Below are positions 1 to 64,000 of a stretch of 64,000 bases of DNA, piece after piece. A model generated the notes under the pieces. It was given only the letters and a program-made list of their open reading frames with translations, was not told the origin of the DNA and searched no databases. This stretch comes from Odiellus spinosus (taxonomy: Eukaryota; Arthropoda; Arachnida; Opiliones; Phalangiidae), in contig OY987240.1 of the NCBI GenBank assembly GCA_963920705.1, forward strand, positions 8,473,676 to 8,537,675, written 5' to 3'. A program made the position numbers and the translations under genes. The stretch's first letter is position 1. Each line of letters begins with the position of its first letter.

Positions 1-789
1 GTTTCAAATTATGTTTCGATAATAATAAGGTAATTCATAGTCCCTTTGAAATTTGGGCGCGATTTTTGAATATTATTCAGTGGCAGCAGTCCAAGGTTAT
101 TTTAACAGAGGGAGGGCCAATAACTGGGGAGAAAGGGAAATAAGAAAGAGTGATGAAGTTAAGTTATTTTTTTAATCGGGGGAGGAACTTTAACGATTCT
201 AATTTTAATGTAATATCGTGACTGTACTTGTAGCCCGGCCGCCATTATCTTAAGTTTATTATACGCGCAACTCCCATTTATATTGTTCCCAATTACAAGG
301 CGCCATTCGCGAAAGTCTAGAAGTATTTACGAACTTTATAAAACACCATATAATGAAATATAATGTCGATATAAACATATTTGAGTAACCATATATCATA
401 GCCTCAGGAACAACAGGTTTCCTTATTTAAATTCAAAGGGCGAGTCTTAGGGAAAAATTATTATTTTAATTGGGCCTTGTTAAATTTAATCCCGCCAAGC
501 TTGCGAATTTAATCAGGATGAATGGATCAATCATATTAAAAGAAATTATTGATTTAGTTAATTATTTTTTAATTATTCGTAGCGCAGGAACATATTTTAA
601 TTTCACTTCTCTTATTACCATCGAATAATCTATTTTTGACAATTTTACAAAAAGAAAAAAAGCACCGGATTTTGTAAAAATTAAGGGGAAAAAGCCAGAA
701 AATTAGTTATTTCAATTCTTTCTCATAACTTAGCTGTTGACATTAATAAAAATTAACTCAAAGTAGACACTCAACTTATTTGTGACGAC
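1..789. other. unique AT-rich sequence, no gene seen
   Basis: I see no long frame, repeat family or RNA gene here. It would be downstream intron of the minus-strand RhoGEF exon at 5303-6084 if that gene continues to the left. No exon for the rest of the DH domain is recognisable in it. Confidence 0.5.
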
Positions 790-2092
790 ATTTCTACACC
801 TTTCTAAACCATTCTAGACCATTCCATTCTAAGCCATTCTAGACCATTCCATTCTAAGCCATTCTAGATCATCCTACATCATCCTAAACCATCCTACATC
901 GTCCTACATCATCCTAAGCCATCCTAAACCATCCTACATCGTCCTACATCATCCTAAGCCATCCTAAGCCATCCTAAGCCATCCTAAGCCATCCTAAGCC
1001 ATCCTAAGCCATCCTAAGCCATCCTAAGCCATCCTAAGCCATCCTAAGCCATCCTAAGCCATCCTAAGCCATCCTAAACCATCCTAAGCCATCCTAAACC
1101 ATCCTAAACCATCCTAAGCCATCCAAAACCATCCTACATCGTCCTACATCGTCCTACGCCATCCTAAGCCATCCTAAGCCATCCTAAGCCATCCTAAGCC
1201 ATCCTAAGCCATCATCCTAAGCCATCCTAAGCCATCCTAAGCCATCCTAAGCCATCCTAAGCCATCCTAAGCCGTCCTAAGCCATCCTAAGCCGTCCTAA
1301 GCCGTCCTAAGCCGTCCTAAACCGTCCTAAGCCGTCCTAAACCGTCCTACATCGTCCTACATCGTCCTACATCGTCCTACATCGTCCTACGCCATCCTAA
1401 GCCATCCTAAACCATCCTAAGCCATCCTAAGCCATCCTAAGCCATCATCCTAAGCCATCATCCTAAGCCATCCTAAGCCATCCTAAGCCATCCTAAGCCA
1501 TCCTAAGCCATCCTAAGCCATCCTAAGCCATCCTAAGCCATCCTAAGCCATCCTAAGCCATCCTAAGCCATCCTAAGCCATCCTAAGCCATCCTAAACCA
1601 TCCTAAACCATCCTAAACCATCCTAAACCATCCTAAACCATCCTAAACCATCCTAAACCATCCTAAACCATCCTAAACCATCCTAAACCATCCTAATCCA
1701 TCCTAATCCATCCTAATCCATCCTAATCCATCCTAATCCATCCTAATCCATCCTAATCCATCCTTATCCATCCTAATCCATCCTAATCCATCCTAATCCA
1801 TCCTAATCCATCCTTATCCATCCTAATCCATCCTTATCCATCCTAATCCATCCTAATCCATCCTTATCCATCCTTATCCATCCTAATCCATCCTAATCCA
1901 TCCTTATCCATCCTAATCCATCCTTATCCATCCTAATCCATCCTAATCCATCCTAATCCATCCTAATCCATCCTAATCCATCCTAATCCATCCTAATCCA
2001 TCCTAATCCATCCTTATCCATCCTTATCCATCCTAATCCATCCTAATCCATCCTAATCCATCCTAATCCATCCTAAACCATCCTAAACCATC
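790..2092. repeat. 10-bp tandem array (CCATCCTAAG family)
   Basis: About 125 tandem copies of a decamer of the form CCATCCTAAG. The variants are zoned: AAGCC units dominate the left half, then a block of AAACC units near 1590-1695, then AATCC with some TTATCC units to about 2070. Irregular units (CCATTCTAGA, CCTACATCGT) lie mainly near the left edge. Zoning like this is expected from local slippage or unequal exchange. The unit carries TAA, so no frame stays open. Confidence 0.95.
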
Positions 2093-2635
2093 ACGGGTTT
2101 TTGCAAATAATATTATAATAGACGCAGTTTCAGAAGAGAGATTTCGTAAACTTTCAAATTAATAATTGTCTCATTTGTTAGACTATTTTGTCGCGTTTGA
2201 AGGTACGCATTTAATCTTTCGTTGTCGAAAATCAATTTTCTCGAGACTTGACCTTTAAACGTAATTCGTTGGAAACAACCTATCATTTAGTAGGTTTTTG
2301 TTTTAGGGAGCTCGCGGTCGAAAATGGGAATATCCCGGAAATGAATTTATTTCTCGCGTGTCTGAGCTCGTAAAACAAAATGACTCGGAATTTGACTGGA
2401 AACTTTATTGCCAAGAAACGTGGAATAATTAAGTAGTCCAGGTTTTTAATTTTTCCATTTAGTGTCAAGTATAAATTTAATCTCTCCTAAACCGATGATG
2501 TTCAAGAGCAATTTGCAAAACTTTAAAATGAAAATTACGTAATATACTTCTGGAAAGTAATTAACAATAATTTTAATACGAAAGCCACGTTATCACTCGC
2601 AAGAATCAATTGTAGGCTCTACAAATTATTTTGAA
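2093..2635. other. unique sequence, no gene seen
   Basis: AT-rich with no recognisable coding exon. A 61-codon minus-strand frame at 2283-2468 has no homology I recognise. Confidence 0.4.
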
Positions 2636-2770
2636 AACTTCGAAAAATGACGATTATAAAATATGTATTGCATTTTTAAGACATATGTATATATTTTTTT
2701 TAATCGTTTTTTAACGATTTTTCCGAAAATGCTACTTAATTTCCATTTGGAGTTCATCAAAATTTGATCA
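2636..2770 (+). repeat. dispersed repeat Q, copy 1
   Basis: Shares the stretch around TTTTTAACGATTTTTCCG, and the flanking words for 'AATTTCCATTTGGAGTTCAT', with 11990-12135 (same orientation) and 12470-12668 (inverted). Short related pieces occur near 38540 and 55020. Class unknown; I found no terminal inverted repeats. Confidence 0.6.
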
Positions 2771-3774
2771 AAATTGAAACGATATTTGCTTTTCTCACGA
2801 AACACGTTAATTACGTCATCATAATGTAACCTTTTATGGTACGTAAGTAAACCGAAAGGTGGCACCCAATACTTTAATAAATAAAAAGTTTTCTCTCCGC
2901 CAACAGAGCGCGCTATTATCGTAATATATTTATAGATATTCTTGGGCGATTGCCAAGATTAACAGATATTCCTTAAAATGGAAAAATGAGTGTCAACAGG
3001 GGATTGTAAGGTCTAATTGACAGCTACCTATCACGAATTAGAGCGAGTAATCGCGAAGTAATCGACGAGCATCTCGTACCTATTTCGCGGGCAAGTCTAA
3101 TAATTAAATCGTATATAACTTCGCGAGCTAAATCCTGATAAGCAAATGTAAATTAGTCCATGGAATTTATTGGTGACGATCAATTTGTTGTTAATCTTCA
3201 CGATTGCCTAAATGTTTAACTTGGCTACAGCTTTCTCCAGTGACTTAGATTATTATTACAGAACCATTTGGTTGATGCTTGAATTAACAGGCTACACGGT
3301 TTGAAAAAACAGAAGTCGTACACCCAATTTTATTTTTAATTGGATTAGCTTTAATTGGTTAGTTCTCAAAGGGAGGGTGAGGAGAAAAATTAACGTTTAT
3401 CGATTCTATACTATTAAAAAGAATTGTTTGAGTGAGAAATGTTCTTGTACGAATTGCGCAAAAAAAAGAAGTAAAAGATTCAGATTTTGGGCATTGAATT
3501 AAAAGGAGATCCCGCGACAAGGTTCGTACAAAATTTTGGAACTTAATTTCCCTGACTTTTCCAGGTCTTCTCTGACAAAAAATCTATTTTCAAGAATTTA
3601 TTGTTACGAGCGAGCTCTTGGCAATTCGCGCTTTTATTTGACATAGTTTATCAACCAACGTCAGGATAGTTCACTCGGAATATGAAAAAATTTTTTAGAA
3701 CCTTTAGGAAATATTTTCAGTTTAAAATAATTACATTAAAATTAATTGGTCAACCAATCGTAAACAGTTCCTTG
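2771..3774. other. unique sequence, no gene seen
   Basis: No gene or repeat family recognised. The words near 3545-3570 (TTCCCTGACTTTTCC) foreshadow the tandem array that starts around 3775. Confidence 0.4.
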
Positions 3775-4645
3775 ACACGTACCAAAATAGTTCATTTATC
3801 CGACCATTTGAGGTCATTTTCAAATTCCCTGACCTTTTCGGCAAATTTACCAATTCCCTGACTTTCTTCCGTTTTGGGGTAACTTTCAAATTCTCTGACT
3901 TTTCTGACCTTTTGGGTCAATTTTCAAATTCCCCGATTTTATGACCTTTTGGGGCCAATTTTCAAATTATTTGACCTTTTCCTGACCTTTCGGCGCCCAT
4001 TTTAAAATTACCTGACTTTCCCCTGACCTTTTGAGGCCAATTTTAAAATTCCCTGACCTTTTTGGGCCAGTTTTGAAATTCCCTGATCTTTTGGGGCCAA
4101 TTTCAAAATTATCTGACTTTTCCTTGACCTTTTGGCGCCCATTTTAAAATTACCTGACTTTTCCCTGACCTTTTGGCGCCCATTTTAAAATTACCTGACT
4201 TTTCCCTGACCTTTTGGGGCAATTTTAAATTTCCCTGACTTTTTTGGGCCAATTTTGAAATTCCCTGACCTTTTTGGGCCAATTTTGAAATTCCCTGACC
4301 TTTTGGGGCCAATTTAAAAATTATATGACTTTTCCCTGACCCTTTGGCGCCCATTTTAAAATTACCTGACTTTTCCCTGACCTTTTGAGGCCAATTTTAA
4401 AATTCCCTGACCTTTTTGGGCCAGTTTTGAAATTCCCTGATCTTTTGGGGCCAATTTCAAAATTATCTGACTTTTCCCTGACCTTTTGGCGCCAATTTTA
4501 AAATTCTCTGACCTTTTGGAACCAATTTCAAAATTCCCTGATCTTTTGGAACCAATTTCAAAATTCCCTGATATTTTGGGGCCAATTTCAAAATTCCCTG
4601 ATCTTTTGGGGCCAATTTCAAAATTCCCTAACTTTCCAGGTCGTG
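3775..4645. repeat. about 30-bp tandem array (CCTGACCTTTTGGGGCCAATTT family)
   Basis: Irregular tandem units of 28-32 bp, each with CCTGACYTTT followed by GGGGCCAATTTT(A/C)AAATT. The left flank (TTCCTTGACACGTA, 3771 on) is shared with the left flank of the array at 8060-8660, so the two arrays are copies of one repeat-bearing element. The unit resembles the subterminal sequence of element V at 28732-29055. Confidence 0.9.
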
Positions 4646-5300
4646 TACGAAGTCTGTTTATTTACAGAAGCATAATTAATAATAATAAAATCCCTCGTTT
4701 TTCCACTTCTTCCTCCCTTTAGTGGGTATTGAGTAACGTTAACCGAGTTACGTCACAACGTAATTGTTGTAAAAGAAGAGACATAATCCCTTTGGAAGTA
4801 ACGCGCGCGTAATCATAATGAGTGACAGCTGACGTTTACAAGTTATTATACGAAGGCCTTGAGGATGTAATGATTAGGAATATAAAAGAGGCACCCTTTC
4901 AAAACTAATTTTGAACAAAACGAAACGCGTCGAAGCGGTAAATATTACTATTGTAACGTTAAAATTTAATTGTTTTACGCCTAGTTAATTAGCCAACTGT
5001 TAAAACTTTCTTATTCAAAACAGATTCCTAGTCTATGAAATGCTGGCGAACAATATGTCAAGTAGTCATACTTATTTTAATTAGCGTATGATGTAATCAA
5101 GCTTTTTATCCATATATACTTCAAAACGTATGTTACGTAATATTTATCTTGGTGGGGTTTTAGAAAATTTTCCCATTTTCCCCAAATGTTTTCTAAAATG
5201 ATTTAAGGCGTTTCATACAGATCTTATTAGATGACTTGTACTTAGACTTATTAGATAAGTACTTAGACGAAGAATCAAAAATTGTATATAAACTTCAATT
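4646..5300. other. intron sequence downstream of the RhoGEF exon
   Basis: It follows the splice donor at 5301-5302 when read on the minus strand. I see no further exon of the gene here; the DH domain must continue in an exon beyond the left edge of the window. Confidence 0.5.
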
Positions 5301-5302
5301 AC

Positions 5303-6084
5303 CTGAATGATTTGCTTCAAGTCCGAGACGTAAGTCCTCTCTGTCTCGACAATCTCCAAGAGAACTCTGTCGATATGAGTCAAACCGGAACTGGTCACGA
5401 TCGCGGACGATATCACACCCGTCGCGTTACCACCACCACCACCGGGAAGGCACGACGCGTTCGACGAAGAAGCCACGGACCCTAGAGGGGAATTGGGCGA
5501 AGGAGTCACGAGTCCCCGAGTATAGGGCGGAGTCGTGTCCAGCGCGAGCGTAGCGCCGCCACCGGAAGCGGCGCTTTGAGAGGAACAAGCCCCGTTGATC
5601 TTGGACGACGTCTTGACGTCTTCCTCGCTGGCGTCATCGTCCAAACTTTCGATGCTAGCCAAATAAGATTTTTTCACGTCCATAGCGTTCCGGGGCAAAG
5701 AGGAAGAACTTGACGAAGAACTCGAGGACAAGGAACTAGCGCTGAGAGGACGCTTATTCTTGCCACCAACGCCGCTGTCCGAGTAATTGAGGCGCCCGGC
5801 AGCCCCCGTCGCGCTACTCGACACGCTACTCGAGGAAGACGAAGACACTGAGGTAATCGTGACGCGCGGAACGAAACGGGAGATCGATTCCGAGGTAGAA
5901 GACGCGGTCGAATCCGGTTGGCAACGTTCTTGGACGGGTGATAAGTTACCGGGACCGGAACGACTAAAGGAGGACGACGAGGCCTCGGGATTGGCATCGC
6001 CATTCGTTTCTTCATCGCCTTTGTTTTGAGCTATCAAAGAGTCGTACATGTCCAGCAAAGCGGAAGCGATGTCCACTGACTGAC
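5303..6084 (-). CDS. internal exon of a PLEKHG-type RhoGEF (partial gene)
   Basis: One exon of 782 bp. On the minus strand a pyrimidine-rich tract and CAG acceptor (AG at 6086-6085) open it in codon phase 2, and a CAG/GTAATT donor (GT at 5302-5301) closes it in phase 0. It therefore encodes 260 complete codons. Residues 1-230 are low complexity: long serine runs, a glycine run, and acidic patches (SLDDDASEEDVK). Such linkers are common in front of DH domains. The last 25 or so residues, from LTHIDRVLLEIVETERTYV to KQIIQ, match the first helix (CR1) of the DH domain and are closest to the PLEKHG1/2/3 family, which activates Rho GTPases at the membrane and cytoskeleton. That assignment is from family knowledge. 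The exon is GC- and CpG-rich against an AT-rich background. The rest of the DH and the PH domain are not in the window. Another Dbl-family GEF is the main alternative. Confidence 0.85.
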
Positions 6085-6279
6085 CTGATAAGGAGAGAAA
6101 CAAATAAGAAATACGGTTAAGGTCTCGACGTTTATGGTAATTAGCGTAATTTCTTCAAAGATTTCGCGGAAAGCGTAGGTGATTTCGTGTATATGTTGGA
6201 CTCCACGGTTTCTATAGTATTGAAACCTTGATAATCTCTAAAAATAACAGTTGTAATCGTGAAATCATATCTAAACATC

Positions 6280-6801
6280 GGCTTAGGTTCATTTGCTCGA
6301 CTTCCAATTGATCGACAAGGAGTCCGTTTGATCGACTACCATTTGATCGACTCCCATTTGATCGACAAGCCATTCCAATTGATCGACAGCCCAGTTTTTT
6401 AGCGAGTAACGAATATAGGTCAAAGTTTTTTTGCAAGAAACTATAAAGTATAAAGTACTTACGACCCGTCACTCTTGTAATATTTTAGGTTAGGTTAGAT
6501 TGGTTAGGTTAGGTTAGGTTGGTTAATCTATTTATAATCGTTATTACGAAGTTGACCAATTGGGAAACGATCAAATGCACCCATTGTTGTCGGTAATTTG
6601 GGATTAGGCATCAATCATTTGATCCCTTTGTCGATCGTTTGGGAGTCGATCAAGTGGACGCTTTGTCGATCATTTGGGAGTCGATCAAGTGGACCTTTTG
6701 TCGATCATTTGGGAGTCTATCAATTGTGAGTCGATCATTTGGGTGTCGATCAAGTGGACCTCTTGTCGATCATTTGGGAGTCGATCAAGTGGACCCAAAT
6801 C
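6280..6801 (+). mobile_element. T1: Foldback-like element with TTAGG core
   Basis: The element is flanked by a perfect 9-bp duplication, CTAAACATC (6271-6279 and 6802-6810). Its ends form an imperfect 22-bp inverted repeat (GGCTTAGGTTCATTTGCTCG against the reverse complement of the right end). The left arm repeats words ending TTTGATCGAC. The right arm repeats the inverse, GTCGATCATTTGGGAG. Between them lies a run of TTAGG. Foldback elements of Drosophila (MULE-related) also have arms of short tandem repeats and 9-bp duplications. No coding capacity. T4 at 49369-49953 is a close copy with more left-arm units. Confidence 0.85.
6485..6522 (+). repeat. TTAGG run inside T1
   Basis: Five or more TTAGGT-type units, interrupted once by GATTGG. 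The same interruption occurs in T4, so the run was copied with the element and is not a telomere repair scar. Confidence 0.85.
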
Positions 6802-7253
6802 CTAAACATCAACGTATACCTTTCCCACGCGGACGAAAAACGAGAACCTCTACAAGTTTCAGCACCACAAAACCACTTCATAATATAAACTAGATGATTT
6901 TAAACTTTCGAAAGGATAATTTAACGGCTAACAACTTTGACTGCCCGACCACATACGTACTAAACTTGATTTGTATATAATAAAAAAAAAAATAACGGAC
7001 CTATCGAGCGATTTATCTAACATTTTCTAATTGTATCCCCTTATTTTAAATTTAAAACATGACCAAAAAAGAAAGATGATTTAGCGGATATTCAGTTCAA
7101 CGGATCTGAATAATATTTCAACTTATAGGGTGAGATAATTGAGGTTAAACCTTCCGTGAGATGGAAATAATACCGCTGCCCGAAAGAACTTTTCAAATTA
7201 TTTGATTATCAAATGGCGGTCTCCTTCAAGGGCGTTCAGCTCCGTTAACCAAG
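6802..7253. other. unique sequence, no gene seen
   Basis: No coding exon, RNA or repeat family recognised between T1 and B1. Confidence 0.4.
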
Positions 7254-7260
7254 ATACTAG

Positions 7261-7678
7261 CAGAGGTATATAATAACCCCCTTCGGGGGGAAGTATGAAA
7301 GGTAGGCAAAATCGACGAACAACGAGTGCCCGGCGTAAATCGCGGCGGATCGACACACCGCTTTACTCCCAAAAAATAGTTACACCATTTTGAACCTCAC
7401 TAAATTTTCCCTACGGGCACTTCCGGAACTCGCGAGCCGAAGTCAACCTTCGACTCCATTTTAACAGACAGCCTGACTCCCGAGACAGGAAGTTCTAAAC
7501 GCAAATCGAGCCGTCTTGTTTATACAAAGACTATTTACTAGAGTAGCGACATTGAGAAGTCCAGCGCGAGCTAATGGCCTAGATAGTCAGCAGCGGGCTC
7601 TCGTTGTTCGTGATTTTTAGCATCGGTAGTATAGGGGCTTTCATACTTCCTCCCGAAGGGGGTTATTATATACCTCTG
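7261..7678 (+). mobile_element. B1: non-autonomous DNA transposon, family B
   Basis: 418 bp with inverted ends starting CAGAGGTATATAATAACCCC and ending in the reverse complement. A perfect 7-bp duplication, ATACTAG, flanks it (7254-7260, 7679-7685). It is near identical to B2 (14645-15063). It has no transposase. The CA...TG ends and 7-bp duplication are shared with families A, C and K. Drosophila 1360/Hoppel (P superfamily) has 7-bp duplications, so a P-like origin is possible but unproven. Confidence 0.9.
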
Positions 7679-7994
7679 ATACTAGGTATAGTCTCACGTA
7701 TTTTCAGCTAATAAAACCACGGAGTTTCCAAAACACGGAGAAGAATACAGCTCGGAATCGGATAACGAATCCATTGAAAACTTTTAATATTATAATCTCG
7801 GATAAATTGTTCGAGTTAATATCAGACGCGTATGAAATGATGGATACGAATTAGACCCGGAGACGAATTTTGCGAATCTATATCATTATTCCCACGAGAT
7901 TTCCAGGTTTTCTACGTATGTATGAACCATGAATGTTTTCGTTTTACTTAATTTAGTTACATCAGGTTATTTCAATCAAATCTTCAATTATAGG

Positions 7995-8045
7995 GGAGGC
8001 GCCCGCTCCATCAGAGTGTAACCGTGGTAACGTTCGCGCCGATTA
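7995..8045 (+). repeat. fragment of repeat H
   Basis: About 45 bp (AGGCGCCCG...CATCAGAGTGTAACCGTGG...CGCGCC) matches the centre of the large palindrome at 15582-15626 with a few substitutions. Confidence 0.6.
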
Positions 8046-8059
8046 CATAGTAATCACAA

Positions 8060-8660
8060 TAAGTTCCTTGACACGTATCCAAATATTTATCTGACCTTTA
8101 TAGAGCAATTTTCAAATTACATGACTTTTTTCTGACCTTTTGAGGCTAATTTTCAAATTCTGACTTTCCCTGACCTTTAGGGGCCAGTTTTCAAATTCTC
8201 TGACTTTTCTTGACCTTTTGGAGTCAAATTCCCTGACCTTTAGGGCCAATTTCAAATTCCCTGACCCTTTGGGGCCAATTTTCAAATTCCCTGACCCTTT
8301 GGGGCCAATTTTCAAATTCCCTGACCCTTTGGGGCCAATTTTCAAATTCCCTGACTTTTTGGGGCCAAATTTTCAAATTCCCTGACCTTTTGGGGGCAAA
8401 TTTTCAAATTCCCTGACCTTTTGGGGGCAAATTTTCAAATTCCCTGACCTTTTGAGGGCAAATTTTCAAATTCCCTGACCTTTTGGGGCCAATTTTCAAA
8501 TTTCCTTACCTTTTCCCTGACCTTTTGGGACTAATTTTCAAACTCCCTGACTTTTCCTGACCTCTTGTAACTAATTTTCAAACTCCCTGACTTTTCCTGA
8601 CCTTTTGGAACTAATTTTCAAACTCCCTGACTTTTCCCTGACCTTTTAGTTTTCCAATAC
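8060..8660. repeat. about 30-bp tandem array, second copy
   Basis: Units of the CCTGACCYTTTGGGGCCAATTTTCAAATT type, together with the left flank TTCCTTGACACGTA, match the array at 3775-4645. The central units are almost identical to each other; the outer ones are degraded. Confidence 0.9.
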
Positions 8661-9214
8661 GTATTTTTGTACACCAATTAGATCCATTTACACGTATTAC
8701 CAAAATTCTAGAATAAAAAGAGTTTAAAAAATTCTCAAAGGTTTCCTGGTAGCTTTAAGAATTATTCGGGCAGGTCGTTTCGGTTACTACCGCAATAAAC
8801 AGCCATTGTCACGTTACTCTCGAGAGAACGATGAGCAGTGAGTCATACGGGTCTGGCCTCTACATAATAGGATGTTTTTTTATTATATTTCAGGAATATT
8901 ACAATGTATATAAAACACGTATTAAGTAAGGAATATACAGGGCCGGAAACTATCAAAATCCCCTCGGAGATTAAGGGGGGATGTGGATTTTATCATCGGG
9001 GTCCGGTTTTGGAATAGAGCGAGAACTAGCCGCCGAAGAGTCTGACCCAAAGTATCAAAAGGTATCATCTATGCTATTGAAATTTTTTTATTTCTTTATT
9101 AGATTAGTATCAAATTTACCCCGTTTTGAACTCTTTCTTAAAGTGAGGCTGTCACGGTTTATTCACAAAAGCATTTTCAATATGCAGGGTTCCTACAACT
9201 TTTTCCAAATTGTT
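8661..9214. other. unique sequence, no gene seen
   Basis: No gene recognised. The plus-strand frame starting at 8981 is short and runs into the tandem array, so I treat it as chance. Confidence 0.4.
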
Positions 9215-10280
9215 TTCCCCGAAATTTCCAGGTTTTTTCCACAAATATTTCCTCGAAATTTCCGGGTTTTTTCCCACAAATATTTCCCCGAAATTTCCGG
9301 GTTTTTTCCCACAAATATTTCCCCGAAATTTCTAGGTTTTTTTTTACAAATATTTCCCCGAAATTTCTAGGTTTCTTTTACAAATATTTCCCCGAAATTT
9401 CCAGGTTTTTTCCCCACAATTATTTTCCCCGAAATTTCCAGGTTTTTTCCCACAATTATTTCCAAAATTTCCAGGTTTTTTCCCACAAATATTTCCCCGA
9501 AATTTCCAGGTTTTTTCCCACAAATATTTCCAAAATTTCCAGGTTTTTTCCCACAAATATTTCCCCAAAATTTCCAGTTTTTTTTTAACAAATATTTTCC
9601 AGAAATTTCCAGGTTTTTTTTACAAATATTTTCCCGAAATTTCCAGGTTTTTTTTCCCAAAAATATTTCCCCGAAATTTCAAGGTTTTTTCCCACAATTA
9701 TTTCCCTGAAATTTCCAGGTTTTTTCCCACAAATATTTCCCCGAAATTTCCAGGTTTTTTCCCCACAATTATTTTCCCCGAAATTTCCAGGTTTTTTCCC
9801 ACAATTATTTCCAAAATTTCCAGGTTTTTTCCCACAAATATTTCCCCGAAATTTCCAGGTTTTTTCCCACAAATATTTCCAAAATTTCCAGGTTTTTTCC
9901 CACAAATATTTCCCCAAAATTTCCAGTTTTTTTTTAACAAATATTTTCCAGAAATTTCCAGGTTTTTTTTACAAATATTTTCCCGAAATTTCCAGGTTTT
10001 TTTTCCCAAAAATATTTCCCCGAAATTTCAAGGTTTTTTCCCACAATTATTTCCCTGAAATTTCCAGGTTTTTTCCCACAAATATTTCCCCGAAATTTCC
10101 AGGTTTTTTCCCACAAATATTTCCCCGAAATTTCCAGGTTTTTTCCCACAAATATTTTCCCAAAATTTCCAGGTTTTTTAAAACAAATATTTTCCCGAAA
10201 TTTCCAGGTTTTTTTATAACAAATATTTTCCCGAAATTTCCAGGTTTTTTTTCCACAATATTTCCCGAAATTTCCTGCAA
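9215..10280. repeat. about 34-bp tandem array with a 349-bp higher-order repeat
   Basis: Roughly 31 units of CCCGAAATTTCCAGGTTTTTT followed by CCCACAAATATTT. A block of about ten distinguishable units is itself duplicated in tandem: landmarks at 9401 and 9750, and at 9681 and 10030, are both exactly 349 bp apart. This is a recent block duplication on top of older unit divergence. Confidence 0.95.
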
Positions 10281-10824
10281 TACTACGTCTGTCAACTGGC
10301 AGAGGTATACAATTTTAATTTTAATAGTATGATAAAAATTAAAATATAATCCATATAAATTCGTTAAACAATGGTGACAACCTCACTTAAAATTTTTTAA
10401 AACTGGTGAAATTGGGTTGCATCTAGGATGGACCTTATATTACCACAGCAAAGGTTTTTTTTTTTTTTATAAGAATTATGGTACCTTTAAATGCCGCAAC
10501 TATATAAATATATTATATTATGTTGCGTAATGGGTTATGAATGGTATCAATATCTATTCATAAAACTGGCTTTGCCTGATATATACTCGGGACGAAGGGT
10601 AGTTGTCCCTACGGTCATAGCTATCAACGTTTGATACTCAATGCTAAACATCGTAAGATAAAAAATAGTCTCGGACAGGTCCCCTTCTTAAATGACATAA
10701 ATTAATCACTTATTATCGAGAATGAAGTAAAGGTCGCGCATTCTTTGACCAAAATCTCAAAATCTAAATTATATCCGTGAGAATTTTAAAGTAAAATATT
10801 AAAAGCATTTCCCCTAGATGTCTT
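10281..10824. other. unique sequence, no gene seen
   Basis: AT-rich with a poly(T) run near 10457. No coding or repeat signal recognised. Confidence 0.4.
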
Positions 10825-11161
10825 CAGAAGCCGATGAAACCCTCCTTTGAAGTCTATTACTCCCGGGTCTCGTCTACCCCTCTCTGTATAGGTTATTCTC
10901 AAAAGGCGCGATTCGTACGCCTCCTAACGGTAGATGTTTTCGGAGCGGGAGCTCGTCGAGCGAATATCTCTAGCAGCCTTGGAGTTCGTCCAAAAAACGT
11001 CGTCGTTTGTGGAGAGAGAGAATTTCCAATTTTCCGTAGACAAGGGGTATGAAGTAGGACCCCTTCTAACTCGTAAAATTGGGAATTTTACCCATACAGA
11101 GAGGAGCGCTATATGGAACATTGAAGTAGTAGACTTCAAAGGAGGGTTTCATCGGCTTCTG
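10825..11161 (+). mobile_element. A1: non-autonomous DNA transposon, family A
   Basis: 337 bp with long inverted ends (CAGAAGCCGATGAAACCCTC at the left, the reverse complement at the right) and a perfect 7-bp duplication, ATGTCTT. The inner sequence has a conserved middle (TCTCTCTCCACAAACGACG on the opposite strand). Open frames of about 70 codons recur in family A copies but shift and break between them, so I do not call genes. Confidence 0.93.
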
Positions 11162-11654
11162 ATGTCTTTCACATTCCAAGTATTAAATTTTTTGCAATCG
11201 GTGGCGCGATCATGGAGGGATTTCGCGTACGTGTCTCCCACGTTACTGTGGCAACCCGACGTAGTAACATATACGTCGGATTGCCACGGTAACGGGATAG
11301 ACGCGTACGCAATGATCCCGCCACCTATCGAGAAAAAAAAAATGACAATCCTATACAAGCTAAATCTCCTGTTTCAGGAGCGTGTACTGGCTTTGATAAA
11401 ATATAGGAGACGTTGGTTATACTATTCATTTCAATATATTCCCGTAGAATATCGAAATGGGTTTATCCAATCAGGTAAAATGTTCTAATTAGGATAAAAA
11501 TTGTCTAAATAGATAATATTACAAAAAGGGAAAATCCTATACTTTTACTCAATCTTGGAAACAACAAAAATCGCCGTTAAATAGAACCTGTTTCTTGGGG
11601 AAATGTAGCAGTTTTTCAAGATTGAAACCAAGTAATTATCATCTGTTGGACCAA

Positions 11655-11920
11655 ATTTAAAGAGATTTTTCGTGTTTCCGACACCCATTTTCCTACTTCC
11701 TCGACAGTTGAGTTTTCTCTCTCTCTGGCGGAAGCTCGTATAGAGTGCCTGGCGCCATCTGGCGCGTTCGTACGAAGACTTATTTCTCTATTTATTTATT
11801 TATCGATTTTTTTTTTTGGCGCGGGTAAGAATCATTTACATTTTTTACGCGGTTACCGAGTGCTCAATTGACCATCACTCCACGTTTATCCAGACTGTCT
11901 TGTTGGTGCTTATATTTAAA
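11655..11920 (-). repeat. dispersed repeat M, copy 1
   Basis: Shares with M2 (30600-30985, opposite orientation) and M3 (47740-48425) the stretches CGACAGTTGAG, GGCGCCATCTGGCGCG, a T-rich block, and a well-kept stretch from GCGGGTAAGAATCATTTA through TTACGCGGTTACCGAGT to CACTCCACGTTTATCCAG. Strand is given so that the TATA-like element of M2 reads forward. Class unknown. Confidence 0.75.
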
Positions 11921-11989
11921 TATCCACGTTTTAAGCGCCATCTTTTTAGTTTAGTGTCAAACACTGTTTTATCATTTGTCTTACAGGAT

Positions 11990-12135
11990 ATTAATATTTT
12001 CGAAATATGACGAATATAAAATTTATATTGTTTTACAGTCGCGGTAATTGCTTTTCTATGACATTTAAATATATATTTTGAATCGTTTTTTAACGATTTT
12101 TCCGAAAATGCTATTCAATTTTCATTTAAAGTTCA
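11990..12135 (+). repeat. dispersed repeat Q, copy 2
   Basis: Same orientation as copy 1: CGAAATATGACGAATATAAA, then GAATCGTTTTTTAACGATTT and CCGAAAATGCTATTCAATTT. Confidence 0.65.
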
Positions 12136-12469
12136 AGAAAAATGTGTCAGCCTCTCTTTAACACAAGGCATTACCGAGTTAAATATCAATTGATAAAAAA
12201 TTCATCTGAAATGCGTATAAAAAATACCTTTTAATCTACAGAGGGTTAAAATTACAGGGCGATTGAATTAAGCGCACTCCCACCTTCCTACCTACATTAT
12301 ACCTTATCCTCGTTTAAAATAAAACCGCAATATTTAAACATAATCCACATATTTTACAAATTCATCCTTATTAATATTTAAAATGAGAACCAGTAAATGC
12401 CTCCAAGAAAAATTCGTAAAATTCCTCGTCATATAGTTGGTCACAATTAAGGAAGGTACGAAGCTGGCC

Positions 12470-12668
12470 ACTTAAGGAAGACCGCAACCTAACAACAAGT
12501 GATATTTTCCACCGATTTTTCATGAACTCCAAATGGAAATTGAGTAGCATTTTCGGGTTGATCGTTAAAAAATGATTCAAAATATATATACATGTTATGT
12601 AGGGAAAAAATACAGCGATAGGAAAAATACACATTTTATAATCACCATTTTCGAAATATTTTAAATAA
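12470..12668 (-). repeat. dispersed repeat Q, copy 3 (inverted)
   Basis: Reads CATGAACTCCAAATGGAAAT through ATCGTTAAAAAATGATTC to CCATTTTCGAAATATTTTAA, the inverse of copies 1 and 2. The first 25 bp (CAACCTAACAACAAGTGAT) match the arm of palindromic element I. Element A2 follows at once. Confidence 0.65.
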
Positions 12669-12671
12669 AAA

Positions 12672-13008
12672 CAGAAGCCGATGAAACCCTCCTTTGAAGT
12701 CTATTACTCCCGGGTCTTGTCTACCCCCTTTGTATGGGTTAGTCTCAAAAATCGCGATTCGTACGCATCCTAACGGTAGATATTTTCGTAGCGGGAGTTC
12801 GTCCAGCGAATATCTCTAGCAACCTTGGAGTTCGTCAACCAAACGTCGTCGTTTGTGGAGAGAGAGAATTTCCAATTTTCCGTAGACAGGGGGGCATGAA
12901 GTAGGACCCCTCCGATCTCGTAAAATTGGGAATTTTACCCATACAGAGAGGAGCGCTATATGGAACATTAGAGTAGTAGACTTCAAAGGAGGGTTTCATC
13001 GGCTTCTG
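12672..13008 (+). mobile_element. A2: family A transposon
   Basis: 337 bp with both inverted ends intact (CAGAAGCCGATG...CATCGGCTTCTG) and several internal substitutions. I cannot find a matching 7-bp duplication at its flanks, so it is an older copy or one flank has been rearranged. Confidence 0.9.
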
Positions 13009-13404
13009 GGTGTAGGTATAACAAAATGCAAGGTATTCTTAGTTTTAGTCGTAGAGAGTTCATTCGAACACATAATCCGTCATAAATTCTTGCAATTTCA
13101 ATTGGCTAAGTTCCCTTAATCTTTACTAGGGTATAGAAAGGCAATTTCTGAACAATTTTCAACGTATTTACAAATCCACCTTTCCTTATAAAAATATTTA
13201 CAGTTGAAAAAAAAAAAAAAAAATGAAATAAAAATTCCATTGCCAATATTTTTTTCTTTTAAGAAAAATATGGCATTTATCCAGACAAAACGTATCTAGA
13301 GAGAATGCTTGAAGGGGAAAATCTTATTCGAATTTGTCTGACTAAACTCGAGTATTTCGTGCTTGGAGGAAATATTAGAGGGAGGAAAAGATTTTCAGTA
13401 CGGT
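13009..13404. other. unique sequence, no gene seen
   Basis: Spacer between two family A copies with a poly(A) run near 13210. No coding signal. Confidence 0.4.
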
Positions 13405-13731
13405 CAGAAGCCGATGAAACCCTCCTTTGAAGTGTATTATTCCCGGGTCTCGTCTACCCCTCTCTGTATGGGTTAGTTTCAAAAAGCGCGATTCGTACGC
13501 CTCCTAACGGTAAATATTTTCGTAGCGGGAGTTCGTCGAGCGAATATCTCTAGCAGCCTCGGAGTTCGTCAAAAAAAAACGCCGTCGTTTGTGGAGAGAG
13601 AGAATTTCTAATTTTCCGTAGACAGGGGGTATGAAGTAGGACCCCTCCGATCTCGTAAAATCGTGAATTTTACCCATACAGAGAGGAACATTAGAGTAGT
13701 AGACTTCAAAGGAGGGTTTCATCGGCTTCTG
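13405..13731 (+). mobile_element. A3: family A transposon
   Basis: 327 bp with intact inverted ends and a perfect 7-bp duplication, GTACGGT. It is about 10 bp shorter than its siblings because part of the GAGCGCTATATGG segment before the right end is missing. Confidence 0.92.
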
Positions 13732-13739
13732 GTACGGTG

Positions 13740-14637
13740 TGTCAGTTGAGCTGTTGGGCTCCAGTTTGGGCAAGGTTCAAGATGCTCATTTTGGGGAAAA
13801 ACACGCGTGATAGGGAAACTTTTAAATTTCGAAATTATAAAATTAACAATCTAAAAAAAAATTAAATTTTTATCTAAATTAAAGTATTTAGAATGTAAAA
13901 GTTTATCACAACCGTTAGGGTTGTCCAAGAACTAGTCACCTGCCCTTAACTACAAATTTCTTTCATTACGTGTGGAGCCTTTAAATCACAACACGCTACA
14001 GATCTAGTATTTCGTGATTTACAAGTACAAGTTGATATTTTAAACACTTGCTCAAAAATGTTGGTCTCTAAGTCATGAAATATCTAGACTAACCTCCGAA
14101 ATACCGCTATTTCAGTTAAGCGCGGGAAAATCTAGACTTTAATGGCACTTAATTACGCTCGCTTAAGTGATTTAGTAACGAAATAGCAACATTTCAACAT
14201 GATATTCAAAACTTAGTCTGAACACCGAAGCGGTCGGTAAACCCATCTATATTTCCTCCAATGTCTGACTAAGCCCGTGTATTTGCAGGTGGCTCGGGGG
14301 AGGGAAAGCGAATACAAAATATTTATCCACCTACAGTCAGAATCAATTGAAAATCACGGGGCGATTTAGGCTAAGATTCCCCCGATTTCTTAGAAACAAA
14401 AGAGTAGATATATAAGCGATAGCCTCGTTTTGAGCGCGTTGAAATCTTGGCGTTAATATTCGAACTAGAAAATCCTGAATCGAGTATTTGGGTATATGAG
14501 TCATCCGACAAAATAATATCTAATATTATTTAACGCCAGGAATATTTGTTATTTCTTTTCTTTTTTCAATCGAAGGTACAGAAAAAAACATTTTACTTAA
14601 AGAAGACCCCCTAGTGAGAAGGAAAAAATTATATATC
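13740..14637. other. unique sequence, no gene seen
   Basis: No gene or repeat family recognised. A 71-codon minus-strand frame overlaps the start of B2 and is not conserved. Confidence 0.4.
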
Positions 14638-14644
14638 GTTATAC

Positions 14645-15063
14645 CAGAGGTATATAATAACCCCCTTCGGGGGGGAAGTATGAAAGGTAGGCAAAATCGA
14701 CGAACAACGAGTGCCCGGCGTAAATCGCGGCGGATCGACACACCGCTTTACTCCCAAAAAATAGTTACACCATTTTGAACATCACTAAATTTTCCCTACG
14801 CGCGCTTCCGGAACTCGCGAGCCGAAGTCAACCTTCGACTCCATTTTAACAGACAGCCTGACTCCCGAGACAGGAAGTTCTAAACACAAATCGAGCCGTC
14901 TTGTTTATACAAAGACCATTTACTAGAGTAGCGACATTGAGAAGTCCAGCGCGAGCTAGTGGCCTAGATAGTCAGCAGCGGGCTCTCGTTGTTCGTGATT
15001 TTTAGCATTGGTAGTATAGGGGCTTTCATACTTCCCCCCGAAGGGGGTTATTATATACCTCTG
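14645..15063 (+). mobile_element. B2: family B transposon
   Basis: 419 bp, almost identical to B1, with a perfect 7-bp duplication GTTATAC (14638-14644, 15064-15070). The high identity to B1 suggests recent activity of an autonomous relative elsewhere in the genome. Confidence 0.93.
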
Positions 15064-15214
15064 GTTATACGCAACCTCCAAATTTCTAGAAAGGTGCCAT
15101 ATCCTCTCAAAAAATATGGTTACAAGTAAAAGGAACTAGGAAACCTATTTTCAAAATGGCATTCTTGTTAATTTTGTTACATTAGCTGATGGGAATAAAA
15201 TCTCATAGTTCTAA

Positions 15215-15420
15215 ATTGATAATTTACCCTGGTAATTAACGCGGTAAATTACCCGCGTAAATTACTCAAAGTAATCGTTGTACAAGCTGTAACTTTGACT
15301 GTACTAAAATGATTAAACGAATCTTTAAAATCCTTGTCTTTAACAGGGCCAAAATGATTACGAATAATCCCTACTCGGTGAAATGGGAAATTACTCGGTA
15401 ATTTAACCATTTTCAAAACT
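15215..15420. repeat. P1: cluster of GGTAAATTACC-type palindromic words
   Basis: Repeated near-palindromic words (GGTAATTAACGCGGTAAATTACCCG, GGGAAATTACTCGGTAATTT in pieces) like those at 45945-46580. Low-order repeat of unknown nature. Confidence 0.5.
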
Positions 15421-15435
15421 GCCGCTAGTTTTTAG

Positions 15436-16218
15436 ATCTCCACTCCAAATATATGTTAGTTTGAAATATCAATATTTACCTCTCAAAATCAAAAATAACA
15501 ATTCAAAAAATGATTTAAATTCAATGGCCAATCACTGTAAAAATCGAGTTTGCAGCCAATTAAAGATTCTCGCGCACTAGAGGCGCCCGTACCATCAGAG
15601 TGTAACCGTGGCAACGCTCGCGCCAAATGCGCGCGAATCCAACACGCGAGAATCTTTAATTGGCTGGAAACTTGGTTTTAATGGTGATTGGCCACTAAAT
15701 TGAAAGTTTCAGGGTGACCACTGAAAATTTAAAAATCCTATATAGGAAATTTGTTTACGAAATATATTAAAATATAGGAAGAATTTTATGTAAAATATAG
15801 GATAAAATAGGAAGAAATAAGTGTAAAATATATGATAAAATAGAAAACTAATTAATTAAAAGTAGGAACCGTGTTTATTATCGCGTCACAACGCTCGGGT
15901 TCGGTTTAAACTTGGTATTAATATGATCCAATTGCTTAAATAGTATGGAATTTTACAGACTATTTTAACTGGAAAATGTACAGTTAAGATAAAATAATCT
16001 TAAACAGCCACAGCTGACAGTATGATTTAGAACTTTACCCTTAACTAGAGATTTTGAGTAGAAATATAGGAGATTATATAGGATTTGCCATTAAATTAGA
16101 GGAGGAAATAGGAAGGAGGCGAAAATATAGGAAATATAGGAAAAATGGTCACCCTGCAGTTTTTATTGATTCTGAGGGATAAATTTTGATATTTCAATCT
16201 AACACGTGTATTTGGAGA
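15436..16218. mobile_element. H: large imperfect palindrome, interrupted by G1
   Basis: The left arm (TCTCCACTCCAAATATATGT ... TTGAAATATC ... GGCCAATCACTG ... GCCAATTAAAGATTCTCGCG) is matched in reverse complement by a right arm ending GTGTATTTGGAGATTTGATT. The centre is at about 15585-15640. The right arm is split by element G1. A fragment of the centre recurs at 7995-8045, so this is a dispersed foldback repeat. Ends are approximate. Confidence 0.75.
15710..16156 (+). mobile_element. G1: inverted-repeat element, family G
   Basis: 447 bp, starts CAGGGTGACCACTGAAAATT and ends GGTCACCCTG. The inside is built of TATAGGAAA-type words plus a conserved non-repetitive middle (AACCGTGTTTATTATCGCG, TTAATATGATCCAATTGCTT). 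The flanks read AAGTTT and CAGTTT, a 6-bp duplication with one mismatch. It is inserted in the right arm of palindrome H. Confidence 0.85.
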
Positions 16219-16219
16219 T

Positions 16220-16767
16220 TTGATTTGAATAACCTTATCTAATTAAATTAAGACGAATTAAGCAATTTTGAAGAGAATTTTCCTAGTCCCTTCAATCTAT
16301 GCGATATATCAACAACCCAAATTGAAGCGACATTTTAATTTTCAAATAAATTCATCCTATTTCCCACGTAATATACATTTTTAGACTCATTCCGAGAAAT
16401 TAAAATAATCAAAGGGTGTAACTTTTTTTTTTTTTATGATAAAAAAAATGTCCCACGCGGAAAACTGGTACAAATTTGTTTCGTCGTAATTTATACAATT
16501 TTAAGTTCGTCACCCAATTTGAAGATTTATTTAAAGAGAAGTTTATTTAAAGCGTTCTTTATGTCGTATACGGTTCGAAAAAATTAGCCCGAGGGAACTT
16601 CAGGAAGCAAATTCTAACCCGATTGTCCTCGGAGAAAATAGAAGATATTGAGATATGCCATGGAAGATCTATAAAGGGATAGTAAGCTTGTCGTCGGGAA
16701 AGAAAAAATTCGGCGTCCATGTTCAAGCGCACGACTTATTCCGCGCATCTATGGATAAATTTGGAAT
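16220..16767. other. unique sequence, no gene seen
   Basis: No gene recognised. Three plus-strand frames start here and run into the 22/23-bp array; the unique leader encodes nothing familiar. Confidence 0.4.
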
Positions 16768-18522
16768 TGCAAACGTCGATCAAGCCCAATTGCCAACGTC
16801 GATCCAAGCCCAATTGCCAACGTCGATCCAAGCCCAATTGCCAACGTCGATCCAAGCCCAATTGCCAACGTCGATCCAAGCCCAATTGCCAACGACGATC
16901 AAGCCCAATTGCAAACGTCGATCAAGCTCAATTGCAAACGTCGATCAAGCCCAATTGCAAACGTCGGATCAAGCCCAATTGCAAACGTCGGATCAAGCCC
17001 AATTGCAAACGTCGGATCAAGCCCAATTGCAAACGTCGGATCAAGCCCAATTGCAAACGTCGGATCAAGCCCAATTGCAAACGTCGGATCAAGCCCAATT
17101 GCAAACGTCGGATCAAGCCCAATTGCAAACGTCGGATCAAGCCCAATTGCAAACGACTATCAGGCCCAATTTCAAACGTCGATCCAAGCCCAATTGCAAA
17201 CGTCGATCCAAGCCCAATTGCAAACGTCGATCCAAGCCCAATTGCAAACGTCGATCCAAGCCCAATTGCAAACGTCGATCCAAGCCCAATTGCAAACGTC
17301 GATCCAAGCCCAATTGCAAACGTCGATCCAAGCCCAATTGCAAACGTCGATCCAAGCCCAATTGCAAACGTCGATCAAGCCCAATTGCAAACGTCGATCA
17401 AGCTCAATTGCAAACGTCGATCAAGCTCAATTGCAAACGTCGATCAAGCCAAATTGCAAACGTCGATCAAGCCAAATTGCAAACGTCGATCAAGCCAAAT
17501 TGCAAACGTCGATCAAGCCAAATTGCAAACGTCGATCAAGCCAAATTGCAAACGTCGATCAAGCCAAATTGCAAACGTCGATCAAGCCCAATTGCAAACG
17601 TCGATCAAGCCCAATTGCAAACGTCAATCAAGCCCAATTGCAAACGTCGATCAAGCCCAATTGCAAACGTCGATCAAGCCCAATTGCAAACGTCGATCAA
17701 GCCCAATTGCAAACGTCGATCAAGCCCAATTGCAAACGTCGATCAAGCCCAATTGCAAACGTCGATCAAGCCCAATTGCAAACGTCGATCAAGCCCAATT
17801 GCAAACGTCGATCAAGCCCAATTGCAAACGTCGATCAAGCCCAATTGCAAACGTCGATCAAGCCCAATTGCAAACGTCGATCAAGCCCAATTGCAAACGT
17901 CGATCAAGCCCAATTGCAAACGTCGATCAAGCCCAATTGCAAACGTCGATCAAGCCCAATTGCAAACGTCGATCAAGCCCAATTGCAAACGTCGATCAAG
18001 CCCAATTGCAAACGTCGATCAAGCCCAATTGCAAACGTCGATCAAGCCCAATTGCAAACGTCGATCAAGCCCAATTGCAAACGTCGATCAAGCCCAATTG
18101 CCAACGTCGATCAAGCCCAATTGCAAACGTCGATCAAGCCCAATTGCCAACGTCGATCAAGCCCAATTGCCAACGTCGATCAAGCCCAATTGCCAACGTC
18201 GATCAAGCCCAATTGCCAACGTCGATCAAGCCCAATTGCCAACGTCGATCAAGCCCAATTGCCAACGACGATCAAGCCCAATTGCCAACGACGATCAAGC
18301 CCAATTGCCAACGACGATCAAGCCCAATTGCCAACGACGATCAAGCCCAATTGCCAACGACGATCAAGCCCAATTGCCAACGTCGATCAAGCCCAATTGC
18401 CAACGTCGATCAAGCCCAATTGCCAACGTCGATCAAGCCCAATTGCCAACGTCGATCAAGCCCAATTGCCAACGTCGATCAAGCCCAATTGCCAACGACG
18501 ATCAAGCCCAATTGCCAACGAC
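16768..18522. repeat. 22/23-bp tandem array (AACGTCGATCAAGCCCAATTGC)
   Basis: About 79 units. From the left: five 23-bp units with GATCCAAGCCC and GCCAACG; three 22-bp units; nine 23-bp units with CGGATCAAG; nine 23-bp units with GATCCAAG after GCAAACG; then a long run of 22-bp units that includes two AAGCTC and six AAGCCAAATT variants; and a right end with GCCAACG and GACGATC variants. Because 22 is not a multiple of 3 and the unit has no stop on this strand, all three plus frames stay open for 550-623 codons. I see no evidence that they are translated. Confidence 0.97.
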
Positions 18523-18529
18523 TTAAATA

Positions 18530-19515
18530 TATTTAAGTACAAGCTTACGCCACATAACTAGTATAAACACCCTAATTTATTATCAAAGGACGGTTAATTG
18601 CTAGAATTACAATTAAACTTCGATTTATTGATTGATTGGCCACTTTGTCTGGTTTTTAATCTGAACAACGAAGCTCATACAGCTGGAACATTTCAATTGG
18701 GGGCATAAAATATTTTAAGTGAAAGCTTGAAGAACACATGTACCGTAACTTTCAATAATAAATCTAAATATTTTTGTAGTTAATCAGGGTGGTAATTATT
18801 AGCGAAGAACGTGGATAAATCATTACTTATTTCCAAAGAAATGATCAAAAAGTGCCGCTCATTGTCAAATCTAACGAACACATCTGCCCCTCAGAATAAA
18901 AAAATTGCGTTTCTGTTCAAGGCGAGATTGCCAAAGGGGAAGAGCTCAGACTTAAAATTCTAGTATGTTAAAATTAACTACAATTTCCACTGGAATAATC
19001 TGACACAGAACTGGCTTAATCCCCGGGTAAAAAGAGGTGTTAAAAAAAAGGATTACGAGAAAGGGGTTATCGGTCTTGAAAACGGAATTATTCTGGGCTC
19101 CCCGGGCATCTATTTTGCTCGTAAGTCGTTAATGACGCCTCGAGAAAGGAGAGGATTCCGCAAAAAACACCAGAAATATTCAAGGTCGAAACGCGCCAAA
19201 GAGATAGGGAAAAGTTCCAGCTGACAACACCTAGCTTTCGCGACTGAAAACGAGACGAGATTTTTTAATAGAAATTAAATCGAAGTTATATTACGAGGAG
19301 AAAATTCATATTTTAGGCATATTTATGTCATAGTGGGTTGCGGTGAATGCGATGGCCTTCCTAATATATCAGGACGAAAATTTTTACATTTCTATTTTCG
19401 TTGCTATACATAACGACTTTAGCGAAGTCAAAGGATTTCTTGCAATTGCAAGGAATAGATTGGACATTCACAAATGGGGTAGGGTTACCAAAAACATTAT
19501 AGGAATATAGGAAAT
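18530..19515. other. unique sequence, no gene seen
   Basis: No coding exon, RNA or repeat family recognised. Confidence 0.45.
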
Positions 19516-19519
19516 TAAA

Positions 19520-19818
19520 GGAATAATCTTTTTGGGAAATATAGAATTTCTACCGAAACGATAGAAAAATGAAGAATTTCTACTGAAATGATAGAAAAAT
19601 GTAGAATTTCTACTGAAATGATAGAAAAATGTAGAATTTCTACTGAAACGATAAATAAATATAGAATTACTACAGAAATGATATGAAAATATAGAATTAC
19701 CACTGAAATAATAGAAAAATATAGAATTAATACTGAAATAATAGAATATAGAATTAGTAGAGAAATGATACAAAAATATAGAATTAGTAGAGAAATGATA
19801 GAAAAGTATAGAATTAAG
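19520..19818. repeat. about 31-bp tandem array (ATAGAATTTCTACTGAAATG)
   Basis: About nine degraded units of AGAATTTCTACTGAAATGAT plus AGAAAAATGT. Words of the TATAGGAAAT type before it resemble the inside of family G. Confidence 0.85.
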
Positions 19819-20161
19819 ACCGTTAATGTACGAGTAAACCGTTTCGTCGAGTTAGGCTTAAAATTGCAAAACTTATAATGTATTTAGCTAAGTAGGCTAA
19901 CATTCCATATAATCAAACTAATTGGAAATGACTACTTTCTGTTCTACGAAATTTAACACTGCTTTTAGTTTCATCCATTTAACACGGATATAAAACCATT
20001 CAAAATAAAGTACAATACGCGAACATTTTCAAAAACGTAAAAGGGATAATGAAGAGGTTCAGGGAGCCCAGCCAGAAATTTCAATTCTTCATAGGAAATA
20101 TAAGATTATTATTCCAAAATATAAGATTACGCGGGACCTAAAATTAGGTTTTAAATGATAA

Positions 20162-20260
20162 CAGAAGCCGATGAAAGCCTCCTTTGAAGTCTATTACTCC
20201 CTGGTCTTGTCTACCCCTCTCTGTATGGGTTATTCTCAAAAGGCGCGATTCGTACGCCTC
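20162..20260 (+). mobile_element. A4: truncated family A element
   Basis: The first 99 bp of a family A copy, with the left end CAGAAGCCGATGAAAGCCTC intact. It stops abruptly at CGTACGCCTC, where a short GGGAAATCA array begins. The right end is absent. Confidence 0.88.
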
Positions 20261-20420
20261 ACGGGAAATCATTGGGAATCACGAGAAATCACCGGAATCA
20301 AATGGGAATCAAATGGAAATCAGAAGAAATCACCAATTTTTTTGGAAATCACCAATTTTTGGGAAATCAAAGGAATTCACTTGGAAATCACTGGAAATCA
20401 CTTAAATATTTTGGAATCGG
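20261..20420. repeat. short GGAAATCAC-type array replacing the end of A4
   Basis: Irregular units of 10-20 bp around GGAAATCAC and GGGAATCA. It starts at the break in A4, which suggests that the array and the truncation arose together. Confidence 0.8.
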
Positions 20421-20429
20421 GAATCAGGT

Positions 20430-20720
20430 GTACAAAATATTGTGACTAGCCCCTCGCAAATTTGAGCATAAATACGTTTTAAACTATGAAAATTATCCCC
20501 AAATCCTGCAAATATAGGAAATGTGGGAAAATACAGGATTTTATAGGAATTATAGAACTATGTTGTTATAATGAATATTTTGATTGTTCTAATAGATTTT
20601 AAATAACACTAGTCTTCTTCATTACCCCTTACAGCGCAAATTAGCGCTCTCGTAATTGGTAAACCTCTTTTGAAGCTCCCATTATATAAGCACATAGTTA
20701 AAACTTAAGACTTAAAACCA
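20430..20720. other. unique sequence, no gene seen
   Basis: AT-rich with a few AATATAGGAAAT words. No gene recognised. Confidence 0.35.
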
Positions 20721-20724
20721 TTAA

Positions 20725-20926
20725 AGCCGCGTTCATACTAGACCTTTCAAAACGTTTCGCTAAAGTCGCGTAAACGGAAACCCTCTTTTCTCAAATCGAT
20801 TTGACGCGATTTCTCGAAACTGCTTCGGTTTCCACAACCGATAGATGAAGTTACATCAAATCGATTTATAAAGAAATTAACGCGAGACGTTTAAAACGGA
20901 TAAAGAAATGATAGTGCGATCGTAGC
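20725..20926. mobile_element. E1: TTAA-flanked MITE
   Basis: 202 bp between TTAA at 20721-20724 and at 20927-20930. The ends are AGCCGCGTTCATACTAG and, inverted, GCTACGATCGCACTA. The ends and flanks recall PIF/Harbinger-type MITEs, but TTAA would also fit Kolobok or piggyBac. Confidence 0.65.
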
Positions 20927-20930
20927 TTAA

Positions 20931-21367
20931 GTAATTTGGGGAAAGAGGTTTTCATTTTGTTTTCAAAACGGGGACAAAGCGAAGACCTACATCGCTTAAA
21001 ACCCGCGAAATTCCTAGTTATTTTAGTTATTAAGGATCAAATAACACCCGTGAGACGTTGAAACAATAGCGGCGCCGTTCAAAGAGATTACAATTATTAA
21101 GAAGTAACCCGACAATAAGATTTATACGCTAAGAAAGATTTCAATTCTTGCGTTTTTTTGTTCTTCCTGATGTAACATCGAAATCCGACAAGGGTCACGA
21201 GCCAGACTTCCGTTTCGCGATAGTTAAGGCGCGTTTTCAATCAAGATTATTATTCGACAAATCAAAGTTGAAGCTTCAAGGGAGACTACACTAAAATATT
21301 TTTTACTCCGTTTAATTACTTCGCAATTAAGGTTTAAAGTCAACGTTTTACTCCCCTGACTTATTCA
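20931..21367. other. unique sequence, no gene seen
   Basis: No gene or repeat family recognised. Confidence 0.35.
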
Positions 21368-22290
21368 AATCATCCACCAGCTTGTTCAGTGTAGAAAAGG
21401 GGATACTATCCAATCAGAATTTTACTTTGGTCTTACGTTAGATGGCGCCACAGTCTCCGAATACTTTTGCTCTAATTGATATCAATTTCAATGGAAAATG
21501 TGGCGCCATCTTTTGCGGGATTTAAAGCTGATTAAATATATAACATGGAATAAAATAAGATGTTTGATTGGCTCGTATCCCCTTATCTCCGGACCGGATT
21601 CAAAAGCTGTAGGTCCATTGGACCGACAGTGCGGGTTTTTGTCGGTCCATTGGGACGGTCGGTCGATTGGGACTGGGAACGGCTGTAGGTCCATTGGACC
21701 GACATTCCCAATCGACCGACATTCCCAATCGACCGACAGTCCCAATCGACCGACAGTCCCAATCGACCGACAGTCCCAATCGACCGACAGTCCCAATCGA
21801 CCGACAGTCCCAATCGACCGACAGTCCCAATCGACCGACAGTCCCAATCGACCGACAGTCCCAATCGACCGACAGTCCCAATCGACCGACAGTCCCAATC
21901 GACCGACAGTCCCAATCGACCTAACCTAACCTAACAATACATAGGGAAAGAAGACAGCAATGCTAGAGAAAACCGTAAGGCTTTATTCACAACGTAATAT
22001 TTATGGGGAAAAAACGGCAAGCCGCCAATCTGCCAGTTCCCTTTTTCGTTTAAGCCGTTTTCGGTCCATTGGGAAAAGCGCCTTCGGGCTAGTTTCTTTT
22101 ATCTGTTTGGCGGTATTCGAGTCTGTCGAATGGAATTGTCGGTCCATTGGGAGGACACCGATTCAAAATGGTGGTAAGTTCGAAATTTAAAAGTATTTTT
22201 TGAAATACTCTTTTTATTTTTCGCGATTTAACTTGTTTTTTGTACTAAATAACATAATTTATGGCGGAAGAAATGTAAAATTTAATTTAT
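21368..22290 (+). repeat. J1: dispersed repeat J, split by element T2
   Basis: 21368-21605 and 22160-22290 together match J2 (55070-55435) and the inverse of J3 (60700-61055). The conserved core is a hairpin-like pair, AGATGGCGCCACA at 21440 and TGTGGCGCCATCT at 21500. Downstream marks are GATTGGCTCGTAT and TTTTTTGTACTAAATAACAT. T2 sits exactly at GATTCAAAA, a word that occurs once and uninterrupted in J2 (GGATTCAAAATGG) and is recognisable in J3. Confidence 0.85.
21606..22159 (-). mobile_element. T2: Foldback-like element with TTAGG core
   Basis: 554 bp in a perfect 9-bp duplication, GATTCAAAA (21597-21605, 22160-22168), inserted in J1. The left arm has two CCATTGGACCGACA words and then about 13 units of CCCAATCGACCGACAGT (17 bp). 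A CCTAA run (inverse TTAGG) follows at about 21919-21936, and a degenerate right arm ends in GTCGGTCCATTGGGAGG. The J copies without T2 provide an empty site, which shows that this unit moves. Long frames in both strands of the 17-bp array are by-products. Confidence 0.88.
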
Positions 22291-22720
22291 CGCCTTTAAA
22301 TGGAGCTTTTAGTTTCAACCCTGACCGAGAAGCGGATATCTAAATGAATTTAATACAAAATTCTTTTTGAAAAGCGAAAGGAAAAGCTTTGATTGAAAAC
22401 GTGGCTTAAAAGTGACTGGGCTTAACGACGCCGGCGTCTGAGAATTGATTACATCTAAATGACTGTGGCCTGCATGATGGCGACGCGACGGATATCCAGA
22501 AAACTAAGATATATGTCATTAAGAAGAACTTAACACCATTTTTTTTTTTCTTATTCGAGTGTGTCAAAGATATATAGTATTAAATATACATTAAAGATAA
22601 TTTGTTTTTCCTTTACATAATCAAACAATTTAATTTAATTGTTATTCAAAATAAATTAGTATTTAAAATTAAGTTATTTGATTAATATTTAAGCAAAGAT
22701 GCTCTATGATTTTAGAACAA
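22291..22720. other. unique sequence, no gene seen
   Basis: No gene recognised; may include a degraded tail of J1. Confidence 0.35.
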
Positions 22721-22724
22721 CTTA

Positions 22725-23214
22725 AGGGCCTTTCACACCAGCCAATCTTCAGCTGGTACAACTAATCGGAGCAATTAGTTGGTCCAACTCCACCGTTCAC
22801 ACACTTAAAAAATTTATAAACATTTTCCTTCAATTTTTACGAACAGCCAATCATAAAGGGTTAATGTGATGTCATAATTTTCGCCACTTCCTGTTTTTTT
22901 TTGGTACTTTTTTAAATATGTCCACCAACCAGCCCAATCAAAAAGAAAATGGCTACCAATCTATGCCAGAAGACCGGGATTATTTTTATGACCGGAAACT
23001 AATTCCTATCACGTGACGGAGAGGTCTCTGATTGGTCAAACTCTTAAAGTTGGCGCGACAAGTTGCCACGAAATTGGGTCAGCAACCCAATTTTTTCAGG
23101 ACAATTTTAATTTTGCCAACTCCACCAATTTTTATTCACACGGAGCAAATAGTTGGGGCAATTTGAGTTGCCACAACTAGTTGGAGCTAAAAATTGGCTG
23201 GTGTGAAAGGCCCT
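22725..23214 (+). mobile_element. F: Harbinger-like MITE
   Basis: 490 bp, ends AGGGCCTTTCACACCAGCC and the inverse, flanked by TTA at 22722-22724 and 23215-23217. The GGGCCTTTCACAC end and 3-bp TTA duplication are typical of PIF/Harbinger. The arms carry further inverted words (CAACTAATTGGAGC-like). A short frame lies inside (22918-23016). Confidence 0.8.
22918..23016 (+). CDS. 32-codon open frame inside element F (possible coding remnant)
   Basis: ATG at 22918 to TGA at 23014-23016. It encodes a hydrophilic peptide of 32 residues, beginning MSTNQPNQKENGYQSM and continuing with PEDRDYFYDRKL. The composition is protein-like, with acidic and aromatic clusters and no low-complexity repeat. An autonomous Harbinger encodes a transposase and a Myb-like protein, and MITEs are usually internal deletions of those, so this could be the start of one of them. 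With a single copy in the window I cannot test conservation. Chance is quite possible at this length. Confidence 0.3.
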   Translation: MSTNQPNQKENGYQSMPEDRDYFYDRKLIPIT

Positions 23215-23219
23215 TTAGA

Positions 23220-26200
23220 TGTTTCAAAACTTTCTCACTTTATATTTCTTCATTCATTCGTCAAAGTCAAGGTTGTCGAAATGCCAATAGAGGTCGAAGG
23301 TTAAAGAAAGGTACCATTATCCGCCCACATTTCGGAAACTCTAGTTGGACCCCCCACTTTGCAGTTAAAGCAATTTCTACCTCGGATACTATAAAAGCTA
23401 AGCAACTTTAGAAGAGTACCAATTACTCCTTGAAAAAACAGGTTCCCTATGCAGTGAAAAGTCATTTCACAGGTTGCTACCGCTGCAAAATGTTTAAAAG
23501 GGATACTAAAAGTTGATAATTCAAGACCTAACTTTATAAAACAAGCTGTTTTTACATTCACGCGTGACGTAGATTTTACTTTTGAATGTGCTCCCGTAGA
23601 ATTAGAAATAAATCGACTTTCCCAATATGAAAAAAAATATATAATTTGGTCAAAAACGGAATTCGACCAAATGAAAAAACTAGCTTATATAGTTTCCGGG
23701 TCAGCTAAAGAAAGAGTAGGCTACCGTTCATTGGCCAGAACAATCGTGACGTTTTCCCGGGCTAATGAATAATAAAAACGCGGTAATTCGATAAATTGAA
23801 GTAATTTATAGAAACTTTATCATTGTTTCAAGTAATTACGTTTCAGTAGTCCTTCAAACCATGAAAAAAACCACGATTATCGGTTTCCCTGGCAAAAAGG
23901 AGAATTATTTTTGTAGAGAAGTTGACAGTTAAATTGTAAAGATGTGGGGACGAAATAAAAACTTTCAAATTATTTTTCGCAACCCTTTTTTTTTCTTTTA
24001 AATAGGAAGGATGCCCAAGCAAAAGCTTAAATTTGTTAAAAGACGCCGCGAAGAGTTCCCTAGCGTCCTGTCGGGGTCTCAGACAACGGACGCCACCGAG
24101 AAAAATGTCTCGGTATTTACAAGTGGAGATTTTTGAACAGCGCCAAGTACGGGCACGTCCAAAAGGAATGTCTTTAGGGCCTAACGCTTTTACAGCTTTG
24201 CTTTTGTCCGGCGAAAGAACCAGTCTTCGAGCTAAGTCGATCTCCAAGAAAATTGAAATCTTAAGTCACAAGACCACTGTTCTACAGAAACACTTTTCAA
24301 TAGTTCCTCATTTCGTTGTAATTTTTAAAGAGGATTTAGAATGGCTTTAGTTTAGAAATATGTTTCTATACATTTTAATATCTCATAGGCTTGCACCAAG
24401 TATAAGCGTCGAGTAATCCGGTTATACAAGCCTGTAACTACGTATTTTGCATTACCAAAGGTGGTAATATGGAGCGTAGATTTTAAGAAAATGGTTATAT
24501 ACCATTTACCTCGTTTTGGAAATTAAACCAAAATTTAGAATAAATAGGATCGCTGAGATCGTCTAAAAGAAGCCCAGACTTTATTGATCCAAGCTAGGCA
24601 TCCACTTTCCAGTGTTGGGTAAAATACTTCACTTTCGGTATTTAAAATAATATACTTAAAGTTTTTTAAAATACTAAATACTTAAAATACTGTAATTTTA
24701 AGGCTTAGCGTGAGGCACGGTCCCAGACCGACTCTACATCCTCGTAGGACTGGAATTATAATTGGTACTTAAAATTTTTCACCTACTGACAAAAAAGAAA
24801 CGCATCGTAAGGGTACTCGTGTTTTTACAAGTCTCGGTGAAAGTAGAAGACCTCTTATAATCTCGAAATATTGTTATCAAAAATTATTTATGACAGCTAG
24901 CGTGCCATTTCTAACTGTACTGATAATAAAGCGCACATAAGGATCCTTAATTATGGTATATTCCTTTTTTTAATGGCATTAAGAACTTAGAGAAAAACCG
25001 GCCTAGAATTTCGAAGAAAAGCTTTGAGGAGTAAAAATGGGTACGAAAAGGCCCCATCCAGTTTTAGGCTGACTCGAGTAATTAATATTAGTTACAGAAA
25101 CGTTTTCAGAAAATAAAAGGCAAGGGAGGTAACGCGCTATTTCTTAATTTATGTAAAAAGCCTGACCCAAGATAGGAATGTAGAATACTATATACAATCG
25201 CACCGCGAAAAAATAGACTTTTATATAATACCTTTCGTAATTGGAATTTAATGGAAAGGGTGGTATATTTAAAAAAAAAATAAAAAAAATATTAAAAGAA
25301 ACGGGCGTTTGTAAGGGGCGGGGTTGATATTTGAGATGAAAACAGTATACATGGCCCGGCTTTTAAAATATATTGCGTAAATCCTGGTTTAAAGATTAGG
25401 TTTCATCATGGATACGAGGAGGAGATTACCCATCCCTTAAAATATAAACGATAACATCTAGAAGAGATCCACTTTCAAAGCTCACGCCTTTTAGTGACAA
25501 ATTACGTATCCCCCTTATCCAGTTCGGTCACTAAGCCTAACGCGAAAATTTACGGTGAAAAGGGAACGGATTAAAAATATTCCCGCCAAATTTGGTCATA
25601 AAACTGGCGATATAAATTTAAATTGTGGCTAAGCCTTGGCTACGACGTTTTTGAAATAAAAAAATCTATTTTTTCCATCTACCTTTAGTCGAGAATCCGC
25701 TGGATTTCATGTCAAAATCGGGAATCGGTTAAGATAAGGCGTGTAGATTTTAGCCTCCGAAAATGCACAATCACTGGGCTTAAAACGGCGATAGACAATC
25801 ATGATTTTCTTACGATAATTTCGAACTAGACAGCTGGTTTATACACACAAGGGCCTATAAAAACACACTCAAAAAGCTGATAAAAGTTAAAACATCAATA
25901 AACCATCGAGGGTTAGCGTAAGGTAGAACAAAAACCGTTCGAATCGTTTCACCATCTGCTCGACGCAAAATAGTTTTAAAAAATTCACTTTTCTTTAGGG
26001 AAAGATTTTTTTTTTTTTATTTTTTCAAAGAGGCTACGGAACACTCGTCTTTAGAGGAAAAAAATTTTTGACTCCCTCCCTGACGCTAGCTAGCAGAGCC
26101 GCTAGAGACGTTTTTGACTCAGCCACCCCCCTCCCTTCCCTTCCATAATTTATTTCATCTCCGCCTACTCGTAGACGAGTCCATAGTGATAGCCCTGGTT

Positions 26201-26600
26201 TTTATAAGCTTAAAAGAGAGGGGTGAAGGCTGGGAATGAGGCAGTCAGGGGGACAAGCTCACCAGGTGAGAGGCGACCCCGAAAGTCCATCGCCGTGGTG
26301 CAGCCGAAATATCATCGCCCCCTACCGATGGTTTTTCGCGTAAATACGGGAAGCCCAGGGCAATCCAAGGAACTTAAAGGAATAGTCTCGTCACAAAACA
26401 GAATCGACAAAGATATTCTTGTTCAATCTTCTTACTAGGTTTTGCCTTCATGGCAATCATTCCAATTTGAAGCGCCTGCCTTGCCCTCAGCTTCGAAGGT
26501 AACTCACAAAGGTATTTAATTCTTCCTCTTCAACTCTATGAAGACAATACTACGCCCACTTTACCCCCTTTGAGAAATTAGTCTTCGTTTTGGGTTAAAT
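23220..26600. other. longest repeat-poor stretch, no gene recognised
   Basis: About 3.4 kb with no clear family copy. At 24610 the words CAGTGTTGGGTAAAATACTT look like the left end of a hAT-type MITE followed by AAATACTTAAAATACT words, but I found no matching right end. Two opposed frames of 105 and 134 codons at 23843-24350 overlap each other and resemble nothing I know. A CACCAG/GTGAGA donor-like site is at about 26262. If unannotated exons of the RhoGEF gene exist, this is a reasonable place to look. Confidence 0.4.
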
Positions 26601-26602
26601 CC

Positions 26603-26658
26603 GACCGCTTTTAGAGATAATTCTTTAAGCCTTTGCCACGAGGTTGAAACCGCCTTTT
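26603..26658 (-). repeat. 57-bp segment shared with 43399-43455
   Basis: TTCTTTAAGCCTTTGCCACG and flanking words match the segment just before element K1 with few changes. On the minus strand both read AVSTSWQRLKEL in frame, so it may be a remnant of a transposase tail. The evidence is short. Confidence 0.5.
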
Positions 26659-26659
26659 T

Positions 26660-27720
26660 ACAATATAGCCCTAATCAATTTGCGAGGAGGCAGGCACGCG
26701 CGAACTTTTTGCACTATCAAAGCTGAACTCAGAGTTCATAAGAGTTCGAATTCAATGTAGCTGGACTCAGTGAACTCGGATGTATACAGCGAATTGACCC
26801 CTCGTCAATTGGCGTATGTTTAGAAACCAAACACGCACGCGTCACACGTGTCCTGCAGTCATTAGGTAAGTGGGGTGGAAATGTGGGAAGCCACGTATTC
26901 TCCCCGACTCAGAGATGGCGCTACAATCAGCCCGCGGTTTGTCGACGACAAAGAGGCAACAACTGATTTAAAGTTCGTTTACTATTTAGGAGTAGGCCTT
27001 TAATTTATATTTTTATTTTTATAGCCGCGGCTTTCCTTTGTAGCGCAAAATTGTACCGGACGGATAATAACTTACTCTCGGGGTCAGTTTCCTGACACGA
27101 GTTGGGGGACGAGATAGCGACAGAGGGCTTTTTTTTACAAGGTTCACCCCCTCCATTAAAGAAAATATCACGATTTCTTTGGTTTAGACTTTTTTTGGAA
27201 ATAAAAAAATTACACTTTTGTAGTTATTTTTAAAAATAAAATTTCTCAAAGTTATTTCATGGTCTGTTAAGATATTAGCGATATTTAATGACGAATGAAA
27301 ACTGGTAGTTTTAGCACGAATATCGTGGATTTTAGCATAATGGAAAATAATTGAAATATCGCGTTTTAGTAGAATAAGAAATTCTGGGCGTATTTTTCTT
27401 ATTTTAATAATCATTTGATTCTTTGATGTTTTAACGCGGAATAGAATAAGGGTTAGCCGGAGATTAAAGTTCATGATTAAAACTTCGAAGGTACGCCCTA
27501 AATAAATGTTTGGCTAGATTAAAACTTTTAATCTCATTTAATTTTACCTTAAACGACGCGATGAGATGCTTGCAATATCTAGCTAATGAATATATATTCC
27601 ACATTTTAAAATTTCAAGGCTAAACTCGCGTCCATAAATCTGTTAGAAGTTACGTTGCTGGTAAAAATTGAGGAATTCGAAATTTCCATACTCATGAACC
27701 AATTTCTAGAGAATACGGCC
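26660..27720. other. unique sequence, no gene seen
   Basis: No gene recognised. It includes one AGATGGCGCT word at 26913 and a 96-codon minus-strand frame (27184-27474) without familiar features. Confidence 0.4.
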
Positions 27721-27721
27721 A

Positions 27722-27960
27722 TTGAGGTACACTATCTCTCGTACCTATCCAAGTATTACACCCGTTACTATGGGAAACGCGTTGAGTCTCGAAGCGCGAG
27801 GGGAGAGGTTACCCTCTTTCGTCATAGCTTAGCCAATCGGAATAGGATCAGAATGGGGACTTCGATAGCGACATCTCTTAACAGATGAGCGCGTAAAGAA
27901 TGTTCCCCAATGATGCGCTGCCCCTGCAAGTTCCTCTTCAATTTCGAATTCGTCTATTGA
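27722..27960 (+). repeat. L1: dispersed repeat L
   Basis: Marks: CTCGTACCTATCCAAGTATT, AACGCGTTGAGTCTCGAAGC, AGCTTAGCCAATCGGAATAG, GACATCTCTTAACAGAT, CTGCCCCTGCAAGTTCCTCT. They recur in L2 (53030-53290), L3 (57340-57600, inverted) and L4 (57700-57950). No terminal repeats found; class unknown. Confidence 0.8.
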
Positions 27961-28731
27961 TTTAGCGAACACTTATCCAGAAAACACGGTCCCCTTGAAT
28001 TCAAATATGACTTAATTTAATTATTAAAATAATAAAATGAAAGAGTTCCATCTTGTTTAGGCAATCATCTGGACGCGAGCTACGATGCATCCATGGCGTA
28101 ACAGCGGAGTCTTTTGTCTCTGACACGGTGACAAGGCAGTCGGCAGCCCCGCTCGGGCCTCGGGGAAAGAAACTAATATACTGTTGTGTGGGTTTTAACA
28201 CGGGAGGGAACTTATCTTATCAAAGAGGGGCACCTTCGAGGAAAGCCAAAGCGTGTGCAGTTACCATTTTTTTCTTCCTTTTATTCTTTAAACCTTAGCT
28301 GCCCACATATTTCAAATGATAGTAAAAGTTAAAAACGTTAAAACTCATAATGGCTTCCCCTTCCCCCTCCCCCGTTCCCCGACTTCGTGCGGTTTAAATA
28401 TATTTTCATTTTTTCGCCCCCAAGTGTCAGTGACAACGATATTTCGTGATATAATTATTATCTCTTTCGCATTTCAAGTCTAACTCATATATTAAATAGG
28501 TATGGAATGGCCACGGGGGAAAATAATTTCTTACGTTACACGGCCCTGACTTGAAGAGCGTTTGTAACTTGGGCTATAATACCCTAATTCCCTTGCTATG
28601 GTGGATAACACCGAGGTAAGAGATAGAAGCCTATGACGTTTCAAGGTCTTCCAGACTTTTTTGCGATCTAACTCGAAATTCAGATTTTTTGCCGTCAAAT
28701 TTGAAAATTTCCAGACTTTCTCGCGGTCCGA
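27961..28731. other. unique sequence, no gene seen
   Basis: No gene recognised. CCAGACTTTTTTGCG-like words from about 28645 are related to the outer part of element V. Confidence 0.35.
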
Positions 28732-29055
28732 CAGGGTTGCCACAGGTCAGGGAAAACAGTGAAACGTCAGGGAGTTTGAAAATAAACCAAAAAAGTCAGG
28801 GAATTTAAAGATCTTTCAAGAAGCCAGGAAATTGTAATCATTGTCTGCAGAAAAGATTCTCAGCTGACCGTGTCAGTTGTATAGATTAGAACAAAGATAC
28901 GCGAGCGAAAGGTTTGGTGAACGCGATTATATAAAAATAAAAAAGATTAAAAATTGGGTAGTATAAGCTTTCAGTCAAGGAAAATTGTGGAAAAGGTCAG
29001 GGAAAAACCTGGAAAAGTCAGGGAATTTCAATCTGAAAAAACTGTGGCAACCCTG
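28732..29055. mobile_element. V: inverted-repeat element with CAGGGTTGCCACAG ends
   Basis: 324 bp from CAGGGTTGCCACAG to CTGTGGCAACCCTG. Subterminal words AGTCAGGGAATTT and their relatives occur on both sides. The flanks share TCCGA (5 bp). A second GGCAACCCTG at 29111-29120 suggests a larger or composite unit. The subterminal words are those amplified in the arrays at 3775-4645 and 8060-8660. Confidence 0.7.
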
Positions 29056-29129
29056 TCCGAAATTCCCAGACTTTCTTGGGGTCCAATTTCAAAATTCCCA
29101 GACTTTCCCTGACCCTTGGCAACCCTGTC

Positions 29130-29980
29130 TTTGTCAGTAAGATTTGGTATGAATTTGGAAAATGCCTTACTCTGTTACGTCACCGGCACTTTACAAAGAG
29201 AAGGAGGAAGCCTCTAGTTGCTATAGCTAGCCACGTCGGAGCCGGAAAAACATTTTAGTAGAGAAATTGAGGAAGAGATAGGGCGTAGAACACGAGGCGC
29301 CATCTGTTCGCTCAAGCGCTAAACGCGGAGGCGAGATAGAATAAGTTCGTGAGCCGTTACTAGTTGAAAACTTTCAAAATTCCAACGTAGATTATCTCGC
29401 TTTAAAGAGCCAAACCTTTTATATTTAGTTAAGGGGGTTATTTAAATCATTTTAAAAGCGGATTTTGTAAATATTCTTTAGGATTAGTTACTAAAAGAGG
29501 CTACTTTACGATCATCGTTGTTATTTTGAAGCCATAATTGAATAAGCCTTTTATAAAATGTTTGAGGCGAAACTAACAACGCGGATACAAACGTCTGGGA
29601 GCGTTTGTTATTTCAATAAATAAGATTAACGTCTAGAATTAAATTTATAGTGGACTCAAATTTTAAGGAATTTATAAGCTTAAATTATAAGCGTTGAACT
29701 TTGACCCTCAGGCTCTCTAACATTTATCTAGTAATTTACTTTTAAAATCCGACTTAATGGGAGTTTACTAATAAAATTTTGTAAAATTTAAATATTTTGG
29801 ACATTTGAGGTTGTTCTAGGGAGATTCCCGCGCTTCTTGGCCACTAGAGGGCGCCCATATGAAGTTTCACTAATAAAACTAGAAGGTAAGATGGAGCTAG
29901 TGTTAAATCAATGATTAATTATTACTAGGGAGAACCCGTTAAAAAATCACGAAACAAAAAATTCATGAATAGAAAAGCTT
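29130..29980. other. unique sequence, no gene seen
   Basis: No gene recognised; contains GGCGCCATCTG at about 29296. Confidence 0.4.
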
Positions 29981-29984
29981 TTTC

Positions 29985-30305
29985 AGAATTTTCCCGGAAC
30001 GTTTCAGAATTTTCCCGGAACGTTTCAGAATTTTCCCGGAACGTTTCAGAATTTTTCCGGAACGTTTCAGAATTTTTCCGGAACGTTTCAGAATTTTTCC
30101 GGAACGTTTCAGAATTTTCCCGGAACGTTTCAGAATTTTCCCGGAACGTTTCAGAATTTTCCCGGAACGTTTCAGAATTTTCCCGGAACGTTTCAGAATT
30201 TTCCCGGAACGTTTCAGAAATTTCCCGGAACGTTTCAGAAATTTCCAGGAACGTTTCAGAAATTTCCAGGAACGTTTCAGAATTTTCCCGAACGTTTCAG
30301 AATGT
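29985..30305. repeat. 21-bp tandem array (GGAACGTTTCAGAATTTTCCC)
   Basis: About 15 units. The period is a multiple of three, so it reads as a 7-residue repeat (RNVSEFS on plus, KRSGKIL on minus). This is a by-product of the period; no start context or flanking coding sequence supports a gene. Confidence 0.95.
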
Positions 30306-30599
30306 ATCAAGAACGCGTGTTAGCCGATATTACTTTTAAACCAATAATAGACTAATAACATTTTATCAATTTAGAGTGATAAAATTAACCAAAGGTTTCA
30401 GGGTAATTTATGTAATATGGTCAAAATTCCACCAAATAGAAAAATTCAAGAAAAGATTATTTAATTTGGTCTATTTGGTCGAATTCTGTTTAAATTTTAC
30501 AATTTGAAGAAATTAGATGAATTTGCCCAGATTGGGAAAGCCACGTTTTTTCGGTTATTCAAAGGAATAACGTTGAAATAAAAAGTAAAACCGACGTCA

Positions 30600-30985
30600 C
30601 GCGTGAATGTAACAAGAGGTATCCAGACAGGCTGGATAAACGTGGAGTGATGGTCAATCGAGTACTCGGTAACCGCGTAAAAAATGTAAATGATTCTTAC
30701 CCGCGCAAAAAAAATTAAAAAATAAATAAATGAAGAAAGGAGTCTTCGAACCGTTGCGCCAGATGGCGCCAGGGTCTCTATATAAGCTCCCGCAACCCTC
30801 AACTGTCGAGAAAGAAGGTAGAACAACAACGCGACGCTACGCCACGCCACGAAGCCACACGGCGATGTGCCCTTTTTTAGGAGCGACACGAAACGTGTTG
30901 AAAGCTAGATTCCTTCCCCCAACTACATCTGTATTTCGAGCTATCTTTCTATAACGTGTAGTGATGACGTCATCACTCTACGTAA
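30600..30985 (+). repeat. M2: dispersed repeat M with TATA-like element
   Basis: Inverse of M1 and M3. Read forward it has TTACCCGCGC, AGATGGCGCCAGGGTCTC, then TATATAAG at about 30780 and CTCAACTGTC about 20 bp on, an arrangement like a TATA box and initiator. It ends in GTGATGACGTCATCAC, a CRE-like palindrome at about 30960. This could be a solo LTR or the promoter of a lost element; I cannot decide. Confidence 0.7.
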
Positions 30986-30999
30986 AAACAGCCTCGCGA

Positions 31000-31490
31000 T
31001 TCATTCTCCCTTTAAAAAGCAAAATACATTCACATCGTATTAAAATTTGTTTCATAATACTTCAACCTGATTTTATCAGGTCAATCAATTTGTGTCATTC
31101 CTGTAGTTTTTTATTTAACTCAACCCTTCTCTAAACTTTATTTATCAGAATTGCATTCTATAACTTCGGTTTCTAAACCGAAAGAGATGGAAAATGGATA
31201 AAACGGGAAACATCTTGGTCTGAATAAAAGGTCACGCACATGTTCCGACGAAACCCAACTCGGTTTTAAGGCTGCCAGAGTGCAGACCACAATAAGATTC
31301 CCTGTATTTTTCCAACTAACTCCCCGTGGCGCTTCTCGGCGGAAGGAAAAGGAAGCTTACTCTTTAGAGATCTCTCTAGGGTCCGAAGCGATGGCTCCGA
31401 AGAGTTCTTATAAAGGACGACTCTCCCAAACCTCATAAAAACAACCATTCTCAATTAGCTCAAATTTGAATATTGAACAGGAAGACCATT
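31000..31490. other. unique sequence, no gene seen
   Basis: No gene recognised. Confidence 0.35.
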
Positions 31491-31491
31491 T

Positions 31492-31840
31492 TCCCTATAT
31501 ATTTCACAATGGGTTCCTATATATTTCACAATGGGTTCCTATATATTTCACAATGGTTTCCTATATCTTTCACAATGGTTTCCTATATCTTTCACAATTG
31601 TTTCCTATATCTTTCACAATTGTTTCCTATATCTTTCACAATTGTTTCCTATATCTTTCACAATTGTTTCCTATATCTTTCACAATTGTTTCCTATATAT
31701 TTCAATTGTTTCCTATATATTTCAATTGTTTCCTATATATTTGATAATTGTTTCCTATATATTTGATAATTGTTTCCCTTATATTTGATAATTGTTTCCT
31801 ATAATTTGATAATTGTTTCCTATATATTTCACAGTTGTAT
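31492..31840. repeat. 22-bp tandem array (TTGTTTCCTATATCTTTCACAA)
   Basis: About 15 units in three zones: CACAATGGGTTCC units at the left, CACAATTGTTTCC in the middle, and ATTTGATAATTG or ATTTCAATTG units at the right. Plus-strand frames of 85-97 codons are by-products. Confidence 0.95.
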
Positions 31841-31844
31841 TTAG

Positions 31845-32300
31845 TCTTCGAATGAGAAAAAAGCAGTTTTCACCCTTATTTAGTTACTGAACCAGCAATG
31901 TTCGTTGGCAAAGCGTGTGTTTGATTATAACTTCATTTTGAACCCTACATTTTCCAGTAGTTGGCGAGATTCAACCGGGAGTTGCCGGCATTCAATTGGA
32001 GTTTGCAACGAAGATTTATCATAGCGCCATCTAGCTTCGCATTTTAGCGTTCCTCACAGACAGTCAGTCATATTCCTTAGAAATCTTTTGAGACTTTCTA
32101 TTTAACGAGGAACACATTTTTGAAAACCATACAGGGAAACCGAGTAGCGAGCGAAACCGCGGCATACTGGCGAGAGAGAGAGAGGGGTTGAAATATGTCA
32201 GAGAGCTTCTAAACCCAGCTGGCGTCTCAAAAATCAGCGTCTCTTGATTTTTGAGAGCTCGGTTTTTGGTTGTTCTCCATCGCCCCGTAGTCGCCTGGCC
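31845..32300. other. unique sequence, no gene seen
   Basis: No gene recognised; one GCGCCATCTAG word at 32023. Confidence 0.35.
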
Positions 32301-32307
32301 AGTTTTT

Positions 32308-32339
32308 AGCTAGACCCTATACTTGTATAGGTTCTAGCT
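32308..32339. other. strong 14-bp hairpin
   Basis: AGCTAGACCCTATA, loop CTTG, then TATAGGTTCTAGCT: 13 of 14 positions pair around a 4-nt loop. Function unknown. Confidence 0.7.
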
Positions 32340-32365
32340 AGTGTTTTGAGTCGTGCTGGTAGTCT

Positions 32366-32546
32366 GAAGTCAGAAGTCAGAAGTCAGAAGTCAGAAGTCA
32401 GAAGTCAGAAGTCAGAAGTCAGAAGTCAGAAGTCAGAAGTCTGAAGTCTGAAGTCTGAAGTCTGAAGTCTGAAGTCTGAAGTCTGAAGTCTGAAGTCTGA
32501 AGTCTGAAGTCTGAAGTCTGAAGTCTGAAGTCTGAAGTCTGAAGTC
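32366..32546. repeat. 7-bp tandem array (AGTCAGA then AGTCTGA)
   Basis: About 26 units in two clean blocks. The first is AGTCAGA and the second AGTCTGA, with a single switch near 32440. Confidence 0.95.
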
Positions 32547-32829
32547 GGTGTCCCAGAAATGACGAAAAACGTCATCGTATCGAAAAAACATTCGTTTCTT
32601 ATCCACCAGACGTCACGACGTGATGTCCCAGACAAATTTAAAATATCTATTTTTTTTAAGATATCGATTTTCCACCAAGTGGTCTCCCGAATTTCGGAAA
32701 AAACCGCGTCGCGCTCGAAGCTTCATAGCTTTGCGATCGAGAGTTGGACGCTCATCCTCGTTACCACGGGTAATTGGTTAAACTTTAGCGAAAAACTCCT
32801 TATATCTTCATAGATATACAATACAGAAA

Positions 32830-32998
32830 ACAAGTCGTTGTTAATAAAGGGTCGTCGAGAACGAGATAAAAGGTAGCTTATGAAGGTTTCGGTTCTAGTC
32901 TGTCAGTAATGAAAACTCAAAAACAACAAACAAGTCGTCGCGAACGAGATAATAAGGGAGCTTATGCGTGTTGGGTTTGAGTATGTCAGAAATAAAAT
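32830..32998. repeat. tandem duplication of about 85 bp
   Basis: ACAAGTCGTTGTTAATAAAG ... GAACGAGATAAAAGGTAGCT ... TCTGTCAGTAATGAAAAC is followed by a diverged copy (ACAAGTCGTCGCGAACGAGA ... ATGTCAGAAATAAAAT). It abuts the 14-bp array. Confidence 0.7.
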
Positions 32999-33001
32999 AT
33001 T

Positions 33002-33630
33002 TGATTTGAAAAACATGATTTGAAAAACATGATTTGAAAAACATGATTTGAAAAACATGATTTGAAAAACATGATTTGAAAAACATGATTTGAAAAACAT
33101 GATTTGAAAAACATGATTTGAAAAACATGATTTGAAAAACATGATTTGAAAAACATGATTTGAAAAACATGATTTGAAAAACATGATTTGAAAAACATGA
33201 TTTGAAAAACATGATTTGAAAAACATGATTTGAAAAACATGATTTGAAAAACATGATTTGAAAAACATGATTTGAAAAACATGATTTGAAAAACATGATT
33301 TGAAAAACATGATTTGAAAAACATGATTTGAAAAACATGATTTGAAAAACATGATTTGAAAAACATGATTTGAAAAACATGATTTGAAAAACATGATTTG
33401 AAAAACATGATTTGAAAAACATGATTTGAAAAACATGATTTGAAAAACATGATTTGAAAAACATGATTTGAAAAACATGATTTGAAAAACATGATTTGAA
33501 AAACATGATTTGAAAAACATGATTTGAAAAACATGATTTGAAAAACATGATTTGAAAAACATGATTTGAAAAACATGATTTGAAAAACATGATTTGAAAA
33601 ACATGATTTGAAAAACATGATTTGAAAAAC
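33002..33630. repeat. 14-bp tandem array (CATGATTTGAAAAA), about 45 perfect units
   Basis: I see no substitution across roughly 45 units. That means very recent expansion or strong homogenisation, in contrast to the older arrays here. All minus-strand frames stay open (14-residue repeat with FFKSCFSNHVFQIM); I regard this as a by-product of a unit without stops. Confidence 0.97.
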
Positions 33631-33634
33631 TTCG

Positions 33635-34191
33635 TGTTTAAAGGGATCTAGAAACGCCATTCAAATTGTTCAAAGAGCGTTTATGCATGCATAACAAGCC
33701 CCTGCTATAGCATAATTCTTTTCAGCCTCTTTTACTATGTCATGGGTCTAGCTATTCTATGGGCTTGACCATCTTTTTTTTTTTTAAAGAACACGAAGTG
33801 AAGAGAAGTTAAAGTAGAAATTAGAGGTTCCTCTTGTCAAATCATCGGTTATTTATGAGCGTGATTCGACACGGGACGGACTACGTCGACACAACGAGCT
33901 GGCACGAAACAAAAGCGCCAATATTAACAACCCAGTCGAGATATATAAATATATATCCACGAAGTTCTATCAATAGAATATCTTTCGTAGAAGTACACAG
34001 TTCAGCTAGCTTTAAACCGGACTAAGTATCCGTGGATAATTCTTGGTTAAATAGGTCCATTTGGATTAGTTACGCGCCGTTTGCGGATTCCAAACACTTT
34101 TCGTTCGAGGAAAATATAATAATTGATCGCCTATAAAAGATTTTACGGACCGAGACTTGGTTTTTAAACTCTCTAACAATGCACACCTTAA
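33635..34191. other. unique sequence, no gene seen
   Basis: No gene recognised. Confidence 0.35.
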
Positions 34192-34198
34192 TCTTAAT

Positions 34199-34534
34199 CA
34201 GAAGCCGATGAAACCCTCCTTTGAAGCCTATTAATCCCGGGTCATATCTACCCCTCTCTGTATGGGTTAGTTTCAAAAAGCGCGATTCGTACGCCTCCTA
34301 ACGGTAGATATTTTCGGAGCGGGAGTTCGTCCAGCGAATATCTCTAGCAGCCTCGGAGTTCGTCAGAAAAAACGTCGTTTGTGGAGAGAGAGAATTTCCA
34401 ATTTTCCATAAACAGGGGGATATGAAGTAGGACCCCTCCGATCTCGTAAAATTGGGAATTTTACCCATACAGAGAGGAGCGCTACATGGAACATTGGAGT
34501 AGTAGACTTCAAAGGAGAGTTTCATCGGCTTCTG
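34199..34534 (+). mobile_element. A5: family A transposon
   Basis: 336 bp with intact inverted ends and a perfect 7-bp duplication, TCTTAAT. Same orientation as A1. Confidence 0.93.
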
Positions 34535-34539
34535 TCTTA

Positions 34540-36457
34540 ATAGATACAGATGAGTAATGAAGCCTGACCTTGATAAGAGTTCTCTAACGGCCAAAACAGT
34601 GCAATGGCAAAAGCTCCCATAAAATAACCAAATAAACGGGCTTACCCAATTTGGATAAACAAAACTAATTAGATCAAAAATGAACAAATTAGAAAATTAA
34701 ATTCCAAAAGAATTCGACCAAATGGAACCTAAATTTATAACAAAATATTTAATTTCTTAGATTTTTCTAGATTTTTCCAAAATTTTCCATCATTTTCTAG
34801 ATTTTTCCAAAATTTTCCATCATTTTCTAGACTTTTCAAGAATTTCCCATAAATTTCCAGATCTTTCTAAAACTTTCAAGACGTCTCCCGACTTTTCTGA
34901 AACCTTCTAGAACATTCTGGGAAAGATTTCGGACATTGTAAATTAATAGTGTTTGATTATTCCTGTTGATACCTTTAACCAGGAACGGGGGGTAAAAAAG
35001 TGTTCGTAAGTACAAATCCATAAAACACTTTAGACAAAATCCAGATGTAGCAAAACAAGTTAATCTAAAAACACAGATGAGACCATATAAAGTAACAAAC
35101 AAATATATTTATATTATATATTCGAACACAAATCATTTTCATTTAAATTGCAAGGAGTAACGTAAAAATATAACCCCATGTACGCCCGAACTACCAGGGC
35201 TCCGTATAAAGGCACCCCGTGTAGAGCATTCAAATTAATCTCGATCCGGGAGCGCATATGGTCAGACGGGGGCGCAGGATACTCCAATATCCCCCCAAAG
35301 CAGGTGAAAACCAACTCAAACGAACAACACATTGAAAAGGGCGTCGAAAGAACGCTAAATTGACCACTTCCCCTGTCCTCCTCCCTGACACATGAACTTT
35401 AAAGCATTTTCCACAATGAGAGCTCGTGCGGGCGCCAGTTAAAATAACCAAGAACGAATTAATGTCAATCCAAGAATGAAGGAACAGGGAAAAAATGGGT
35501 TATTATTGGCCTGATTTGAATTTATTTACGCTTATTAAAGTAGATTCGATTCGGGCCTTGTCGAATTCCTCTCCACCTTTTTATATATCTTTTAAATTTA
35601 ACACTAAAACTTAATTTTTCGACAATTATCTTTAAAAGAAAAAAATATATATCTGTCCATTCAGTTATATTTGCAATCAAAACACCTTTTTGGATCGCGA
35701 CTTCAGCCAGGTCGTAACTCGTAACGGGCCCTTGGTCTTTGATAACAAAGACGTCAAAAACTATTAATTTTCGACGTCCGCAACGTTTTACAGAATGTTC
35801 ATATTGTTCTAGAAGGTTCCAGAAAAGTCTGGAGTAGTCTAGAAAATTTTTGGACAATGCTTGAAAGTTCGGGAAATTCTAGAAGTCAAGAATTCTGTAA
35901 AATTATACAAAATTTGCGTAATTTTTCAAATGTTTTTGCTAAGTTAATTGCTCCCCAATCTAAAGTAAGAAACATTAAGATCCACATTTGGATGTTTTCG
36001 GGTTGCACTCGTTAGTTCTTGGTTAGGCACATATATACGCCGCTAGGGTCAAGTAAAAAAAAAAACAACACATGGTAGAAAGAGCTTTCCTCAATATCCC
36101 CCACCCATTTAAAGAGCAAAGCACGACTTTTAGGAGAATCAATTTAATGTTTACAACGCGTAGAATTCTAGGTTACTGCTTATCTCTATTGAAAGGTATA
36201 ATATATGGAAGCTAGTGCTATCTTAGCGACTGTGGAATATTACAACTGTTTTCAACAAGACTTGGACCATGGTGGAAGCACGAATGAAGAATGAAATGGA
36301 TTTCATTTGGAATTTTTTGGAGTTTTCAATAAGAACGAAGCCCTGTTCACAGTTAATCCGGGTGGACTGGAGGACAATATCCAAGATTTTCTTCACAGAA
36401 AACTCACCCATAAAGGGAGTACGAAAGGGAATATATTTTTGGTTTAACATAAAATTA
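34540..36457. other. repeat-poor stretch, no gene recognised
   Basis: 34745-34930 holds irregular TCTAGATTTTTCCAAAATTT words, and 35810-35890 has related TTCTAGAAGGTTCC words. Minus-strand frames at 34836-35102, 35114-35332 and 35522-35857 (111 codons) show no family I recognise. AATTCGACCAAATGG words near 34715 recur near 23660 and 30478, probably a diverged repeat. Confidence 0.35.
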
Positions 36458-36466
36458 GGCATCCGG

Positions 36467-36719
36467 GTAAGGTTCCAATTGCGCAGTTCCCACAAGCGCA
36501 TTTCCTTTTGCCCAGGTTTTCATTTGCGCAGTTTTCCATTTCCGCAGGTCTCCATTTCCGCAGTGTTCATTTGCAGGTTATGTTAGGTTAGGTTAGAATA
36601 GTTAATCACTCAAACTAGCCTGTCCCTCATGTGGACAGCTCGAATGGCAAACTGCGCAAATGGGAAACTGCGCAAATGGGAACCGCGCAAGTGGGAAACC
36701 GCGCAAGCGGACGCAAACC
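36467..36719 (+). mobile_element. T3: short Foldback-like element with TTAGG core
   Basis: 253 bp. Left-arm words are CATTTGCGCAGTTTTCC and CCATTTCCGCAGG, the core is TTAGGTTAGGTTAG (about 36580), and the right-arm words are the inverse, AAACTGCGCAAATGGG. Flanks GGCATCCGG and GGCTTCCGT match at 7 of 9 positions. The arm word differs from T1 and T2 but the architecture is the same. Confidence 0.7.
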
Positions 36720-36729
36720 GGCTTCCGTC

Positions 36730-38607
36730 AACGCAAGTTCTGTACATTTATCATTCTCGAAAATACCTAAAAGACACAATTTTATTTCTAAATCCCTAAA
36801 ATACCATCAAATCGGAATTTGGTTCCTAAAGTAGCCTATTTTCAATAATTCCAAGGATTATCTTGGAAGTAACGAAAATAATTCTTACAAGTTCCTCCAA
36901 TTTCGGGAGGTGACGAACTAGTTTTTATACATGGCGATAAGGATCTCAATTCGTTTTCATCGTTCCCATCTTTAAAAATGATACCCGTTCATTGGTTAGA
37001 ACAAACGTTTTTCAAATCAAATCAAACTCTATATTGTGTGAAGCAAAAATAAAAATAAAATGAATGGAAAATAAATTCAAACTCCGTTTGCATCCAGATG
37101 GCGTAGTTTACATTTAAATTATACTTTAACCTTCCCTTTAGCGTCGTTTAACCCCGCGTCATTCGGGCTCTTATAAGGAAAAGGACAGATTATATTTGTA
37201 TACAACAAAGAGGAGGATTTTAAAGTTGGGAATAAGAGAGGTTCGGAGGTATACCAGAAAAGCGAGACAGGCAGCTGTTTCTTCAAATATGGGACCGGGG
37301 GACTTCCGGTTCAGCACGCGAGAGACGCGTGGCAGGTTTTTACGGGAGGGTTAAAACGTGGGGTCACTTATTCGAGGGAAGATGATTAACAAAGCGGAAG
37401 CTAAACAAGCCAGTCAAATTACTAGATATCAAATACCCTACCGCCATCTACCGTATTGCCACGGTACTACAAGTATTTTTGGGCGAATGTCAGAGATGTG
37501 GAGAGTCGGGAGACTGCGGAGGAGATGGCGACAGAATTTTACTGACTATACTCTGACGAAGTTTGCTGTTGGTAGACATCTATTACACCTTTTAACTCTA
37601 CCATCCAATAAAGCTACGTACCCTTCCATCCAATGCAATTTTGAAGTGATCTAGAGTCTAAACTATAAGAGTGAGATGTGTGGGGGGGGGGGGGCAAGTT
37701 CTTCATCCGGGATGTTATCCATTCATGTCCCAGGGTGGAATTTAAAAGTATAAGCGCGACACTTAACTAAAAACCATATAGCTTATCTATCAAATAATGA
37801 AAGATCCCAAGTAGATTGGAAGCCCCTAAAACGCACTGGGATGAAATCTTCAAAAACTAAAACTTTAGCCACGCCACCTGACTCGATTCGGGCCTTGTCA
37901 AATTGTTATCGCGAATATTTTATTTATAAATTGTTTATGATCGTAGGCGTGACGTAGGTTTTACTTTTCATTTGAACGTGCTCCCATAGAATAACGAAAT
38001 AAATAAATGCCAATCATTAAATATCTTCTTTGGTTAAAACTGTTCCAAATTGGAAAATTTCCACAAAATCGACCAAAAAGACCAAATTAAATAACTCGAA
38101 TTCAACCCAAAGTTATCAAAAAACATTTTAAATTTTCGTCTATTTCAGGTTTCTTTGTTGGAATTTTCAAATTTGGAGAATTTTTGACCAATGTAAATGC
38201 GAAGACCGCTTTACAAATAACTGCTTTCCGATTTAGCGAAAGTTCATTTTTAGCGTTTAATTGGGTTTAAATAAACCATACCCTGAATATGAAGCGTGTA
38301 AATGAAAATATGACGCTATTTTTGTATTGATGATTGCATTGAAATATATTGCGGATTGAGTTATTTTCTGACCATGCAGATCACGAAACAATCCTATCGC
38401 TAATTGCACACGTATCGAAATAATACCGCTTTGCTTTAGTTGAAAAAGTTCGTTATAAACGCGAAACTTAATATTGTTTCTCGAGTTACAGCCTACAAGA
38501 GTTTGTGAAAACGTTACGTGAGGTAATCAAGGATTTGTCAAAACTCCAAATGGAAATTGCGTAACATAGTCGGAAAGAACGTCGAAATTTACATAAAAAA
38601 AAATAAT
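36730..38607. other. repeat-poor stretch, no gene recognised
   Basis: It includes a G run at 37681-37694, and GATGGCG words at 37097 and 37523. A 98-codon plus frame (37358-37654) has no familiar features. A fragment of repeat Q is near 38540. The stretch 37940-37990 (CGTGACGTAGGTTTTACTTT) resembles 23560-23620. Confidence 0.35.
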
Positions 38608-38615
38608 CGTAAAAC

Positions 38616-38795
38616 TAGAGGTCGGGGTTTGGATAAAAAAAATTCGGTTTGTTTTATCTTTATTCATATTTTGAAATTATTCACGGGGAGTCTATGATAA
38701 ATCCAATGTAATCGCGAATAATTAACCGATTATTTTTTACGATTAACCGATTAACCAAATATTTGCGGATAATCTTGTTCAAACCACGACCTCTA
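38616..38795. mobile_element. N1: small hAT-like MITE
   Basis: 180 bp, ends TAGAGGTCGGGGTTTGG and, inverted, TAGAGGTCGTGGTTTG, in a perfect 8-bp duplication CGTAAAAC (38608-38615, 38796-38803). 8-bp duplications are usual for hAT. A diverged relative is at 57025-57225. Element B3 begins at the very next base. Confidence 0.75.
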
Positions 38796-38888
38796 CGTAA
38801 AACCAGAGGTATATAATAAGTATGAAAGCCCCTATACTACCAATGCTAAAAATCACGAACAACGAGAGCCCGCTGCTGACTATCTAGG

Positions 38889-39688
38889 CATGGACGAATT
38901 ATAGTATACACAGGGACGAGTGGCAGACACAGATTTCCCTTATAGCGCCGCCTCCGAGTCTTGTTAAATGTCGTGCCCTGTTTTTACCCCCCCGACCAAA
39001 TCTAGCCGAGTCTAAACGAAAAAAAAAGGAAACAGAATTATGCGGCTATTGCCATCTTTCCGCCGTGAACTGAACTATTTTATTCAATGTAGTTTGAAAT
39101 TTTCGTCTGCTTATCAGCTAGGATATATTTCTAAACGGTTATTTTAGTCTCTTTTGTTAAAATTTAACGAATTATTAGTTGGTTAGTCTTAGAAAATCAT
39201 CTTCAAAAAATTTATGATAGAATTACTATATTACACTAAAATAATAACTTAATAATATACTTAAAATCAATGTTACTCGAGTAGAAAGGCAGTGATCAAG
39301 CCCTTAAATACTGCTTCAAGGTAAGGTCGATTTTAAGTTTGTTAAAAGTTATTTTTTTTTTTTTTTTTAAAAAGCCAAAACTTACCATCATCTGAATCTC
39401 TTAATACACTTTTACTTTCTTTCTTCTCTGGAGAATGTGTAAAATCTCCAAACAATGTCTCAAACGTTTGAGCACTAAAATTCATCGCGAATTCGCGATA
39501 AATCTAAACACGTGCGTAAAGGCCTAACTTTATAAATCTTGTGCTAGTATTTTTCCCCGCGTTCCTACCCCCTTTTGACTCGGTTTGTCGTTAGTTCCCA
39601 GAAATGCCGCTGGAGCGCGCATTTAACAATCGTTAGCCAGAAAATTACTTCTGCCACTCGTCCCTGTGTATACTATAATTCGTCCATG
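38889..39688 (-). mobile_element. C: 800-bp DNA transposon with 38-bp perfect inverted ends
   Basis: Ends CATGGACGAATTATAGTATA and so on, perfectly inverted over about 38 bp. A perfect 7-bp duplication ATCTAGG (38882-38888, 39689-39695) interrupts B3; B1 and B2 give the empty site. It contains a short coding-like exon (39386-39485, minus) with a TATA-like word upstream and a splice donor downstream. It is probably an internally deleted copy of a larger coding element. Confidence 0.92.
39386..39485 (-). CDS. 33-codon first-exon-like frame inside element C
   Basis: ATG at 39485-39483 reads 33 codons plus one base to a GATG/GTAAGT junction (GT at 39385-39384), a textbook donor. The peptide starts MNFSAQTFETLFGDF and ends in a charged tail (SPEKKESKSV ... 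DSDD). TTTATAAAG lies about 50 bp upstream. Beyond the donor the sequence soon becomes a T/A run and then unrelated sequence, as expected if the rest of the gene was deleted. It could be exon 1 of this element's own transposase or a captured host exon. No homologue known to me. Confidence 0.45.
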
Positions 39689-40006
39689 ATCTAGGCCACT
39701 AGCTCGCGCTGGACTTCTCAATGTCGCTACTCTAGTAAATGGTCTTTGTATAAACAAGACGGCTCGATTTGTGTTTAGAACTTCCTGTCTCGGCAGTCAG
39801 GCTGTCTGTTAAATTGGAGTCGAAGGTTGACTTCAGCTCGCGAGTTCCGGAAGCGCGCGTAGGGAATATTTAGTGAGGTTCAAAATGGTGTAACTATTTT
39901 TGGGAGTAAAGCGGCCGCGATTTACGCCGGGCACTCGTTGTTCGTCGATTTTGCCTACCTTTCATACTTCCCCCCGAAGGGGGTTATTATATACCTCTGC
40001 TATAAC

Positions 40007-40775
40007 TAACTCATGGTGCAACGTTCCCCTGACTAAATTTTATTCTCGAGCATTGTTGGACGAGTAATAAGGTCGCTTTTGCGTGGTCTTTTTCGGTAAA
40101 AGATTCAATTTAAAGCTAACAATTTATAGCGAGTCTTGGAGTAAAAACCTTCAGTTGTTTTTCTTCAAAATATTGCCAAAAATATTTTAAGCTGGATTAA
40201 AATTAAAGATTTATAGTTAAATATAAAATAAATACACATCACGAAATATCATAATTTACGTCCTAAAATGTCATATATCAATCAAAATTTAAATCTTCAT
40301 AATACGCGAGTGGTTAGATATAACAACGTAATACAAATATTTCTCGGTACGTGGAAGGTGGGTGTCACGTCAAAAATACAAATGGTTTCATAAATCTCGA
40401 TAAAAACCAGGTAACGCCTGTTTGTCTCGAAAATTCAAGAAGGATTTCTTTTAAACCCGAAAAAATAAATATACGCAACCTTAAATCAGATTGAACTTGT
40501 CAAATGTTGTTGACCTTTCTTCGTTAAACAACGACAGGTCATTTATCAGGTGACCCTAACTATAGTTAAGCTTTAAGTATAAGTCTGCCGTTGGCCAAGT
40601 GAGATGCGCTTAAGTTTAGAATGAATTCTTGTATAATGCTAAATAATTTTTAATCGTTTTATTAGAACGAGACAAGAAATAATCTTATCATTGAAGATCT
40701 TTCTATTTCATCCATTTCAAATGCCATCAACTCCGGTTTAAAGATTTTATTACCCGTAAAGGGCTACTTAAGGTA
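40007..40775. other. unique sequence, no gene seen
   Basis: No gene recognised. Confidence 0.35.
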
Positions 40776-40915
40776 ATTATTTATTTTTTAAAACAACGCT
40801 AAGCCTTGGCTATGGACGTACCGGGGCGAACCGCGTCTTGTCACCGCGTGTGAATGGCTTGGGACAAATGAAAAACACCAAAACACCGATTTTGCCTACA
40901 AGTATAAACGAGACG
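40776..40915 (-). mobile_element. D1: fragment of family D
   Basis: Matches one end of family D: CGCTAAGCCTTGGCT, CCGGGGCGAACCG, CTTGTCA, then GTATAAACGAGACGTTA at its right. The other end is missing. Confidence 0.75.
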
Positions 40916-41056
40916 TTAGAGGGCGCCTAGCTCCACCTGGAGTTGTCTGTTGACAACTGGCTGGCATGCCCTTTCGCGTTCGATTAACTTCGTGTAACTT
41001 ACGAATATGTCTATACCAAAATGAACTTAAAAACTATTGCCAGACTTTATTATTAA

Positions 41057-41482
41057 AGCCTCGTTCATACATAGACCTAAATGCGCTTCGTTGCGCTTCG
41101 ATTTCTATAACTGGTTATGAAACCAACGTGAGAAATCAGTTCGGGTTGGTTCGGGAAGCAATTTAGTCAAGTCGCTTCGGTTCAATCCGCCAAGAAAATA
41201 ACGAGGCGGGGAGACAAAATTGCTGATAAATCGAAAAATAACGCGATTAAAATTATAGTTTCTGTCAAAAATTATTAACCAACGAGTTACAAACATGATT
41301 TACTAATTAGTTTGAGATAATTATTTAAAAATTATAAATTCTGGGCATTTTTTAAAAGGACGCTAAGCCTTGGCTTAGGTCGAACCGGGGCGAACCGTCT
41401 TGTCAGCGTGTGAACCAGGGAAAAAGGAAAACGCTTCGTACTGGTTTTGGAACCGATTTTGCCCTCAAGTATGAACGAGGCT
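41057..41482 (-). mobile_element. D2: family D MITE
   Basis: 426 bp, ends AGCCTCGTTCATAC and the inverse GTATGAACGAGGCT. TTAA precedes the left end; the right flank (TGCT) does not match. The inside has the conserved pair AACTGGTTATGAAACCAACG and GGCGGGGAGACAAAATTGCT. No transposase. Confidence 0.85.
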
Positions 41483-41489
41483 TGCTCGT

Positions 41490-41815
41490 AAGCTACAATC
41501 AAACACTTGATCCGTCTAATCGAAACAGGTTTGAAGGATCAAATTTATACTATTCAAGATAATATTTCTTAATGAAGGATCTACTCGGGTTTAACTACAA
41601 AATTTTATAATTTGACTTTTCCCAAAAAAAAAAAGGTTAAAGGTTTCAAACTGTAATATTCTAAACATCTCCCATTCAATATTGACCTCTTAACAGGATT
41701 TTAATCAAGACACCATCGAGTGATGAGACTATAGGGGGTCAAAGTAATTCTTCTCAATCGGAAGGGATAATTTCAGGATGAAATTTATAACTCTTTGGAG
41801 CTACAGCTAGCTGAC
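41490..41815. other. unique sequence, no gene seen
   Basis: Spacer between D2 and D3; no gene recognised. Confidence 0.35.
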
Positions 41816-41821
41816 AGCTTA

Positions 41822-42252
41822 AGCCTCGTTCATACTTGAGGGCAAAATCGGTTCCCAGACCGGTACGAAGCGGTTTCCGTTTTCCCTGATTCACACGCTG
41901 ACAAGACGGTTCGCTGCCGTTCGCCCCGGTTCGACCTAAGCCAAGGCTTAGCGTCGTTTTAAAAAATGCCCAGAATTTAAAATTTTTTAAATAATTATCT
42001 TAAACTAATTAGTAAATCGTGTTTATAACTCGTTGGTTGATAATTTTTGACAGAAAGTATAATTTTAATCGCGTTATTTTAAAATTTATCAGCAAATTTG
42101 TCTTCCCGTCTCGTTATTTTCTTGGCGGTTTAAACCGAAACGACTTGACCCGCAAATTGCTTCCCGAACCGACACGAACTGATTTCTCACGTTGGTTTCA
42201 TAACCAGTTAAAGAAATCGAAGCGTATTTGGGGGCTATGTATGAACGAGGCT
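41822..42252 (+). mobile_element. D3: family D MITE
   Basis: About 431 bp, inverse orientation to D2, with TTAA at both flanks (41819-41822 and 42253-42256, sharing bases with the ends). It is near D2, so the pair could form a large stem. Confidence 0.87.
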
Positions 42253-42259
42253 TTAAGAG

Positions 42260-43398
42260 TCCGTGCCATATAACGAGTTGAAAAAACATATTTCCACGGT
42301 CGTTATATTTATTATAATAAAAAATCCATCGTGAAAAATCATTTACAGGTTTGCTTCCAATTGGATATAAAAAAAGTTTTTCTTTTTCACCCTCACTTTA
42401 ATGAATCTATTTTACCGGTGAAAAATGCGTAAAAAAAGAGCACGTTGCCCGGCTGCTTTATTCCTTTAAGCGGACAATATCCCAATAAATTATTTCTCAC
42501 TATAAAAAATACTGCAAATCTTAATTAGCATATTTTGCGAGGCTGAGAAACCATTAAGACCATTAATTAGCTGAATTTCGCGCTTAGGGTGGACTACCGG
42601 TGCTTATAATTAATCAGAAAAGAAATATTCGTCTAAACGAGGGTTATTGTATCCTCGTCAAAGTTTAAAGGGAGCGTGGCACGATTTCATCATCAACTCA
42701 AAATAGAAATAGAGTAGAATAGATGATTATATAAATAACTCAGTTCGGCTTGATCAACTTGTTAGTTTAGCGGCCGCGTCAATGTAGACGTCACTCAGCC
42801 CCTAGAGTTCCGGATGTATAAAGAGCGCAGGCGCGGAGAAAGCGGGCGTTAAGCTTGAGAGTAAAACTAGAGATCTTTAGAATTTTGTCATTCAGACTGC
42901 GGGCGCCGTGTTTCTGCAGAAGAAACGTCACGGGTGACGTCGACGCTCAACTTACGAAAAAGGACGCCTCCCTTTTATATATTTATCTATTTCCGGAAAA
43001 ACATTCAAAATGTATATTGACATATGTCATAGAAAGATACTACGTCATCGCGCTATGGCCGCGCCATAACACTCAACGGACTCAGCGCTGAGGTCATCGG
43101 AAACCGATTTTTCATTGAACCGTATTTTTGCATTTCCTGTTTCAACGTCACGTTGTTCTTCGGGCAGTCAAAGAACTCCTCCGCTGGAAGAGGGAGGTTT
43201 CTTCGTTGAACAACGGAATGATGACGTAGAAATGGCGAGAGTTCCGATATATTGATCTCAAATTTAATTAATTATATTTAAGTGGAATAGATTATAACCG
43301 AAATTATAAAGTATTTTAACGAGAAGGACTTACAATGTTAGTTGTTTTAAATTAGCGATGTCGAAAGCTTGATTTATTATTATATTTGGTTATTTTCG
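42260..43398. other. unique sequence with a GC-richer patch, no gene recognised
   Basis: 42760-43110 is richer in GC and CpG than its surroundings and holds several GACGTCA-type words, such as TAGACGTCACTCAG and GGGTGACGTCGACG, with TATAAAG near 42816. It could be a promoter. 43152-43217 forms a hairpin (CGTTGTTC...GAACAACG, AACTCCTCC...GGAGGTTT). No downstream coding exon is visible, so I call no gene. Confidence 0.4.
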
Positions 43399-43466
43399 AT
43401 CGCTATTAGAAATAATTCTTTAAGCCTTTGCCACGAGGTTGAAACCGCCTTTTTGCATCGTATTAG

Positions 43467-43782
43467 CAAGAATCCATTCAGGTTCCATAAGAATATGGGA
43501 GGGCCGCGATTCAATAACCATCCTCCCAAACTTTGTAGCAAAAGTTCGTCCGCTTCGAATCGATTTTTCAAGTAAATCGCTCCTGCCATCTATTATTAAC
43601 CCGCGCCACTAACGACCTTGATATAATATTTTGGGTAATAAAAATGGAGCCGACCGAAAAAAGATCTAAGCGTACAAATGTTGCGAAAATTGCGGACGAA
43701 CTTTTGTTACAAAGTTTGGGAGGATGGTACCAGAGGCTAAAGCTAACCTCCCATATTCTTATGGAACCTTAATGGATTCTTG
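43467..43782 (+). mobile_element. K1: 316-bp foldback transposon, family K
   Basis: Ends CAAGAATCCATTCAGGTTCC and its inverse (with GAACCTTAATGG). The arms are long and imperfect. Flanks GTATTAG and GTATCAA match at 5 of 7. It has the same length as K2 (63667-63982), which is in the opposite orientation. Both arms contain the coding-like word for ADELLLQSLGGW. Confidence 0.87.
43644..43772 (+). CDS. 42-codon frame in element K1, conserved in K2
   Basis: ATG at 43644, stop TAA at 43770-43772. The peptide starts MEPTEKRSKRTNVAKIADEL and goes on LLQSLGGWYQRLKL. The same 34 residues are encoded in K2, 20 kb away, where the frame runs on past the K1 stop. The N-terminus is basic and the middle could form an amphipathic helix. 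It may be the first exon of an autonomous K element, kept in the deletion derivatives. Because the two copies are close at the DNA level, conservation alone does not prove translation. Confidence 0.35.
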   Translation: MEPTEKRSKRTNVAKIADELLLQSLGGWYQRLKLTSHILMEP

Positions 43783-43789
43783 GTATCAA

Positions 43790-44305
43790 TAAACTTATTT
43801 TCTAAAACCGGATCTTTCCGTTGATAGTTACTGAACGCAGCCTAGAGTTCATTCTAGCCCGTTATGACACGTGTGATAAGGTTCGCATTCGTAAAAGAAT
43901 TTAATCCATATTACCTTAAGTACGAAATTATGGTTAATTACAGTTCAGAAATAAACTACAGCCTCACTTTCAATTTTTTTTGTTGTAGCACCCAAACCCC
44001 TTCATTACGAAATTTAAAACCGAAGATTAACGTCGAAAACCGGCATTAAACCCCTTTGGCCGCGTTGAAAAGGATTCCGACCTTCTATACCTCATTCCCA
44101 GTCTTTGAACGAACGTGTGAGAAAGCAACGCCAATAAGGCCCAAACACATTGAATAATTAAACAAGATGCTTAAATAGTGGCAGACAGGAAAATAAATTC
44201 ACTCCAATCCTATTGAAAATGAGCGTATATAAAAAAAAATCACTTTAAAAAAAATTCAACCGTTTTCTCGTAAAGAGGATTGGAAATCCGCGTTACCTTT
44301 TCTAT
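43790..44305. other. unique sequence, no gene seen
   Basis: No gene recognised. Confidence 0.35.
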
Positions 44306-44307
44306 AT

Positions 44308-44587
44308 AGCTACGTTTGCCCTAAAATATCCAAATCGATTTTAATCTTCATAACCCAATTTATTAAAGTTGAAACTGGTGCCCGAAGCAGCTTCGAACAA
44401 TCGATTCCAATCGATTTGAGAAAAGCCGATTTATCATTCGCACGATTTAAAGCTAAATGGGGACTCCAAGGCCTAGTATACGCGTTAACTTATGGTTCTT
44501 AAAACCATTCCGAGCGATTCAAATGATCAAATATCGGTTTGATTTCACCGTTTAAAATCGATTTGGATGGCTAGTGCGAACGTAGCT
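44308..44587. mobile_element. E2: possible family E MITE
   Basis: Ends AGCTACGTTTGCCCTA and, inverted, AGCTACGTTCGCACTA, about 280 bp, flanked by TAT and TAC. Ends resemble E1. The inner sequence is rich in AATCGATTT words. Confidence 0.55.
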
Positions 44588-44598
44588 TACGTTTCTAG

Positions 44599-44890
44599 CA
44601 AGAAGGATCAGATAAGGAGAGGAAAAGTGGGGCTGCGTTGAGTTAGAGAGAGAAGAGCCAACCTCCCACTCGGGTGGAAAGGGGGGATAGGAAATTCTCG
44701 AGGTAAACTGTTGTCACGTGGTCGCTAGCTAGCGCGTCTCATAAAGGATTCGTTTTACCCACGTGACAACAATTTACCACGAAGCATCTCTACCCCCGTC
44801 TGTCCCCCGTTCTCCCAGAGTGGGAGTTTAGGCCGACGCAGTAGGAGCCGCGCCGTTCCCACTTTTCCTCTCCTTATCTGATCCTTCTTG
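44599..44890. mobile_element. 292-bp foldback element with 8-bp duplication
   Basis: Perfect inverted ends of about 30 bp, CAAGAAGGATCAGATAAGGA and on, and an inner second stem around GTTGTCACGTGG and CCACGTGACAAC. Perfect 8-bp duplication GTTTCTAG (44591-44598, 44891-44898). The 8-bp size fits hAT. Only one copy here. Confidence 0.85.
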
Positions 44891-44898
44891 GTTTCTAG

Positions 44899-45189
44899 CC
44901 ACCCGTCGTCGCTTGGCGCCATCATGTTCCGATTATTTTAAATTACGATATTGTTCAGATAGGCACTGCAGGGTAAAAATAAAAAGTTTTGCTCCAATTT
45001 TGAAATTGAATTTAAAGGGGAACTTAGAGCTAAGAACGGAACAGGCTTTTTAATTTATTTTAAGAATCATCTAAGGCCAGAAAACACGTTTTAAGTGTGT
45101 AAATTAATTCGGTGGTAAAATTTATTTCGGACCAATCATATTATTCCAATCTTCAACGGGTGCTTATAGGCCGGCGTTTGACGTCTAAA
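44899..45189. other. unique sequence, no gene seen
   Basis: No gene recognised. Confidence 0.35.
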
Positions 45190-45196
45190 CTATTAC

Positions 45197-45533
45197 CAGA
45201 AGCCGATGAAACCCTCCTTTGAAGTTTACTACTCCAATGTTCCATAAAGGGCTCCTCTCTGTATGGGTAAAATTCCCAATTTTACGAGATCGGAGGGGTC
45301 CTACTTCATCCCCCCTGTCTACGGAAAATTGGAAATTCTCTCTCTCCACAAACGACGACGTTTTTTGGACGAACTCCGAGGCTGCTAGAGATATTCGCTC
45401 GACGAGCTCCCGCTCCGAAAATATCTACCGTTAGGAGGCGTACCGATCGCGCCTTTTGAGAATAACCCATACAGAGAGGGGTAGACAAGACCCGGGAGTA
45501 ATAGACTTCAAAGGAGGGTTTCATCGGCTTCTG
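45197..45533 (-). mobile_element. A6: family A transposon
   Basis: 337 bp, opposite orientation to A1, with intact inverted ends and a perfect 7-bp duplication CTATTAC. Confidence 0.93.
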
Positions 45534-45539
45534 CTATTA

Positions 45540-45944
45540 CGTATGTAAAGGAGGCTTTTGGCTTTTAGAATTACAGTAGCAGCCAGCCATACAGTTTTGG
45601 TACAGCGCAATCTTTGGTGAAATATGTGTTGGAGAATATTCTCATTAAGGTTAAGTGGTTTTTATATAAAAAAAAACTGTCTTTTTTTACTTCGAGCTAA
45701 GTTTCATTTAGGGTGAATTTATTATTTAATTACTAATTCCACAATTATTACGAAAGAGGTTTTCCATTTACACCTTGTTATAAAAGACCGGGTTTTTAAA
45801 GCGAAGGTAAAAAGGAAAAATGCGTCACGAAAATAATTTTATGTCTCAAAAAATCTATTGATTTTAGCAGGGAATAAAAATCAGTCCCTCCGACCAATCA
45901 AAAGAAGCCACGCCACATCTTTCGCTCAGTAAAACCTAAAGTTA
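45540..45944. other. unique sequence, no gene seen
   Basis: No gene recognised. Confidence 0.35.
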
Positions 45945-46580
45945 TAAAATTACCGTAATTTTAGAAATTGTTAAATTACGCGGTAAATTACCGAGTAATT
46001 TATCGTTACACCGTAATTTACCGGAATTCACAAAATTATTTGTATTTGAATTATTATGAAGGCAAATTACCATTACCATGGTCATTTACCCAGGGTGACC
46101 ACTGAAAATTTAAAAATCCTATATAGGAAATTTCTTTGCGAAATATAGGAAAACATAGGAAGAATTTTATGTAAAATATAGGATAAAATAGGAAGAAATA
46201 AGTGGAAAATATATGATAAAATAGGAAAATAATTAAAAGTAGGAACCGTGTTTATTATCGCGTCACAACTCTCGCCACCGGTTTAAACACGGTATTAATA
46301 TGATCCAATTGCTTAAATAGTATGGAATTTTACAGACTATTTTAACTGGAAAATGTACAGTTAAGCTAAAATAATCTTATACAGCCACAGCTGACAGTAT
46401 GATTTAGAACTTTACCCTTAACTAGAGATTTTGAGTAGAAATATAGGAGACTATAGGAATTGCCATTAAATTATAGGACAAAATAGGAAGGAGGTGAAAA
46501 TATAGGAAAAAATAGGAAATATAGGAAAATTGGTCACCCTGTTTACCGCGTAAATTAAGATGGTAAATTACCGATTTTGA
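45945..46580. repeat. P2: GGTAAATTACC-type cluster, split by G2
   Basis: Words such as GCGGTAAATTACCGAGTAAT and CCGTAATTTACCGG repeat on both sides of G2. Related to 15215-15420. Confidence 0.6.
46091..46541 (+). mobile_element. G2: family G element
   Basis: 451 bp, CAGGGTGACC...GGTCACCCTG, with a perfect 6-bp duplication TTTACC. It is close to G1 over its whole length and is inserted in a TTTACC word of P2. Confidence 0.88.
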
Positions 46581-46584
46581 ACTT

Positions 46585-47735
46585 TCCAATCAAGCTGTTT
46601 TAGCCAAGAATCGAGCTTTTGCGTGAAATCAAAATTGAACCCAGATTATCAGGCTTCAAGTGGCAGAGAAATATATATGTTATAATGAATTTCATACAAA
46701 GTATCTCGTTCGGGAAAGCGAAAGCTATTTGAACTTGAAAACTGGGCTTAATGGATTTAGTGATCTTAATTATCCCTTTCCAATACCAAATATACAAAGT
46801 AAGGTTTTGGAAAAAAATTCGTGGGCGGCCAAACTTTGAAATTTGCACTCCCAACGAAAAAACTTTTTTTAAATAAGTTACTTTGTTGATTTTATTAGCC
46901 TTGTAACATTACGGAGAGTATCCGGTCCCGAAAACAACCAATCAGCTCGCGAGTATACAGATTACAGACTTTGTAAAAACAGTGGGTAAAAAAAATTTAC
47001 TAAAATTTATCGTGTTATGTTTATGATTTAAGTTTTCGTCGGGTCTTTAGCCCTAAACCTCTTTAGATTCTTTTAAAGTACGAGTCTCATTTAATTACAA
47101 GTTTCAAGTTAACGGCTGCCACCAATTCCTATGGATTAGATTTTTTTTTTTTTTTTTTATTTTCATACTATTAACACGCCATATTCAAAATTTGATATCT
47201 CTGCCGGTTGTCGCGTTTTAAATCAAAATGTCAAAAATATATTGGTCATTTGTTTCCTATATATGATACTTTACAGACATAAAACCTTAACGTCTAGACT
47301 CTAGAGAAGCGGATTACGTCATCACGACGTCATTTACGAAGTAAATTTAGTACAGATAAAGCTACGGAATTTAGAGAGACGCCAGGTTGTGTTAATATTC
47401 TTCATCCATAAAAGTAAACAACGCACCTTAGCTTTACATTACAGCCCATCACTTAAAAATAGCCAAAAAAGTCATCACCCCTGTCTGGCTACAGTAATTT
47501 GGACTCTTCCTCGATATTTTAAATCGGGAGAAGGACGAAATTTAGGCGGGCAGCGCTTGGCTAAATTGCCCCCCCCCCCCCCCCAACTCCGGAATTACTC
47601 CGCTGAGTGGCGCTTCCAATTTCACTATTTACATGGCGACATCGGCCGCTAGAGTGTTTCGAATCAGAATCTGCCGGTACATTTACCCGCACATTTGCTG
47701 ATTGTATTGAGCTACGAGGTATTGTTACTTTCATG
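46585..47735. other. unique sequence, no gene recognised
   Basis: Contains a poly(T) run (47140), a poly(C) run (47570-47585) and GACGTCAT near 47327. No coding exon recognised. Confidence 0.35.
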
Positions 47736-47739
47736 GAAT

Positions 47740-48425
47740 AAGTGATTAACTTTTGTCATCACTCAACGCAGAAGCCGATGAAACCCTCCTTTGAAGTCTA
47801 CTACTCCAATGTTCCATATAGCGCTCCTCTCTGTATGGGTAAAATTCCCAATTTTACGAGTTAGAAGGGGTCCTACTTCATCCCCCCTGTCTACGGAAAA
47901 TTGGAAATTCTCTCTCTCCACAAACGACGACGTTTTTTGGACGAACTCCGAGGCTGATAGAGATATTCGCTCGACGAACTCCCGCTCCGAAAATATCTAC
48001 CGTTAGGAGGCGTACGAATCGGTTTGAGAATAACCCATACAGAGAGGGGTAGACATGACCCGGGAGTAATAGACTTCAAAGGAGGGTTTCATCGACTTCT
48101 GCTCAACGTTATAGAAAGATAGCTCGAAATACAGATGTAGTTGGTGGAAGGAACGTTTACTCCCCTTCGTGTCGCTCCTAAAAATGGGCAGATTTTTCGT
48201 GTTTCCGCGACAGTTGAGAGTTTTGTTTCTCTCTCTGGCGGAATCTTGTATAGAGTCCCTGGCGCCATCTGGCGCGATCATACGAAGACTCCTTTCTCCA
48301 TTTATTTTTTTTTTAATTTTTTTTTTTTTTTTTTTGTGCGGGTAAGAATCATTTAAATTTTTTACGCGGTTACCGAGTACTCGATTGACCATCACTCCAC
48401 GTTTATCCAGATTGTCTGGATACCT
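47740..48425 (-). repeat. M3: dispersed repeat M, split by A7
   Basis: GTCATCACT precedes A7 and TATAGAAAGATAGCTCGAAA follows it; in M2 (inverted) these two stretches are contiguous. The rest matches M1 and M2, including CTCGATTGACCATCACTCC. A long T run is expanded at 48300-48336. Confidence 0.8.
47769..48101 (-). mobile_element. A7: family A transposon inside M3
   Basis: 333 bp, perfect 7-bp duplication CTCAACG, right end ATCGACTTCTG (one change). M2 is the empty site. Confidence 0.93.
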
Positions 48426-48429
48426 CTAA

Positions 48430-49075
48430 TTATAGATAAATAGTCCTACGCGGGGAACGACAATTTTGTTCCCTCAAAAAGAATATGTCCTGGATTCATG
48501 ACTTCGTGGCCCAAGTTATTATCGAGCTGTATTACTTATAATATCTCCATTTTAGATGAGAACGGTCCTTTAAAACAGCAAGTTTTATAACGATAATTAC
48601 CAGTTGTCGCATTTAGGAGAAAGAAATTACATACTCCGGTAAAGCTAGAAATGAAGACAAAACAAACGGGCGTCGAGCTTATTAAACTTTGTCATAAGCT
48701 CGTACTTGGGTGGAGAAAGGGTTACGTCAAGAACTCATTCAAGTACCTAGGAATACGACATTAGGTTGTGGTACTTAAGCTAGAACCATTATTTAACTGG
48801 ACACCTAAAGAGGAACACGGACAAATTATAGTGTAGAGGGATCCACGTCAAAATCGCAGCCGCCATAGGATTTTGCTTGGGATATAAAATTCCCGGCTAT
48901 AATTTGGTTTGCTGCAGGACAAGTAAGAGATGGCGCGACGCTCTCGGTACGTAGAGGAAGCTAAGATAGTAGATCCATGAGAGGAACAACAAAACCTGGC
49001 GTGCGTTGATAAGCGCCCTCCAACGGGCCAAACAGAGACTTAAAGGGGAAACTTTGAATGCGACAACATCATTAT
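48430..49075. other. unique sequence, no gene seen
   Basis: No gene recognised; AGATGGCGCG at 48929. Confidence 0.35.
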
Positions 49076-49079
49076 CTTC

Positions 49080-50185
49080 TAGTGCTGGGCGGATCCGATA
49101 ATTAGTGATCGAGTAATCGATTATTTTTCAAAGTAATCGCGAAGATTCGGTACTTTCAACGATTACTCGAAGCAGTATGCGCCATCTATGATCTATTAGA
49201 GAAAAGGTTTCACCTTAAGAAAAATAATTACCATAAGTTAGACTCATCCATAGAAACAATAGTACCGGCATTAACATCTAAAGATGGCGCACTTACGCAT
49301 ATACCCCCGTGTGAAAGATTTAGGTACCACCGGAAAAAGGGGAAAAAAACACTCAAATGGGTCTGAGGGGCTTAGGTTCATTTGCTCGACTTCCAATTGA
49401 TCGACAAGGAGTCTGTTTGATCGACTCCCGTTTGATCGACTCCCGTTTGATCGACTCCCGTTTGATCGACTCCCGTTTGATCGACTCCCGTTTGATCGAC
49501 TCCCGTTTGATCGACTCCCATTTGATCGACAAGCCATTCCAATTGATCGACAGCCCAGTTTTTTAGCGAGTAACTAATAAAATAGTTTCGAATAAAGTAC
49601 TTCCGACCCGTCACTCTTGTAATATTTTAGGTTAGGTTAGATTGGTTAGGTTAGGTTAGGTTAGGTTAGGTTGGTTAATCTATTTATAATCGTTATTACG
49701 AAGTTGACCAATTGGGAAACGATCAAATGCACCCTTTGTTGTCGGTAATTTGGGATTAGGCATCAATCATTTGATCCCTTTGTCGATCGTTTGGGAGTCG
49801 ATCAAGTGGACCCTTTGTCGATCATTTGGGAGTCGATCAAGTGGACCTTTTGTCGATCATTTGGGAGTCTATCAATTGTGAGTCGATCATTTGGGTGTCG
49901 ATCAAGTGGACCTCTTGTCGATCATTTGGGAGTCGATCAAGTGGACCCAAATCGGCTGAGGAACTCGAGCGCCCAGATGCGGCGGCAGAGGCGCCATGGG
50001 TGAACTACTTTTTTTTTCATGTTATCGATATTAATAAAACAATTTTACAATAATTTTGTAAAATAAATAATAATTTGGTTATAGCGAAAATTTACGCAAT
50101 ACAAATTGAAGATTTTGATGTAAAAGCCAAAATACCATTGCTTCTATGGATGAGTCTAACTTATGGCAATTATTTTTCTTATGGT
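49080..50185. mobile_element. U: inverted-repeat element interrupted by T4
   Basis: Starts TAGTGCTGGGCGGATCC, a hAT-like end, with GAGTAATCGATTA words. 49205-49260 (TTACCATAAGTTAGACTCAT and on) is the reverse complement of 50135-50185, and T4 lies between these arms. Similar GTAATCGAGAAAACGATTAC words at 50382-50402 may mark the far end. Boundaries uncertain. Confidence 0.6.
49369..49953 (+). mobile_element. T4: Foldback-like element with TTAGG core
   Basis: Close copy of T1 (same ends, TTAGG run with the same interruption, same right arm). The left arm has seven TTTGATCGACTCCCG units where T1 has two or three. The flanks share CTGAGG; a full 9-bp duplication is not clear. Confidence 0.87.
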
Positions 50186-50189
50186 TTTA

Positions 50190-51180
50190 AGCGTTTGAAC
50201 TTTCACTAGAAAAATAACCAGTTCCACACTAGTTGTAAATTGACACTTCTAAAAATGTTTTTTTTATCCAAATATTCATTTTTACGGGTTTAGGCCGCGT
50301 CTATTAACTCACTCTCAAAAATGTTATTGCATGTAAGAATGTCACACGTAGACGTCGCTTTCAAGTTTCTTGTTCAAAGTAATCGAGAAAACGATTACTT
50401 CACGCAGGATTCGTAAAAGTATTGGACATAATATTTTCACGTTTTAGTGAATAGGCCGGAGTTTGACGCCTAAGACATTGGCTCTCAAACCCCAGAATAT
50501 TCTGCTCACTTTAATTTGGGTACATCACCTGTCAATAATGCCTTGATCTAGACCTATATACTATTTTTCAATCGAAGTTGGCTTAGGACTACTTTCTTTT
50601 TTATGAAGATTAACATTACGTATGACTCCGCAACATCGTTTTCCCATAATGCCAACTCCTCCTTAACAAGAATATAGAATATCGTCACATAAAACGTGCT
50701 ACTTCTATATAGCGATGACATTTATACCTGACAGGTTATTAATAAGAAAAAATATCCCGGCAACCGGCCGTATTTGGAGAACGAAGTCGCATTCCAATTA
50801 CAGCGTCAATAATAATTTCTTTTCAAAAATTATCGGGGGTAATGTTTTGTCCGGAGTCTGGAGACTCGTTTCAAATTACATCGACGAATCGAAAAATTAA
50901 AAGCAGATTTCTCAGAAGGGTCAGAATTAAGATCATACGCAATTATAAAGTAATTTTTTATTAAGAACGAGTTGGGCGGCACAACGTTAAAATAAAACCA
51001 GTTTCATTAACTTTCAAAGGAATGATGACTCCACAATTTGAAGTTTTTTAAATATTTCAAAATCTCGTCATTGCAGTTGTGGCTATTTTTTATACGCGAT
51101 TTATAAAAAAAATAATTTTCTATTTACGTCTGTCTGTCGGGCGGGAACGATAAAATGTACAATTCATTGCAAACACCATT
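50190..51180. other. unique sequence, no gene seen
   Basis: No gene recognised apart from the possible right end of U near 50400. Confidence 0.35.
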
Positions 51181-51184
51181 TAGT

Positions 51185-52390
51185 TTTTATACTTCCAAAA
51201 ACACGCGGCGAGTTTTTATTTCAAAAATTTCCGCCGAGTTTTTTCTTCCAAGAATACGCGGCCAGTTTTTCTACTCCCAAAAATACGGGACGAGTTTTTC
51301 TACTCCCAAAAATACGCGGCGAATTTTTCTACTCCCAAAAATACGCGGCGAATTTTTCTACTCCCAAAAATACGCGGCGAGTTTTTCTACTCCCAAAAAC
51401 ACGCGGCGAATTTTTCTACTCCCAAAAACACGCGGCGAATTTTTCTACTCCCAAAAACACGCGGCGAATTTTTCTACTCCCAAAAATACGCGGCGAGTTT
51501 TTCTACTCCCAAAAATACCCGGCGAATTTTTCTACTCCCAAAAATACGGGACGAGTTTTTCTACTCCCAAAAATACGGGACGAGTTTTTCTACTCCCAAA
51601 AATACGCGGCGAATTTTTCTACTCCCAAAAATACGCGGCGAATTTTTCTACTCCCAAAAACACGCGGCGAATTTTTCTACTCCCAAAAACACGCGGCGAA
51701 TTTTTCTACTCCCAAAAACACGCGGCGAATTTTTCTACTCCCAAAAACACGCGGCGAATTTTTCTACTCCCAAAAACACGCGGCGAATTTTTCTACTCCC
51801 AAAAACACGCGGCGAATTTTTCTACTCCCAAAAACACGCGGCGAATTTTTCTACTCCCAAAAATACGCGGCGAATTTATCTACTCCCAAATATACGCGGC
51901 GAATTTATCTACTCCCAAATATACGCGGCGAATTTTTCTACTCCCAAAAATACGCGGCGAATTTTTCTACTCCCAAAAATACGCGGCGAATTTTTCTACT
52001 CCCAAAAATACGCGGCGAATTTTTCTACTCCCAAAAATACGCGGCGAATTTTTCTACTCCCAAAAATACGCGGCGAGTTTTTCTACTCCCAAAAATACGC
52101 GGCGAGTTTTTCTACTCCCAAAAACACGCGGCGAATTTTTCTACTCCCAAAAACACGCGGCGAATTTTTCTACTCCCAAAAACACGCGGCGAATTTTTCT
52201 ACTCCCAAAAACACGCGGCGAATTTTTCTACTCCCAAAAACACGCGGCGAATTTTTCTACTCCCAAAAACACGCGGCGAATTTTTCTACTCCCAAAAACA
52301 CGCGGCGAATTTTTCTACTCCCAAAAATTCGCGGCGAGTTTTTCTACTCCCAAAAACACGCGGCGAGTTTTACTTCAAAAACACGCGGTT
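51185..52390. repeat. 29-bp tandem array (CTACTCCCAAAAAYACGCGGCGAATTTTT)
   Basis: About 38 units. Variants (ACGCGG/ACGGGA, GAATT/GAGTT, AACAC/AATAC) fall in blocks, and a run of AACACGCGGCGAA units occurs twice (about 51650-51850 and 52120-52320), which suggests block duplication. The unit has no stop on the plus strand, so a 430-codon frame results. Not called as a gene. Confidence 0.97.
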
Positions 52391-52394
52391 CACC

Positions 52395-53025
52395 GTATCG
52401 CGAGATTCAAGCCACCCCCTCCATTTCAAAGGTCGATTAAGCCTTAACGATTTTTAAATAAATAACTGCAATCTTTCTTTACCAGGGTTCACTTAATTTT
52501 CCTTCTTCAGCCTCCCTTTGATTGAGTATTGAGAATGGCTGTTACCGCTAGGGGGAGGAAGAGTGTTCATTTTGAATTATAATGATAGGTGTCAATAGCG
52601 TATGAAGATATACCCGTATCACGGTATAAAGGAAGAAGGAACGATTTAATAACGCCTCGAGCTAATTAAGTATATTACAGAAGTTAGAGAAACGTGATGA
52701 TTATAAATCAAACGGCTCCATATCTGATTAAAAACAAGAATCATTTCCTGCGTTGGCTTATAAATAAACATATATTTATAAAGGCCAATTTCACAAATGG
52801 ATCGTTTATTCAAAGTCTTAACTGTTAGGCAGCTTTAAGTCAAAATGATTCTTATATATTCAGTGAGCGCGATAGCGTTTAATGTTATGGGCCCATCATC
52901 AAGTGTTTATGTTAAGATACAGCAATATATTAGACCACATACTTTACTAGGTTCGTTAAGGCTCGCAATTTTGAAGGTGAAGGTATATTCGCAAAATTGG
53001 TGTACAAATATAATTATGAATATTC
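52395..53025. other. unique sequence, no gene seen
   Basis: No gene recognised. Confidence 0.35.
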
Positions 53026-53029
53026 ACAA

Positions 53030-53290
53030 TAGATGACGCGCCTGCGCCTAACTATTACTCGCTCCCGTACCTATTCACGTATTACGCGGCCGTTGCTATG
53101 AAACGCGTCGAGTTTCGAAGCGCGAGGGGAGGGGTTACCGCCTAGTTTGTCTCTCTCATCATAGCTTGGCCAATCGGAATAGAATGGGAATTACGACAAC
53201 GCCATCTCTTAAGACTTCGACGCGTAAAGAGTGTACTCCAACGGCGCACTGCCCCTGCAAGTTCCTCTTCAATTTCGAATTCGTCTATTT
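53030..53290 (+). repeat. L2: dispersed repeat L
   Basis: Begins ATAGATGACGCGCCTGCGCC and ends CCTCTTCAATTTCGAATTCG. Best-kept copy of L. Confidence 0.82.
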
Positions 53291-53462
53291 TTTTTTTTTA
53301 GGTTTTCGATATCGTAGATTCAAAAAAACCTAAAATCATTTATGGTCTAAGCCTTAATATAAATAAAGGAAATATTGAAATTAGCTCTCTTCGAGTTTAA
53401 TTTAAAACCGCCCGTTTGAACTACACAGTTCCCGACCGACAGATAGACAATATTTGTATTAC

Positions 53463-53800
53463 CAGAAGCCGATGAAACCCTCCTTTGAAGTCTATTACTC
53501 CCTGGTCGTGTCTACGCCTCTCTGTATGGGTTATTCTCAAAAGGCGCGATTCGTACGCCTCCTAACGGTAGATGTTTTCGGAGCGGGAGTTCGTCGAGCG
53601 AATATCTCTAGCAGCCTTGGAATTCGTCTAAAAAACGTCGTCGTTTGTGGAGAGAGAGAATTTCCAATTTTCCGTAGACAGGGGGATATGAAGTAGGACC
53701 CCTTCTAACTCGTAAAATTGGGAATTTTACAGATACAGAGAGGAGCGCTATATGGAACATTGGAGTAGTAGACTTCAAAGGAGGGTTTCATCGGCTTCTG
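53463..53800 (+). mobile_element. A8: family A transposon
   Basis: 338 bp with intact ends and a perfect 7-bp duplication GTATTAC. Confidence 0.93.
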
Positions 53801-53809
53801 GTATTACGT

Positions 53810-54390
53810 AAAGATTTATATATTATGATTATAACGCGGAATTAGACTTAACTAATCTAAGATTACGAATAACTCCTAGTCACGCTTACGAGTTTAAAAT
53901 AATAATCCTAAATTGAATTAAATTCCCCAATTAGATAAGATATATTTTAAACCTTTAAACCCATAAAGAAGTTGAGATTTTATTTCCAACGACGTTAAGT
54001 ATGATAAAATATAGGTAAACCTATGCTGAAAGAGATTGTAATAAAAAATGGATTTAAAGAAATGAGAAAAAAAAAAGTGTATGAGATAACTCTATTGCCA
54101 GAAAATAATGGTGATAAAACGGTTTAGAATAGAATTTATCACGAAATTTCCATCGCCAAGTAACTGAGAGTAAAACTAAAGTTGAAACTCATGAAGAAAC
54201 CATGGAGAAACTGTTCATATTAGGGCCAATTTTGGCCGAGAGAAAAATTAAATGGTGGGCCTCTCTTCTTTCGGGCTCCACTATTACTCGCTTCACTCCA
54301 ATCAAACTCGACTAGCGACCCCTATTTACAAGTCGCGTGGCATGGACGAATAATACTAGACCTATTTCGATATAGGAAAAATAAGAATTC
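53810..54390. other. unique sequence, no gene seen
   Basis: No gene recognised. Confidence 0.35.
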
Positions 54391-54395
54391 AATTT

Positions 54396-54834
54396 CAGGG
54401 TGAGCACTGAAAATTTGAAAACCTATATAGGAAATATAGGAAATTTCTTTACGAAATATAGGAAAATATAGGAAGAATTTTATGTAAAAGATAGGATGAA
54501 ATAGGAAGAAATAAGTGGAAAATATATGATAAAATAGGAAAATAATTAAAAGTAAGAACAACTCTCGCCACCGGTTTAAACACGGTATTAATATGATCCA
54601 ATTGCTTAAATAGTATGGAATTTTACAGACTATTTTAACTGGAAAATGTACGGTTAAGCTAAAATAATCTTATACAGCCACAGCTGACAGGATGATTTAG
54701 AACTTTACCCTTAACTAGAGATTTTGAGTAGAAATATAGGAGATTATAGGAATTGACATTAAATTATATGAGAAAATAGGAAGGAGGTGAAAATATAGAA
54801 AAAAAGAGGAAATATAGGAAAAGTGGTCACCCTG
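54396..54834 (+). mobile_element. G3: family G element
   Basis: 439 bp, CAGGGTGAGC...GGTCACCCTG, flanks CAATTT and CGATTT (5 of 6). Lacks a short stretch around ACCGTGTTTATTATCGCG. Confidence 0.87.
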
Positions 54835-55069
54835 CGATTTAGATTTAGGAGGAATAATGCTGAATACGATTTAGATTTAGATGTAAAAGTCATTCACTGA
54901 ACAGATTCACGAGTATAGCTAATATTTTTCCTTAAAATTTTAAAATTAAATGTGGGATTTATAATAATTTACACAAACTTAATATCCTTGATAATTGAAA
55001 TGATTCTATAACGAATTTTGCACGAACTCCAAATGAGTTGCATTCAACGAATTATCGTTAAAAATGATT

Positions 55070-55435
55070 TATTAAAATCGTCCACCATTTTGTTCCATGT
55101 AGAAAAGGAGAAATCATCCAATCAGAATTTTTCTTTGGGAAAATATTACGCGTTACGTTAGATGGCGCCACTGTCTCTGAATACTTTAGTTCAAATTAAT
55201 ATCGATTTTTAAGGGAAATATGGCGCCACCTTTCGGGGCTCGCCGCTTGTGTATGTAATAATGGAATAAAAGACGAGATTTGATTGGCTAGTATTTCCTT
55301 ATCTCAAGAATAGGATTCAAAATGGAGTGACCCGCAAGTTAGGAATTTAAAGGTACTTGTTAAGATACAATTTCTTCGCCATTTAAGTGTTTAGATGCAC
55401 TTTTTTGTACTAAATAATATATTTTACGGTTTAAG
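55070..55435 (+). repeat. J2: dispersed repeat J (uninterrupted)
   Basis: Has the hairpin pair AGATGGCGCCACTG and ATGGCGCCACCT and the intact word GGATTCAAAATGG, the empty site for T2. Confidence 0.82.
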
Positions 55436-55480
55436 AAATCTAAAAATTGAGATATCACGTATTACACACCATTTCCTTAA

Positions 55481-55918
55481 AGGGAGGATGCAACCTAACA
55501 ACAAGTGATTTTTTTTATCGATTCCTTATTGTTTAAATAGGCCTAATCCACTATTTAAAAAATTTACAAACAAATATTAAACTAGAAATAAATTTAAAAC
55601 TTACCCTGAAAATAGGCTTAGTGGGATTCATGGAGCTCATGATTTCCTCGCGTGTAAGGTCTAGCGACCAATCGCGCGCGACGTAAGTCTCGTGGAGATC
55701 TCGCGTGAACGACGGGCTTTTGCTCATTGGTCGCTAGACCTTACACGGACGCGATTCAGCTGATCTCCATGAATCCCGCTAAGCCTATTTTCAGGGTAAG
55801 TTTTAAATTTATTTCTAGTTTAATATTTGTATTGTAAACGTTTTATCGGTGGATTAGGCCTATTTAATCGATAAGGAATCGATAAAAAAATCACTTGTAA
55901 TTTGGTTGCATTCTCCCT
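55481..55918. mobile_element. I1: palindromic TTAA-flanked element
   Basis: 438 bp with TTAA at both flanks (55477-55480, 55919-55922). The arms are inverted repeats over about 170 bp (GCAACCTAACAACAAGTGAT, CGATTCCTTAT, TAGGCCTAATCCAC, AAACTTACCCTGAAAATAGG). The unpaired centre holds CGCGCGCGACGTAAGTCTCG and flanking GGTCTAGCGACCAAT stems. No coding frame. Confidence 0.87.
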
Positions 55919-55996
55919 TTAAGTCCCTATTCAAGAAAAAGTTCCATTGTTTTTATGCATTTAACAGAACAATTCGCGTTAAAATATGTTATCAGA

Positions 55997-56304
55997 ATGG
56001 ATTACTCAACCTCACAGGGATAATTCACTCTGGTAAAATGATTGTTCGAATCGCACCCTGGTGTCAAAAATTGTCTACACCGGAAGTTTCTGGCTACCGA
56101 TACACGGGGGTGAAATATTGAAGGGGGGAAAAACTCTAAAGCAGACGATGCTCTCACGGATTACTTCCGGATTTGTACCGGTAAGGGGGTAAAATTGAGG
56201 GTCGGATAAAATGTCTGGCAGCCTTGTTTGAAACAAACATCTTCAACTACTAGTATAGCAAATCGTACCAGAGTGAATTATCCCTGTGAGGTTGAATAAT
56301 CCAC
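55997..56304. mobile_element. S: 308-bp element with about 40-bp inverted ends
   Basis: Ends ATGGATTACTCAACCTCACA and, inverted, GTGGATTATTCAACCTCACA. Perfect 9-bp duplication GTTATCAGA (55988-55996, 56305-56313). Single copy here; 9 bp would fit a MULE. A 71-codon frame across its left edge is not a gene. Confidence 0.85.
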
Positions 56305-56314
56305 GTTATCAGAG

Positions 56315-57020
56315 TCTATTCATTGTATCACTTAAAATATTAATTGTTATAATCATTGTAAACGTTCATGTTATATTTTCAGAACCTTGTACAACTTACA
56401 ACGACGGGAAAGGGAAAGATCTACTATGTCCCTAGCGAGTATAATTCTTCCACGCTCGCTAAAAGAAAGATATCTTAAATCAGAGTGAGGTTATAAAAAA
56501 ATTGCTCAATGAAAACCTCCGCCATTCAAGATATTCCAAAACCCTCCCCTCTCATCTTTCCTAAGAGAGTCGACAAAAAAATAAATATAATATTTATATA
56601 AAAAAAAGATTTCCGTGCCTGGTGAATCTCCAAAAGTAAAAAAACAAGTACCGCCTATCTAACTTGACACTCCAGCTTCGAGTTAAAACTATTTTAAAAC
56701 TACATCCCGTAATTCAACGTCTTTTGTTACGAGGTTAAGGTGTCGCTCTTTCAAACTGTTTTTTTAGGCCTAAAATAGAATTTATATCTAGCCAAGGGTG
56801 CGATAAACTACGATAAGAAATTACGGAATATTGTTCCCTCGTAGAGAAAGACTTGTCTTGGAAAATATATTCAAGTTGTTAATTTTAAATTTAATTTTAA
56901 AATTTTACGAAGATCTTTGATTTGAATATGTGGCATATTACTGACATAGTAACAACAAACAAAACCTAGCCAGATAAGCGTCCTCTAACGGCCAAAACAG
57001 TGCAGGAGCAAAAGTAGGAA
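56315..57020. other. unique sequence, no gene seen
   Basis: No gene recognised. Confidence 0.35.
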
Positions 57021-57024
57021 CTAA

Positions 57025-57225
57025 CAGAAATCACTTAGGGGTCGGGGGTTTTGGAGTTTGATTCGACATTTCTGAATATTTTATCTTTATTCCTAATTTG
57101 AAATTATCCACGTTGAGAAGTCTAGATAATTCCAATGACATAATTGAAATATTGAACCATTATTAATAATTAACTGATTATCCAGATATTTCTGGATTAT
57201 CTTGTCTAAATCCCTATCTTATCAG
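57025..57225. mobile_element. N2: diverged relative of N1
   Basis: GGGGTCGGGGGTTTTGGAG, TTTATCTTTATTCCTAATTTG, AATTATCCACG and TTATCTTGTCTAAATCCC follow the order of N1. Ends and duplication are not clear. Confidence 0.5.
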
Positions 57226-57339
57226 GATTTAGGGGCTAATTAACAACTGGCAGACATTTTAAAACGTTAACGACGGTCAATTTTTAAAAAAAAACTATAT
57301 TTCATACGGAATAGATTTTATCCCTATATAGACCAGTTC

Positions 57340-57600
57340 GAAATTTATGAGAAACTTGCAGGGGCAGCGCGCCATTGGGTACGCCGATCTGTTAAGAGAT
57401 GTCGCTATCGTAGTTCCCATTCAGATCCTATTCCGATTGGCTAAGCTATAACGAGACAAACTAGGTGGTAACCCCTCCCCTTGCACTTTGAGATTTGACG
57501 CGTTTATCATAGTGTAATACGTGGATAGGTACGAGAGCGAGAGATAAAGTGAGGCGCGCCATCTATCGTGATAATTCATCATTATATTTGTAGCCCAATG
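57340..57600 (-). repeat. L3: dispersed repeat L (inverted)
   Basis: Reverse complement carries AGCTTAGCCAATCGGAATAG, GACATCTCTTAACAGAT and CTGCCCCTGCAAGTTTCTCA. Faces L4 in a head-to-head pair. Confidence 0.8.
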
Positions 57601-57699
57601 GCTGTAGCCCCTGGATCAGTTGGTTTATGAGTATCGAAATTTCGAATTCAATTGGTAAAATAATTTAATTTTGCTTATTATTGAAAATTAGCACCAATT

Positions 57700-57950
57700 T
57701 AATACGAATAGATGGCGCGCATGCGCCTATCTATCACTGGTATATGGTGAAAAGAATATCTATAGATGTATCCTGTCCGTTACTATGAGAAACGCGTTGA
57801 GCCTAGGAGGGGCAAGATAGAGCAAGGGGGGTTACCGCCGAGTGTCTCTCTCATTACAGCTTAGCCAATCAGAAAGCGCCATCTCTTAACAGATCCACGC
57901 ATAACGAGTTATCTAAATGGCTGGGCTGGAAGTTTCTCATCAATTCCGTG
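57700..57950 (+). repeat. L4: dispersed repeat L
   Basis: ATAGATGGCGCGCATGCGCC, AACGCGTTGAGCC, AGCTTAGCCAATCAGAAAGC. It lacks the GGAATAGGATC part of the other copies. Confidence 0.75.
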
Positions 57951-57954
57951 ATTT

Positions 57955-58690
57955 CGTGACGTAATTAACAACATTCAAACAAGATGTCGCACCCAAAGCT
58001 CTTTTATAATATCAAATATTTGTCTATTGGCGAGGTAGGTGAGATATCATTTTGACAAGGCCTCAATCGAATGGCAGGTTCTTTAAAAAAGTAAAGATTT
58101 TTCAATACATTTCCTCGACAGACTTCCTCTTTGAACAGTTACGGTGTTATCAATGCAACTGTATAGTTTTCAGTATACAGAAAATTGTGATTGGGACGAA
58201 CTTGGGTTCTGTTACTTATCAGGCATAAAACTTCAACTTTAGTCACTCGTAAGCTTTTTTTTTTAGGAGTGTTGTTAGTATCTTTGACGCTTTACTAACC
58301 AGATGGGTTCTCCCTCACTCTTTCTTAGCTCTTTATTTATCTAATCTAAACACAAGGAAAAAAAGCAAGTTATGGAAAGAAGTATTGTTCGGCTTTCCTT
58401 TGAGTTTTTTTTTTTTTGAACCGGGTTAATAAATTAAGCGCTAAGAAATCACCTGGGAAACTATCTTTTCAATTTATGAAGTTACTAGTTTTTAGTGTAA
58501 ATATACATACGCTATAAGTGACTATAGTCTACAGCGAAAGAGTAGTGGCGTTGAACTACAGGGTCAAACTATTTTTTAAACCTACACGCGTGTAGAACCA
58601 GGATAGACAGTTCCTGATAGAACCAACACAACATTTACACCAACAAGAACTCCACCTTAAGAATCAAAAGATTCGTAGATTACAAGATGG
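57955..58690. other. unique sequence, no gene seen
   Basis: No gene recognised. Confidence 0.35.
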
Positions 58691-58696
58691 GCTGAT

Positions 58697-59690
58697 GGTA
58701 TGGATCCATTTGATCGGATTTCAAATGATCGACAAGGGGGTTTTGAGCAATTGATCGGATTTCAAATGATCGACTAGGGGTTTTGTGAATTTGATCGAAT
58801 TTCAAATGATCGACTAGGGGTTTTGAGCAATTGATCGGATTTCAAATGATCGACTAGGGGTTTAGTGAATTTGGTCGGATTTCAAATGATCGACAAGGGG
58901 GTTTTGAGCAATTGATCGGATTTCAAATGATCGACAAGGGGGTTTTGAGCAATTGATCGGATTTCAAATGATCGACTAGGGGTTTTGTGAATTTGATCGG
59001 ATTTCAAACGATCGACAAGGGGGTTTTGAGCAATTGATCGGCTTTCAAATGATCGACGAGGGGTTTTGTACGATCGGCTTTCAATTGACTAACAAGGTTT
59101 TCTTGCCCAATTGACGGATTTTCCAACGAACAAAAAGTAGTTTTGTTCAATGGATCGATTTTCAAATGATCGACAACGGGTTTTGCATAATTTATCGACT
59201 TTCAAATGATCCACAAGGGGTTTTGTCCAATTGATGGACAAGGGGTTTTGCCCAATTGATCGGATTTTAAATGATCGACAGGGGGTTTTGTCCAATCTAT
59301 CGACTTTCAAATGATAAGGGGTTTTGCGCAACTGATCGACAACGGGTTTTGAATAATTAATCTACTTTCAAATGAATGATCGATAAGGGGTTTGGAACAA
59401 TTGATCGACTTTCAAATGATCGACATGGTGTTTTGTCCAATTGATCGACTTTCAAATGACCGACAAGGGGTTTTGTCTAATCGATCGGCTTACAACTGAT
59501 GGACAAGAGTTTTGTCCAATTGATCGACTTTCAAACGACCGACCTGGGGTTTTGTTCAACTGATCGGTTTTCAAATGATCGACAAAGGGTTTTGCCCAAT
59601 TGATCGGCTTTCAAATAATAGATCGATAAGGGGTTTTGCCTAATTGATCTGTTTTCAAATGATCGAAATGGGGTTAGGTAAAGTTATAGG
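58697..59690 (+). mobile_element. T5: long one-armed Foldback-like element
   Basis: Starts GGTATGGATCCATTTGATCG, like the left ends of T1 and T4. About 24 units of roughly 40 bp follow (GATTTCAAATGATCGACAAG, then GGGTTTTG and AATTGATCG). It ends at GGGGTTAGGTAAAG, where a TTAGG core would begin. No right arm is visible, so it is a truncated copy or one expanded on a single side. Confidence 0.75.
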
Positions 59691-59737
59691 TTACATATAG
59701 GATGATTTTGCTAACAACATTAAGGGGTTGTTAATAC

Positions 59738-60073
59738 CAGAAGCCGATGAAACCCTCCTTTGAAGTCTACTACTCCAACGTTCCATATAGCGCTCCTCTC
59801 TGTATGGGTAAAATTCACAATTTTACGAGTTAGAAGGGGTCCTACTTCATCCCCCCTGTCTACGGAAAATTAGAAATTCTCTCTCTCCACAAACGACGAC
59901 GTTTTTGGACGAACTCCAAGGCTGCTAGAGATATTCGCTCGACGAACTCCCGCTCCGAAAACATCTACCGTTAGGAGGCGTACGAATCGCGCCTTTTGAG
60001 AATAACCCATACAGAGAGAGGTAGACAAGACCCGGGAGTAATAGACTTCAAAGGAGGGTTTCATCGGCTTCTG
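59738..60073 (-). mobile_element. A9: family A transposon
   Basis: 336 bp, intact ends, perfect 7-bp duplication TTAATAC; same orientation as A6 and A7. Confidence 0.93.
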
Positions 60074-60079
60074 TTAATA

Positions 60080-60695
60080 CCCAATAGATCAAATTTAATC
60101 CTCGAAATAAATATATTCCTTGTTCGTTAGCAACGCATCCAATTAACATTACACGGTCACTCAAATAGTGCGAAGAAATTAACCCAAATTCGTACAAAAA
60201 CTATTTCACAAAATTAATTTTTTGTTCCGAATTTCTAGCGCGAAACACCAAGCGGATCTATCGGTCTTTTTTCTCCAGAGGAAAAAATTCCATTAACCAA
60301 ATGTAAAATCTACTTAAAGAGGTGCCTACTACACAATGGAACGCGTTTCTAATCGTTAGATTAATTCGACGCCCCCTTTTTCTCGTTATTTACAATTCAT
60401 TAGGCGTCCAAAATTTCTCGCGCTGGAGTTCCAAGTCCAAGCCAAAGGGAGAATACAATCTAACAAACAAGGGATTTCTACTTTTAAAACGGAATTAGGC
60501 CCGAATTAGGCTTAGCGTAAAATCCACCAGAAAGAGCTTTTCCAAAGTGTATTATTTTACGAGTAATAGCTACAAAAATATCGTTTTCGCTTCTACAAGT
60601 CGTTTTATTATAGTTAAAAATTTAGAAATTAACTATTATAGGTGACCATTCGATAATCCAAGCACACATTATAAGCACCAATAATTTTAAAGTAA
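60080..60695. other. unique sequence with an element I remnant
   Basis: 60445-60540 (AAAGGGAGAATACAATCTAA, GGCTTAGCGTAAAATCCACC) is a degraded piece of element I. No gene recognised. Confidence 0.4.
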
Positions 60696-60699
60696 TATA

Positions 60700-61055
60700 T
60701 TATAATTTAATTTTTTGATGACCATAAAATATATTATTTAGTACCAAAAGGTATCTAAAATACTTAAAATCGCAAATATTTAAATAAATACTTTTAAATT
60801 TCGAACTTATACGGGTCAACCACCATTTTGAACCCTGCCCGAATAGAAGTGGATACGCGCCAATCAAATGCCGTCTTTTTAATCCAATATTATATATACA
60901 AGCGTCAAAAGATGGCGCCACATTTCTCATAAAAATCGATATTAATTTGAGCAAAAGTATTCGGACACTGTGGCGCCATCTAAATTAAGGCGTAAGATTT
61001 TCCCAAAGTAAAAGTCTGTTTAGCTAGGCTCCCCTTTTTCTACACGGAACAAGAT
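60700..61055 (-). repeat. J3: dispersed repeat J (inverted)
   Basis: Inverse of J1 and J2: ACCACCATTTTGAACCCTG, AGATGGCGCCACATTTCTC, ACTGTGGCGCCATCT, TTCTACACGGAACAAGATGG. It abuts I2. Confidence 0.82.
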
Positions 61056-61488
61056 GGGAGAATGCAACCTAATTATAAGTGATTTTTTATCGATTCCTTA
61101 TCGTTTAAATAGGCCTAATCCATCAATAAAAAGTTTACAATACAAATATTAAACTAGAAATAAATTTAAAACTTACCCTGAAAATAGGCTTAGCGGGATT
61201 CATGGAGATCCTGAATCGCGTCCGTGTAAGGTCTAGCGACCAATGAGCGAAGGCCCGTCGTTCACGCGAGATCTCCACGAGACTTACGTCGCGCGCGATT
61301 GGTCGCTAGACCTTACACGCGAGGAAAACAGGACCTCCATGAATCCCACCAAGCCTATTTTCAGGGTAAGTTTTAAATTTATTTCTAGTTTAATATTTGT
61401 TTGTAAATATTTTCAGTAGTGGATTAGGCCTATTTAAACAATAAGGAATCGATAAAAAATTCACTTGTTGTTAGGTTGCATTCTCCCT
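61056..61488. mobile_element. I2: palindromic element I
   Basis: 433 bp; the arms match I1 and the centre is inverted relative to it. TTAA follows the right end (61489-61492). The left end GGGAGAATGCAACC lacks a TTAA, perhaps from a small deletion at the junction with J3. Confidence 0.85.
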
Positions 61489-61494
61489 TTAAAT

Positions 61495-61990
61495 AAGAGG
61501 AGTAAAAAACATTTGAATGGATCGGGGCACACGATTTTAGCTTCATGCTCCCTTAAATTCCAAAAAACCGCGGGTAAAAACAGACGCCTCGCCCATGAAA
61601 TCTAGCAGCCAGCATAAATCGCCAGGGCTGGAAGTAATCTGAAAACGCTATACGACGTTATTATCAACATTACGCGCAAGGAAGGCCAAGGCTTAACTCA
61701 TTTTGTTTTATTCGAGTCCAGAACGAAAAAGAGTATAGAAAGTTCAATGTCCCCATCTTTTTCTCCAATTTAACATTCAATCTATGAAGGAAAGGTCTCA
61801 CTTTTTAGTTCTTTAAACTAAAAATGAGAGAGCACTGAATTTGAGCGTTAGTTTAAATTCCAAAACGGTTGAAAATAGTTTCAATATCTTAAGTGTATAC
61901 TCATGATTACTGGCTGAAAACTTTGACCCCAAGTCGTAGAACCTCATTGGGTAGCAATAATTATTATCTGGAAGAGTTCCTGTTGGCCAT
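61495..61990. other. unique sequence, no gene seen
   Basis: No gene recognised. Confidence 0.35.
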
Positions 61991-61994
61991 TTTC

Positions 61995-62357
61995 CAGGGT
62001 GACCACTTTCCCTATATTTCCTATTTTTTTCCTATATTTTCGCCTCCTTCCTATTTTCTCCTATAATTTAATGGCAACTGTACATTTTCCAGTTAAAATA
62101 GTCTGTAAAATTCCATACTATTTAACCAATTGGATACCGTGTTTAAACCGGTGGCGAGAGTTAACTTGTGACGCGATAATAAACACGGTTCCTACTTTTC
62201 ATTAATTATTTTCCTATTTATATCATATATTTTACACTAATTTCTTCCTATTTTATCCTAAATTTTACATAAAACTCTTCCTATATTTTCCTATAATTCG
62301 CGAAGAAATTTCCTATATTTCCTCTGTAGGATATTTAAATTTTCAGTGGCCACCCTG
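61995..62357 (-). mobile_element. G4: shortened family G element (inverted)
   Basis: 363 bp, CAGGGTGACCACTTTCCCTA to GTGGCCACCCTG. It lacks about 85 bp of the middle (the CAGCTGACAGTATGATTTAG part). No flanking duplication found. Confidence 0.85.
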
Positions 62358-62359
62358 GA

Positions 62360-62829
62360 TACGTAAATTCAAAACCTGTTCCAATATTAGCACCAAGCTT
62401 CCATTTAAAGTCAAAGGCCGGTGAGGGAGGGGTCAGACAACTTCGAATCGGCTGTCCGTCCGAGTTCACCGAGTTGACCTTTGACAGCGCATTGAGTTTG
62501 AACTCTCGCAGACTTTGAAGTTAAAAAGCATTGTAACATTTTTTGGAAATCGTCGAATCAATTGTTGACAGAAGTTAATAATTATATCAACTTCTGCTCA
62601 TACTGAAACCTTAGCACACTTTCTAGTTAATTGTTAAACAAAAACGTAAATTTAAATTATACTTTTCCTTTTAAACATTCTCTTTAGACGAGTGTCAAAT
62701 TCTAAAGAGGGAGAAATCAAGGTTCCTTATGGGATTTTTGGAATTCGAGACACATCTTCGTTGAGGTTTTAAACAAGACCGTGTCTTAAAATATGCAAAA
62801 CGAATTCTCGTTGGTTGGCCCCTAAACCC
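62360..62829. other. unique sequence, no gene seen
   Basis: No gene recognised. Confidence 0.35.
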
Positions 62830-62833
62830 TTAA

Positions 62834-63245
62834 GCCTCGTTCATACTTGAGGGCAAAATCGGTTCCAAAACCAGTACGAAGCGTTTTTCGTTTTCCCTGG
62901 TTCACACGCTGACAAGACGGCTCGCGGCCGTCCGCCCCGGTGCGATCTAAGCCAAGGCTTAGCGTCAATTTAAAAAATGCTCAGAAATTAAAATTTTTAA
63001 ATAATTATCTCAAACTAATTAGTAAATCGTGTTTGTAACTCGTTGGTTCATAATTTTTGACAGAAACTATAATTTTAATCGCGTTATTTTAAGATTTATC
63101 AGCAAATTTGTCTCCCCGTCTCGTTGTTTTCTTGGCGGATTGAACCGCAAATTGCTTCCCGAACCAACCCGAACTGATTTCTGACGTTGGTTTCATAACC
63201 AGTTATAGAAATCGAAGCGCATTTAGGTCTATGCATGAACGAGAC
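62834..63245 (+). mobile_element. D4: family D MITE
   Basis: 412 bp between TTAA at 62830-62833 and 63246-63249. Left end GCCTCGTTCATACTTGAGGG, right end CATGAACGAGAC. Same orientation as D3. Confidence 0.88.
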
Positions 63246-63249
63246 TTAA

Positions 63250-63660
63250 GCTATCTTGAAAGTAGCTACGGAATGCAAATTTATATTAGGTATATTTTGT
63301 CTCTCTAGACATCTCTACAGATCGTTTAACTTTTCGAAAATTTAAAAAAAAAGGCGATAAAATATCTATTTTTTTTTATGGCCTCAAGGTTTTTTATTTT
63401 ATCTCGGGCGAAAATTTAACAAAAGAGTTTAATATTAAAGAATCGTTTAATGAGGTTCTATCTCTACTGATGAGACACGAGAAGTTGAAAAATGTTTTTA
63501 ATTAAGCTTATATAAACCAGGAAACCCTAATGATACAAGTCAATAATCCTTCATGTTTATAAGATGACATACTGCGGGTGACAATGAAGTGAGCCCGATT
63601 TTCTCATTCAAAAACCGATAGATATTTGCTTATAATAATAGTGTGCCCATGCGTAATTAG
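63250..63660. other. unique sequence, no gene seen
   Basis: No gene recognised. Confidence 0.35.
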
Positions 63661-63805
63661 TACAATCAAGAATCCATTCAGGTTCCATAAGAATATGGGA
63701 GCGTAGCTTTAGCCTCTGGTACCATCCTCCCAAACTTTGTAACAAAAGTTCGTCCGCAATTTTCGCGACATTTGTACGCTTAGATCTTTTTTCGGTCGGC
63801 TCCAT
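63608..63805 (-). CDS. 65-codon frame reading out of element K2
   Basis: ATG at 63805-63803. The first 34 residues are the same as in K1 (MEPTEKRSKRTNVAKIADEL and on). The K1 stop codon is a glutamate codon here, so the frame continues through the element end (63667) into flanking DNA before it stops. Only the part inside the element is likely to have been coding. See the K1 frame for the possible origin. Confidence 0.3.
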   Translation of the reverse strand: MEPTEKRSKRTNVAKIADELLLQSLGGWYQRLKLRSHILMEPEWILDCTNYAWAHYYYKQISIGF

Positions 63806-63982
63806 TTTTATTACCCAAAATATTATGTCAAGGTCGTTAGTGGCGCGGGTTAATAATAGATGGCAGGAGCGATTTACTTGAAAAATCGATTCGAAGCGGA
63901 CGAACTTTTGCTACAAAGTTTGGGAGGATGGTTATTGAATCGCGGCCCTCCCATATTCTTATGGAACCTGAATGAATTCTTG
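63667..63982 (-). mobile_element. K2: 316-bp foldback transposon, family K
   Basis: Same length as K1, inverted relative to it. Flanks GTACAAT and GTATAAT match at 6 of 7. Both arms carry GGACGAACTTTTG and CAAAGTTTGGGAGGATGG in opposed orientation. Confidence 0.87.
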
Positions 63983-64000
63983 GTATAATCATATATTCCA

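Follow-up and report, generated by a model that had tools for sequence, protein, structure and literature searches.

Drosophila Foldback elements have tandem-repeat arms and 9-bp target duplications, and Galileo, a member of the P superfamily, is characterized by a P-type transposase and 7-bp duplications. For MULEs, target duplications of 8-11 bp are reported, and a FLYWCH or SWIM finger is a possible, non-constant feature of the Phantom/Muta group (PMC6446971, accessible part). Muta1, which has a terminal motif of about 10 bp and is a type 2 Foldback according to its authors, has been grouped together with other Aedes aegypti MULEs with Phantom (accessible parts of PMC5225508 and PMC6446971). 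Tetris of Drosophila virilis is a foldback element whose arms seed satellites (PMC4079207, accessible part).

The elements described here lie in a window of 64 kb, the whole stretch of Odiellus spinosus DNA that was analysed, which is part of contig C18 of the 443-Mb genome. Their likeness to Drosophila Foldback, in tandem-repeat arms and 9-bp duplications, is one of design; the sequences probably differ, and Foldback is not known to carry TTAGG, which to our knowledge is absent from Drosophila altogether. Like Muta1 and the Aedes MULEs, in which the subterminal tandem repeats measure 9-15 bp, they have duplications of 8 or 9 bp, a terminal motif, short subterminal tandem repeats and many short derivatives, whereas no telomere-repeat core is described in the accessible text on those elements, whose derivatives have varied internal sequences. 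Similarities to the Mutator/Foldback element Tm1 of Meloidogyne (PMC3169594) include tandem words of 13-15 bp in variable number and mostly 9-bp duplications, and its asymmetric 7-bp outer motifs, Phantom-like transposase and MITE-like forms are comparable to what is seen here. Tm1 differs in its motifs and in a histone hairpin in one core group, and the accessible part of its description holds no telomere repeats. Tetris likewise carries tandem repeats in its arms and has 8-10 bp duplications, but its words are about 220 bp long, its authors found no gene-bearing copy, and the accessible part describes no telomere core (PMC4079207). Galileo, as covered in the accessible part of the same article, shares the foldback shape, and its arm words act as extra transposase sites.

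The overall plan of the elements matches that of the Muta/Phantom and Tm1 foldback MULEs. Compared to these, the TTAGG core appears to be the novelty, the literature searched being limited: a foldback MULE built around telomere repeats was found neither among the titles and abstract openings listed, which come mostly from outside the subscription journals, nor in the accessible part of a review on insect telomeres (PMC9693754).

Foldback elements in the window and their word families

Base-by-base inspection revealed a common plan of T1-T4, consisting of tandem words, a TTAGG run and inverse words, with target duplications of 8-9 bp. T1 (6280..6801, plus strand), a non-autonomous foldback element with the ends GGCTTAGGTTC and GGACCCAAATC, is flanked by the exact 9-bp duplication CTAAACATC (6271..6279 and 6802..6810, no strand assigned). 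Its left arm includes 2.7 copies of a 15-bp tandem word (6327..6366, plus), followed by the TTAGG core (6485..6525, plus) and the inverse words of the right arm (6625..6795, minus); the inverted match between the arms extends over 106 bp at 76%. T4 (49369..49953, plus), with 15-bp words at 49415-49530, the core at 49627-49677 and the right arm at 49776-49948, is 97% identical to T1 over 500 aligned sites, and the two are copies of one element. Their main differences are in left-arm units, in TTAGG units and in a segment of about 23 bp on the left side of the core. The 7.7 nearly perfect 15-bp units in the left arm of T4, compared to 2.7 in T1, support a gain and loss of arm units. The duplication of T4 (GTCTGAGG/GGCTGAGG) comprises 8 bp with one mismatch, or possibly 9 bp with a 1-bp indel. 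T4 is itself enclosed by 53-bp inverted arms (92%; 49212-49264 and 50133-50185) and perhaps lies inside another element.

T2 (21606..22159, minus) has a left arm of 17-bp words (21697-21921) and a core of three TTAGG units (21920..21934, minus), and is related to the sampled loci L017, L022, L030 and L045. Its duplication GATTCAAAA (21597..21605 and 22160..22168, no strand assigned) is, like that of T1, a perfect 9 bp as annotated. When joined, the flanks of T2 align across the junction to 55116..55456 (plus, 71%) and, inverted, to 60684..61027 (minus, 72%). The target site is present once in each of these relatives, with one base changed in 60684-61027. T2 interrupts a repeat, and two relatives of this repeat in the window are uninterrupted, so that the empty site formerly proposed for T2 is now represented twice.

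T3 (36467..36719, plus) consists of words of the type CATTTGCGCAG around a core at 36575-36597. Its duplication GGCATCCGG/GGCTTCCGT has two mismatches or, read as 8 bp, one mismatch, and stretches related to T3 are present in L010, L019 and L025. T5 (58697..59690, plus) is a fragment in which related 40-bp words form an array on one side only; neither a right arm nor a TTAGG run nor a convincing end duplication was found, and it was rejected as a full element. The single design that had been attributed to T1-T5 is thus upheld for T1-T4 and lost for T5. All nine TTAGGx3 matches in the window (at most one mismatch) fall within T1-T4, compared to none in shuffled sequences.

Three further features of the window were recorded. 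A 23-bp unit containing GTCGATCAAG is repeated about 75 times at 98% identity (16765-18520) and recalls the arm words, yet is one-sided. A perfect 14-bp array of TGATTTGAAAAACA (33002-33630) resembles an array that C18 carries at the start and again at the end of its first 6 kb (L066). An open frame on the minus strand (5213-6154) has an end, ERTYVSDLKQIIQVIEVYI, resembling what we take to be the start of a RhoGEF domain.

Arm words are mostly 13-17 bp long, and terminal motifs are GGTATNN, GGCTTAG and the like. Element ends consist of the terminal motif and then a version of CCCATTTG, as seen in family A (GGTATGTMCCCATTTCGCC), family B (GGTATCGTCCCAATTGATCG), L033 (GGTATATTCCCATTGG), L063 and L091 (GGTATATACCCATTG), T1 (GGCTTAGGTTCATTTG), T2 (GCTGTAGGTCCATTGG) and T3 (GGTAAGGTTCCAATTG). 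This is consistent with the earlier view of the arm words as versions of one motif. Many word families have only short motifs in common. By eye, a TTAGG core is present in about ten word families, and also in some elements whose inverted ends are plain; hence, of the claim that the T elements form one family with such a core, the sharing of the core stands, but the core is not confined to one family. Long inverted arms made of tandem words are the hallmark of foldback elements, and a terminal motif followed by short subterminal tandem repeats that of the Phantom/Muta clade; both are present here.

Duplications are mixed, of 8 and 9 bp, with no clean one in some copies of family A and of the T2 family. 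A blind scan that required an exact 9-bp duplication and a match at 13 or more of 18 terminal bases scored 10/59 loci and 9/1156 swapped pairs; for exact 8-bp duplications the counts were 23/59 and 22/1156. As several hits fall within arms, the scan backs the inverted structure more than the exact ends.

Among the elements with plain ends, family G (L013, L036, L037, L039, L040 and L044) has long inverted ends of the type GGTAGGATTATAG and TTAGG/TTGGG runs near the centre, with 8-bp duplications in three copies by eye; L011 and L041 look related to it. Family G, L026 and L041 combine such plain ends with 8-bp duplications and TTAGG, and the MULE assignment does not extend to them.

Surroundings of TTAGG runs along a chromosome

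Telomeres of TTAGG are typical of many insects. C1-C6 all terminate on the right in TTAGG arrays, so TTAGG is the telomere repeat of this host. The first 100 TTAGGx4 matches listed were merged into 55 sites within C1:1-15.35 Mb, all of which were examined. Inverted repeats between the 700-bp flanks were detected at 46/55 of these runs of at least four units, as the initial annotation had led us to expect, compared to 54/400 random anchors in the window and 20/108 anchors placed 1150 bp off the runs. Swapped partners gave 21/162 and far flanks 2/53. The far-flank control pairs stretches at least 2.4 kb apart and is too lenient, which makes the two anchor controls the figures of choice. A stricter 10-mer count still recognized inverted flanks at 34/55 runs.

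The 55 rows are non-independent, including by eye 16 copies of family A, seven of family B (one truncated), six of family G and four of the T2 family, and some positives (e.g. L012 and L048) are due to another inverted repeat around the run. Conversely, L029 and the three family-B copies L014, L016 and L038 were scored negative although these B copies are clear elements. By eye, L049 and L051-L053 are the principal runs around which no element can be seen, L034 is one-sided in the examined stretch and L054 is doubtful.

Minisatellites and inverted repeats abound in this genome, as the 54/400 anchors with inverted flanks illustrate, and arrays brought together by chance might merely resemble one design. 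The excess of 46/55 over both anchor controls, together with target duplications, empty sites and a gene-bearing relative, leaves this reading with a negligible probability and it was rejected. At the C1 sites listed (1-15.35 Mb), most TTAGG inside the chromosome appears to sit in the middle of foldback elements, including at least some Mutator-type ones, and the interstitial telomere DNA there was probably spread by transposons.

Interstitial telomere repeats are usually taken as scars of chromosome fusion or break repair. Cut-and-paste elements appear to carry most of those in the sampled 15 Mb as cargo, so that such repeats can arise anywhere without fusion.

Three near-identical stretches of about 4 kb at 12.87, 13.16 and 13.29 Mb of C1 (L055, L056 and L057) contain TTAGG and words of the type ACGATAAATTGTCC.

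Transposase-bearing relatives and core retention

The genome contains 72 MULE-domain matches, fragments included. Seven of these loci were inspected; for four, the inspection covered just the region preceding the domain. L091 has two frames, with a FLYWCH domain (E 3.6e-6) and the MULE domain PF10551 (E 1.6e-9), flanked by arms of the L063 type (93% over 231 bp and 99% over 150 bp), and a TTAGG run separates the left arm from the gene. It is the only one among the seven loci with foldback arms of its own. L063 is a short element with the perfect 9-bp duplication CAAATATTT, whereas the duplication of L091 is poor. The MULE transposase between similar ends that the initial annotation proposed to look for is hence represented by one copy, with a single word family that does not include the words of T1-T4. 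The MULE domain in L091 and the duplications of 8-9 bp do not fit the P superfamily (Galileo type).

A related FLYWCH frame in L095 (E 5.6e-5), the finger known from Phantom/Muta thus being present in both loci, is also preceded by a TTAGG-type run, and the core of L095 matches that of L042 at 84% over 44 bp. Relative to the gene, the run is oriented oppositely in L091 and L095. In L093, a T1-type element stands beside another MULE gene, and the TTAGG run belongs to that element. Neither foldback arms nor TTAGG were found within the stretches examined of L089, L090, L092 and L094; accordingly, L089 and L090, which have no foldback arms of known words there, were rejected as gene-bearing partners. 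Two short inverted pairs precede the frame of L090. None of the seven loci inspected, four of them upstream only, is a gene-bearing copy with T1, T2 or T3 words. T1-T4 themselves would use a MULE transposase by extension from the gene-bearing copy, whose words are the related ones of L063 and not theirs.

Two families were picked without reference to TTAGG. For family B, copies were picked by the left 35-nt end alone, which has 253 matches in the genome (at most two mismatches); 20 copies were taken from 100 listed. All 20 have a TTAGG core of 2-7 units, their lengths stepping by 5 bp. Their duplications are perfect at 8 or 9 bp in 16 copies, with one mismatch in three and two mismatches in one, which together with the perfect 9-bp duplications of T1 and T2 places them in the 8-11 bp range of MULEs. 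Family A was counted by its flank, with whole counts allowing at most one mismatch and listed places being exact: 218 flank matches compare to 210 with TTAGGTTAGG attached. Among 100 exact flank places listed, 92 have exact TTAGGTTAGG attached; of the remaining eight, the array begins later in L058, six have a shifted start or an altered unit, and L109 retains a single unit. The array is present in 99/100 of the listed places, and its position is the same in nearly all examined copies of families A and B. This shows that the array is retained in nearly all copies of both families.

Such retention raises the question of selection on the array as a working cis element, e.g. one bound by a host telomere protein, or part of a leader or promoter. 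This idea would fit its presence in 99/100 listed family-A places, its location ahead of the gene in both L091 and L095, and its occurrence in families with arms that cannot be aligned any more. However, the orientation is opposite in L091 and L095, nearly identical family-B copies vary between 2 and 7 units, one family-A copy (L109) has a single unit, and recent spread from one master copy would produce equally uniform retention. We therefore regard a selected cis function as improbable.

The same data bear on whether telomerase or a like activity adds TTAGG afresh at breaks whenever a short copy is born, making the cores repeated acquisitions. Telomeric repeats can be inserted during break repair in vertebrates (accessible parts of PMC8537989 and PMC7215372), runs are also carried by elements with plain ends (family G, L026 and L041), and the array of L063 lies exactly between two stretches that are about 380 bp apart in L091. 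Yet L091 and L095, both found by protein domains, already have TTAGG-type runs before the gene, and nearly all A and B copies examined share one core position, which makes recurrent fresh addition rather unlikely. As the origin of the core, filler captured at repair is possible.

We consider it probable that T1-T4 are foldback-type MULEs near Muta/Phantom in design, in which the TTAGG array is inherited and acts as a hinge. The arms, composed of a terminal motif and many words, probably offer extra transposase-binding sites, by analogy with Galileo; arms with more words could be favoured and would grow by slippage. Cut-and-paste transposition would create the 8-9 bp duplications, and the TTAGG array would be an inherited part of the leader region kept by the short copies.

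Junctions at the TTAGG edge and insertion sites

For the proposed hinge function, relatives were compared outward from the run and unshared stretches of at least 15 bp were scored. Between L063 and L091 the unshared stretch ends at the TTAGG edge on both sides, the L063 array exactly joining the two stretches separated in L091. When A is compared to A2, unshared sequence (66 and 2 bp) also stops at this edge on the left, as it does on the right for L024 compared to L023/L028 (28 and 0 bp). On the right side of T2, the arm words begin directly at the run, where its relatives hold about 118-233 bp more, as measured from printed edges. One-sided similarity was found for L018/L053, with 79 bp in common left of the run and nothing right, and for L049/L051/L052, with about 44 bp in common right of the run and nothing left. 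T1/T4 have the arms and the right core in common with L015/L093 and differ from them in the left inner segment, which in T1/T4 ends with the same 12-mer as in L018/L053.

Other comparisons placed the differences elsewhere. Larger differences lie away from the edge between T4 and T1 (about 23 bp) and between L022 and L045; there is no clear edge for L021 compared to the rest of family A, for A and A2 on the right side, or for L036 and the other G copies; and L034/L042 have the right side alone in common with L095, starting 11-39 bp off the run. The edge junctions are the weakest part of the case, as these comparisons were assembled post hoc, with no formal null to set them against, and TTAGG content was the criterion by which nearly all rows entered. 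Deletions and swaps among relatives often have the TTAGG edge as their limit, which gives the core the look of a hinge for repair or recombination.

The ~44 bp shared by L049, L051 and L052 (ATCACGTGG.TGTCGGGGAGG..) directly follow the run, with unrelated DNA before it, and are possibly the end of another repeat.

If the array serves as a hinge, failure or template switching of gap repair after excision would lead to broken ends being rejoined at the TTAGG array, giving rise to short deletion derivatives and to chimeras of two families joined at TTAGG; later transposition would scatter this telomere-type DNA over the chromosomes. The core junctions would thereby provide a testable route by which foldback MULEs lose genes, swap halves and renew arms. 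More tentatively, and with a likelihood that we place well below even, TTAGG may be a shared homology patch, perhaps extended by telomerase, through which broken copies were rejoined, halves of unrelated families exchanged and new families formed by module shuffling, and from which most interstitial telomere repeats of the host were seeded.

It had also been suggested that TTAGG cores steer insertion to telomeres. The positions of 97 zero-mismatch family-B copies listed on C1-C6 were profiled relative to the right (telomeric) ends only. The last 5 Mb hold 35/97 of these copies compared to 16.7 expected (p 7e-6), but the last 1 Mb holds 4/97 compared to 3.3 expected, and C1 and C2 are without trend. 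Tight telomere targeting at these ends was rejected on this basis, and steering by the cores, with the enrichment near telomeres that it predicted, has next to no remaining probability. A broad distal bias is common among transposons, and the bias of the listed family-B copies is of this broad type, mostly contributed by C3, C4 and C6. Adjoining the C1 telomere is an array of the unit AAGTCCATTTTAATTTAG, which is also found near the left end of C2 together with CCTAA repeats (L065 and L067).
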